A stretch of DNA of 37,315 bases from assembly GCA_015066465.1 (NCBI GenBank), contig SVOI01000022.1, positions 1 through 37,315 on the forward strand, in the 5' to 3' direction. The notes under the pieces were generated by a model. It saw nothing but the letters and a program-made list of their open reading frames with translations, made no database searches and was not told the DNA's origin. The DNA comes from Oscillospiraceae bacterium (GTDB lineage: Bacteria; Bacillota; Clostridia; Oscillospirales; Acutalibacteraceae). Position numbers and translations under genes: made by a program. Position 1 is the stretch's first letter; every line of letters begins with the position of its first letter. This document shows, one piece after another, positions 1 to 37,315 of this stretch.

Positions 1-1
1 T

Positions 2-379
2 GCAATAGCAAGAATTCCTGTAATTTCAGTTTCTTGTTCACCTAAAACAGACGGTGGCGACAGAAATATCACACTTTCAACATTAGGTATTATCTTTACT
101 GTTCTAAGTATGGTTTCATTCGTTATTTTCTCGGTTTCAATGCAGAATGCATTTGGTGAAATCTTCTCTGCATCACTCTCATTCGGTGGATTCCTTGTTA
201 TATTAGGCTTTGTAGCAGGTATCGTTATTGACGTTCTTATTAAGAGAGCAGATGTTCCTGTTAAATACAAAGACGTTTCAGAATTCGTTGAAAGAGTTGA
301 AGCAAGAAAAACTGAAAAAGCTGAAGCTTTAGCAGAAGCAAAAAGAATTGTTGAAGAATACGAAAGCGCAAAAGCTTAA
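2..379 (+). CDS. C-terminal part of an unrecognised two-helix membrane protein (5' truncated)
   Basis: The reading frame is open from base 2 to the TAA at 377-379, so the window cuts the gene. About 125 residues are visible. They contain two hydrophobic segments, roughly positions 30-53 (starting TLSTLGIIFT) and 63-82 (containing FLVILGFVAGIVIDVLI). A charged, helical, probably cytoplasmic tail rich in Glu, Lys and Ala follows and ends EEYESAKA. The ATG at 110 lies inside the first hydrophobic stretch and is probably not the true start. A terminator follows directly and separates it from the convergent sigG. I do not recognise the family and propose no function. Confidence 0.6.
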   Translation, partial: AIARIPVISVSCSPKTDGGDRNITLSTLGIIFTVLSMVSFVIFSVSMQNAFGEIFSASLSFGGFLVILGFVAGIVIDVLIKRADVPVKYKDVSEFVERVEARKTEKAEALAEAKRIVEEYESAKA

Positions 380-382
380 CAA

Positions 383-415
383 AAAAGGTGGTCTTTTGAC
401 CACCTTTTATTTTTT
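383..415 (+). terminator. Rho-independent terminator, possibly bidirectional
   Basis: An 11-bp perfect stem AAAAGGTGGTC / GACCACCTTTT with a TTTT loop is followed by ATTTTTT. It lies 4 nt after the stop codon of the truncated membrane gene. Because the stem also ends in A/T runs on the other strand, it may serve the convergent sigG gene, whose stop is at 428. Confidence 0.9.
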
Positions 416-427
416 AAAGTAATTTCG

Positions 428-1195
428 CTACTGTTTTTTTATAGAGTCAATCGCATTTTTTTCAAGTCTTGAAACCTGTGCTTGTGAAATGCCTATTTCA
501 TCTGCAACCTCTGTTTGTGTCATACCTTTCATAAATCGCATTGAAAGAATGTTTTTTTCTCTGTCTGGTAAATTTTTAATTTCCTCTTTTAAAACGATTT
601 CGTCTAACCAATCTCTGTCAGTTTCGTTAGAGCCTATCTGGTCCATTAAAAAAATTGTGTCGCCACCATTTGAATACACGGGTTCATAAAAAGAGACGGG
701 GTCAACAACGGCTTCAAGTGCAATTACAACTTCTTCTTTTTTTAAGTTCATTTCTTTTGCGATTTCTTCAACTGTTGGTTCGTAACCCTTTTCATTAGAA
801 ATTCTTTCTTTTATCTGCATAGCGTGGTATGCAGTGTCTCTTAAAGAACGTGAAACTCTTATCGGGTTATTGTCTCTTAAATATCGTCTCACTTCGCCAA
901 TAATCATCGGCACGGCGTAGGTAGAAAAGCGAACGTCGTGGCTTGTGTCAAAATTATCTATTGCTTTAATTAAACCAATGCAACCAACCTGAAACAAATC
1001 GTCTAAGTTTTCACCACGATTAGTAAAACGTTGAATAACACTTAAAACAAGTCTTAAGTTTCCGTTTATTAAATCTTCTCTTGCTTTTTTGTTTCCTTGC
1101 TTTGCTTCTTTTAAAAGTCTTTGTTTTTCTTTTTCAGGCAAAACCTTCAATGTAGCAGTATTTATTCCACAGATTTCTACTTTATTATAAACCAT
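428..1195 (-). CDS. sigG: RNA polymerase sporulation sigma factor SigG
   Basis: Sigma-G drives late forespore gene expression. The 255-residue protein begins with the family-specific N-terminus NKVEICGI. Region 2 is nearly canonical (NGNLRLVLSVIQRF, LDDLFQVGCIGL, VRFSTYAVPMIIGEVRRYLR), then region 3 (NNPIRVSRSLRDTAY) and region 4 with the helix-turn-helix MTQTEVADEIGISQAQVSRL near the C-terminus. The overall match to Bacillus SigG is strong enough to separate it from SigF and SigE. Length is normal. An AAAGGAG ribosome binding site lies 7 nt before the ATG. In Bacillus sigG follows spoIIGA-sigE; here it stands alone, convergent with the preceding membrane gene and divergent from the micro-gene and pyr operon. 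I could not identify a convincing sigma-F/G promoter upstream. Confidence 0.96.
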   Translation of the reverse strand: MVYNKVEICGINTATLKVLPEKEKQRLLKEAKQGNKKAREDLINGNLRLVLSVIQRFTNRGENLDDLFQVGCIGLIKAIDNFDTSHDVRFSTYAVPMIIGEVRRYLRDNNPIRVSRSLRDTAYHAMQIKERISNEKGYEPTVEEIAKEMNLKKEEVVIALEAVVDPVSFYEPVYSNGGDTIFLMDQIGSNETDRDWLDEIVLKEEIKNLPDREKNILSMRFMKGMTQTEVADEIGISQAQVSRLEKNAIDSIKKQ

Positions 1196-1341
1196 AAAAA
1201 ACTCCTTTTAAAACGATATGTAAAAAAGAGTTTTGTGAAGTTTTAAAAGTACAAAAATTATTATTTGCGATTTGTAAACATTTAATCAAAAATTTACTAA
1301 AAAAACCAAAAATTTTTACGCTAATTTTACAATGAAAATTA

Positions 1342-1369
1342 TTGACATTTGAGTAGTGTGTGTTATAAT
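1342..1369 (+). promoter_or_regulatory. Consensus sigma-A promoter for the micro-gene and probably the pyr operon
   Basis: TTGACA at 1342-1347 and TATAAT at 1364-1369 are both perfect consensus hexamers with a 16-nt spacer. The start site would be about 1376, some 35 nt before the ATG of the 59-residue gene. I see no equally good promoter between that gene and pyrC, so this is the likely promoter for the pyr operon as well, with the leader at 1626-1722 acting as a checkpoint. Confidence 0.85.
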
Positions 1370-1410
1370 AATAAAAAGAGAAATTAAGAAGTTTAAGGAG
1401 TGTTAATTCT

Positions 1411-1590
1411 ATGAAAAAGTTTTTAAAATTTTTAGGCGTTTTAGCAGCTATTGCAGCAGCTGCAGCAGCAGTTTATGTTGTTCTTCAGAAAGTAAAAGCA
1501 AAAAATGCTCCTGAAAGCTACGATGAAGACAATTACGTTTCTTGTTCTTGTCTTGAAGATGACTTTATCTCAGAAACAGTAGCTGAATAA
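1411..1590 (+). CDS. 59-residue single-pass membrane micro-protein with a Cys-Ser-Cys motif (unrecognised)
   Basis: This short gene has an ATG 10 nt after an AAGGAG ribosome binding site (1395-1400) and ends at the TAA at 1588-1590. The product starts with MKKFLKFLGV, continues with an Ala/Val-rich transmembrane helix (about residues 5-27), a basic juxtamembrane segment QKVKAK, and an acidic tail holding CSC at residues 45-47 and ending in ETVAE. The positive-inside rule suggests either a short helical hairpin-free anchor or an uncleaved signal anchor. It sits between a consensus promoter and the pyr attenuator, so it may be the first cistron of the pyr transcript or a separate gene ending at that terminator. 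I do not recognise the family; the gene call itself is well supported. Confidence 0.75.
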   Translation: MKKFLKFLGVLAAIAAAAAAVYVVLQKVKAKNAPESYDEDNYVSCSCLEDDFISETVAE

Positions 1591-1625
1591 TTTAATTAAA
1601 AACGACAATTACTTAGTCTTTAATT

Positions 1626-1722
1626 CGATACGAGATATCGGCAAGATTTGAGTTTAACAATGGGTAAGTTATGCCCTTATATAAACTACTCAAGCCTTTG
1701 CCGTTTTGGCAAAGGCTTTTTT
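1626..1722 (+). promoter_or_regulatory. Attenuator-type RNA leader of the pyr operon with alternative hairpins
   Basis: Three elements can be read. First, a 5-bp hairpin CGATA / TATCG (1626-1640). Second, a long-range pairing in which GGCAA (1640-1644) pairs with TTGCC (1698-1702) and TTGAGTTTA (1648-1656) pairs with 1682-1693 across a 3-nt bulge, enclosing a small GGG/CCC element (1662-1664, 1674-1676). Third, a terminator at 1692-1722. The second structure uses the 5' arm of the terminator, so the two are mutually exclusive: the expected design of a transcription attenuator. I see no PyrR recognition loop, T-box or riboswitch class that I know, so the sensed signal is unknown. The pairing is seen; the switching is inferred. 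Confidence 0.6.
1692..1722 (+). terminator. Intrinsic terminator 38 nt before pyrC (attenuator terminator)
   Basis: An 11-bp perfect stem AAGCCTTTGCC (1692-1702) / GGCAAAGGCTT (1708-1718) with a GTTTT loop and a run of six T residues. Its position between the micro-gene and pyrC means it either ends the micro-gene transcript or controls entry into the pyr operon. The overlap with the antiterminator pairing favours the second role. Confidence 0.85.
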
Positions 1723-1760
1723 ATAAGATGATTTTAAATTTTCAGAAGGATTGGTTTTGA

Positions 1761-3008
1761 ATGGAATTCGCATTTAAAAATGCACACGTTTACAAAAATC
1801 AAAGAGTAACATTCAATCCTGAATATACCTGTCAGTTGGATATTCAGGGTGGTGTGGCTATTTCTTCATTTTTAAAGGATTTATTATCTTCAAGTGTTTC
1901 TGAATATGGTATTTTTCCCGGTTTCTGTGATGTTCACGTTCATCTCAGAGAGCCGGGTTTTTCTTATAAAGAGACAATTAAAACCGGTACTTTAGCTTCG
2001 GCACGAGGTGGTTACACAGACGTTCTCTCAATGCCTAACTTAAATCCTGTTCCTCATAATGAAGAAAATATGAATATCCAGAGGGATATAATTAAAAGAG
2101 ATGCTGTTATTGGGGTTCATCCGTTCGCATCACTTACAGTTGATGAAAAAGGTGAAGAGCTTTCAGAAATTGAAAAGTTAGCACCGATTTCTATTGGCTA
2201 CTCAGATGACGGCAGAGGAGTTCAGAGTGAAAGCTTAATGCGCTCTGCAATGGAAAAGGCAAAAAGTTTAAATAAAATAATCTCAGCCCATTGTGAAGAT
2301 AATTCACTTCTTAATGGTGGTTATATCCATAAGGGCGAATACGCTCTAAAAAATAACCACGCTGGTATATGTAGCGAAAGCGAATGGGGTCCAATAAAGC
2401 GTGATATAAAATTAGCAAAAGAAACAGGTTGTAAATATCACGTCTGCCACATCTCAACTAAAGAAAGTGTCGAAATAATAAGACAGGCTAAAAAAGATGG
2501 TGTAGATATCACTTGCGAAACTGCTCCGCATTACCTTGTTTTAAATGATATGATGTTACAGGATGATGGTAGATTTAAAATGAATCCACCAATCCGCTCG
2601 GAAGAAGATAGACAGGCTTTAATAGAAGGTATACTTGATGGCACAATAGATATGCTCGCAACTGACCACGCTCCACATTCTTTTGAAGAAAAATCTAAAG
2701 GGCTTAAAGGTAGTCTTATGGGAATAACGGGTATTGAAACTGCTTTCTCTATAGTTTACACAAAACTTATAAAAACTGGCATATTGCCACTTGAATTAGT
2801 TATAAAAATGCTTACAGATAATCCAAGAAATCGTTTCGGTATAAAAGATAATGATTCTCTTACTATCTGGAATTTAAGCGATGAATATAAAATTGACAGT
2901 AACGAATTTCTTTCAATGGGTAAGGCAACGCCATTCCAGAATGAAAGTGTTTTCGGAAAGTGTCTTATGACTGTATATGGAGGTAAAATTGTATGGCAAA
3001 CGAAGTAA
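1761..3008 (+). CDS. pyrC: Dihydroorotase (class I type)
   Basis: Converts N-carbamoyl-aspartate to dihydroorotate, the third step of UMP synthesis, in the cytoplasm. The 415-residue amidohydrolase keeps the metal ligands: DVHVHLREPG (His59, His61), SDDGRG (Asp150, the usual bridging or ligand Asp of bacterial class I enzymes), SAHCED (His177), CHIS (His230) and the catalytic ATDHAPH (Asp302). Substrate-binding residues are also present (MPNLNP, Asn93). Length is normal for the family. A GAAGGA ribosome binding site (1745-1750) precedes the ATG by 10 nt. It is the first pyr cistron, just downstream of the attenuator, and its last 16 nt overlap the start of carA, indicating translational coupling. 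Confidence 0.95.
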   Translation: MEFAFKNAHVYKNQRVTFNPEYTCQLDIQGGVAISSFLKDLLSSSVSEYGIFPGFCDVHVHLREPGFSYKETIKTGTLASARGGYTDVLSMPNLNPVPHNEENMNIQRDIIKRDAVIGVHPFASLTVDEKGEELSEIEKLAPISIGYSDDGRGVQSESLMRSAMEKAKSLNKIISAHCEDNSLLNGGYIHKGEYALKNNHAGICSESEWGPIKRDIKLAKETGCKYHVCHISTKESVEIIRQAKKDGVDITCETAPHYLVLNDMMLQDDGRFKMNPPIRSEEDRQALIEGILDGTIDMLATDHAPHSFEEKSKGLKGSLMGITGIETAFSIVYTKLIKTGILPLELVIKMLTDNPRNRFGIKDNDSLTIWNLSDEYKIDSNEFLSMGKATPFQNESVFGKCLMTVYGGKIVWQTK

Positions 3009-4078
3009 GAAAAAAGATTGTCTTTCAGGATGGTAGCGAATTTGTTGGCTATGGTTTTGGTGCAGACACAGAAAGAGTATGCGAAATAGTTTTTAATACT
3101 GCTATGGCAGGCTATCAGGAAATGATTTCTGACCCAAGCTTTGCAAATAAAATTGTAGTTATGACTTATCCGCTTATCGGTAACTATGGTGTTGCAGATG
3201 AAGACTTTGAAGCAAAAGCTTCTTCACTCGGTGGTCTTGTTGTAAGAGAATATAACGATATTCCTTCAAACTTCCGATACACAAAAACACTTTCAGAAGA
3301 AATGGAAGAAAACCACATTCCTGGTATCTGGGGTGTAGATACAAGAGAAATCACAAGAAAAATTCGTGATAATGGTAGTCAGAGAGTAATTCTTACAAAT
3401 GCTGACGTTCCAACAGAAAAAGCTCTTGAAATTATAAAAAATACACCAGTTGAAACTGATGCAGTAGCAAAGGTGAGCTGTAAAAAACGTTGGTATTCAA
3501 GAACAACAAATGCAAAATACAACGTTGTTGCTGTTGACTGTGGTATTAAGCTTAATATAATCCGTCTTTTAAATGCACGTGGTTGTAACGTAACTGTTGT
3601 GCCTTACAACACATCTGCAAAAGAAATTATAAAGATGAATCCAGACGGCGTTATTATTTCTAACGGCCCTGGTAGTCCAGATGACGTTTCTTCTATTGTT
3701 GAAGTAGTAAAAGAACTTAAAGGCAAATTCCCACTCTTTGGTATTGGTCTCGGCAATCTTTTGATTGGTGTGGCTTACGGTGCTAAAGCAGATAAATTAA
3801 AATTCGGTCACCACGGTGGCAACCACCCTGTAATGAATGTTGATACAAATAAGGTTTTAACAGTTTCTCAGGGTGAAGATTATACACTCAATGAAGATTC
3901 ATTGAAAAGCACAACATTAAAAATAACACATCGTGATATTCTTGATAAAACAGTTGCGGGTGTTGAAAATGCAAATGAAAAAGTTTTCGGCGTTCAGTTT
4001 AATCCAGAAGGTGCACCAGGTGCAGTAAACGATGCTTTGTTCGATAAATTTATTAATCTTATGAAGGAGGGCAAGTAA
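2993..4078 (+). CDS. carA: Carbamoyl phosphate synthetase small subunit with a degenerate glutaminase site
   Basis: CarA normally hydrolyses glutamine and channels ammonia to CarB. This 361-residue protein has normal length, a well-conserved N-terminal domain ([20 protein letters not shown]) and the GATase frame ([19 protein letters not shown]). The active site is altered at several separate places. The nucleophile motif GICLGHQLL reads GIGLGNLLI, putting Gly252 (codon 3746-3748) where Cys is expected. The usual SQNHGY of the glutamine pocket reads SQGEDY (residues 292-297). The catalytic HPE reads NPE, with Asn337 (codon 4001-4003) replacing His. The reading frame and surrounding sequence are intact, so this is not a frameshift or pseudogene decay. 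Family knowledge says Cys and His are essential for glutamine use; I infer a structural subunit of an ammonia-dependent synthetase. GGAGGT lies 8 nt before the ATG. Confidence 0.93.
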
Positions 4079-4079
4079 G

Positions 4080-7000
4080 ATGCCAAAAAGAACTGATATA
4101 AAGAAAATACTTGTTATAGGCTCTGGCCCTATCGTAATTGGACAGGCTGCTGAATTCGACTACGCTGGTACACAGGCTTGTCTTGCACTTAAAGAAGAAG
4201 GTTATGAAGTAATTCTTTGTAACTCAAACCCAGCTACTATTATGACAGATACCTCAATGGCTGACAAAGTTTATATGGAGCCACTCACACTCGAATATAT
4301 TGCAAAAGTTATCCGTTATGAAAGACCAGATGCAATTGTTCCTGGCATCGGCGGTCAGACAGGTCTCAACCTTGCTATGCAGCTTGAGAAAAAAGGCATT
4401 TTAAAAGAATGTGAGGTTGAACTTTTAGGTACAAAGAGTGAAAGTATCGAAAGAGCAGAAGACCGTGAACTCTTTAAACAACTCTGTCTTGATTTAGGTG
4501 AGCCTGTTCTTCCATCTGAAATTGCTAACACAGTTGAAGAAGGTCTTGCAGCTTGTGAAAGAATCGGTTATCCAGTTGTTCTTCGTCCTGCATTTACATT
4601 AGGTGGTACAGGTGGCGGTTTCGCTGATAACGAAGCAGAATGCCGTGAGCTTCTTAAAAATGGTCTTAAGCTTTCACCAGTTCATCAGGTTCTTGTTGAA
4701 AAGAGCATTAAAGGCTATAAAGAAATTGAGTTTGAAGTTATGCGCGACTCAAACGATACAGCTATTGCAATCTGTAATATGGAAAACGTTGACCCTGTTG
4801 GTATTCACACAGGTGACTCTATAGTTGTCTGCCCTTGTCAGACTCTTACAAATAAAGAAGCTGGTATGCTTCGTGACAGTGCTTTAAGAATTATTAAAGC
4901 GTTAGAAATTGAGGGCGGTTGTAACGTTCAGTTCGCACTTGACCCACTTTCATTTGATTATTACGTTATCGAGGTTAACCCACGTGTTTCTCGTTCATCA
5001 GCTTTAGCTTCTAAAGCAAGTGGTTACCCAATCGCTCGTGTAACTGCAAAAATTGCTGTTGGAATGCACCTTGAGGAAATTCAACTTGCAAATATTCCAG
5101 CGGCTTGTGAACCAGCACTTGACTACGTTGTTGCAAAAATGCCACGTTTCCCATTCGATAAATTTGCAACTGCAAACAATAAGCTTTCAACTCAGATGAA
5201 GGCAACAGGTGAAGTAATGAGCCTTGGCAGAACTATTGAAGAATGTCTTTTAAAGGCTGCACGTTCACTTGAAATAGGTGTTTGCCACCTTTATATGAAA
5301 AAGTTTGACGATTATACAGAAGCAGAGCTTCTCGAGTATATCAAAGACGGCACAGACGACAGAATCTTTGCTATTGCAGAGCTTATCAGCCACGGCACAG
5401 ATATCGGTATGATTTCTGATGCTACTAAGATTGATATTCTCTTCCTTGAAAAAGTAAGAAATATTATTCGTATGGAAGAAAAACTCAAAGCTAATAAGAA
5501 CGATTTAACAGTTCTTTATGAGGCAAAGAGAATGGGCTTCTGTGACCAGTATATAGCTCGTCTCTGGGAATGCACAGAACTCGATGTTTATAATCTTCGT
5601 GTTGAAAACAATATGTTCCCGGTTTACAAAATGATTGATACCTGTGCAGCAGAATTTGAAGGTACAGTTCCTTATTTCTACTCAACCTATGAAGCAGAAA
5701 ACGAATCTGTTGTAACAGATAAAGAAAAAATCATTGTTCTTGGTTCTGGTCCTATCAGAATTGGTCAGGGTGTTGAATTTGACTACTCAACAGTTCACGC
5801 TGTTCAGACAATCAAAGCTTCTGGTTACGAGGCAATTATTATAAACAACAACCCAGAAACTGTTTCAACAGACTACACCTGTTCAGATAAGCTTTATTTC
5901 GAACCACTTACAGTTGAAGATGTTATGAATATTATCCACCTCGAAAAACCAATGGGCGTTATCGCTTCTCTTGGTGGTCAGACTGCTATCAACTTAGCAG
6001 AGCCACTTAAAAATCGTGGTGTGAAAATCATCGGTACAGACTGTGATGCTATTGAAAAAGCAGAAAACCGTGATTCATTCGAAAAGCTCCTTAAAGAGCT
6101 CGATATTCCACAACCAGAAGGTAAAGCTGTTACTAAGATAGAAGATGGTCTCGAAGCTGCAAAGAAAATCGGCTACCCTGTATTAGTTCGTCCATCATTC
6201 GTTTTAGGTGGCCGTGCAATGCAGATTGTTGCTGATGAAGAACAATTAAAGCATTACCTTAAAACTGCCGTTGAAATTGATGAGGACAAGCCAGTTCTTG
6301 TTGATAAATATATTTCAGGTAAAGAAGTTGAAGTTGATGCTATCTGCGACGGTAAAGACGTTTTCGTACCAGGTATTATGGAGCTTGTTGAAAGAACAGG
6401 TATCCACAGTGGTGACTCAACAAGCGTTTACCCAACCTTCAGTATTTCACAAAAGGTAAGAGAAACAATTCTTGATTATACAAAGAAATTAGGTCTTGGT
6501 ATCGGTATCATTGGTCTTTACAACATTCAGTTCATTGTTGATAAGGATGACAACGTATTCATTATCGAGGTTAACCCACGTTCTTCAAGAACAGTTCCAT
6601 TCCTTTCAAAAGCAACTTCTTATAGTCTTGCAGATATTGCAACTCTCACAATCTTAGGCAAGAGCCTTAAAGAGCAGGGTATTGACTATATTTACCCAGA
6701 AGATAAAAAACGTTGGTATGTTAAAGCACCTGCTTTCTCATTCTCAAAGCTTCGTGGTCTTGATGCTTACCTTTCACCAGAAATGAAGTCAACAGGTGAA
6801 GCTATCGGTTATGACGATAAACTCACACGTGCGCTTTATAAAGCATTACAGGCTTCTGGTATGAACGTTATGAATTATGGTACAGTTCTCGCAACTATTG
6901 CCGATGAAGATAAAGAAGAAGCATTACCAATCATTCGTCGCTTCTACAATATGGGCTTCAACATTCAGGCAACTGAGGGTACTGCAAACTTCCTTAAAGA

Positions 7001-7259
7001 AAATGGTATCAGAACTCACGCTGTTAAGAAAATCAGCGAAGGCAGTGAAGAAATTCTTAACAATATGCGTCAGGGTTATATCAACTACGTTATCAATACT
7101 CGTGATATCAACCAGACTGGTTACTTGTCAGATGGTCACGAAATCCGTCAATGTGCTGTTGAAAACAACGTAACACTCTTCACTTCACTCGATACTGTTG
7201 CTGTGTTACTCGATGTTCTTGAAGAAACAACACTTTGCATTTCAACAATTGACGCTTAA
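4080..7259 (+). CDS. carB: Carbamoyl phosphate synthetase large subunit
   Basis: Makes carbamoyl phosphate from bicarbonate, ammonia and two ATP. The 1059-residue protein has the standard plan. The N-terminal carboxyphosphate half starts with a [17 protein letters not shown] motif and carries [16 protein letters not shown]. The carbamoyl-phosphate half begins around residue 548 with [18 protein letters not shown] and carries [18 protein letters not shown]-terminal allosteric MGS-like domain runs from about residue 932, with an ATEGTA phosphate-binding type motif and VINT, resembling the nucleotide-regulated bacterial domain more than the acetylglutamate-regulated animal one. It appears fully functional, in contrast with its CarA partner. 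The ATG is 1 nt beyond the carA stop, with AAGGAGG (4064-4070) inside the end of carA, so the two subunits should be made in step. Confidence 0.96.
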
Positions 7260-7289
7260 TGAACGTATAATATTTGGAGATAAATTAAA

Positions 7290-8021
7290 ATGACTCAAGG
7301 AATTTATACAATAAAAGAAAACAAAAAAATCGCAAAAGATGTTTTCAAAATGATTGTTGAGGGCGATACCTCTGCTTTGACTGCAACAGGTCAGTTTGTT
7401 AACTTAAAAATTGACGGTTTATATTTAAGACGTCCAATTTCAGTTTGTGATTATGATGACAGTACAATTACACTTATCTATAAGGTAGTAGGTGCAGGTA
7501 CTGAGATTATGTCTACAAGAGTACCAGGCGAAAGGTTTGATATTTTAGTTGGGCTCGGCAATGGCTACAATACCGATAAAAGTGGAGGAAATCCACTTTT
7601 AATCGGCGGTGGTGTTGGTGTTCCACCAATGTATGGACTTTGTAAAAAGTTAATAGCAGAAGGCAAAAAGCCAACTGTAATTTTAGGCTTTAATACTGCT
7701 GATGAAATCTTCTACAAAGAAGAATTTGAAAATTTGGGTGCAACAGTTTACGTTACAACTGTTGATGGTAGTGTAGGTGTAAAGGGCTTTGTAACCGATG
7801 TTATGAAAGACCTTACATATTCTTACTTCTTCACTTGTGGGCCAATGCCAATGTTTAAAGCTATTGAAAATACTGCAGTAACAAGCGGTCAATATAGCTT
7901 TGAAGAAAGAATGGGCTGTGGCTTTGGTGCTTGTATGGGTTGCTCCTGCAAAACAAAATACGGCAACAAACGTATCTGTAAAGATGGTCCTGTTTTAGAA
8001 AGGGAGGAGATTATATGGTAA
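7290..8021 (+). CDS. pyrK: Dihydroorotate dehydrogenase B electron-transfer subunit
   Basis: PyrK carries FAD and a 2Fe-2S cluster and passes electrons from the PyrD flavin to NAD+. The 243-residue protein shows the ferredoxin-reductase fold: the FAD-binding LRRPISVCD near residue 50, the nucleotide-binding LLIGGGVGVPPMYGL and the conserved FTCGPMPMFKA. The C-terminal cluster site is C-x4-C-x2-C-x11-C at Cys210, Cys215, Cys218 and Cys230. A TTTGGAGA ribosome binding site lies in the 30-nt gap after carB. Its last seven bases overlap the pyrD start (ATGGTAA), which fits the fixed stoichiometry of the PyrK2PyrD2 complex. Presence of PyrK shows the class 1B, NAD-linked enzyme typical of Gram-positive anaerobes. 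Confidence 0.95.
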   Translation: MTQGIYTIKENKKIAKDVFKMIVEGDTSALTATGQFVNLKIDGLYLRRPISVCDYDDSTITLIYKVVGAGTEIMSTRVPGERFDILVGLGNGYNTDKSGGNPLLIGGGVGVPPMYGLCKKLIAEGKKPTVILGFNTADEIFYKEEFENLGATVYVTTVDGSVGVKGFVTDVMKDLTYSYFFTCGPMPMFKAIENTAVTSGQYSFEERMGCGFGACMGCSCKTKYGNKRICKDGPVLEREEIIW

Positions 8022-8926
8022 ATCTTGAAACTTCACTTTGTGGTTTAACACTCTCAAATCCCTTGATTCCTGCAAGCGGTACTTTCGGATACGGCTACGA
8101 ATTCGCAGAGCTTTATGATATTAATATTTTGGGTTCATTCTCATTCAAAGGCACAACTAAGGATGCTCGTTTTGGTAATCCTACACCAAGAATTGCAGAA
8201 TGTGAAGCTGGTATGATAAATGCTGTCGGACTTCAGAATCCTGGTGTTGAAAAGGTAATTACAGAAGAGTTACCAAAGCTTAAAGAAGTGTTTAATAAAA
8301 AAGTTATGGCAAACGTAAGTGGATTTTCAGTTGAAGATTACGTTTACACTTGCGAGAAGTTAGATAAAGAAGAACAAGTTGGTTGGCTTGAGGTTAACGT
8401 TAGCTGTCCAAATGTTCACGGTGGCGGTATGAGCTTTGGTACTTCACCAGAAGCCGCCGCAGAAGTAACAAGAGAAGTTAAAAAAGCTACAACAAAGCCT
8501 GTAATTATAAAGCTTTCACCTAATGTTACTGATATTGTGTCTATAGCAAAGGCTTGCGAAGAAGCTGGTGCAGACGGTATAAGCCTTATAAATACACTTT
8601 TAGGTATGCGAATTGATTTAAAAACAAAGAAACCTGTTATTGCTAACAAAATGGGTGGTTTCTCAGGTAATGCAATTAAACCCGTTGCAGTAAGAATGGT
8701 TTATCAGGTATATGATGCAGTTAACATTCCGATTGTCGGAATGGGCGGTGTTTCAACTGCAGAGGATGTAATTGAATTTATGTTAGCAGGTGCTTCAGCT
8801 GTTGAGGTTGGTGCTGCAAACTTAATTAACCCTTACGTGTGTAAAGATATTATTGAAGATTTACCACGTGTTATGGAAAAATATGGTATTACTAATTTAA
8901 AAGATATTATAGGAGGCGCACACTAA
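8015..8926 (+). CDS. pyrD: Dihydroorotate dehydrogenase B, catalytic subunit (class 1B)
   Basis: Oxidises dihydroorotate to orotate using FMN and hands electrons to PyrK. The 303-residue protein starts [20 protein letters not shown] and has the class 1 active-site loop NVSCPN with Cys131 as the catalytic base, which distinguishes it from serine-based class 2 enzymes. FMN-binding segments include [17 protein letters not shown] and [28 protein letters not shown] ribosome binding site sits inside the end of pyrK. The stop codon overlaps the pyrF start (TAATG). Length and motifs are all normal. Confidence 0.96.
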
Positions 8927-9624
8927 TGGGTAAAGACGTAATTATTGCTTGTGACTTCAGTAGTAAACAGGCTTGTATGGATTTTCTTGATAAGTTTACA
9001 GATAGAAAGCCATTCGTAAAAATCGGTATGGAGCTTTTCTATGCAGAAGGTCCACAAATTGTTCGTGAAATTAAAGCGAGAGGTCACAAAATTTTCCTTG
9101 ACTTAAAGCTTCACGATATTCCAAATACAGTAAAAAAATCAATGTCAGTTTTATCTAACTTAGATGTTGATATGACAAACCTTCACGCTGCTGGTACAGG
9201 CGCTATGATGGAAGGTGCTTTAGAAGGTCTTACACGTGAAGATGGCACAAGACCAATTCTTATCGCAGTTACTCAGCTCACTTCAACAAGTGAAGAAAGA
9301 ATGAAAAACGAGCTTCTTATAAATGAGCCAATTGATAAGGTTGTTATGCACTATGCAAAGAATGCAAAAGATTCAGGTCTTGATGGTGTTGTTTGCTCAC
9401 CACTTGAAGCTGGTAAGGTTCACGACCTTTGCGGTAAAGATTTCCTTACAATTACTCCAGGTGTTCGTTTTGCTGATGGTGATATCGGTGATCAGGTTCG
9501 TGTTATGACACCAGCTGAAGCTAAGAAAATTGGTTCAGACTATATTGTTGTTGGTAGACCAATTACAGCAGCAGAAGACCCAGTTGCAGCATACAACAGA
9601 TGTGTAGCAGAATTTTGTGATTAA
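8926..9624 (+). CDS. pyrF: Orotidine 5'-phosphate decarboxylase
   Basis: Catalyses the last step to UMP. The 232-residue TIM barrel begins KDVIIACDF and contains the catalytic Asp-Lys-Asp array in [10 protein letters not shown] (Asp59, Lys61, Asp64). Phosphate-binding segments [10 protein letters not shown] and [10 protein letters not shown] lie near the C-terminus. The start overlaps the pyrD stop by one base, with AGGAGG at 8911-8916 as the ribosome binding site. Length is typical of the bacterial family. It lies before pyrE, a common order in Gram-positive pyr operons. Confidence 0.96.
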
Positions 9625-9636
9625 GGAGAATTAAAG

Positions 9637-10293
9637 ATGGAAGCTTATAAAAGAGAATTTATTCAGTTTTTAGAAGGTGCAGGCGTTCTTAAGTTTGGTG
9701 ATTTTACTGCTAAAAGTGGTAGAAAAATTCCTTATTTCATTAACGCTGGTGATATTAAAACAGGTGAACAAATCTGTAAATTAGGCGAATTTTATGCAAA
9801 AGCATATTTTGAAAAAGTAGGTAACAAAAAGACTGTTCTTTATGGACCTGCTTATAAAGGTATTCCAATTGCAGTTTCTGTTGCAGTAGCATTAGCTAAA
9901 AATGGGCTTGACGTTCCATTCTTCTTTAACCGTAAAGAAGAAAAAGACCACGGTGAAGGTGGCGTTTTCGTAGGCTACAAACCACAAGAAGGCGAAGAAA
10001 TCGTTATTGTTGAAGACGTTATTACTGCTGGTACTGCTATTAGAGAGAGTATGTCAATTCTTTCGGGTCTTAAAGGCACAAAGGTTGCAGCTACATTCGT
10101 TATGGTTGACCGTAAAGAAAAAGGTCAGACTGAAAAATCTGCTATGGCAGAGGTTGGCGAAGAATACGGCTTCCCAGTATATTCAGTTGTTGACGTTTAC
10201 GATATTATTGAATATCTTGAAGAAGATGAAAAAAATAAAGAAAACGTTGAAAGAATTAAAAAGTATCTTGAAGTAAATGGTGCAAAGGAATAA
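9637..10293 (+). CDS. pyrE: Orotate phosphoribosyltransferase
   Basis: Joins orotate to PRPP to give OMP, the substrate of PyrF. The 218-residue type I phosphoribosyltransferase has the PRPP loop [12 protein letters not shown] (residues 123-134), the catalytic-loop region [13 protein letters not shown], and the orotate-contacting [14 protein letters not shown] near the N-terminus. An AAGGAG ribosome binding site lies in the 12-nt gap after pyrF. The C-terminal 20 residues are a Lys/Glu-rich helix. It is followed by pyrB after 4 nt. Confidence 0.95.
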
Positions 10294-10297
10294 AACT

Positions 10298-11212
10298 ATG
10301 AGAAGTGTTATAGATGTTCTCGACCTTACAGTTGAAGAACTTGAAGAACTTGTTAAGGTTGCAGATGATATTATAGAAAATCCACAGAAATACAGTGAAA
10401 AGTGCAAGGGTAAAAAACTTGCAACACTTTTCTTTGAGCCATCAACACGTACACGTTTAAGCTTTGAAGCGGCTATGTATGAATTAGGTGGTAACGTTTT
10501 AGGCTTCTCTGAAGCACAAAGCTCATCTGCTGCAAAAGGTGAAAGTGTTGCAGATACTGCAAAAACAGTTTCTTGCTATGCCGATATTATCGCAATGCGC
10601 CACCCAAAAGAAGGTGCACCACTTGTTGCATCACTTAATGCTTCAATTCCTGTTATAAATGCAGGTGACGGTGGCCACAATCACCCGACACAGACTCTTG
10701 CGGACCTTTTAACTATTCACAGAGAAAAGGGTAGATTTAATAATTTAACTGTTGGTCTTTGTGGTGACCTTAAATTCGGCAGAACTGTTCACTCACTTAT
10801 AAATGCACTTTCTCGTTATGAAGGAATTAAATTCGTTTTAATTTCACCTGACGAATTAAAACTTCCAAGCTACATTAAAAAGGAAGTTTTAGAAAAGAAT
10901 AATTTAGAATACGTGCAAACAACTGACCTTGAGGCAGTTATGCCAGAACTTGATATTCTTTATATGACAAGAGTTCAGCGTGAACGTTTCTTTAACGAAG
11001 AAGATTATTTAAGACTTAAAGATAGTTATATTCTCACAGCAGAAAAACTCGTAAATGCTAAAAAAGATTTGTCAATTATGCATCCACTCCCAAGAGTTAA
11101 CGAAATAAGTGTTGCAATCGACGAAGACCCAAGAGCGTGTTATTTTAAACAAGTTCTTTATGGTAAATATATGCGAATGGCACTTATTCTTAAGCTTTTA
11201 GAGATTAATTAA
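10298..11212 (+). CDS. pyrB: Aspartate carbamoyltransferase, catalytic subunit
   Basis: Condenses carbamoyl phosphate with aspartate, the committed step of pyrimidine synthesis. The 304-residue protein contains the carbamoyl phosphate loop FEPSTRTR (residues 46-53), [10 protein letters not shown], and HPLPR near residue 265. I place the start at the ATG at 10298 ([10 protein letters not shown]) because AAAGGA lies 8 nt upstream and the pyrE stop ends 4 nt before it. An in-frame ATG at 10277 would overlap pyrE and has no ribosome binding site. pyrI follows after 14 nt, so the enzyme is presumably the allosteric PyrB6PyrI6 holoenzyme. Confidence 0.96.
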
Positions 11213-11226
11213 CAGGGGGTAAGAAG

Positions 11227-11643
11227 ATGAGAGTTGACTCAATTAAAAACGGCTTTGTAATTGACCATATTACAGCCGGTAATGGTATGAAAATTTACGA
11301 CTTATTGAAACTCGGCGAGCTTTCTTGCCCGGTTGCACTTATGACAAACGTTAAGAGTGCAAAAATGGGTGTTAAAGATATTATAAAAATTGATGCCGAT
11401 GTTACAATTGATATGGATATCTTAGGTTATGTTGACCCTAATGTAACTATTGATATTATTAAAGACGAAAAATTAGTTGAAAAGAAAAACGTAGATTTAC
11501 CAGAAAAATTAACAAACGTAATTTACTGTAAAAACCCACGTTGTATTTCTTCAACAGAGCAAGAACTCCCACACGTTTTCAAATTAACCGATAAAGAAAA
11601 CAGAGTTTATCGTTGTTATTATTGTGAATCAAAGGCAAAATAA
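11227..11643 (+). CDS. pyrI: Aspartate carbamoyltransferase, regulatory subunit
   Basis: PyrI binds nucleotide effectors and couples them to PyrB activity. The 138-residue protein has the N-terminal allosteric domain (DSIKNGFVIDHI, typical for ATP/CTP binding) and the C-terminal zinc domain with four cysteines, Cys101, Cys106, Cys130 and Cys133 (C-x4-C and C-x2-C), that contacts PyrB. A GGGGG ribosome binding site precedes the ATG. It is the last gene of the operon, followed by a strong terminator. Feedback control of pyrimidine synthesis here can therefore act at enzyme level (PyrI, and probably the CarB C-terminal domain) in addition to the RNA leader. Confidence 0.95.
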   Translation: MRVDSIKNGFVIDHITAGNGMKIYDLLKLGELSCPVALMTNVKSAKMGVKDIIKIDADVTIDMDILGYVDPNVTIDIIKDEKLVEKKNVDLPEKLTNVIYCKNPRCISSTEQELPHVFKLTDKENRVYRCYYCESKAK

Positions 11644-11650
11644 ATGAATA

Positions 11651-11692
11651 AAAATTACTCTTTTGTAAAAAATACAAAAGAGTAATTTTTTT
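11651..11692 (+). terminator. Strong intrinsic terminator at the end of the pyr operon
   Basis: A 17-bp stem from AAAATTACTC at 11651 to GAGTAATTTT ending at 11689, with an AAAAA loop at 11668-11672 and a T-rich tail. It starts 8 nt after the pyrI stop. The downstream spoVAE start is only about 16 nt past it, so the spoVAE promoter must overlap the terminator or spoVAE depends on read-through. Confidence 0.92.
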
Positions 11693-11707
11693 ATTTGGGT
11701 GATTTTT

Positions 11708-12061
11708 ATGATGTTTTTAAAAGCGTTTTTAATTGGTGGGTTAATTTGTGTTGTTGGTCAACTTTTACTTGATTTAACAAAACTTACACCAGCAAGAATT
11801 CTTGTAGGCTTTGTTGTGGTTGGTGTAATTTTAGGCGGTATTGGCGTTTATAAATACGTTGAAGAATTTGCGGGAGCGGGCGCTACTGTGCCACTTTTAG
11901 GCTTTGGTGCATTACTTGCCGATGGCACAAAAACTGCAATAGAAAAAGATGGACTCTTAGGTGTGTTAACAGGACCTTTAACAGCTGGTGCCGCAGGTAT
12001 AATGGCAGCAGTAATCTGTGGAATTGTAGCTTCATTTTTAGGTAAACCGAAAGCGAAGTAA
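11708..12061 (+). CDS. spoVAE: Stage V sporulation protein AE (SpoVAEB type)
   Basis: Member of the SpoVA complex that moves Ca-dipicolinate across the inner spore membrane. The roughly 117-residue protein is hydrophobic throughout with several membrane segments. It shows the family signatures FLIGGLICVVGQLLLDLTKL near the N-terminus, FAGAGATVPLLGFG, and LTGPLTAGAAGI before the C-terminus. I choose the ATG at 11708 because GGGTG (11697-11701) lies 6 nt upstream; a GTG at 11699 in the same frame would overlap that site. Its usual partners spoVAC and spoVAD are absent here, so it is an isolated member, possibly with a full spoVA operon elsewhere. Sigma-G control is expected from family knowledge. 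A GAATA-like -35 element lies inside the pyrI terminator, but the -10 is weak. Confidence 0.88.
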   Translation: MMFLKAFLIGGLICVVGQLLLDLTKLTPARILVGFVVVGVILGGIGVYKYVEEFAGAGATVPLLGFGALLADGTKTAIEKDGLLGVLTGPLTAGAAGIMAAVICGIVASFLGKPKAK

Positions 12062-12102
12062 CTGATAGTAAGATAGTGTTTAATATTGAAAACAAAAAGT
12101 TC

Positions 12103-12155
12103 TCCTATTATTTTTTATGTGTGTTCTACATCAACTAAAAATGATAGGATATTTT
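12103..12155 (+). terminator. Possible long-loop terminator after spoVAE; the rest of 12062-12304 appears non-coding
   Basis: TCCTATTATTTTT (12103-12115) can pair with AAAAATGATAGGA (12137-12149), with one G-U pair and a 21-nt loop, followed by TATTTTCTTCT. The 3' arm shares AATGATAG with the hairpins at 12924 and 37165. The remaining sequence up to the lipoprotein holds a weak 7-bp hairpin (CCCTTAA / TTGAGGG near 12185-12205), no convincing promoter and no good small gene. Confidence 0.45.
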
Positions 12156-12304
12156 CTTCTGTGTCACTTTAAGAGCATTATTCCCCTTAAATTCGCTTTT
12201 TGAGGGATGTAAAAAACCAAAGAAAAATTATAGAATACGCAGTGTAAATAACAATAAACTCTTCATTTTTACAAATGAAACAGGTTTATTAAGAGGTGTT
12301 TTGT

Positions 12305-12892
12305 ATGCACAAACATATAGTTGGTTTGCTTTTGCTATTCTTTTTTGTTTTTACTGTATCTTCTTGTCAAACGTCAAAAAATCCGAATAATTCAAATGCA
12401 TCAGAGATAACACAAAGCGACACAATTACTTTGGATTATTTGAAGCGAAATTCAGATGCTTGTGTTATTATTACTACTTGTGTACCTGAATATTACAATA
12501 TTAAAACAATTAATGACCAAATATATACTACTGTAGATTTTATTCCTATGGGATGGCAAGATAAATATTACCAAAAATGCAAGACATTCACTATAATTGA
12601 AAACACCAAATCTTATATAGAACCTGAAAGTGTGTATGTAGTATTTTTATCTAAAAGCGAAGACAATGATGGTTATTATTTGAGTTGTGGTAAAAGCAGT
12701 ATTTTTTCCGTTAAGAGCGGAGATATAAAACCACTTGATTACAAAATGAAAAATGAAGTTAAAACACACTGGAATAATGATATTAATACTTTTGAAGTAT
12801 GGTTCAATGAAAATTACAAAGACCCTGCTCTAACCACTGAACCTATGAACACAGAAGTTATAACTACTATACAAGATAACTTACGTCAGTGA
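12305..12892 (+). CDS. Small lipoprotein of unknown function
   Basis: The product is 195 residues. Residues 1-16 form a signal peptide with a Leu/Phe-rich core (VGLLLLFFFVF) and a lipobox TVSSC with Cys21 as the lipidation site. A Ser/Asn/Thr-rich linker follows, then a mature domain of about 150 residues rich in Tyr, Lys, Asp and Thr, and a Thr/Glu-rich C-terminal tail (TTEPMNTEVITT). I choose the ATG at 12305 because AGAGG (12292-12296) is 8 nt upstream; an in-frame GTG at 12296 overlaps that site. I do not recognise the mature domain. The lack of a family match, low-complexity flanks and its own terminator suggest an accessory, lineage-specific gene anchored on the outer face of the membrane. 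Confidence 0.72.
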   Translation: MHKHIVGLLLLFFFVFTVSSCQTSKNPNNSNASEITQSDTITLDYLKRNSDACVIITTCVPEYYNIKTINDQIYTTVDFIPMGWQDKYYQKCKTFTIIENTKSYIEPESVYVVFLSKSEDNDGYYLSCGKSSIFSVKSGDIKPLDYKMKNEVKTHWNNDINTFEVWFNENYKDPALTTEPMNTEVITTIQDNLRQ

Positions 12893-12923
12893 GTCAGTTG
12901 TTAGTGTTATAAAAACAACAAAA

Positions 12924-12965
12924 CTCTATCATTTCAGTCTTTGGAATGATAGAGCTTTTTAATTT
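12924..12965 (+). terminator. Intrinsic terminator after the lipoprotein gene
   Basis: CTCTATCATTTC (12924-12935) pairs with GGAATGATAGAG (12943-12954), one G-U pair, followed by CTTTTTAATTT. The hairpin sits between the convergent lipoprotein and endonuclease-fold genes. Its arms resemble the terminator at 37165-37206 (shared CATTTCAGT and AATGATAGA). Confidence 0.85.
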
Positions 12966-12967
12966 AA

Positions 12968-12997
12968 TTACTGACCACTGACTTACTGACCACTGAC
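12968..12997. repeat. Perfect 15-bp tandem duplication across a stop codon
   Basis: TTACTGACCACTGAC occurs twice without a gap (12968-12982 and 12983-12997). On the minus strand each copy supplies a TAA stop. The second copy encodes the last residues of the endonuclease-fold protein and the first copy lies just beyond its stop, so the duplication leaves the protein end unchanged. Confidence 0.85.
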
Positions 12998-13912
12998 CAC
13001 TTGTAAATTAGCAACCACAGCATAATGGTCCGAAATATATCGTTTATTATATTTCTCTTTAACAACTTCGTATTTAAGTGCCTTAAAGCCGTCGTTTATG
13101 AGAATGTAGTCTAAGACAATATCTTTGAAAGCATTCGGGTCTGCGTTGTGAAAGGTAGCAGAATTCATTGTATCTTTGGCTAATACTTTAGTGTCCTTTA
13201 AAACGTCTGCGGTAATATCTTTGTAACCAAGGCTTTTTTCAATGAAGTTAAGGTCGCCAGTAAACACAACGGGCAAGTCTTTAAATTCTTTGACTTTATT
13301 TAAAATCATACCAATGCTGTTTCTTCGTGCTTCACTACTTGCATTATCAAAGTGTGTGTTTATGTGAACAAATTGTGTGTTTGTGTATTTGTTTTCTAAA
13401 ATAACCCAGTTGCAAATTCTTCTGTAAGCAGAGCCCCAACCGTAAGAAATTTCGTCGGGTGTTTTTGAAAGCCAGAAGTAGCTGGAGTCAACGACAGTAA
13501 ATTTACTCTTTAAATAAAAAATGGCAGTAAACTCATCTTCAGGGTCGTCACTCTCTTTATAATCCTTGCCAGAATTACCACCTACACCAATGTAAGCGTA
13601 TTCGTCGCCTATTCTGTTAACGAGCTCATTCATCCAATAAGGTGTTGCTTCCTGAATGCCAATAGAGTCAACTTTGTTCTCACGAATAGTTTCAGCTATA
13701 CCATCTGCTCTTGTTTCTAAATCCTTGCCGTCAAAACTCCACGAGCAGATGTTGAGTGTCATAACGTTAAGCTTTTCTACTGGCTTTTTATAACCATTCT
13801 CTTCGTTGTTTTTGTTCTGGATTGTACCTATTAAAAAACCTGTTCCGTAGGTGAGTGGTAAAACTAAAGCAAAAACCAATATTAAAGCTATTATTTTAAT
13901 AAACTTCTTCAA
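12983..13912 (-). CDS. Exported endonuclease/exonuclease/phosphatase-family protein
   Basis: The 309-residue protein has an N-terminal signal anchor (KIIALILVFALVLPL, residues 6-20), so the catalytic domain is outside the membrane. The DNase I-like metal-dependent phosphodiesterase fold is marked by MTLNI (Asn54), GIQEA (Glu88), INTHFDN (His187), TGDLN (Asp220, Asn222), DYILI (Asp268) and the terminal SDHYAV (Asp295, His296). All catalytic positions are present. Members cleave DNA, sphingomyelin or phosphoinositides, and the substrate cannot be told from sequence. The start is TTG (13910-13912), supported by AAGGGG 8 nt upstream and the KKFIK signal start. It is in the same orientation as the ATPase behind it but separated from it by a hairpin. 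Confidence 0.85.
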   Translation of the reverse strand: MKKFIKIIALILVFALVLPLTYGTGFLIGTIQNKNNEENGYKKPVEKLNVMTLNICSWSFDGKDLETRADGIAETIRENKVDSIGIQEATPYWMNELVNRIGDEYAYIGVGGNSGKDYKESDDPEDEFTAIFYLKSKFTVVDSSYFWLSKTPDEISYGWGSAYRRICNWVILENKYTNTQFVHINTHFDNASSEARRNSIGMILNKVKEFKDLPVVFTGDLNFIEKSLGYKDITADVLKDTKVLAKDTMNSATFHNADPNAFKDIVLDYILINDGFKALKYEVVKEKYNKRYISDHYAVVANLQVVSGQ

Positions 13913-13975
13913 GATAGTTACCCCTTAAATAAAGTGATTAAATAATATCATAATATTGGTTTCTGGTCAATAATT

Positions 13976-14015
13976 GAGTCCCATTAAATATTTCAAAAAA
14001 TATTTAATGGGACTC
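13976..14015 (-). terminator. Terminator hairpin downstream of the P-type ATPase
   Basis: An 18-bp stem GAGTCCCATTAAATATTT / AAATATTTAATGGGACTC with a 4-nt loop starts 11 nt beyond the ATPase stop. The T-rich flank is clearer on the plus strand (GTATTTATTCTTT) than on the minus strand, so it could block transcription in both directions. Confidence 0.7.
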
Positions 14016-14026
14016 GTATTTATTCT

Positions 14027-16699
14027 TTATTGTTTAGCAACTTTTCTTTGAATGAACTTAACTATTTCAACTATTGGAATAATGAGGAATGCAAGACCAA
14101 GTGAAATGAGGTAAGCTTTTAAATCAAGATGAGCAAAACCAAAGAGGTTTGAGAGGAATGGAACTTCAACAACTGCAGTTGTAAGAAGGAATGAAGCAAA
14201 CATCGCAATATAAAGAACTACGTTGTGATGTCCTTTAAATACCATACCAACAGAAGAAGCTCTTTGTGAGCGCATATTGAATGAATGGAAGATTTCACAC
14301 ATTGCCATTGTGAAGAATGCCATTGTCATACCTTCACTGCTATCTTGAATGTGGTGGAATACAAGGTGACCTGTTTCGAGGAATTCACCAATGTAGAAGG
14401 CAACAACTGTAAGAATACTAACAAGAATACCTTGGTAAGCACAGTCAAAGCCTAAACCACCTGAGAAAATACCATCATTCTTGCTTCTTGGTTTTCTCTT
14501 CATAATATCTGCTTCTGGTTTTTCAAGACCGAGTGCAAGTGCTGGAATACTGTCTGTAACAAGGTTAATAAAGAGAAGGTGAGGAGCTTTAAGAATTGTG
14601 AAGCTCATAATAGTTGCAAAGAATATTGAAACAACTTCTGAAAGGTTAGAGCCTAAAAGGAACTGAATTGCTTTACGGATGTTGTCGTAAATTCTTCTGC
14701 CTTCACCAACTGCTGAAACGATTGTTGCAAAGTTATCGTCTGTAAGAACCATATCTGCAACGTTCTTTGTAACGTCAGTACCGGTAATACCCATACCAAC
14801 ACCAATATCGGCACTCTTAATAGATGGAGCGTCGTTAACACCGTCACCAGTCATAGCAGTAACGTAGCCTTTATTTCTCCAGGCGTTAACAATTCTTGTC
14901 TTGTGTTCAGGCTGAACACGAGCGTAAACGAAAATGTTTTCAACTATTCTTTCAAATTCTTCGTCAGTGTATTTATCAATATCGCTACCCATCATAGCCT
15001 GAGAGTCGTCATTGAGAATACCAAGCTCTCTTGCAATAGCCTTTGCTGTGTTGATATGGTCACCAGTAATCATAATAGGTGTAATACCAGCGTTTCTGCA
15101 TTCAACAATAGCATCCTTAACTTCTGGGCGAACAGGGTCAATCATACCTGTAAGACCTATGAAAATCATTTCATTTTCAAGTGCTTCAGAAGTGTATTCA
15201 GAAGGTTCAATTGTGTATTCTTTAAATGCTACAGCAAATACACGAAGAGCCTTGTTACCCATTCTTGTGTTTTCTTCGGCAATTTTAGCGATGATTTCAT
15301 CGGTAATTGCAACTACCTGACCGCCAATATATGCTTTAGTGCATTTCTTGAGGATTTCGTCAGGAGCACCTTTTGTGTATTGAATGAAACCACCATTGTA
15401 GCTGTGAACGGTACTCATCATCTTTCTGCCTGAGTCAAATGGAACTTCTCCAACACGTGGTTTTTCAGTAACTAAAACATTCTTTTCTAATTCTAATGCT
15501 TTAGCGTAGTTTATAAGAGCAACTTCGTCAGGTTCGCCTGTGCCTTTGCCAGCTTCATCAACGTCAGCATTTGTGCAAAGAGCCATAGCAGTTGCTAAGA
15601 GCTTTTCATCTTCTGCATAGTGGTCAACAACAGTCATTACGTTCTGTGTTAATGTACCAGTTTTATCTGAGCAAATAATCTGAGTACAACCTAAAGTTTC
15701 AACTGCATTCATCTTTCTGATAATCGCATTCTTTTTAGACATATTTGTAACGCCAATTGAAAGAACGATTGTCATAACAGCAACAAGACCCTCTGGAATT
15801 GCCGCAACTGCAAGTGCAATAGCAGTAATAAATGAATCGAGTGCCACCTGATAAATAGGTGCAGAGTCGTGGGAAATGAAGTACATAGCAATGTTGTAAG
15901 CGAAAATAACGCCACAAACACCAAGAACAAGCTTTGTAAGGATTTTGGAAAGTTGTTCAAGCTTTATTTCAAGAGGTGTTTTGCCATCTTCTGCAAGAGT
16001 AATAGCGTTGGCGATTTTACCCATTTCTGTTTCCATACCAGTAGAAACAACAACTGCTTTACCACGGCCATAAACGAGTGTTGAACCCATATAAGCCATA
16101 TTTTTACGGTCACCTAAAGGAACTTCTTCATCGCCCTTGCCTATTAAAGCTTTAATAAGCTTATTAACAGGAACAGATTCACCAGTTAAAGCAGCTTCTT
16201 CAATCTTCATACTTGCGCATTCAAAAATACGACAGTCTGCAGGGATAGCGTCACCAGCATCAAGAAGAATAACGTCACCAACAACTAAATCTTCACTTTT
16301 GATTGTAACAATTTTGCCATCACGAAGTGTTTTAGTAGTAGCGGCAGACATTTTTTGTAATGCTTCAACAGCTTTTTCAGCTTTATTTTCCTGAACAACA
16401 CCTAAAATAGCGTTGATAAGAACAACTGCAATAATAATAAGTGCATCTGTAGGAACACCAATGCCGTGCTCAATGAATTCAGTAATTGTAGAAATTACAG
16501 CTGCAACAATGAGAATGATAATCATCGGGTCCTTGAGTTGAGCAATAAACTTTTTAAAAGTAGAGTCCTTTTTAGCTTCAGCAAGCTTGTTTTTGCCGTT
16601 AGCTTCAAGTCTTTTAGAAGCTTCTTCGCTTGTAAGACCTTGTTCTGAAGATTTTACTTCTTCAAAAACAGCTTCGGCGGTTTCAAGATAATACTTCAT
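14027..16699 (-). CDS. P2A-type cation ATPase (Ca2+ and/or Mn2+ exporter)
   Basis: The 890-residue pump shows the P-type order: actuator TGES (172-175), IPEGL in M4 (about 300-304), phosphorylation site DKTGTLT (Asp345), hinge TGDGVNDAP (about 617), then M5 with SNLSEVV and M6 with NLVTDSIPALALG. The Asn/Glu and Asn-Thr-Asp residues of M5 and M6 match the calcium site of SERCA/PMR1-like pumps. About ten membrane segments are expected, and ATP-driven efflux from the cytoplasm is the family role. I choose the ATG at 16699 (MKYYLETAEA) because GAGGG precedes it; an ATG 30 nt earlier lacks a ribosome binding site. A yybP-ykoY riboswitch upstream makes Mn2+ a likely inducer, as for lactococcal YoaB and pneumococcal CaxP. 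Ca2+ versus Mn2+ transport cannot be settled by motif alone. Confidence 0.93.
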   Translation of the reverse strand: MKYYLETAEAVFEEVKSSEQGLTSEEASKRLEANGKNKLAEAKKDSTFKKFIAQLKDPMIIILIVAAVISTITEFIEHGIGVPTDALIIIAVVLINAILGVVQENKAEKAVEALQKMSAATTKTLRDGKIVTIKSEDLVVGDVILLDAGDAIPADCRIFECASMKIEEAALTGESVPVNKLIKALIGKGDEEVPLGDRKNMAYMGSTLVYGRGKAVVVSTGMETEMGKIANAITLAEDGKTPLEIKLEQLSKILTKLVLGVCGVIFAYNIAMYFISHDSAPIYQVALDSFITAIALAVAAIPEGLVAVMTIVLSIGVTNMSKKNAIIRKMNAVETLGCTQIICSDKTGTLTQNVMTVVDHYAEDEKLLATAMALCTNADVDEAGKGTGEPDEVALINYAKALELEKNVLVTEKPRVGEVPFDSGRKMMSTVHSYNGGFIQYTKGAPDEILKKCTKAYIGGQVVAITDEIIAKIAEENTRMGNKALRVFAVAFKEYTIEPSEYTSEALENEMIFIGLTGMIDPVRPEVKDAIVECRNAGITPIMITGDHINTAKAIARELGILNDDSQAMMGSDIDKYTDEEFERIVENIFVYARVQPEHKTRIVNAWRNKGYVTAMTGDGVNDAPSIKSADIGVGMGITGTDVTKNVADMVLTDDNFATIVSAVGEGRRIYDNIRKAIQFLLGSNLSEVVSIFFATIMSFTILKAPHLLFINLVTDSIPALALGLEKPEADIMKRKPRSKNDGIFSGGLGFDCAYQGILVSILTVVAFYIGEFLETGHLVFHHIQDSSEGMTMAFFTMAMCEIFHSFNMRSQRASSVGMVFKGHHNVVLYIAMFASFLLTTAVVEVPFLSNLFGFAHLDLKAYLISLGLAFLIIPIVEIVKFIQRKVAKQ

Positions 16700-16741
16700 C
16701 TTTTTCCCTCGTTTTCTTAAAATTAACATATAGGAAGTAAC

Positions 16742-16772
16742 AAAAAAAGACTTTTACCGTTGGGTAAAAGTC
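16742..16772 (-). terminator. Riboswitch-controlled intrinsic terminator
   Basis: A 10-bp stem (16763-16772 with 16749-16758), a 4-nt loop and seven T residues on the minus strand (16742-16748). The 5' arm is part of the riboswitch P1 stem, giving the alternative folds of a transcriptional ON switch. Confidence 0.9.
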
Positions 16773-16850
16773 TCACTCTTTAAGATATAAGCGGGTTTTA
16801 ACCGAATTGACGCCGATATCATACAAAAATGTACGAGTTACTCCCTTTTG
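16742..16850 (-). ncRNA. yybP-ykoY manganese riboswitch with expression platform
   Basis: Read on the minus strand, the leader begins AAAGGGAGTA (the GGGAGUA box lies at 16839-16845). It contains CGTCAATTCGG (16802-16812) with a facing AACCCGC, and ends GAGTGAGACTTTTACC (about 16763-16778). These match the 5' GGGGAGUA, the Mn-binding CGUCAAUUCG loop and the 3' AGACUUU of the known Mn2+ sensor; the P3 arm GATATCGGCG...CGCTTATATC is also readable. The 3' aptamer strand is shared with a downstream terminator (GACTTTTACC / GGTAAAAGTC plus T7), so metal binding should favour the aptamer fold and let the ATPase be transcribed. Confidence 0.93.
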
Positions 16851-16858
16851 TTATATAT

Positions 16859-16887
16859 ATTATATAGTAAATTCCAATATTTGTAAA
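16859..16887 (-). promoter_or_regulatory. Sigma-A promoter of the riboswitch-ATPase transcript
   Basis: On the minus strand TTTACA (16882-16887) and TATAAT (16859-16864) are 17 nt apart. The start site would fall at about 16852, just before the first paired base of the riboswitch. The stretch 16888-16971 behind it holds a 14-bp palindrome CATTATATATAATG (16941-16954) but no clear terminator for dpaB. Confidence 0.82.
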
Positions 16888-16971
16888 TACCCAAACATCA
16901 AAATTTACACAAATAACATAAATTGCCCAATGAAAATGTACATTATATATAATGAGCAGGGAAGTTAAGTT

Positions 16972-17550
16972 TTATTCAAGAGGAATATCTAAAATTGGTT
17001 GAAGCTGAATGCCGTTCAAAGCATTTTCAAGTGTTTTTTCTAAAAGTGTAAAGTCAGCAACACAAGAACAAGGCTTGTTTTTGAAACTATCTTGTCTGAA
17101 TGGTACAAAATACGTGTGCTTATAGTTCATTAAACTACCAATGTTTTTTCCGGCATTTGCGAGTGCATCGTTTGTAGAAACGGCAATTACAACTGGTCTT
17201 GCGTTTCTTAAATGTGCTTTTACTGCAAGTGTTACAGAAGTGTCTGCTATGCCGTTTGAGAGCTTTGCTAAAGTATTGCCAGTGCAAGGTGCAATTATTA
17301 AAGCATCAAGAAGTTTTTTAGGTCCTATAGGTTCAGCATCTTTAATGGTGTGAATAATATCTTTTTTAGTTATTCGTTTTAATTCATTCTGCCAGAATGA
17401 AGCTTCTCCAAATCTTGTGTCAAAGCTGTAAGCGTTTTCTGACATAATCGGAACTATATCGTAACCAGCTTTAACTAAATTTTCAATTTCTTTAAATACA
17501 CTTTTAAATGTGCAGAATGAACCACAAATTGCAAAGCCTACAGTTTTCAT
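16972..17550 (-). CDS. dpaB: Dipicolinate synthase subunit B
   Basis: With DpaA this flavoprotein-fold subunit makes dipicolinic acid from a lysine-pathway intermediate in the sporulating mother cell. The 192-residue protein starts TVGFAICGSFCTFK and has the flavoprotein (PPC decarboxylase-like) core DALIIAPCTGNTLAKL, SVTLAVKAHLRN and RPVVIAVSTNDAL, plus the family tail beginning NYKHTYFVPFRQD. Length is normal. Its ATG overlaps the dpaA stop (ATGA, 17547-17550), as expected for a two-subunit enzyme. A mother-cell sigma factor is expected to drive the pair, but I did not find a clear sigma-K box. Confidence 0.94.
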   Translation of the reverse strand: MKTVGFAICGSFCTFKSVFKEIENLVKAGYDIVPIMSENAYSFDTRFGEASFWQNELKRITKKDIIHTIKDAEPIGPKKLLDALIIAPCTGNTLAKLSNGIADTSVTLAVKAHLRNARPVVIAVSTNDALANAGKNIGSLMNYKHTYFVPFRQDSFKNKPCSCVADFTLLEKTLENALNGIQLQPILDIPLE

Positions 17551-18407
17551 TTGTTGCCACCACGCTTTTCAATAATTGGTAATATTGAACGACCTATAAT
17601 TTCACCAGCAGTTTTAGGTGCAACCCTTCCTGGTAACGAATTTGCTTTTATTACGTCAAAAGCGTATTCTTTTGCTGCCTGAAAATCTATCCCGAAAGGA
17701 GAAGAGGCGATTTCAATAAATAAGCATTCCTGATTTAAGTTTTTCATTTCGTCGTGACTCAAAACTTTTTCGGGTACAGTGTTTATAAGTGCATCAAAAG
17801 TGAATTCTTTTTTTGCTAATTCATTGAAGGTTGATATTTTGTAAAATTTTATAGAGGCATCTGCCAAATCTCTTTCTTTTCTTGCAAAAACCGTAACGTC
17901 TGCACCAAGATTTTTTAAGGTGCTTGCCAACACCTTTCCTACCTTGCCGTAGCCTAAGACGGCACACTTCATAGAGTGAATTGTAATAGGGAGATTTTTA
18001 ATAAGTATTTCTACAACGCCCTCTGCAGTAGGTATGGCGTTATATATAGCTAATTCTTCAAGTAAAAAATAGTCATGGAAGGCTACGCCTTTTTCATAAA
18101 GTGCTTCCTTGAAGCTTTCGGGTAATTGACCCCCAAAAATTGTGTGCTTGCTGTTTACGAGTGTCAATATATCTTTTATTTCTACCTTTTCTTCAAAAAG
18201 TGGTGCATTTAAGGTTAATCGGTCTTTTGTAAAAGGAAGAGGTAAAATTATATATTCAGCTTCGCTTAAAGCATCGCTTAGCATACTAAAACAATTAGTG
18301 TCATTAAATGCGTAATAGCATACCGAGTATTTTTTCTTTTCTAAATATTCACCAAGGTAAAGAGAACGTTCATCTCCACCTAAAATTAAAAAAGTGTTTT
18401 CTTTCAT
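17547..18407 (-). CDS. dpaA: Dipicolinate synthase subunit A
   Basis: The 286-residue protein has an N-terminal SpoVFA domain (FLILGGDERSLYLGEYL, then ILPLPFTKD) and a C-terminal NAD(P)-binding Rossmann domain with AVLGYGKVGKVLASTLKNLG followed by VTVFARK. It supplies the reductase part of dipicolinate synthesis. I place the start at the ATG at 18407 (MKENTFLILG) because GGGTG lies 6 nt upstream; an earlier in-frame ATG at 18425 overlaps this site. The Asd/DapA genes that follow dpaAB in Bacillus are not here. Its presence indicates the DpaAB route rather than the Etf-type route of some clostridia. Confidence 0.94.
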   Translation of the reverse strand: MKENTFLILGGDERSLYLGEYLEKKKYSVCYYAFNDTNCFSMLSDALSEAEYIILPLPFTKDRLTLNAPLFEEKVEIKDILTLVNSKHTIFGGQLPESFKEALYEKGVAFHDYFLLEELAIYNAIPTAEGVVEILIKNLPITIHSMKCAVLGYGKVGKVLASTLKNLGADVTVFARKERDLADASIKFYKISTFNELAKKEFTFDALINTVPEKVLSHDEMKNLNQECLFIEIASSPFGIDFQAAKEYAFDVIKANSLPGRVAPKTAGEIIGRSILPIIEKRGGNK

Positions 18408-18455
18408 TTTATTCACCCAATACATTTTATTCTGTAACTTAAGAAGTGTTACAAA

Positions 18456-18496
18456 ATAAAAAGAAACAAGGCCGCCGAAGCGACCAAGTTCCTTGT
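18456..18496 (-). terminator. Terminator of the HTH regulator gene
   Basis: On the minus strand GGTCGC-TTCG-GCGGCC (18470-18485) forms a UUCG-capped stem, with ACAAGG / CCTTGT outside it (18491-18496 and 18466-18471), followed by TTTCTTTTTATTTT. It lies about 50 nt past the HTH stop and separates it from dpaA. Confidence 0.75.
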
Positions 18497-18546
18497 ATTT
18501 AAAGGGGGAGAGAATATATCAACTTTATGAAAAAGGAGAGTTCTTT

Positions 18547-18792
18547 TTATTCAACGTCTAAAAGCCAAGCTACGTTTGTGTTAAGCACTTCTGCTAAAGC
18601 AACAACTTCAAAGTCTGAAACTGAACGAAGCTGACCTTCTAATTTTGAAAGACCAGAAGCATTGAGGTCTACACCACGAATTTGTAATTGAGTAAGCAAA
18701 TCTTTTTGCTTCATACCAATTTCTTTTCTTCTTGCTTCTACTTTTTTACCACAGATATTGCGGTCACCTAAAGGTTGTTTTCTGATTCTCAT
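18547..18792 (-). CDS. Small XRE-family helix-turn-helix regulator
   Basis: An 81-residue protein made almost entirely of one Cro/C1-type HTH domain. It has a basic N-terminus (MRIRKQPLGDRN), helix 1 (GKKVEARRKEIGM), the HTH (QKDLLTQLQIRGV, then NASGLSKLEGQLRSV) and helix 4-5 (EVVALAEVLNTNVAWLLD). No effector domain is present. GAGG lies 7 nt before the ATG. It is divergent from pncB, with a 330-nt gap containing its promoter, a 135-nt leader and a perfect inverted repeat (18845-18864) that could be its own operator. Target genes cannot be named from sequence. Confidence 0.85.
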   Translation of the reverse strand: MRIRKQPLGDRNICGKKVEARRKEIGMKQKDLLTQLQIRGVDLNASGLSKLEGQLRSVSDFEVVALAEVLNTNVAWLLDVE

Positions 18793-18844
18793 AATATTGC
18801 CTCACTTTCACATATTAATTGAAATTTAAGTGCGTGGGGTAATG

Positions 18845-18864
18845 GTGAGTGAGCAATCACTCAC
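18845..18864. promoter_or_regulatory. Perfect 8-bp inverted repeat in the HTH leader, candidate operator
   Basis: GTGAGTGA (18845-18852) and TCACTCAC (18857-18864) flank GCAA. It lies about 53 bp upstream of the HTH start codon and downstream of its proposed promoter, a position suited to autorepression. It could instead act as an RNA hairpin, since no T run follows. Confidence 0.5.
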
Positions 18865-18872
18865 AACATCTT

Positions 18873-18906
18873 AAAAAATATATTGCTTCTTTCGAAGCGT
18901 ATATTT
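18873..18906 (-). terminator. Possible attenuator hairpin in the HTH leader
   Basis: On the minus strand AAATATA-C-GCTTC (18906-18894) pairs with GAAGC-AA-TATATTT (18889-18876), a 12-bp stem plus one wobble pair and one bulge, with a GAAA tetraloop, running into six T residues (18873-18878). This has the form of an intrinsic terminator inside the 5' leader of the HTH gene, suggesting controlled read-through. Confidence 0.5.
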
Positions 18907-18933
18907 TCTTGGGTGGTTCTTTATCTTGGTTTC

Positions 18934-18962
18934 ATCTTAGCACACTTTTTTAATTCTGTAAA
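18934..18962 (-). promoter_or_regulatory. Promoter of the HTH regulator
   Basis: TTTACA (18957-18962, minus strand) and TAAGAT (18934-18939) with a 17-nt spacer. A start near 18927 gives a leader of about 135 nt containing both hairpins described for this region. Confidence 0.55.
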
Positions 18963-19054
18963 GATATTTTAAAAAGAAAAAATAGATTTATGAATATTGT
19001 GAAAATATAACAAAAAATAATCCACATTTTGTACTTGTGAGAGCACTAAAAGGT

Positions 19055-19083
19055 TTGATTAGAAGTCGTATTTATGATAAAAT
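19055..19083 (+). promoter_or_regulatory. Promoter of pncB
   Basis: TTGATT (19055-19060) and TAAAAT (19078-19083) are separated by 17 nt, giving a start near 19090, about 29 nt before the pncB ATG. No riboswitch fits in so short a leader. The remainder of the gap to the HTH promoter (18963-19054) is AT-rich with no feature I can support. Confidence 0.6.
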
Positions 19084-19118
19084 AAGCGATAGATACAATA
19101 ATATATAGGGTGAAAAAT

Positions 19119-20555
19119 ATGAAAACAAAAAACTGGTTATTTTCAGATTATAGTTGTCTTTCAATGGCAGAGGGTTTGCTTTCTGCTAAGGTAGAGAATA
19201 CTCACGTTGTTTATGATATGTTTTTCCGAGAAATTCCCAATAATGGCGGTTTTGCTGTTATGGCTGGTCTTTCTGTATTGATTGAGGAATTAAAAAAACT
19301 TAAATTTACAGATGATATTCTCACTTCTTTGGGGCAGGATGGATTTTCTGAAAAACTTATAGATTATTTAAGAAACTTTAAGTTTTCTTGCGATATTTAC
19401 GCTGTCCCTGAGGGTACACCTGTGTTTCCTAATGAACCTATTGTTAAGGTTTGTGGTCCTGTTATTCAGGTTCAGCTTATTGAAACACTCATTTTAAATA
19501 TAATAAACCACCAGACACTTATTGCTACCAAGGCTAACAGGGTAGTGAGAGCTGCTCAGGGTAAAAGTGTTATAGAAATGGGCGCAAGGCGTTCTCAAGG
19601 CTTCGATTCTGCAATGTATGGTGCAAGAGCAGCTTACATTGGTGGTGTTTCTGCAACAACGCTTTATAATGCTTCAAAAGAGTTCAACATTCCATCGGTT
19701 GCACCTATGAGTCATAGCTGGGTTCAGCTTTTTGATGACGAATTAGAGGCTTTTAAGCTTTACCTTGAAGAACACGGCGAAGATGGTATGCTTTTAGTTG
19801 ATACCTATGATACGTTAGAGAGTGGTGTAAAAAATGCTGTTGAAGCATTTAATTCTGTGCTCGTTCCAAAAGGCTTAAGACCAGCGGGAATTATAATTGA
19901 TAGTGGCGATATGACGTATCTCTCAAAGCGTGCAAGAAGAATTTTAGACGAAGCAGGCTTTCCGGATTGTGATATTTACGCTTCAAATTCACTTGATGAA
20001 GTTCTTATTAAGGATATGATTAATCAGGGTGCTAAAATTGACGGCTTCATAGTTGGTGAGAAGCTTATAACTTCAGCATCTTCACCTGTTTTAGATGGTG
20101 TTTATAAATTATGTGAAACTGAAAAGAACGGCGAAAGAATACCAGCTATTATGGTAAGTAACAACGTAAATAAAATAACCACACCTTGCTCGAAACGTGT
20201 GTGGCGACTTTTTGATATGGAATCTGGTAAAGCGATAGCAGACGTTCTGACACTCTCAGATGAAAGTATTGATGCTGAAAAAACATATTCGCTTTTTGAT
20301 CCTGATTTTACATGGAAAAGAAAAACTGTTGATAATTTTGTTGCAAGAGAATTGCTTGTTACAATATTTAAGGATGGCGAGTGTGTTTATAATATACCAT
20401 CTTTAGAAGATATACGTGCTTATTGCAATGAGCAGGTTTCAACTCTCTGGGATGAAGTAACAAGATTTGAAAATCCACATAAATACTATGTAGATTTCTC
20501 TGGTAAGCTCTGGGGCGTAAAGCAACGCCTTATTGAGAAAAATTCAAAGTTTTAG
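19119..20555 (+). CDS. pncB: Nicotinate phosphoribosyltransferase
   Basis: First enzyme of NAD salvage from nicotinate: nicotinate + PRPP (+ ATP) gives nicotinate mononucleotide. The 478-residue protein has the family segments NHQTLIATKANRVVRAA (near 130), EMGARRSQGFDSAMYGARAA, and APMSHSWVQLF holding His199, the expected phosphorylated histidine. IIIDSGDMTYLSKRARR marks the phosphate-binding region, and a Trp-rich C-terminal domain follows. It is of the longer Gram-positive type. The ATG at 19119 has AGGGTG 6 nt upstream; a GTG at 19110 in frame overlaps that site. It overlaps the ribosome binding site of the next gene, so the two form an operon. Confidence 0.94.
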   Translation: MKTKNWLFSDYSCLSMAEGLLSAKVENTHVVYDMFFREIPNNGGFAVMAGLSVLIEELKKLKFTDDILTSLGQDGFSEKLIDYLRNFKFSCDIYAVPEGTPVFPNEPIVKVCGPVIQVQLIETLILNIINHQTLIATKANRVVRAAQGKSVIEMGARRSQGFDSAMYGARAAYIGGVSATTLYNASKEFNIPSVAPMSHSWVQLFDDELEAFKLYLEEHGEDGMLLVDTYDTLESGVKNAVEAFNSVLVPKGLRPAGIIIDSGDMTYLSKRARRILDEAGFPDCDIYASNSLDEVLIKDMINQGAKIDGFIVGEKLITSASSPVLDGVYKLCETEKNGERIPAIMVSNNVNKITTPCSKRVWRLFDMESGKAIADVLTLSDESIDAEKTYSLFDPDFTWKRKTVDNFVARELLVTIFKDGECVYNIPSLEDIRAYCNEQVSTLWDEVTRFENPHKYYVDFSGKLWGVKQRLIEKNSKF

Positions 20556-20563
20556 AGGTTTCT

Positions 20564-21850
20564 ATGGTAAAAAAAATTAAAATAGGGCTTTCACGTTCAA
20601 GGTTATTTGATTTTCAAAATGTCGTGAGCTTTGTTGGCGAAGTCAGTGAGGCTTTTGATTTAAAGGAATTGAATAAGGCTCTCAGAATGCTTTCGGTAAA
20701 AGAACCGTTGATTGCTTCTGTAATTTCTCTTGATGATGAGAGTGACGCTTATTTGCAGCCTGAAAAAATACAACCCGTAATTGAGGTTGTAGAGAAAGAT
20801 GTTGATTCGTTTTTAAAAAAAGAGATTAATAAAGGTATTGATTTCAATCAATGCTTATTTAAGTTTTTCGTTGCAAATAAGAATACTCTTATAATTCTTT
20901 CTCATACAGTTGTTTCTGATTCAAAATCTCTTCTTATTTTGGCTAAAGAATTGCTTTCATTTTACAATAAAGAAAGTGTGGATATTGAACCTGAAGTGAT
21001 AAAACTCTTTTCAGAAGAAAGCGATTTACCTCTTTCGGTTGATTCTTTTGTGGCAGACAGAGTTACAGAGGTTCTTGATAATAACTATCTTCTGAAGCCT
21101 GAAAAGTTTACTTATGCAGATTATAGTAAAGCAAAAGAAAAGTTTTCTGAAAAGTATGGTGAACTTGAATTTTGTGATTATACCTTAGATGCTGAATTGT
21201 GTGACTCATTAAAAGCAAAATGCATTGATTTAAAAGTTGATTTTTCATCAGTGATTTTGTTTGCACTTGCCGAAGCGTTAAGTTTAAAAGAAAAATCGAA
21301 GAAAAAAATGCCGAGAATCAATCTTTTAACCGATAGACGACCATTTTTTATTGACAGAGCATCGTACTCTGTGGGTTGCTTTAATGGTAACGTTTCTTTA
21401 GACGTAACAAAAAGTGCTGGTTCTCTATCTGAAAGAGTAAAGAGTTTTCACGATTCTCTATATAAAAAAGCTTGTGTTTGCTTCAATACATTTTATAATG
21501 AGTTGTTTTTAAGTAAGCTTACGCCAGCTTTTCTTGATTCTTGTTTTATGTATAAAGCAGGGGTTTACCAAAACAAACACACAAAAAAACTTGCTACTCT
21601 TTATGGGTGCGAACAACAATTTTTACTTTCGTTTGAGTCTCAGAATCTTAATCAGAAGGCTTGGGAAAAACTCTCCACTTTCCACCACATAAGAGTAAAA
21701 GAACCCCATAAATCGAATTTTAACGTGTCTTTTTCGCTTATTCAAGGTAAAAAAACAACGCTTGTTTCGGAATGGAATTCCACCCGCTTTTCAAAGGATG
21801 AAATTGATAATCTTGTAGAAAATGCAATAGAATTTTTAAAGAAATTATAG
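20564..21850 (+). CDS. Condensation/acyltransferase-fold protein with an altered catalytic motif
   Basis: The 428-residue protein has the look of the CoA-dependent acyltransferase/condensation superfamily. An N-terminal half starts FDFQNVVSFVGEVSEAFDL, with a predicted alpha/beta core leading to LIILSHTVVSDSKSLLILAKELLSFY. A second half begins CDYTLDAELCDSLKAKCIDL and has a VGCFNGNV segment typical of the C-terminal subdomain. The canonical HHxxxDG reads HTVVSDS (114-120): the first His and the Asp align but the catalytic second His is Thr115 and Gly is Ser120. The protein may therefore be non-catalytic or use another chemistry. It starts 8 nt after the pncB stop with GAGG as ribosome binding site, and ends before a strong terminator. 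The fold assignment is by pattern and moderately sure; no substrate is proposed. Confidence 0.65.
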   Translation: MVKKIKIGLSRSRLFDFQNVVSFVGEVSEAFDLKELNKALRMLSVKEPLIASVISLDDESDAYLQPEKIQPVIEVVEKDVDSFLKKEINKGIDFNQCLFKFFVANKNTLIILSHTVVSDSKSLLILAKELLSFYNKESVDIEPEVIKLFSEESDLPLSVDSFVADRVTEVLDNNYLLKPEKFTYADYSKAKEKFSEKYGELEFCDYTLDAELCDSLKAKCIDLKVDFSSVILFALAEALSLKEKSKKKMPRINLLTDRRPFFIDRASYSVGCFNGNVSLDVTKSAGSLSERVKSFHDSLYKKACVCFNTFYNELFLSKLTPAFLDSCFMYKAGVYQNKHTKKLATLYGCEQQFLLSFESQNLNQKAWEKLSTFHHIRVKEPHKSNFNVSFSLIQGKKTTLVSEWNSTRFSKDEIDNLVENAIEFLKKL

Positions 21851-21888
21851 TTTTACAAACTTAATAAAATCAACGTTTTTGGCGTTTT

Positions 21889-21931
21889 AACCGAATTTGA
21901 CTTTATGAAGTCAAATTCGGTTATTTTTTTT
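21889..21931 (+). terminator. Strong intrinsic terminator before the dcw cluster
   Basis: A perfect 15-bp stem AACCGAATTTGACTT (21889-21903) / AAGTCAAATTCGGTT (21908-21922), TATG loop, followed by A and eight T residues. It insulates the dcw promoter that begins 23 nt later. Confidence 0.95.
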
Positions 21932-21953
21932 ATAAAAAACTTTCCTAAATCTA

Positions 21954-21982
21954 TTGACAATGGGGAACTGTGGGTATATAAT
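21954..21982 (+). promoter_or_regulatory. Perfect sigma-A promoter of the dcw cluster
   Basis: TTGACA (21954-21959) and TATAAT (21977-21982) with a 17-nt spacer, all consensus. The start near 21989 leaves an 80-nt leader to mraZ containing the repeated elements described next. So strong a promoter upstream of mraZ is usually held in check by MraZ. Confidence 0.92.
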
Positions 21983-21990
21983 AGGAGCAC

Positions 21991-22039
21991 GGTGGGGCAA
22001 AATCCCATAAAGTGACGTGAAAAACCCATAAAGTGGGGG
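21991..22039 (+). promoter_or_regulatory. Candidate MraZ operator repeats
   Basis: CCCATAAAGTG occurs exactly twice, at 22004-22014 and 22025-22035, with 21-bp period (two helical turns). GGTGGGG starts at 21991 and GTGGGGG at 22033. MraZ proteins are known to bind short direct repeats containing GTGG/TGGG or AAAGTG in their own promoter region. The position just after the start site and before mraZ fits autorepression. The repeat is seen; MraZ binding is inferred. Confidence 0.65.
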
Positions 22040-22069
22040 ATTTTAAGTTTTGAAAGGAAGGTGTAGGAA

Positions 22070-22492
22070 ATGACCTCTGGTATGTATAATCACAGCGTCG
22101 ATTCAAAAAATCGTTTCATAATTCCTGCACAGTTCCGTTCTGAGCTTGGCGACAGAATAATTCTCTTCCGTTCACCAGATGAGTCAAAATGTATTTATGT
22201 TTATACAGAAGAACGCTGGGAGGAAATTTGCAGAGAGATTGATAATCTTCCGCCTTCAGCGTCATCAAGACATTTACAAAGAGCGCTTCTTCACGCAGCT
22301 ATGCCTGTTGAGCTTGACAAAACAGGTAGAGTAACACTTAACCAGTCTTTTAAAGAATACGCTAATATCGTGAAAGATATTGTTATCGTAGGTGTGTCAA
22401 GCAGAATTGAAATCTGGGCACAAGAAGAGTGGGATAAAGAAGCAGAAAACTTTAATGAATGTCTCAAAAATGAAATTGAAATCAGATTCTAA
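22070..22492 (+). CDS. mraZ: Transcriptional regulator MraZ
   Basis: MraZ is a ring-forming SpoVT/AbrB-fold DNA-binding protein that represses the dcw cluster. The 140-residue protein has the two tandem swapped-hairpin repeats: NHSVDSKNRFIIPAQFR near residues 7-23 and MPVELDKTGRVTLNQSFKEY near 77-96, each with the D-x-K-x-R type signature. Between them are IYVYTEERWEEICREI and RHLQRALLHAA. An AAGGAAGG ribosome binding site precedes the ATG. It is the first gene of the cluster, next to its probable operators. Confidence 0.96.
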   Translation: MTSGMYNHSVDSKNRFIIPAQFRSELGDRIILFRSPDESKCIYVYTEERWEEICREIDNLPPSASSRHLQRALLHAAMPVELDKTGRVTLNQSFKEYANIVKDIVIVGVSSRIEIWAQEEWDKEAENFNECLKNEIEIRF

Positions 22493-22504
22493 GGAGAATG
22501 AAAG

Positions 22505-23428
22505 ATGGAGTTTAATCATATTTCAGTCCTTCTTAGAGAATCTGTTGAAGCACTTAATATTAAACCAGATGGCGTTTACGTTGATTGTACAGCAGGTGGC
22601 GGTGGTCACTCGGCTGAGATTCTTTCGCATCTTAATGAAAACGGCGAAATGTATCTGTTTGACCGTGACCCTGATGCAATAAAGGTTTTAACTGAACGCT
22701 TCAAGGGTGAGAGCAGAGTTAAAATAATTCACGATAATTATTGCAACATAAAGGTTGCACTTGATGTTTTAGGTGTAGCTTCAGTTGATGGTATTGTTGC
22801 AGACCTTGGTGTCAGCAGTTTTCAGCTTGATACTGCTGAGCGTGGCTTTTCATTCCATAACGACTCTTTGCTCGATATGAGAATGAGTAAACAAGGCTTG
22901 AGCGCAAAAGATGTTGTTAACACATATTCCGAAGATGAGCTTTGTCGTGTCATCTGGGATTATGGTGAAGAAAAATTTGCAAAAAAAATCGCTTCCAACA
23001 TAGTGAAAGCGAGAGAAATAAAAGAAATAGAAACAACCTTTGAATTAAGTGACATAATTTCAGCTTCAATCCCTGCAAAGTTCAAGCGTGATGGTCACCC
23101 GGCACGAAAAACCTTTCAGGCAATAAGAATTGAAGTCAATAACGAATTGGGTGGCTTGAAAGCAGTTCTTCCTGATATGTTTGGGTTGTTAAATAAAGAT
23201 GGGGTTTTAGCAATAATAACCTTCCATTCTTTAGAAGATAAAATTGTTAAAGATTATTTTGCAACACTCAAAAAGGGGTGTACCTGTCCTAAAGATTTTC
23301 CTGTTTGTGTTTGCGGGAATAAACCTAAAGCCATTGTTAAAAGCGGTGGCGTAAAAGCAGGGCAGAAGGAATTGGATAATAATAAAAGAAGTCGTAGTGC
23401 GAAGCTTCGCACAGCATTAAAACTATAA
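22505..23428 (+). CDS. rsmH: 16S rRNA m4C1402 methyltransferase RsmH (MraW)
   Basis: Methylates N4 of C1402 in the decoding centre of 16S rRNA using SAM. The 307-residue protein has SVLLRESVEALN, the SAM loop YVDCTAGGGGHSAEIL (near residues 25-41), DLGVSSFQLD, RGFSFHNDSLLDMRM, and the C-terminal signatures HPARKTFQAIRIEVNNEL and ITFHSLEDKIVK. The extra domain between (ELCRVIWDYGEEKFA) is present. AAGGAG lies 6 nt before the ATG, 12 nt after mraZ. All family hallmarks are intact. Confidence 0.97.
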   Translation: MEFNHISVLLRESVEALNIKPDGVYVDCTAGGGGHSAEILSHLNENGEMYLFDRDPDAIKVLTERFKGESRVKIIHDNYCNIKVALDVLGVASVDGIVADLGVSSFQLDTAERGFSFHNDSLLDMRMSKQGLSAKDVVNTYSEDELCRVIWDYGEEKFAKKIASNIVKAREIKEIETTFELSDIISASIPAKFKRDGHPARKTFQAIRIEVNNELGGLKAVLPDMFGLLNKDGVLAIITFHSLEDKIVKDYFATLKKGCTCPKDFPVCVCGNKPKAIVKSGGVKAGQKELDNNKRSRSAKLRTALKL

Positions 23429-23453
23429 ATTGTAAAAACAAGGGGAAAACGGA

Positions 23454-24101
23454 ATGACCAACTACCGTGAAACTTCAGCTTATGATTTGTCGCTCTTTGA
23501 GCCACAAGTTGTTGAGCCAAGAAGAGTAAGAGAAGCACAGCCTGTAAAGAGACAAGCTGTGAAAAAACAGACTAAAAAGCCTGTTAAAAAGACTCATACT
23601 AAAACTGTAACAAAAACACCTGCAAAAAAGCAGGGTATTGACTATACAAGACAAGCAAACAATACCGTGAAAAAGGTAGCAAATACAGTTGACCAGTATC
23701 AGCACACAGTTGCTCGTAATACACAAAAAGCAGCTGTTTCTTTAGGTTTAAAAAAGGCAATGTGTTGTCTTGCGGTGCTTTTTGCTTTTACTGTTGTAAA
23801 TCTTTATATGAATGCAGAATGTGATAAGCTTGATTCACAGATTGCAAATCTTCAGAACGAGGTTTCAATTGCTGAGGGCGAAACAGTAAGACTCAATGCA
23901 GAGCTTAACAGTATGGTAGATACTGAAAAAGTTATTGAATATGCAGAAACAAAGCTTGGTATGGTGAAGGCTGAAAGCTATCAGATTACGTATATCAATC
24001 TGTCACAAGGCGATGAATTTGTAGTTGCTGGTGACAAAGAAGTTTCTCAGGATAGTGGTCTTAAAACAGAAATTAAAGAGTTATTTGCATATATTTTCTA
24101 A
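23454..24101 (+). CDS. ftsL: FtsL-like cell division protein with a long basic N-terminus
   Basis: FtsL bridges DivIB/DivIC and the FtsW-PBP pair at the septum. The 215-residue protein has one transmembrane segment (about 102-119, CCLAVLFAFTVVNLYM), followed outside by a coiled coil (121-156, with DKLDSQIANLQNEV) and the short conserved EYAETKLGMVKAE. Position between rsmH and the PBP supports FtsL rather than DivIC. Unusual is the cytoplasmic N-terminus of about 100 residues, rich in Lys, Thr and Gln (KKQTKKPVKKTHTKTVTK), where Bacillus FtsL has about 35. A C-terminal extension of about 40 residues ends in KELFAYIF. AAGGGG lies 7-8 nt before the ATG. A terminator follows. Confidence 0.82.
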   Translation: MTNYRETSAYDLSLFEPQVVEPRRVREAQPVKRQAVKKQTKKPVKKTHTKTVTKTPAKKQGIDYTRQANNTVKKVANTVDQYQHTVARNTQKAAVSLGLKKAMCCLAVLFAFTVVNLYMNAECDKLDSQIANLQNEVSIAEGETVRLNAELNSMVDTEKVIEYAETKLGMVKAESYQITYINLSQGDEFVVAGDKEVSQDSGLKTEIKELFAYIF

Positions 24102-24119
24102 AAAATAAATACATTATAT

Positions 24120-24148
24120 GGGGAGTTGAGATTCTCAACTCCTTTTTT
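24120..24148 (+). terminator. Intrinsic terminator inside the dcw cluster, after ftsL
   Basis: GGAGTTGAG (24122-24130) pairs with CTCAACTCC (24134-24142) across a 3-nt loop and runs into TTTTTT. It should end most mraZ-rsmH-ftsL transcripts before the PBP gene, which has its own promoter downstream. Confidence 0.88.
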
Positions 24149-24180
24149 ATTGAAAATATGTAAAAGTGCGTTAGAATTTC

Positions 24181-24209
24181 TTTACATATTGCATTATATA
24201 TGGTATAAT
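24181..24209 (+). promoter_or_regulatory. Internal promoter for the PBP-mur-fts block
   Basis: TTTACA (24181-24186) and TATAAT (24204-24209), 17-nt spacer. The start at about 24216 is some 42 nt before the PBP start codon. Together with the preceding terminator it makes the peptidoglycan genes a separate transcription unit. Confidence 0.8.
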
Positions 24210-24257
24210 ATTTTTAATTATGCGATATAACTCATTTCATAATAAAAGGGGGTAACT

Positions 24258-26474
24258 TTGTTGGCAAGAACAACAAAAAAATTAAAGCAACGCTGTCTTA
24301 TTGCTGCTGCAATTTTACTCTTATTGGGCTTCGGTACTGATATATTCAGGCTTTTTTATATTCAGGTTATAAAAGGCGATGAATATAAAACAAAAGCAGA
24401 GGCTCAGCAACTCAGTGACACTGAAATTTCTGCTGACAGAGGAATTATTTACGATTGTAACTATAACGTTCTTGCAGAGAGTGCTTCTGCCTGGCTTGTT
24501 TACGTCAATCCTTCAAAAATAAAGGACGATGCTCAGAGAAAGCTTATTTCTGAAACTCTCGCAAAGATTCTTAAATTAAAAGAAAAACGTATTTACGAAA
24601 AAATTTCAAATTCAGATTACAGTTATGTGAAAATTGAAGGTAAGGTTGAATATACTGAAAAAACTCTTATTTCAGATTTTATTGACGACAATGACCTTTA
24701 TGATATCGTAAATATCGACCCTGATACAAAACGTTATTATCCATATTCAAATTTTGCATCAACTATCTTAGGTTTTACTGGTGCAGAAGATTCTGGTAGG
24801 GCTGGACTCGAACTCGAGTACAACGATAAATTAACTGGTGTTGCGGGTAGAATTATTACGGCGAAAAATGCCCGTAATGGCGCTATGTCGAGTAATTTTG
24901 AAACAACCTATGATGCAAAGCAGGGCACAAGTCTTGTTTTAACTCTTGATAAAACAATTCAGTATTATCTTGAAAAAGGTTTGGCACAGGCTGTTGTTGA
25001 TAATGATGCAACCTCTGCTTATGGTATTGTTATGGAGGTCGAAACGGGTGCAATTCTTGCTATGGCGACAATGCCAGACTATGACCTTAACACTCCGACA
25101 GTCATTAACGACAAAGAAATTCTCAAAGAGTTAGATAAAATCAAAGACGAAGAAGAATATGATTTAGCATATAACAACAAAATTTATTCAATGTGGCGTA
25201 ATAAGGCGGTCAGCGATACCTATGAACCTGGTTCTGTTTTCAAGATTTTCGTTGCAGCGGCAGCACTTGAAGAAGGGCTTGTTACTCCTGATTATTGCTT
25301 CAGTTGTTCGGGCTCTGTTAAGGTTGCAGATAACGTGCTTCACTGTCATAAAGATGGTGGTCACGGCAGGCAGACACTCTCTGAAGGCTTAATGAACTCC
25401 TGTAACCCGTTTTTTGTTAATATTGGTCAGAAATTGGGTTCAAAGAATTTTTATAAATATTTTGATGCTTTTGGCTTTACGGGTGAAACAGATGTTGATT
25501 TACCAGGTGAAGCAACACCGGTTAAGGACGTTACATACCACTCACTCGAAAATATGGGTATTTCACAACTTTCCTCGTCTTCATTCGGTCAGACCTTCCA
25601 GGTCAGCGCTATCCAGATGATTACAGGCGTTTCGGCAATAGCAAATGGTGGTAATTTAATGCAACCTTATATTGTTGGTGCTATGCTCGATGAAGATGGT
25701 AACACAGTTTTTGAAGCAGAGCCAATAGTAAAAAGAAGTGTTATTTCTGAAACTACAAGTAAAGAAGTTCTCAAAATGATGGAAAAGGTTGTTTCAGAGG
25801 GTACTGGTAAAAACGCTTATGTTCCAGGTTACCACGTTGCAGGTAAAACAGGTACATCTGAAAAGCTTACAGTAGATGGCGAATATATCGCTTCGTTTGT
25901 AGGTTGTGCCCCTGCTGATGACCCTAAAATAGCAGTTCTTATAGTTATAGATGAGCCTCAGGGCTATGTTCACGGTGGTGGTGCTATTGCGGCACCAGTT
26001 GCTGGTGCAGTTATTGAGCAGACTCTCAAATATATGAATATTGACCCTGTTTATTCAAATGAAGAGCTTGCACAACTCAATGGTATAACACCAGATGTGA
26101 ACTCAATGAATGTTGAGAAAGCAAAGGCAACTCTTAAAAATCAAGGCTTCACAGCACGTGTTGTTGGTGATGGCGAGACTGTTATTTCTCAATATCCACT
26201 CAAAGGGCAGAATATTCCGCTTGATGGTGTTGTAATTCTTTACACAGAAAAAGAAACCTCAAACAAAACGGCAACTGTGCCTGATTTAAAAGGATTAAGT
26301 ATAAGCTCTGCAAACGAAAGAGCAGTAAATGCAGGCTTTAACCTTAAAATTTCAGGTGCATCACTTGATAGTGAGGTTGTTTCTTACAGACAAAGTATAG
26401 ATAGTGGTACTCAGGCAGAAATGGGTACAACTATAACAGTATATTTTAAAACAAACCAAGGTGTTGAAGACTAA
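24258..26474 (+). CDS. ftsI: Class B penicillin-binding protein with two PASTA domains (FtsI/SpoVD type)
   Basis: A septal peptidoglycan transpeptidase. The 738-residue protein has an N-terminal membrane anchor (about 13-35), a dimerisation region with the class B motif ADRGIIYD, and a transpeptidase domain with SVFK (Ser326, Lys329), SCN (Ser381, Asn383) and KTGT (Lys530). Two PASTA repeats close the protein, one from about residue 610 (GITPDVNSMNVEKAKATL) and one from about 673 (TVPDLKGLSISSANERAV). Bacilli have both a vegetative PBP and spoVD here, and only one gene is present in this window, so it probably serves vegetative division; SpoVD remains possible. The start is TTG at 24258 or 24261; AGGGGG at 24247-24252 gives 5 or 8 nt spacing. 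The stop overlaps the murE ATG (TAATG). Confidence 0.92.
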   Translation: MLARTTKKLKQRCLIAAAILLLLGFGTDIFRLFYIQVIKGDEYKTKAEAQQLSDTEISADRGIIYDCNYNVLAESASAWLVYVNPSKIKDDAQRKLISETLAKILKLKEKRIYEKISNSDYSYVKIEGKVEYTEKTLISDFIDDNDLYDIVNIDPDTKRYYPYSNFASTILGFTGAEDSGRAGLELEYNDKLTGVAGRIITAKNARNGAMSSNFETTYDAKQGTSLVLTLDKTIQYYLEKGLAQAVVDNDATSAYGIVMEVETGAILAMATMPDYDLNTPTVINDKEILKELDKIKDEEEYDLAYNNKIYSMWRNKAVSDTYEPGSVFKIFVAAAALEEGLVTPDYCFSCSGSVKVADNVLHCHKDGGHGRQTLSEGLMNSCNPFFVNIGQKLGSKNFYKYFDAFGFTGETDVDLPGEATPVKDVTYHSLENMGISQLSSSSFGQTFQVSAIQMITGVSAIANGGNLMQPYIVGAMLDEDGNTVFEAEPIVKRSVISETTSKEVLKMMEKVVSEGTGKNAYVPGYHVAGKTGTSEKLTVDGEYIASFVGCAPADDPKIAVLIVIDEPQGYVHGGGAIAAPVAGAVIEQTLKYMNIDPVYSNEELAQLNGITPDVNSMNVEKAKATLKNQGFTARVVGDGETVISQYPLKGQNIPLDGVVILYTEKETSNKTATVPDLKGLSISSANERAVNAGFNLKISGASLDSEVVSYRQSIDSGTQAEMGTTITVYFKTNQGVED

Positions 26475-27892
26475 TGCTTTTATCAGAATTATTAAAAGGC
26501 GTAAATGTAAAAAATGAATATATCGACAGAGAAATTAATGACGTTACCGATAATACAAAAAAAGTAATAGAAAACTGTGCATTTGTTTGTGTAAGTGGTG
26601 CTCGTTTCGATGGTCATAATTTTGCAAAAGATGTTCTAAAAAATGGTGCTGTAACTGTAATCGTTTCAAAGGATTTGGGTTTAAAAGAACAGGTTCTTGT
26701 AGAAAACACACGTGAAGCGTATGCAATTATGTGTAAAAACCTTTTTGGTGCATCAGTAGATAAAATGACACTTATCGGTATAACCGGTACTAATGGTAAG
26801 ACAACAACTGCATTTATCGTAAAAGATATATTAAAAGAGTTTAATATTAAATCGGGTCTTATAGGTACTGTTAAAAATATGGTGGGCGATAAGGAGTTTC
26901 ACACAGAACTTACAACGCCTGACCCTTACGATATGCACAAGCTTTTTAAAATGATGGAAGACGATGACATAAAGTATTGTGTTATGGAAACCTCTTCACA
27001 GGCATTCCATCAGATGCGCCTTGCAGGTATTCATTTTAAAGTCGGCGTGTTTACAAACCTCACTCAAGACCATCTTGATTATCACGGCACTATTGAAGAA
27101 TATAAAAAGTGTAAAAAAGATCTTTTCAAGGCTTGTGATATTGCAGTTATGAATGCAGATGATGAAGCATCACAGTTTATGATGGATGGCGTATCTTGTG
27201 AAAAAATTAGCTATGGAGTAGAAAAGAACTGTGATATTAAAGCAAGTGATATAGCGCTTCTCGAAAATAAGGTAACTTATAAAATCAATAATGAATTAAA
27301 TGTTGATTTTCATATCCCAGGTGACTTTTCTGTTTATAATTCATTGGCTGCAATTGGTGCTGTGAATGCATTAGGCTTTTCTTTAGAAGATACAGTAAAA
27401 GCGATAAGCCAGGCAAAATCTGTAAAAGGCAGACTCGAATTAGTAGAAACTAATACACCTTTTGGAGTTATTATTGACTATGCTCATACACCAGATGGTC
27501 TCGAAAAAGCAATCAATGCAGTAAGAGGCTTCACAAAGGGTAGGGTTATTACTCTCTTTGGTTGCGGTGGTGACAGAGATAAAACCAAACGTCCTAAAAT
27601 GGGTAGAATGGCAACAGAGCTTTCTGATGTTGTAATTGTTACTACGGATAACCCAAGAACCGAAGACCCCGATGAAATTATTAAAGAAATTTTAATTGGT
27701 ACTGTTGGTTCAAAGGCAGAGGTAATTACAATTACTGACAGAAGCGAAGCAATAGCTGAAGCTTTAAAAATTGCAAAACAAGGTGACACAATTCTTCTTG
27801 CTGGTAAGGGTCACGAAACTTATCAGGTTATAGGTACTGAACGTGTTCATTATGACGAGCGAGAAGTTATTAAATCAGCATTAAACAGGTGA
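26474..27892 (+). CDS. murE: UDP-MurNAc-tripeptide synthetase, meso-diaminopimelate type
   Basis: Adds the third amino acid to UDP-MurNAc-L-Ala-D-Glu. The 472-residue Mur ligase has VTDNTKKVIENCAFVCVSGA at the N-terminus, the ATP loop GITGTNGKTTT (102-112), the carbamoylated-lysine region NLTQDHLDYHGT, and IIDYAHTPDGL with FGCGGDRDKTKRP in the C-terminal domain. The DNPR motif (392-395) is the recognised sign of diaminopimelate specificity, so the cell wall is predicted to be meso-DAP rather than lysine type. It overlaps the PBP stop by one base and is followed by murF after 4 nt. Confidence 0.96.
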   Translation: MLLSELLKGVNVKNEYIDREINDVTDNTKKVIENCAFVCVSGARFDGHNFAKDVLKNGAVTVIVSKDLGLKEQVLVENTREAYAIMCKNLFGASVDKMTLIGITGTNGKTTTAFIVKDILKEFNIKSGLIGTVKNMVGDKEFHTELTTPDPYDMHKLFKMMEDDDIKYCVMETSSQAFHQMRLAGIHFKVGVFTNLTQDHLDYHGTIEEYKKCKKDLFKACDIAVMNADDEASQFMMDGVSCEKISYGVEKNCDIKASDIALLENKVTYKINNELNVDFHIPGDFSVYNSLAAIGAVNALGFSLEDTVKAISQAKSVKGRLELVETNTPFGVIIDYAHTPDGLEKAINAVRGFTKGRVITLFGCGGDRDKTKRPKMGRMATELSDVVIVTTDNPRTEDPDEIIKEILIGTVGSKAEVITITDRSEAIAEALKIAKQGDTILLAGKGHETYQVIGTERVHYDEREVIKSALNR

Positions 27893-27896
27893 TTTT

Positions 27897-29252
27897 TTGG
27901 AAGAAATATTATTAAGTGAAATAGCCACGTGGTGTAATGTTAAATCTGATTTAACAGGCACAATTAACACTATTTCAACAGATAGCAGAGTAATTGATGA
28001 AAACACGTTGTTTATTGCACTCAAAGGTGAACGCTTCGATGCAAATGATTTTGTAGAGGACGTTCTCACTAAAGGTGCAAAAGCAGTTGTTTGCAGTCGT
28101 TACAACGGCGAAAGTGACAGAGTAATTTTAGTAGAAGATACGGGTAAAGCGCTTTTACAGATTGCAAAGGGTTACAGAAGTAAATTCAAAATTCCTTTTG
28201 TTGCACTTACTGGTAGTGTGGGTAAAACCACAACTAAAGGTATGGTTTACGCTGTTCTTTCTGAAAAGTATAATACCTTGAAAACTCAGGGCAATTTAAA
28301 CAATGAAATAGGCGTTCCTAAAACGTTGTTCTGTCTTGAAAATTCTCACGAAGCAGCAGTAATTGAAATGGGTATGAATCATTTTAATGAAATTTCACGC
28401 CTTACTGAAGCGGTAATGCCTGATATAGGTATAATAACAAACGTCGGTACTGCTCATATTGAGAATTTAGGTTCAAGAGAAGGCATTCTCAAAGCGAAAT
28501 GTGAAATTACAGAGGGAATGAAAAAAGGCTCACCGCTTATTATTAATGGCGATAATGATATGCTTTCTACAATCAATACAAATGATTTTGAAGTTATAAG
28601 ATTTGGTATTGACTCCCCGAACCTTTATATGAAGGCAGAAAATATAAAATTTTTACCAGACGGTAGTGAGTTTACTGCAGTTTGTGAAAATGAAAGTGTT
28701 AAAGCATTCGTTCCAGCTGTGGGCGTTCATAATGTTTATAATGCACTTTGTGCTATGTGTGTAGGTAAAAAGATGGGCTTCACACTTACTGAAGCTGCAA
28801 ATGCACTCAAAAATTTTGCACCTGAGGGAATGCGACAGAATGTGCGTGAAGTTAAGAGTTATACTTTTATTGAAGATTGTTACAATGCAAATCCAGATAG
28901 TATGAAGGCTTCGCTTATAACTCTTAACACCATAAAGAAAACAAGAAGCATTGCGGTTCTTGGCGATATGCTTGAGCTTGGTGATTATAGTGATACTGCA
29001 CATTACGAGGTAGGTAAAATAGCAGGTGACGTAAAAACTGATATTGTATTGACATTCGGTAATTTGTCACGCCTTATTAAAAAAGGTGCTGAAGAAAATG
29101 GTGCAGAAAGCTATTACTTTAATGATAAAAGCGAATTAACAAGCTTTTTGAAATCAATTTTGAAAGAAAAAGATACGGTGCTTTTCAAAGGTAGCCGTTC
29201 AATGAAAATGGAAGAAATCTTCCATGAGTTATATAAGGAGTGGGAAGTATGA
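27897..29252 (+). CDS. murF: UDP-MurNAc-tripeptide-D-Ala-D-Ala ligase
   Basis: Adds D-Ala-D-Ala to complete the stem pentapeptide. The 451-residue protein has STDSRVIDENTLFIALKGER at the N-terminus, the ATP loop TGSVGKTTT (about 105-113), EMGMNHFNEISRLT, ITNVGTAHIENLGSREGI, and EDCYNANPDSMKASL with LGDMLELG in the C-terminal domain. The start is TTG (27897), with AGGTGA overlapping the murE stop as ribosome binding site; there is no in-frame ATG nearby. The stop overlaps the mraY start (ATGA). Confidence 0.95.
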   Translation: MEEILLSEIATWCNVKSDLTGTINTISTDSRVIDENTLFIALKGERFDANDFVEDVLTKGAKAVVCSRYNGESDRVILVEDTGKALLQIAKGYRSKFKIPFVALTGSVGKTTTKGMVYAVLSEKYNTLKTQGNLNNEIGVPKTLFCLENSHEAAVIEMGMNHFNEISRLTEAVMPDIGIITNVGTAHIENLGSREGILKAKCEITEGMKKGSPLIINGDNDMLSTINTNDFEVIRFGIDSPNLYMKAENIKFLPDGSEFTAVCENESVKAFVPAVGVHNVYNALCAMCVGKKMGFTLTEAANALKNFAPEGMRQNVREVKSYTFIEDCYNANPDSMKASLITLNTIKKTRSIAVLGDMLELGDYSDTAHYEVGKIAGDVKTDIVLTFGNLSRLIKKGAEENGAESYYFNDKSELTSFLKSILKEKDTVLFKGSRSMKMEEIFHELYKEWEV

Positions 29253-30280
29253 ATTTATATTTAGCGTTAGGTCTTGCGGCAGTTCTTAGCTTTGTAATTG
29301 CATTCGCTTTAGGCTATGTGGTTATTCCATTTTTACATAAGTTAAGCTTTGGTCAGACTATTTTAGATATCGGTCCTAAATGGCATAAAGATAAACAAGG
29401 TACACCAATTATGGGTGGTATAATGTTTATTGTTTCAACACTTGTTTCATTTGGTGCAGTTGCTTTAATAGACCATTTTCTTGATGGCAAGCTTATTGTT
29501 GTAAATGACATAGTTGCTTCTTCAATGAAGGTTAAAATCTTCGGTGGTATTTTAATGGCTTTAGGCTTTGCATTTATCGGTTTTTTAGACGATTACATAA
29601 AAGCTGTTAAAAAACGTAATATGGGTCTTTCAATTAAACAGAAATCAGTTCTTCAGGTAATCGTAATGCTCGGTTATTTGTTGACTCTTTATATTGATAA
29701 CCCTACCGGTGCTATGTTTATCCCATTCTTAGGTATGGTTGAAACAAAAATATTCTTCTGGGTAATTGGTATCGCAGTAATTTACTGCACAACAAATGCA
29801 GTAAACTTTACTGATGGTGTCGATGGTCTTTGCGCGTCTGTTACTGCAGCGGCAGCGGCTTGCTTTATAGTTGTTGCAGGTCTTCGCAACTGCTTTGGTG
29901 CAAGTCTTTTATCAGCGGCTTTAATGGGTGGTCTTGTAGGCTACGTAATCTGGAACTGGCATCCGGCAAAGGTTATGATGGGTGACTTGGGCTCAATGTT
30001 TTTGGGCGGTATGATTGTTGCACTTGCATATGCAGTTGATTGTCCGTTCATAATAGTTTTAATCGGTATTATTTACGTAGCAGAATTCGGTTCAGATATT
30101 ATTCAGATTGGCTACTTCAAAATGACACACGGCAAACGCTTCTTTAAAATGGCGCCAATTCACCACCACTTTGAGCTTTGTGGCTGGAAAGAAACAAAAA
30201 TCTGTAAAATCTTTACACTCATAACATTTATTGGTGGCGCTTTAGCAATAATTCTTTTCTATTTCGGTAATTTGAAATAA
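29249..30280 (+). CDS. mraY: Phospho-MurNAc-pentapeptide translocase
   Basis: Transfers phospho-MurNAc-pentapeptide to undecaprenyl phosphate at the inner face of the membrane, giving lipid I. The 343-residue, ten-helix protein has KWHKDKQGTPIMGGIMF, the Asp-rich FLDDYIKAVKKRNMGL, NAVNFTDGVDGL, GDLGSMFLGG and the family signature MAPIHHHFELCGW. I choose the ATG at 29249 because AAGGAG is 8 nt upstream and it overlaps the murF stop; a GTG at 29240 in frame overlaps that ribosome binding site. In many bacteria murD follows; here ftsW follows directly after 33 nt. Confidence 0.96.
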   Translation: MNLYLALGLAAVLSFVIAFALGYVVIPFLHKLSFGQTILDIGPKWHKDKQGTPIMGGIMFIVSTLVSFGAVALIDHFLDGKLIVVNDIVASSMKVKIFGGILMALGFAFIGFLDDYIKAVKKRNMGLSIKQKSVLQVIVMLGYLLTLYIDNPTGAMFIPFLGMVETKIFFWVIGIAVIYCTTNAVNFTDGVDGLCASVTAAAAACFIVVAGLRNCFGASLLSAALMGGLVGYVIWNWHPAKVMMGDLGSMFLGGMIVALAYAVDCPFIIVLIGIIYVAEFGSDIIQIGYFKMTHGKRFFKMAPIHHHFELCGWKETKICKIFTLITFIGGALAIILFYFGNLK

Positions 30281-30313
30281 TATTAAAAAAATAAAAAGTA
30301 AGGAGGAAAGTAA

Positions 30314-31573
30314 ATGGAAAATAAAAAGAAAAAAGGCTTTTTAGACGAATTTTTTATTAAAAATAGTATGGATTTGCCATTCTTTTTACTTCTCTTACTT
30401 GTTTTAGCAATAGGACTTGTAATGTTGCTTTCTTCAAGTTATTTTTACGCTTTTTACAATACTGCCGGCAACGATAGTCTCCATTATTTTAAACGTCAGT
30501 TGTTTTTTGCAATTACTGGTCTTGGTATAATGTATATCGTTTCAAAGCTTGACTATAAATATCTGAAGCTTTTCGGTACAATTGGTATGGGTGTTTCACT
30601 ACTTCTTTTGGTAATTGTTTTACTTATGCCAAGTGAAGACGGTATTAAAAGATGGATTGACTTAGGCTTTTTTCAGTTTCAGCCATCTGAAGTTGCTAAG
30701 TTTATGCTTATCCTGTTTTTAGCAAATGGTCTCAGTAAAGATTATAAAAAACTCACAAGCAGTAAACTTTCAAAAGAGAGCTTCGCAAAGCAGATTTATG
30801 CGATGTCAGGCAACAAAATATTAATTTCACAAGGCACAACAACTCTTTTCTATTATCTTTTTGTGGTAGTTGTTATTGCGGGTCTTGTAGCGTTAGAAAG
30901 CCACCTTTCAGGTACAATTTTAATACTCGGTATAGGTGTTATAATGCTCTGGCTTGGTGAAGGTAGGGCAAAGTGGTTTGCTATTGGTGCTACTGTTGCC
31001 ATTGTTGCGGTAATAATTGTTGTAAAAGAATATGACAATATTCCACTTTTAAGAGATTATATGGCAGAGCGTATCAAAGCGTGGTTAGATAAAGATTACG
31101 AGCCTACTGGTGCACGTTGGCAAACTAATCAGTCGCTTTATGCAATCGGTTCAGGTGGTTTTTTTGGTTCAGGTCTTGGTAATTCTAAAGAAAAATACCT
31201 TTACGTTTCAGAACCACAGAATGACTTTATTTTTGCAATCGTTTGTGAAGAATTAGGCTTTGTGGGTGCAACAGCAATTTTACTTCTTTATGGTGCATTA
31301 ATTGTACGTGGAATTACTATTGGTATGCACGCTAAAGACCGTTTTGGTTCACTTGTTGCTTTTGGTATGGTGTTCCAGTTAGGGCTTCAGGTAGCACTTA
31401 ACGTTGCCGTTGTTACAGATACAGTTCCTAATACTGGTATCGGTTTACCATTCTTTAGTTATGGTGGTTCTTCAATGTGGCTGTGTCTTGCAGAAATGGG
31501 TGCAGTTCTTTCGGTTTCACGTCAGGCAAATATGCCAAAAGTTTATACATTCAAAAAACAAAAAGTTAAATAA
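30314..31573 (+). CDS. ftsW: SEDS-family peptidoglycan polymerase FtsW
   Basis: Polymerises lipid II into septal glycan together with the class B PBP. The 419-residue protein has about ten membrane helices. SEDS signatures include GLVMLLSSS in helix 1, SKLDYKYLK, KRWIDLGFFQFQPSEVAKF, QSLYAIGSGGFFGSGLG, the extracellular SEPQNDFIFAIVCEELGF and the last-helix VPNTGIGLPFFSYGGSS. The PQNDFIFA region includes the conserved acidic residue used by the polymerase. The N-terminus is basic and cytoplasmic. An AAGGAGG ribosome binding site lies 6 nt before the ATG. FtsW rather than RodA is chosen from the dcw location. Confidence 0.94.
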   Translation: MENKKKKGFLDEFFIKNSMDLPFFLLLLLVLAIGLVMLLSSSYFYAFYNTAGNDSLHYFKRQLFFAITGLGIMYIVSKLDYKYLKLFGTIGMGVSLLLLVIVLLMPSEDGIKRWIDLGFFQFQPSEVAKFMLILFLANGLSKDYKKLTSSKLSKESFAKQIYAMSGNKILISQGTTTLFYYLFVVVVIAGLVALESHLSGTILILGIGVIMLWLGEGRAKWFAIGATVAIVAVIIVVKEYDNIPLLRDYMAERIKAWLDKDYEPTGARWQTNQSLYAIGSGGFFGSGLGNSKEKYLYVSEPQNDFIFAIVCEELGFVGATAILLLYGALIVRGITIGMHAKDRFGSLVAFGMVFQLGLQVALNVAVVTDTVPNTGIGLPFFSYGGSSMWLCLAEMGAVLSVSRQANMPKVYTFKKQKVK

Positions 31574-31586
31574 TAGGGTGAAAATT

Positions 31587-32702
31587 ATGAAAGTTATGAT
31601 AGCGGCAGGTGGCACAGGTGGTCACGTAAACCCTGCATTAGCAGTAGCAGGTGAAATTAAAAAAAGACACCCAGAAGCAGAAATCTGCTTTGTAGGTACA
31701 AGTGATAGAATTGAAGCGAAAATTGTGCCACAGGCTGGGTACGAATTAAAAACTATTGAAATAAGTGGTTTCAAGCGTAGCTTTTCACCTGATGCAATTA
31801 AAGCGAATATAAAAACTGTAACAAGACTTTTAAAGAGTAGTGGTGCAGTTAAAAAGATAATTAACGAGTTTAATCCAGACGTAGTTGTAGGCTTTGGTGG
31901 CTACGTTAGTGGTCCTGTTGTAAGAATGGCAAATAAAATGGGTATTCCTACAGCAATTCACGAGCAGAATGCTTACCCTGGTATTACAAATAAAGCATTG
32001 GCAGAAAAAGTTGACGTTGTTATGCTTACTGCAGAAGAAGCAAAAAAGCATATGACTATAAAAAACAAAATGGTTGTAACAGGTCTCCCTGTACGTGGTG
32101 AACTTTTAGAAGCAGACCCTGAGGTTTCAAGAGCGGAATTAGGCTTTGACAATAAACCTCTTATTCTTTCAATGGGTGGTTCATTGGGTGCAAGAGCAAT
32201 CAATGAAGCGGTTACAGACGTTGTTTCAAAAATCTGGAAAGATAACACCTGCAACTTCCTTATTGCAACTGGTCAATATGGTCTTTGGGTGCCGGATTTA
32301 ATGAAAGAAAAGGGCGTAGATTTAGAAAACGCAAAAAATATTGAAATCAGAGAATACATAAACGATATGGCTCGGTGCCTTTCAGCCTCAGACCTTGTAA
32401 TTTGCCGTGCTGGTGCATCGTCTCTTTCAGAGTTTCAGGCGTTAGGTAAAGCGTCAATTCTTATTCCGTCACCAAACGTTACTGAAAATCACCAGTATCA
32501 CAATGCTATGGCACTTGTTAATAACGGTGCAGCAGTTATTATTGAAGAAAAAGATTTAACCGGTGACAGACTTCTCACTGAAATTAATAAGCTTATAAGC
32601 GATAGAGAAAAGCTTAAAGAAATTGGTTCAAATGCAAAGAAAATGGCAACGCTTAATGCCAAAGAGCAGATTGCAGATATAGTTTTGAGTCTTATAAAAT
32701 AA
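31587..32702 (+). CDS. murG: UDP-GlcNAc:lipid I N-acetylglucosaminyltransferase
   Basis: Adds GlcNAc to lipid I on the cytoplasmic side, giving lipid II. The 371-residue GT-B protein has the N-terminal loop AAGGTGGHVNPALAVA, VVVGFGGYVSGPVV, the second glycine-rich loop LSMGGSLGARAINE and the UDP-GlcNAc site CRAGASSLSEFQALGKASIL. I place the start at the ATG at 31587 with AGGGTG 6 nt upstream, 13 nt after the ftsW stop. The open frame extends further back inside ftsW but that part is only overlap. Confidence 0.96.
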   Translation: MKVMIAAGGTGGHVNPALAVAGEIKKRHPEAEICFVGTSDRIEAKIVPQAGYELKTIEISGFKRSFSPDAIKANIKTVTRLLKSSGAVKKIINEFNPDVVVGFGGYVSGPVVRMANKMGIPTAIHEQNAYPGITNKALAEKVDVVMLTAEEAKKHMTIKNKMVVTGLPVRGELLEADPEVSRAELGFDNKPLILSMGGSLGARAINEAVTDVVSKIWKDNTCNFLIATGQYGLWVPDLMKEKGVDLENAKNIEIREYINDMARCLSASDLVICRAGASSLSEFQALGKASILIPSPNVTENHQYHNAMALVNNGAAVIIEEKDLTGDRLLTEINKLISDREKLKEIGSNAKKMATLNAKEQIADIVLSLIK

Positions 32703-32766
32703 AGAGTAACCAAAATTACCATTATTACATAGTATGAAGCATAGCACTTCCGAAAGGTGTGGATTT

Positions 32767-34023
32767 ATGGCTTCATTAGTAATTAATGGTGGTAGAAGGT
32801 TAAACGGCAGTTTAGTTGCGCAAGGTTCAAAAAACAGTGCTTTACCAATACTTGCGGCAACGTATTTAGTAAACGGAAAATCAATAATACATAATTGCCC
32901 ACGTCTTTCAGATGTAGAATGTACAATTAAAATTTTAGAGAATTTAGGTTGTAAAACTGAAAGACGGGGAACTGATTTAATAGTCGATAGTACGTCGGCT
33001 TCTGGGCACGAAATACCTGAAAGCTTAATGAGAGAAATGCGCTCTTCTGTTGTGTTCCTTGGTGCGATTTTAGGTAGGGCTAAAAAAGCAAAAATTTCAA
33101 CTCCTGGTGGTTGCGAAATTGGTTTGAGACCTATTGATTTACACCTTTTTGCAATGAGAAAATTAGGTGTTGAGATTGAAGAGAGCTACGGTAAACTCCT
33201 CTGCACAATCCCACAAAACTTAAAAGGAACAAAAATTACGCTTACATTCCCGAGTGTTGGTGCTACTGAAAATGCAGTTCTTTTAGCAAGTGTCGCAAGA
33301 GGTACTACAACGATTATAAATGCGGCACGTGAACCTGAAATTATAGATTTGTGTAATTTTCTTAATAAATGCGGTGCAAAAATTTCTGGTGCAGGCGAGA
33401 GCGTAATTGTCATAGAGGGCGTTGAAAAACTTGAGGCTACTGAACATTCTGTTATATGTGACAGAATAGCTGCCGCAACGTATTTATTTGCTGGTGCAAT
33501 TACTGGTGGCGATATAGCTTTAAAGAATACTGTACCGCAACACCTTAATTCAATTCTTCCTGTCTTAGAAGAAACGGGTTGCGAAATCTCAATTAAATGT
33601 AACGAAATACGACTAAAAGCACCGTTAAAGCTTCGTAGAATAGATAAACTTATAACACAACCGTATCCAGGTTTTCCAACGGATGCACAAGCGCCGATTA
33701 TGACACTTACGGCTATTGCAGAGGGTACGAGTGTTATTGTAGAAAATATATTTGAAAGCCGTTTTAAGCACGTGCCAGAGCTTTTGAGAATGGGTGCTAA
33801 AATCAGAACAGAAGGCAGAGTTGCTGTAATAGATGGCGTTAAAAGATTGTATGGTGCAAGTGTAGTTTCACCAGATTTAAGAGGTGGCTCAGCACTTGTT
33901 TTAGCGGGTCTTGTAGCTCACGGAACAACAGAGGTTGGCTCACTTAAGCACATAGACCGTGGTTACGAGAATTTTGAAAATAACTTATGTATGCTTAATG
34001 CAGATATAATCAGGATGGAGTAA
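32767..34023 (+). CDS. murA: UDP-GlcNAc 1-carboxyvinyltransferase
   Basis: Commits UDP-GlcNAc to peptidoglycan by adding enolpyruvate. The 418-residue protein has GSKNSALPILAA near the N-terminus and the active-site loop STPGGCEIGLRPIDLHL with Cys116, the residue alkylated by fosfomycin; the cysteine rather than aspartate form suggests intrinsic sensitivity. PYPGFPTDAQAP and the C-terminal IDRGYENFENNL are normal. I choose the ATG at 32767 with AAAGGTG 7 nt upstream, which gives the usual family length; an in-frame ATG at 32734 lacks a ribosome binding site. murA in the dcw cluster between murG and divIB is a Firmicutes arrangement. Confidence 0.96.
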   Translation: MASLVINGGRRLNGSLVAQGSKNSALPILAATYLVNGKSIIHNCPRLSDVECTIKILENLGCKTERRGTDLIVDSTSASGHEIPESLMREMRSSVVFLGAILGRAKKAKISTPGGCEIGLRPIDLHLFAMRKLGVEIEESYGKLLCTIPQNLKGTKITLTFPSVGATENAVLLASVARGTTTIINAAREPEIIDLCNFLNKCGAKISGAGESVIVIEGVEKLEATEHSVICDRIAAATYLFAGAITGGDIALKNTVPQHLNSILPVLEETGCEISIKCNEIRLKAPLKLRRIDKLITQPYPGFPTDAQAPIMTLTAIAEGTSVIVENIFESRFKHVPELLRMGAKIRTEGRVAVIDGVKRLYGASVVSPDLRGGSALVLAGLVAHGTTEVGSLKHIDRGYENFENNLCMLNADIIRME

Positions 34024-34027
34024 AACT

Positions 34028-35002
34028 ATGGCTACACCGAATAAGAACAATTCATCTAAAATAATAAAATTGCCTACTGATTTTACAGGAGTCAGTGGGC
34101 AACAGTTGTCTCGTGATGAAATACGTTCAAGAAAAAAGAAAAGATTAAAACGAAGAAGAGCAATAAGAAAAGCAATACTTTCTTTATTTATGCTATTTAT
34201 TGTGGCAATAGTTGGCTTTGTTCTTGCTGTAACAGTATTTTTTAAAATAGATACTATAAAAGCCAAAGGTTCAGGAGTTTATCCACAGAAAATTATAATT
34301 GAAAATTCTGGTGTTGCAACGGGCGATAGTCTTTTACTTGTAAGTGAAAAAGCAATTTCAGAAAATCTTTTCTTTAATCTTCCTTACGTCGGCTCTGTAA
34401 CTATTGAGAAGGATTTGCCATCAACACTTATTATAAACGTTATAGATACAGTAGCTTCTGCTGCTATATCAAACAATAAAGGCTCATATATCCTTATAAA
34501 TGATGAAGGCAAAGTTTTAAATGCTGATTCAAAAATTGTCACAGAGGGAATTCCAGTCGTATCTGGTGTAGAGGTTGAAAGCTATAAAGTAGGCGAAACC
34601 ATTACGTTTAAAACAGAAGAAACTGGCGATATTTTAATACAACTTCTTAAAGCATCAACAAAAGCTGGTGTAATCGGTATGACAGAAATTGATTTAACAG
34701 ACGTTTCTGCAATTACAATGAAATATGATAACAGAATTAAAATTCTTGTAGGTCCCGCAGTAAAGCTTGAAACAAAAATTTTAAGAGCGGCTTCTGCTAT
34801 TGACAGAGAAAATGAAATTAACCAGTATGAAACTGGCGTTCTCGATTTAAGAACAGACCCTAAAGTCTTTTTTAAAGCAGGTTTAGAAGAAACAACAGAA
34901 AAAAATTCTTCAAATAAGGATAAAACTGAAGATAAGAATAAAAATAAAGATAATAAAAAGAACGAAACAACTGAAACAACAGTCAAAACAAGTGAAAATT
35001 AA
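34028..35002 (+). CDS. divIB: Cell division protein DivIB/FtsQ
   Basis: DivIB forms the FtsL-DivIC-DivIB complex that regulates septal synthesis. The 324-residue protein has a strongly basic cytoplasmic N-terminus (SRKKKRLKRRRAIRK), one transmembrane helix (about 48-71), a POTRA domain (about 73-142; FKIDTIKAKG, then VGSVTIEKDLPSTLIINV) and the beta domain following it. The last 35 residues are a Lys/Asn/Thr/Glu low-complexity tail. GGAG near the murA stop is the likely ribosome binding site; the gap is 4 nt. ftsA, often between ftsQ and ftsZ, is missing. Confidence 0.9.
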   Translation: MATPNKNNSSKIIKLPTDFTGVSGQQLSRDEIRSRKKKRLKRRRAIRKAILSLFMLFIVAIVGFVLAVTVFFKIDTIKAKGSGVYPQKIIIENSGVATGDSLLLVSEKAISENLFFNLPYVGSVTIEKDLPSTLIINVIDTVASAAISNNKGSYILINDEGKVLNADSKIVTEGIPVVSGVEVESYKVGETITFKTEETGDILIQLLKASTKAGVIGMTEIDLTDVSAITMKYDNRIKILVGPAVKLETKILRAASAIDRENEINQYETGVLDLRTDPKVFFKAGLEETTEKNSSNKDKTEDKNKNKDNKKNETTETTVKTSEN

Positions 35003-35075
35003 GCCTTTTAATAATCGTTTTTTAGTAGATTTTTAATAAATTTGCAAAAAACACGATAAAATTAGAAAAAATTAC

Positions 35076-35104
35076 TTGATATTCTTTAAGTTGTGTGTTA
35101 ACAT
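35076..35104 (+). promoter_or_regulatory. Probable ftsZ promoter
   Basis: TTGATA (35076-35081) and TAACAT (35099-35104), 17-nt spacer, in an AT-rich 173-nt gap after divIB. The -10 matches 4 of 6 bases, so the call is moderate. A start near 35111 gives a leader of about 65 nt that includes the hairpin below. Confidence 0.5.
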
Positions 35105-35129
35105 TATATGGATAAATTGGAAAGTTTTG

Positions 35130-35152
35130 CACAGGTGTATGTATACGCTGTG
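35130..35152 (+). promoter_or_regulatory. Hairpin in the ftsZ leader
   Basis: CACAG (35130-35134) pairs with CTGTG (35148-35152), extended inside by GTG / TAC pairs with one wobble. It lies about 10 nt before the AGGAGGA ribosome binding site of ftsZ and has no T run, so a translational or mRNA-stability role is more likely than termination. Confidence 0.45.
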
Positions 35153-35175
35153 TTCTATATTAGGAGGAAGTTCAA

Positions 35176-36270
35176 ATGGCATTTGAAAATGTTACAACTG
35201 AATTCGAAGAAGCTACTCAAATAAAAGTCATCGGTGTAGGTGGCGGTGGCGGTAACGCTATTAACAGAATGGTTACTGCAGGTGTTCAGGGCGTTGAGTT
35301 CGTTGCTATTAATACAGACAGACAAGCTCTTGAAACATCAAAAGCAACTCATAAAATTGCTATAGGTGATAAAGTTACAGGCGGTCGTGGTGCAGGTGCT
35401 CGTCCAGAAATGGGTCTTAAAGCTGCTGAAGAAAGCCGTGACATTATTGTTGATACATTAGCAGATACAAATATGGTATTTATTACTGCTGGTATGGGCG
35501 GCGGTACTGGTACAGGTGCTGCTCCTGCAATCGCACAGATTGCTAAAGAACGTGGCATTCTTACAGTTGGTATTGTTACAAAGCCATTCCAGTTTGAAGG
35601 CAGAAAAAGAATGCAACAGGCAGAAGCTGGTATTGCAGAACTTGCTCAGCATGTAGATAGCCTTATTGTTATCCCTAACGAAAGACTTAAACTCGTTTCA
35701 GAGCAAAAAATTACTTTTGCTAACGCATTCGGCATTGCAGATGACGTTCTTCGTCAGGGTGTTAAGAGTATTTCAGACTTAATTAAAGTTCCTGGTCTTA
35801 TCAACTTAGACTTCGCAGATATCAGTGCTGTTATGAAAGATGCTGGTCACGCTCATATGGGTGTTGGTCGTGCTTCTGGTAAAGAAAAGGCTGCTGCAGC
35901 AGCAAATGCCGCAGTTTCAAGCCCACTTCTTGAAACAACAATTCAGGGTGCAAAGGGTCTTATCATTAGCATCACAGCTTCTCCTGATATTACACTTGAA
36001 GAAGTTGAAGATTCAGCAACAATCGTTTCAAGTGCTGCAGATGCAGATGCAAACATCATCTTCGGTGTTACATTTGATGAAACACTTGACGACGAAATGG
36101 TTGTTACAGTTATTGCTACAGGCTTCGGTACAGATATTAATGGTTTCCCAAATAAAGCTGGTGCAGGTCTTGGTATGGGTATGCCATCTGTTTCAGCAGA
36201 ACCAGAAACAACTTCATCTTCAGATGATGACGATATCGTTGACATTCTCGACCTTTTCAAAAACAGATAA
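35176..36270 (+). CDS. ftsZ: Cell division GTPase FtsZ
   Basis: Tubulin homologue that forms the Z ring. The 364-residue protein has [15 protein letters not shown] (about 18-32), [10 protein letters not shown], the tubulin signature [12 protein letters not shown] (106-117), the T7 loop [11 protein letters not shown] and a C-terminal domain ending FGTDIN. A short Ser/Asp/Glu/Thr-rich linker leads to the conserved terminal peptide [13 protein letters not shown] that binds ZipA/FtsA/SepF-type partners. An AGGAGGA ribosome binding site precedes the ATG. It is the last gene of the dcw cluster, probably with its own promoter as well as read-through from upstream. Confidence 0.98.
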
Positions 36271-36285
36271 TTAAAGAAAGAAATA

Positions 36286-36319
36286 ATGCCGGTTGAGAAA
36301 ATTCTCAATCGGCATTTTT
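36286..36319 (+). terminator. Intrinsic terminator after ftsZ
   Basis: ATGCCGGTTGAGAA (36286-36299) pairs with TTCTCAATCGGCAT (36302-36315), with one G-U pair, followed by TTTTTGTTT. It closes the dcw cluster only 10 nt before the deacetylase start codon. Confidence 0.9.
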
Positions 36320-36328
36320 GTTTATAAA

Positions 36329-37096
36329 ATGAAAAAGATTAAACTTAACAAATACGAGAAGCAGACTTTCAGAGATTTACTCGTTCTTCTTCCTATGATA
36401 ATGGCTATTTTAATTCTTTCAAGATGTATTCCTGATGGAACTTTGCGTTATATTATTCCTGTTGATAACGTTGGTGAAAAAGCAATTGCTTTAACATTTG
36501 ATGATGGACCGAGTGACTACACAGAAGAGCTTCTTGATGGCTTAAAAATGTATAATGCAAAGGCTTCATTCTTTGTAATAGGTGAAAAAGCAGAAAAAAA
36601 TCCAGACGTTGTAAGACGTGCTTCAAGCGAGGGTCATTTAATCGGTAACCACACCTACGACCATATTCGTCTGCCGCTTCACACAATGGAAGATTGCGAA
36701 GAAAGCATTGGTAAAACGTTTAACATTATTGAAAATATAACAGGCGAAAGGTCAATGTATCTTCGCGCTCCTTACGGTGACGTTTCATTTTATCAGCTTA
36801 AAAAATTAGACGTTGTTTTTATCAGCTGGGCTTTTTCAACTTATGACTGGAAAGATAAAGACGCTGACTATATCTACGAAAGAATTATGAAAAAAGCAAG
36901 CGATGGCGATATAATTCTTCTTCATGATACTAAAAAAGCAACAGTCGAAGCAGTTTTAAGAGCAATTCCAGAATTACAAAGACAAGGCTACGAATTCGTA
37001 AGAGTTGACGAATTATTAGCACGAAACGGCGAAAAAATCAAAATGGGAACTCCGTACAGATGGTGTAAACACGAAAGAAGTGCGTTTTCATTTTAA
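36329..37096 (+). CDS. Membrane-anchored polysaccharide deacetylase (NodB/CE4 family)
   Basis: The 255-residue protein has an N-terminal membrane anchor (about 18-31, VLLPMIMAILIL) and an extracytoplasmic NodB domain: TFDDGPSD (catalytic Asp58, metal Asp59), GNHTYDH (His108, His112), RAPYGD and ILLHD near the end. All five CE4 motifs are kept, so it is probably active on peptidoglycan or another acetylated glycan, possibly like PdaA/PdaB of spore formers. The ATG at 36329 is chosen because upstream sequence is the ftsZ terminator. No Shine-Dalgarno sequence is visible before it, and an alternative TTG at 36293 would have to be translated through the hairpin. Confidence 0.9.
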   Translation: MKKIKLNKYEKQTFRDLLVLLPMIMAILILSRCIPDGTLRYIIPVDNVGEKAIALTFDDGPSDYTEELLDGLKMYNAKASFFVIGEKAEKNPDVVRRASSEGHLIGNHTYDHIRLPLHTMEDCEESIGKTFNIIENITGERSMYLRAPYGDVSFYQLKKLDVVFISWAFSTYDWKDKDADYIYERIMKKASDGDIILLHDTKKATVEAVLRAIPELQRQGYEFVRVDELLARNGEKIKMGTPYRWCKHERSAFSF

Positions 37097-37124
37097 TTGA
37101 AAGTTGAAAATTGAAAGTTGAAAG
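37097..37124. repeat. Heptamer tandem repeat TTGAAAR
   Basis: Four heptamers in a row: TTGAAAG, TTGAAAA, TTGAAAG, TTGAAAG, starting right after the deacetylase stop codon. The array is non-coding as far as I can see. Confidence 0.85.
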
Positions 37125-37164
37125 TTAAGGAAACGCTTCTCGTTTGATAATGATTAAGTAAAAA

Positions 37165-37206
37165 AGTTCTACCATTTCAGTTAGTACAAACTGCAAATGA
37201 TAGAAC
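37165..37206. terminator. Bidirectional terminator between convergent genes
   Basis: AGTTCTA-C-CATTT-CAGTT (37165-37182) pairs with AACTG-C-AAATG-A-TAGAACT (37189-37206), about 17 bp with one mismatch and one bulge. T-rich tails occur on both strands (TTATTTA on plus; TTTTTAC on minus), fitting its place between the deacetylase and the minus-strand gene at the window edge. Confidence 0.82.
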
Positions 37207-37211
37207 TTTAT

Positions 37212-37315
37212 TTACTTATTTGTGTGAAAAATTTTACTTACACGCTCACTTATTTCTTCTTCACTTAAATTTACATCGATATCACGAAGTTTTAAAATGA
37301 GTTTTGAACATTTGA
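37212..37315 (-). CDS. C-terminal end of an unrecognised minus-strand gene (5' truncated)
   Basis: On the minus strand a frame is open from the window edge to a TAA at 37212-37214. The 33 visible residues read from KCSKLILKLRDIDVNL to EEEISERVSKIFHTNK, amphipathic and helical in character with normal codon use for this genome. The adjacent bidirectional terminator supports a real gene end. Too little is present for a family assignment. Confidence 0.55.
   Translation of the reverse strand, partial: KCSKLILKLRDIDVNLSEEEISERVSKIFHTNK

Follow-up and report, generated by a model that had tools for sequence, protein, structure and literature searches.

A bacterial carbamoyl phosphate synthetase whose small subunit has lost two of its three catalytic glutaminase residues, predicted to use free ammonia

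Introduction

Bacterial carbamoyl phosphate synthetase (CPS) is a model for ammonia channelling. Glutamine is described as donating the nitrogen to the CPSase of E. coli "and by extension" to its counterparts in all bacteria (PMC6245113, excerpt), bacterial CPS is grouped with the glutamine-using type II enzymes (PMC6022934, excerpt), and a 2026 preprint treats the CarAB of Bacteroides thetaiotaomicron as fed by CarA-generated ammonia (PMC13252398, excerpt). In the small subunit of the E. coli enzyme, CarA, residues Cys269 and His353 are essential for glutamine hydrolysis (PMC6245113, excerpt). The locus studied here raises the question of where a bacterial CPS takes its nitrogen from when both of these residues are replaced. 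It lies in the window, that is, the whole 37,315-nucleotide stretch of DNA that was analyzed, and an original prediction made from its sequence held that CarA has lost its glutaminase active site, is kept as a structural partner of CarB, and leaves the enzyme to use free ammonia.

Results

The carA gene is the second in a pyrimidine gene cluster with the order pyrC-carA-carB-pyrK-pyrD-pyrF-pyrE-pyrB-pyrI. The genes, and the altered sites within carA, are given below in window coordinates.

1761..3008, + strand: pyrC, dihydroorotase, first gene of the cluster
2993..4078, + strand: carA, full-length small subunit (361 residues) with a dead glutaminase domain (Gly252, Asn337), from TIGR01368 and the E. 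coli alignment
3746..3748, + strand: GGT codon of Gly252, aligned with E. coli Cys269 (the catalytic nucleophile)
3866..3883, + strand: SQGEDY, residues 292-297, a changed form of the glutamine-pocket motif, which reads SQNHSY or similar in intact members of the family
4001..4003, + strand: AAT codon of Asn337, aligned with E. coli His353 (the catalytic base)
4080..7259, + strand: carB, full-length synthetase subunit, predicted to use free NH3
7290..8021, + strand: pyrK, dihydroorotate dehydrogenase electron transfer subunit (best match below the model's cut-off)
8015..8926, + strand: pyrD, dihydroorotate dehydrogenase
8926..9624, + strand: pyrF, orotidine-5'-phosphate decarboxylase
9637..10293, + strand: pyrE, orotate phosphoribosyltransferase
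10277..11212, + strand: pyrB, aspartate carbamoyltransferase, a user of carbamoyl phosphate
11227..11643, + strand: pyrI, aspartate carbamoyltransferase regulatory subunit

The carA open reading frame is uninterrupted, and its product belongs to the CarA family, scoring 401.4 bits with TIGR01368 (CPSase small chain; cut-off 307.35) and lying over the cut-offs of both PF00988 and PF00117. The TIGR01368 score is so far over its cut-off that automatic annotation will give this dead CarA the model's name, "glutamine-hydrolyzing," which should be taken as a warning. Alignment with the E. coli CarA chains in the PDB places Gly252 (motif GIGLGNLLI) at Cys269 and Asn337 (motif FNPE) at His353, and the third triad residue is kept (Glu339, Glu355 in E. 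coli); two of the three residues of the Cys-His-Glu triad of class-I amidotransferases are therefore lost. Residue 353 of E. coli CarA is itself Asn in the solved chain 1a9x and His in 1t36. In the glutamine pocket, Asn255, Leu256, Gly294, and Asp296 stand where E. coli CarA has His272, Gln273, Asn311, and Gly313, respectively. All three substitution clusters of the original prediction are thus found in a full-length, in-frame CarA by both the reading of the frame and the E. coli alignment, and the flanking fold motifs said to be intact (SNGPGSPDD and a second motif of ten residues) are present. The glutaminase domain is kept and its catalytic Cys is gone, as in CPS1-like ammonia-dependent synthetases. 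A shifted nucleophile was considered and set aside: the CarAs at loci L008 and L009 (GIGLGC) have a Cys three residues on, where the window CarA has Asn255.

CarB, for its part, is as complete as had been claimed (1059 residues), with 1482.8 bits for NF003671 (cut-off 599; the match spans residues 1-1051) and 1441.4 bits for TIGR01369, also over cut-off. Because carA and carB are separate open frames, the locus does not have the single chain of CPS I proper.

The window comes from a draft genome (2.53 Mb in 92 contigs, 80.6% complete), and an error of sequencing or assembly could produce such a gene. Of the 22 genomes of its genus that were searched, itself among them, five others turned out to have a CarA 88-90% identical, and the triad positions read Gly, Asn, and Glu in all six genomes of this window clade. 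The third cluster varies within the clade, being SQGEDY in the window and SQSEDY or SQSQDY in the other five. The nearest relatives carry the same Gly and Asn and not the normal Cys and His, and other lineages have lost the triad by different substitutions; the probability of an error is negligible, and an isolated mutation is likewise ruled out by the six genomes.

Alternatively, carA might be a decaying pseudogene in a cell that lives on salvaged pyrimidines. With dN/dS calculated as mean dN over mean dS for the 15 pairs among the six clade genomes, we obtained 0.064 for CarA residues 1-165 (the N-domain), 0.061 for residues 166-361 (the GATase domain), and 0.022 for CarB residues 1-840. These low values mean that the dead CarA is under purifying selection; the full-length frames in six genomes and the presence of the pyr gene set also speak against decay. 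What would favor it is that, in the pairs compared, the rate of change of CarA relative to CarB tends to be higher for dead than for intact CarAs: dN(CarA)/dN(CarB) has a mean of 4.1 in the window clade (range 1.83-6.34), lies between 2.41 and 4.07 in five other dead pairs, and lies between 1.07 and 2.43 in eight intact pairs, it being noted that the ranges of dead and intact pairs overlap, that some pairs share a genome, and that only dN was compared in these pairs because dS was saturated in several. Constraint on the window-clade CarA is apparently relaxed relative to CarB, but the gene is not a pseudogene: dN/dS rules this reading out, and we give it hardly any credence.

An enzyme with a dead CarA might still run on glutamine-derived ammonia supplied in trans, either by an intact CarA encoded in the missing part of the genome or by another amidotransferase docking on CarB. 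The incompleteness of the own genome leaves room for this, and intact CarAs do coexist with CarA-less operons elsewhere (see below). Against it, there is a single CarA match in the own genome and in each of the five sister genomes, including G015 at 97% completeness, so that the second intact carA that might have overturned the original prediction was not found in the window genome or its five nearest relatives. Apart from CarA, PF00117 matched a single protein of the own genome, encoded in what we take to be a his gene cluster and presumably HisH. A whole-genome CarA search was also carried out in 39 of 40 named genomes of unstated completeness (all except that of L157), 14 of them with a dead CarA beside CarB, 22 without CarA there, and 3 with an intact one. 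No further full CarA was found in 12 of the 14 dead-CarA genomes; one of the remaining two has a second CarA that is also dead, and the other a second CarA with an intact triad. Among the 22 CarA-less-operon genomes, 18 gave no match at E <= 1e-40 and four, Pseudoflavonifractor sp. MSJ-30 among them, have an intact-triad CarA elsewhere, in one case in a gene with an in-frame stop; within the genus of the window, G018 has an extra, separate carA-carB pair with an intact triad. On balance, supply in trans is very unlikely in the window organism. The second dead CarA, L272, is found in the genome of L182 and reads LGLGLGHQ and FEPD, and both small subunits found in that genome have lost the triad.

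How widespread the condition is can be seen from related loci. In the genus of the window, CarB was matched in 21 of 22 genomes and CarA in only 12. Where pyrC or pyrK adjoins CarB (20 loci), CarA is dead in 8, absent in 12, and intact in none; the dead eight are the six window-clade genomes plus G002 and G004, the latter two with different substitutions, and at the 12 CarA-less loci pyrC is followed by carB with no CarA match between them. In the wider family, the best 28 CarA loci by score (L040-L067) include 24 intact CarAs and 4 dead ones, all four from genus g19 (L060, L061, L063, and L066). When named genomes were scanned with the window CarB, the best 80 of 592 loci were added; most of their records are titled Clostridia or Oscillospiraceae, and some Alistipes, Rikenellaceae, and Porphyromonas canoris. 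The CarA state beside CarB could be assigned at 125 of 132 loci (L039, L134, L139, L173, L192, L218, and L224 were dropped because of too little upstream sequence or a CarA fragment): the triad is intact at 32, dead at 27, and absent with CarA itself at 65, and at one locus only the N-domain is present, fused to CarB. These proportions are not those of bacteria at large, because loci entered the sample by their resemblance to the CarB of the window.

The CarA alignment covers 71 of 74 distinct proteins (one short and two fused proteins were left out; L101, among the 71, is a piece of a GMP synthase). Over the 125 loci, dead CarAs have Gly, Ser, Ala, or Asp at the Cys position and Asn, Tyr, Leu, Val, Thr, Ala, Glu, Asp, Gln, Ile, or Cys at the His position, with His kept in three rows; in L156 the Cys is kept and the His is Leu. 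On a FastTree tree of CarB, the dead label requires seven changes, at least five of which are forced by starred branches, and on an IQ-TREE tree of 61 rows, hand-thinned from the 125, it requires five, with at least four forced by well-supported branches. These counts allow regain of the triad, and forbidding regain would raise the number of losses. The absence of CarA, in turn, forms one clade in both trees (support 99). The window gene stands as originally predicted, but not as a single case, since its relatives have other dead CarAs and CarA-less operons: it is one of several losses, and carA is gone in a large related group, so that the claim needs to be widened.

G002 has, in addition, a second CPS (L013/L038), a fusion of the CarA N-domain and CarB that lacks a GATase domain; its open frame has 1516 residues and is adjoined by what we take to be a carbamoyltransferase gene. 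This fusion is a second route to a CPS without a glutaminase.

CarB sequences were then compared, column by column, between the CarA states in 121 rows (CarB longer than 1000 residues, leaving out the distant L036 and the fusion L038), counting as conserved any column at 95% or more in the CarA-intact group. In the CarA-less group, 31 of the 324 conserved columns in residues 1-545 are replaced and none of the 277 in residues 546-1058 (Fisher p = 3e-9). E. coli CarA touches CarB at its carboxyphosphate and oligomerization domains, residues 1-552 (PMC6245113, excerpt). At 26 of these 31 columns, the dead group has the residue of the intact group as its commonest one; that is, the CarA-contacting half of CarB retains most of these residues beside a dead CarA and has replaced them in the CarA-less group. 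Together with purifying selection on the dead CarA, this agrees with the original proposal that CarA is kept as a structural partner.

The same imbalance between the first and second halves of CarB appears in the other contrasts involving the CarA-less group, with 18 and 2 changed columns from absent to intact, 17 and 3 from dead to absent, 16 and 1 from intact plus dead to absent, and 13 and 3 from absent to intact plus dead. As controls, the Bacteroidota clade against Clostridia with CarA gave 2 and 1 in one count and 2 and 2 in another; a split of the intact group into two parts gave 0 and 0 in both directions; and the CarA-less group against the Bacteroidota clade gave 23 and 11 in one count (p = 0.052) and 25 and 8 in another (p = 0.004). 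Going from the intact group to individual dead-CarA lineages, we counted 12 and 3 for the window clade (p = 0.063), 9 and 3 for the g19 dead clade (p = 0.16), and 12 and 0 for L023/L025/L157 (p = 0.0006). The first half of CarB thus also moves in some lineages with a dead CarA, and the pattern is not specific to CarA loss; it should also be noted that CarA absence has a single origin, which makes the CarB contrast one event in evolution and not a replicated comparison.

One of the 31 columns is CarB Arg265, which is Arg in 31 of 31 intact rows and in 24 of 26 dead rows (Lys in two) and Asn in 61 of 64 CarA-absent rows. The window CarA, for its part, has Ala344-Val345 at the position of E. coli Pro360-His361, where 30 of 32 intact neighbors have Pro-Gln. 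CarB Arg265 and CarA Pro360 and His361 are tunnel-wall residues, as Kim and Raushel reportedly described in 2004, and the replacement of the latter two in the window CarA makes a perforated tunnel wall a possible inlet for ammonia in this enzyme. Engineered E. coli CarA mutants include C269G or C269S and the tunnel-wall double mutant P360A/H361A. Compared with these and with engineered H353N, the window CarA has a natural Gly at Cys269, a natural Asn at His353, and Ala-Val at Pro360-His361, and its changes are multiple and fixed in a clade.

A kept but dead CarA might also have become a regulatory subunit, in which the former glutamine pocket senses a ligand and switches CarB, much as acetylglutamate acts on vertebrate CPS1. 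In favor, the GATase domain is complete and its dN/dS is close to that of the N-domain (0.061 versus 0.064, as given above), yet the GATase-less fusion of G002 suggests that the N-domain can manage without it. No conserved new pocket was identified in the dead CarAs, and the former active site differs between the dead lineages, which suggests decay rather than one new ligand. We regard a regulatory role as unlikely, and it is in any case compatible with an ammonia-dependent CPS.

Two other enzymes of nucleotide synthesis, GMP synthase (GuaA) and CTP synthase (PyrG), also appear altered in this lineage. The only PF00958 match in the own genome is a GuaA of 326 residues without a GATase domain (TIGR00884, 435.5 bits). 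The features concerned are as follows.

L242:9033-10010 (own genome): short GuaA
L245:9098-10075: short GuaA
L242:7787-8986, also in L243-L245, L282, and L283: CofE-like gene

PF00958 was matched in 19 of the 22 genus genomes, in 18 of them with an open frame of 327-451 residues (judged by length only, except in the own genome and G015); two of the 18 (G001 and G021) have an additional long GuaA frame of 516-549 residues, and G003 has only a cut piece. The frame of G002 (437 residues) gives a weak GATase match (19.3 bits, below cut-off) and so may be an eroded long form. In some other genera (L277, L279, and L280), a short GuaA lies close to a second, more distant GuaA.

The CTP synthase domain PF06418 was matched in 14 of 14 control genomes, 99 of 150 family genomes, and 4 of 22 genus genomes. 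The search, which starts with a loose first look, gave no PF06418 match in the other 51 family and 18 genus genomes; among those without one are the window genome (80.6% complete) and three genomes 97-99% complete with a CarB of the pyr-operon type (G015, G009, and G044). In the 103 family genomes that are at least 90% complete and have CarB, both CarA (scored at E <= 1e-40) and PyrG were found in 72, CarA only in 12, PyrG only in 3, and neither in 16, counts that are not a test of independence since the genomes are related. Three of the 12 CarA-only genomes were read: CarA is dead in G015 and G168 and intact in G111. A switch to ammonia does not account for the loss of PyrG, since what is missing is the synthetase domain, and CTP in these genomes would come either from salvage or from an enzyme of a new kind. 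When the neighborhood of the short GuaA was examined for a CTP synthase substitute, a recurrent neighbor was the CofE-like gene.

Tentatively, these changes may be parts of one process, in which a branch of gut Clostridia gave up glutamine nitrogen in nucleotide synthesis: the CPS glutaminase dead or deleted, GuaA without its GATase domain, PyrG gone with UTP presumably aminated by an ammonia-using enzyme, and the window clade midway, before the loss of carA. We consider this possible but somewhat doubtful.

In 6 of the 14 stretches examined, the gene immediately preceding that of the short GuaA codes for the CofE-like protein (PF01996), several of the others ending at contig ends; the two such proteins that were read have 396 and 399 residues and score below the cut-offs of the F420 ligase equivalogs.

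Discussion

The reading that we prefer, and that in our judgment has a high probability, is that the operon encodes a two-subunit CPS that does not hydrolyze glutamine and would make carbamoyl phosphate for pyrimidines from bicarbonate, ATP, and free ammonia. By homology the window CarA is a member of its family, by its residues it is predicted not to be a glutamine amidotransferase, and it may work in the manner of CPS1. Glutamine would not be processed by this subunit, which would bind CarB and hold it in a working state, and ammonia would enter from solution, through an entrance at the subunit interface or a leaky tunnel wall; the window CarAB thus very probably uses free ammonia in place of glutamine.

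The large subunit of E. coli, CarB, can form carbamoyl phosphate with ammonia as the nitrogen source, and work on this in vivo is cited (PMC6245113, excerpt). E. coli variants with a blocked or perforated tunnel lose the glutamine-dependent activity and are otherwise normally active; the title of a work on such tunnel variants, cited in the same place, contains the words "but not ammonia," and a less clearly defined interface path for ammonia might exist in the E. coli enzyme too (PMC4655335, excerpt). The ammonia level needed by the E. coli enzyme is judged likely to be physiologically irrelevant (PMC6245113, excerpt), and an ammonia-using window enzyme must therefore have either a better affinity or a rich supply.

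The closest known parallel is vertebrate CPS1. In human CPS1 the glutaminase-like domain is kept but has Ser in place of the catalytic Cys and is inactive for that reason; the enzyme takes ammonia from its surroundings, and a path for it has been proposed along the interface of the two moieties (PMC4655335, excerpt). As in CPS1, the window CarA keeps an ancestral glutaminase domain without the catalytic Cys, and both CarA and CarB align to solved chains of the mitochondrial ammonia-dependent CPS. CPS1, however, is one chain, serves ureagenesis, and is activated by N-acetylglutamate through its C-terminal domain, whereas the window enzyme consists of two subunits encoded in a bacterial pyrimidine operon, and its changes combine Cys to Gly with His to Asn and an altered pocket. 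The Gln that blocks the tunnel of human CPS1 lies at the Gly293 position, which is still Gly in the window CarA (Gly276). With E. coli CarAB (CPS II), the window enzyme shares homologous subunits, the same domains, and a large subunit that follows the small one, and it differs in having lost two of the three triad residues and parts of the glutamine pocket.

Free-ammonia use is known for bacterial NAD synthetase (PMC3376133, excerpt). The single-domain, ammonia-dependent form of that enzyme is a different case: its glutaminase belongs to a nitrilase-like type of domain, and its ammonia-dependent form is thought to be ancestral, whereas the ammonia form of the window-type CPS looks derived.

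An inactive glutaminase domain is, then, already known from vertebrate CPS1, and the bacterial case in a pyr operon is apparently new; a literature search found no report of a dead-CarA or CarA-less bacterial CPS, its coverage being partial and the result weak evidence of novelty. Natural glutaminases that are dead, deleted, or missing, mostly on closely related CarBs, would offer direct tests of the role of CarA beyond glutamine hydrolysis, and such enzymes would show the conversion of an ammonia tunnel to external intake. A dead or missing CarA may also be a genome-readable sign of life in ammonia-rich niches.

As to the surroundings of the operon, Rfam gave no matches in the window and ARAGORN found no tRNA in it. 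A sporulation sigma factor of the SigG/SigF family (window 428-1195, - strand; NF006071 over cut-off) is encoded beside the pyr genes and suggests that the organism forms spores or descends from one that did. Of 80 record titles (named genomes, best 80 of 592 loci by window CarB), 38 name a ruminant gut site, and these titles of named relatives, the only source on this point, suggest a gut habitat for the window organism.
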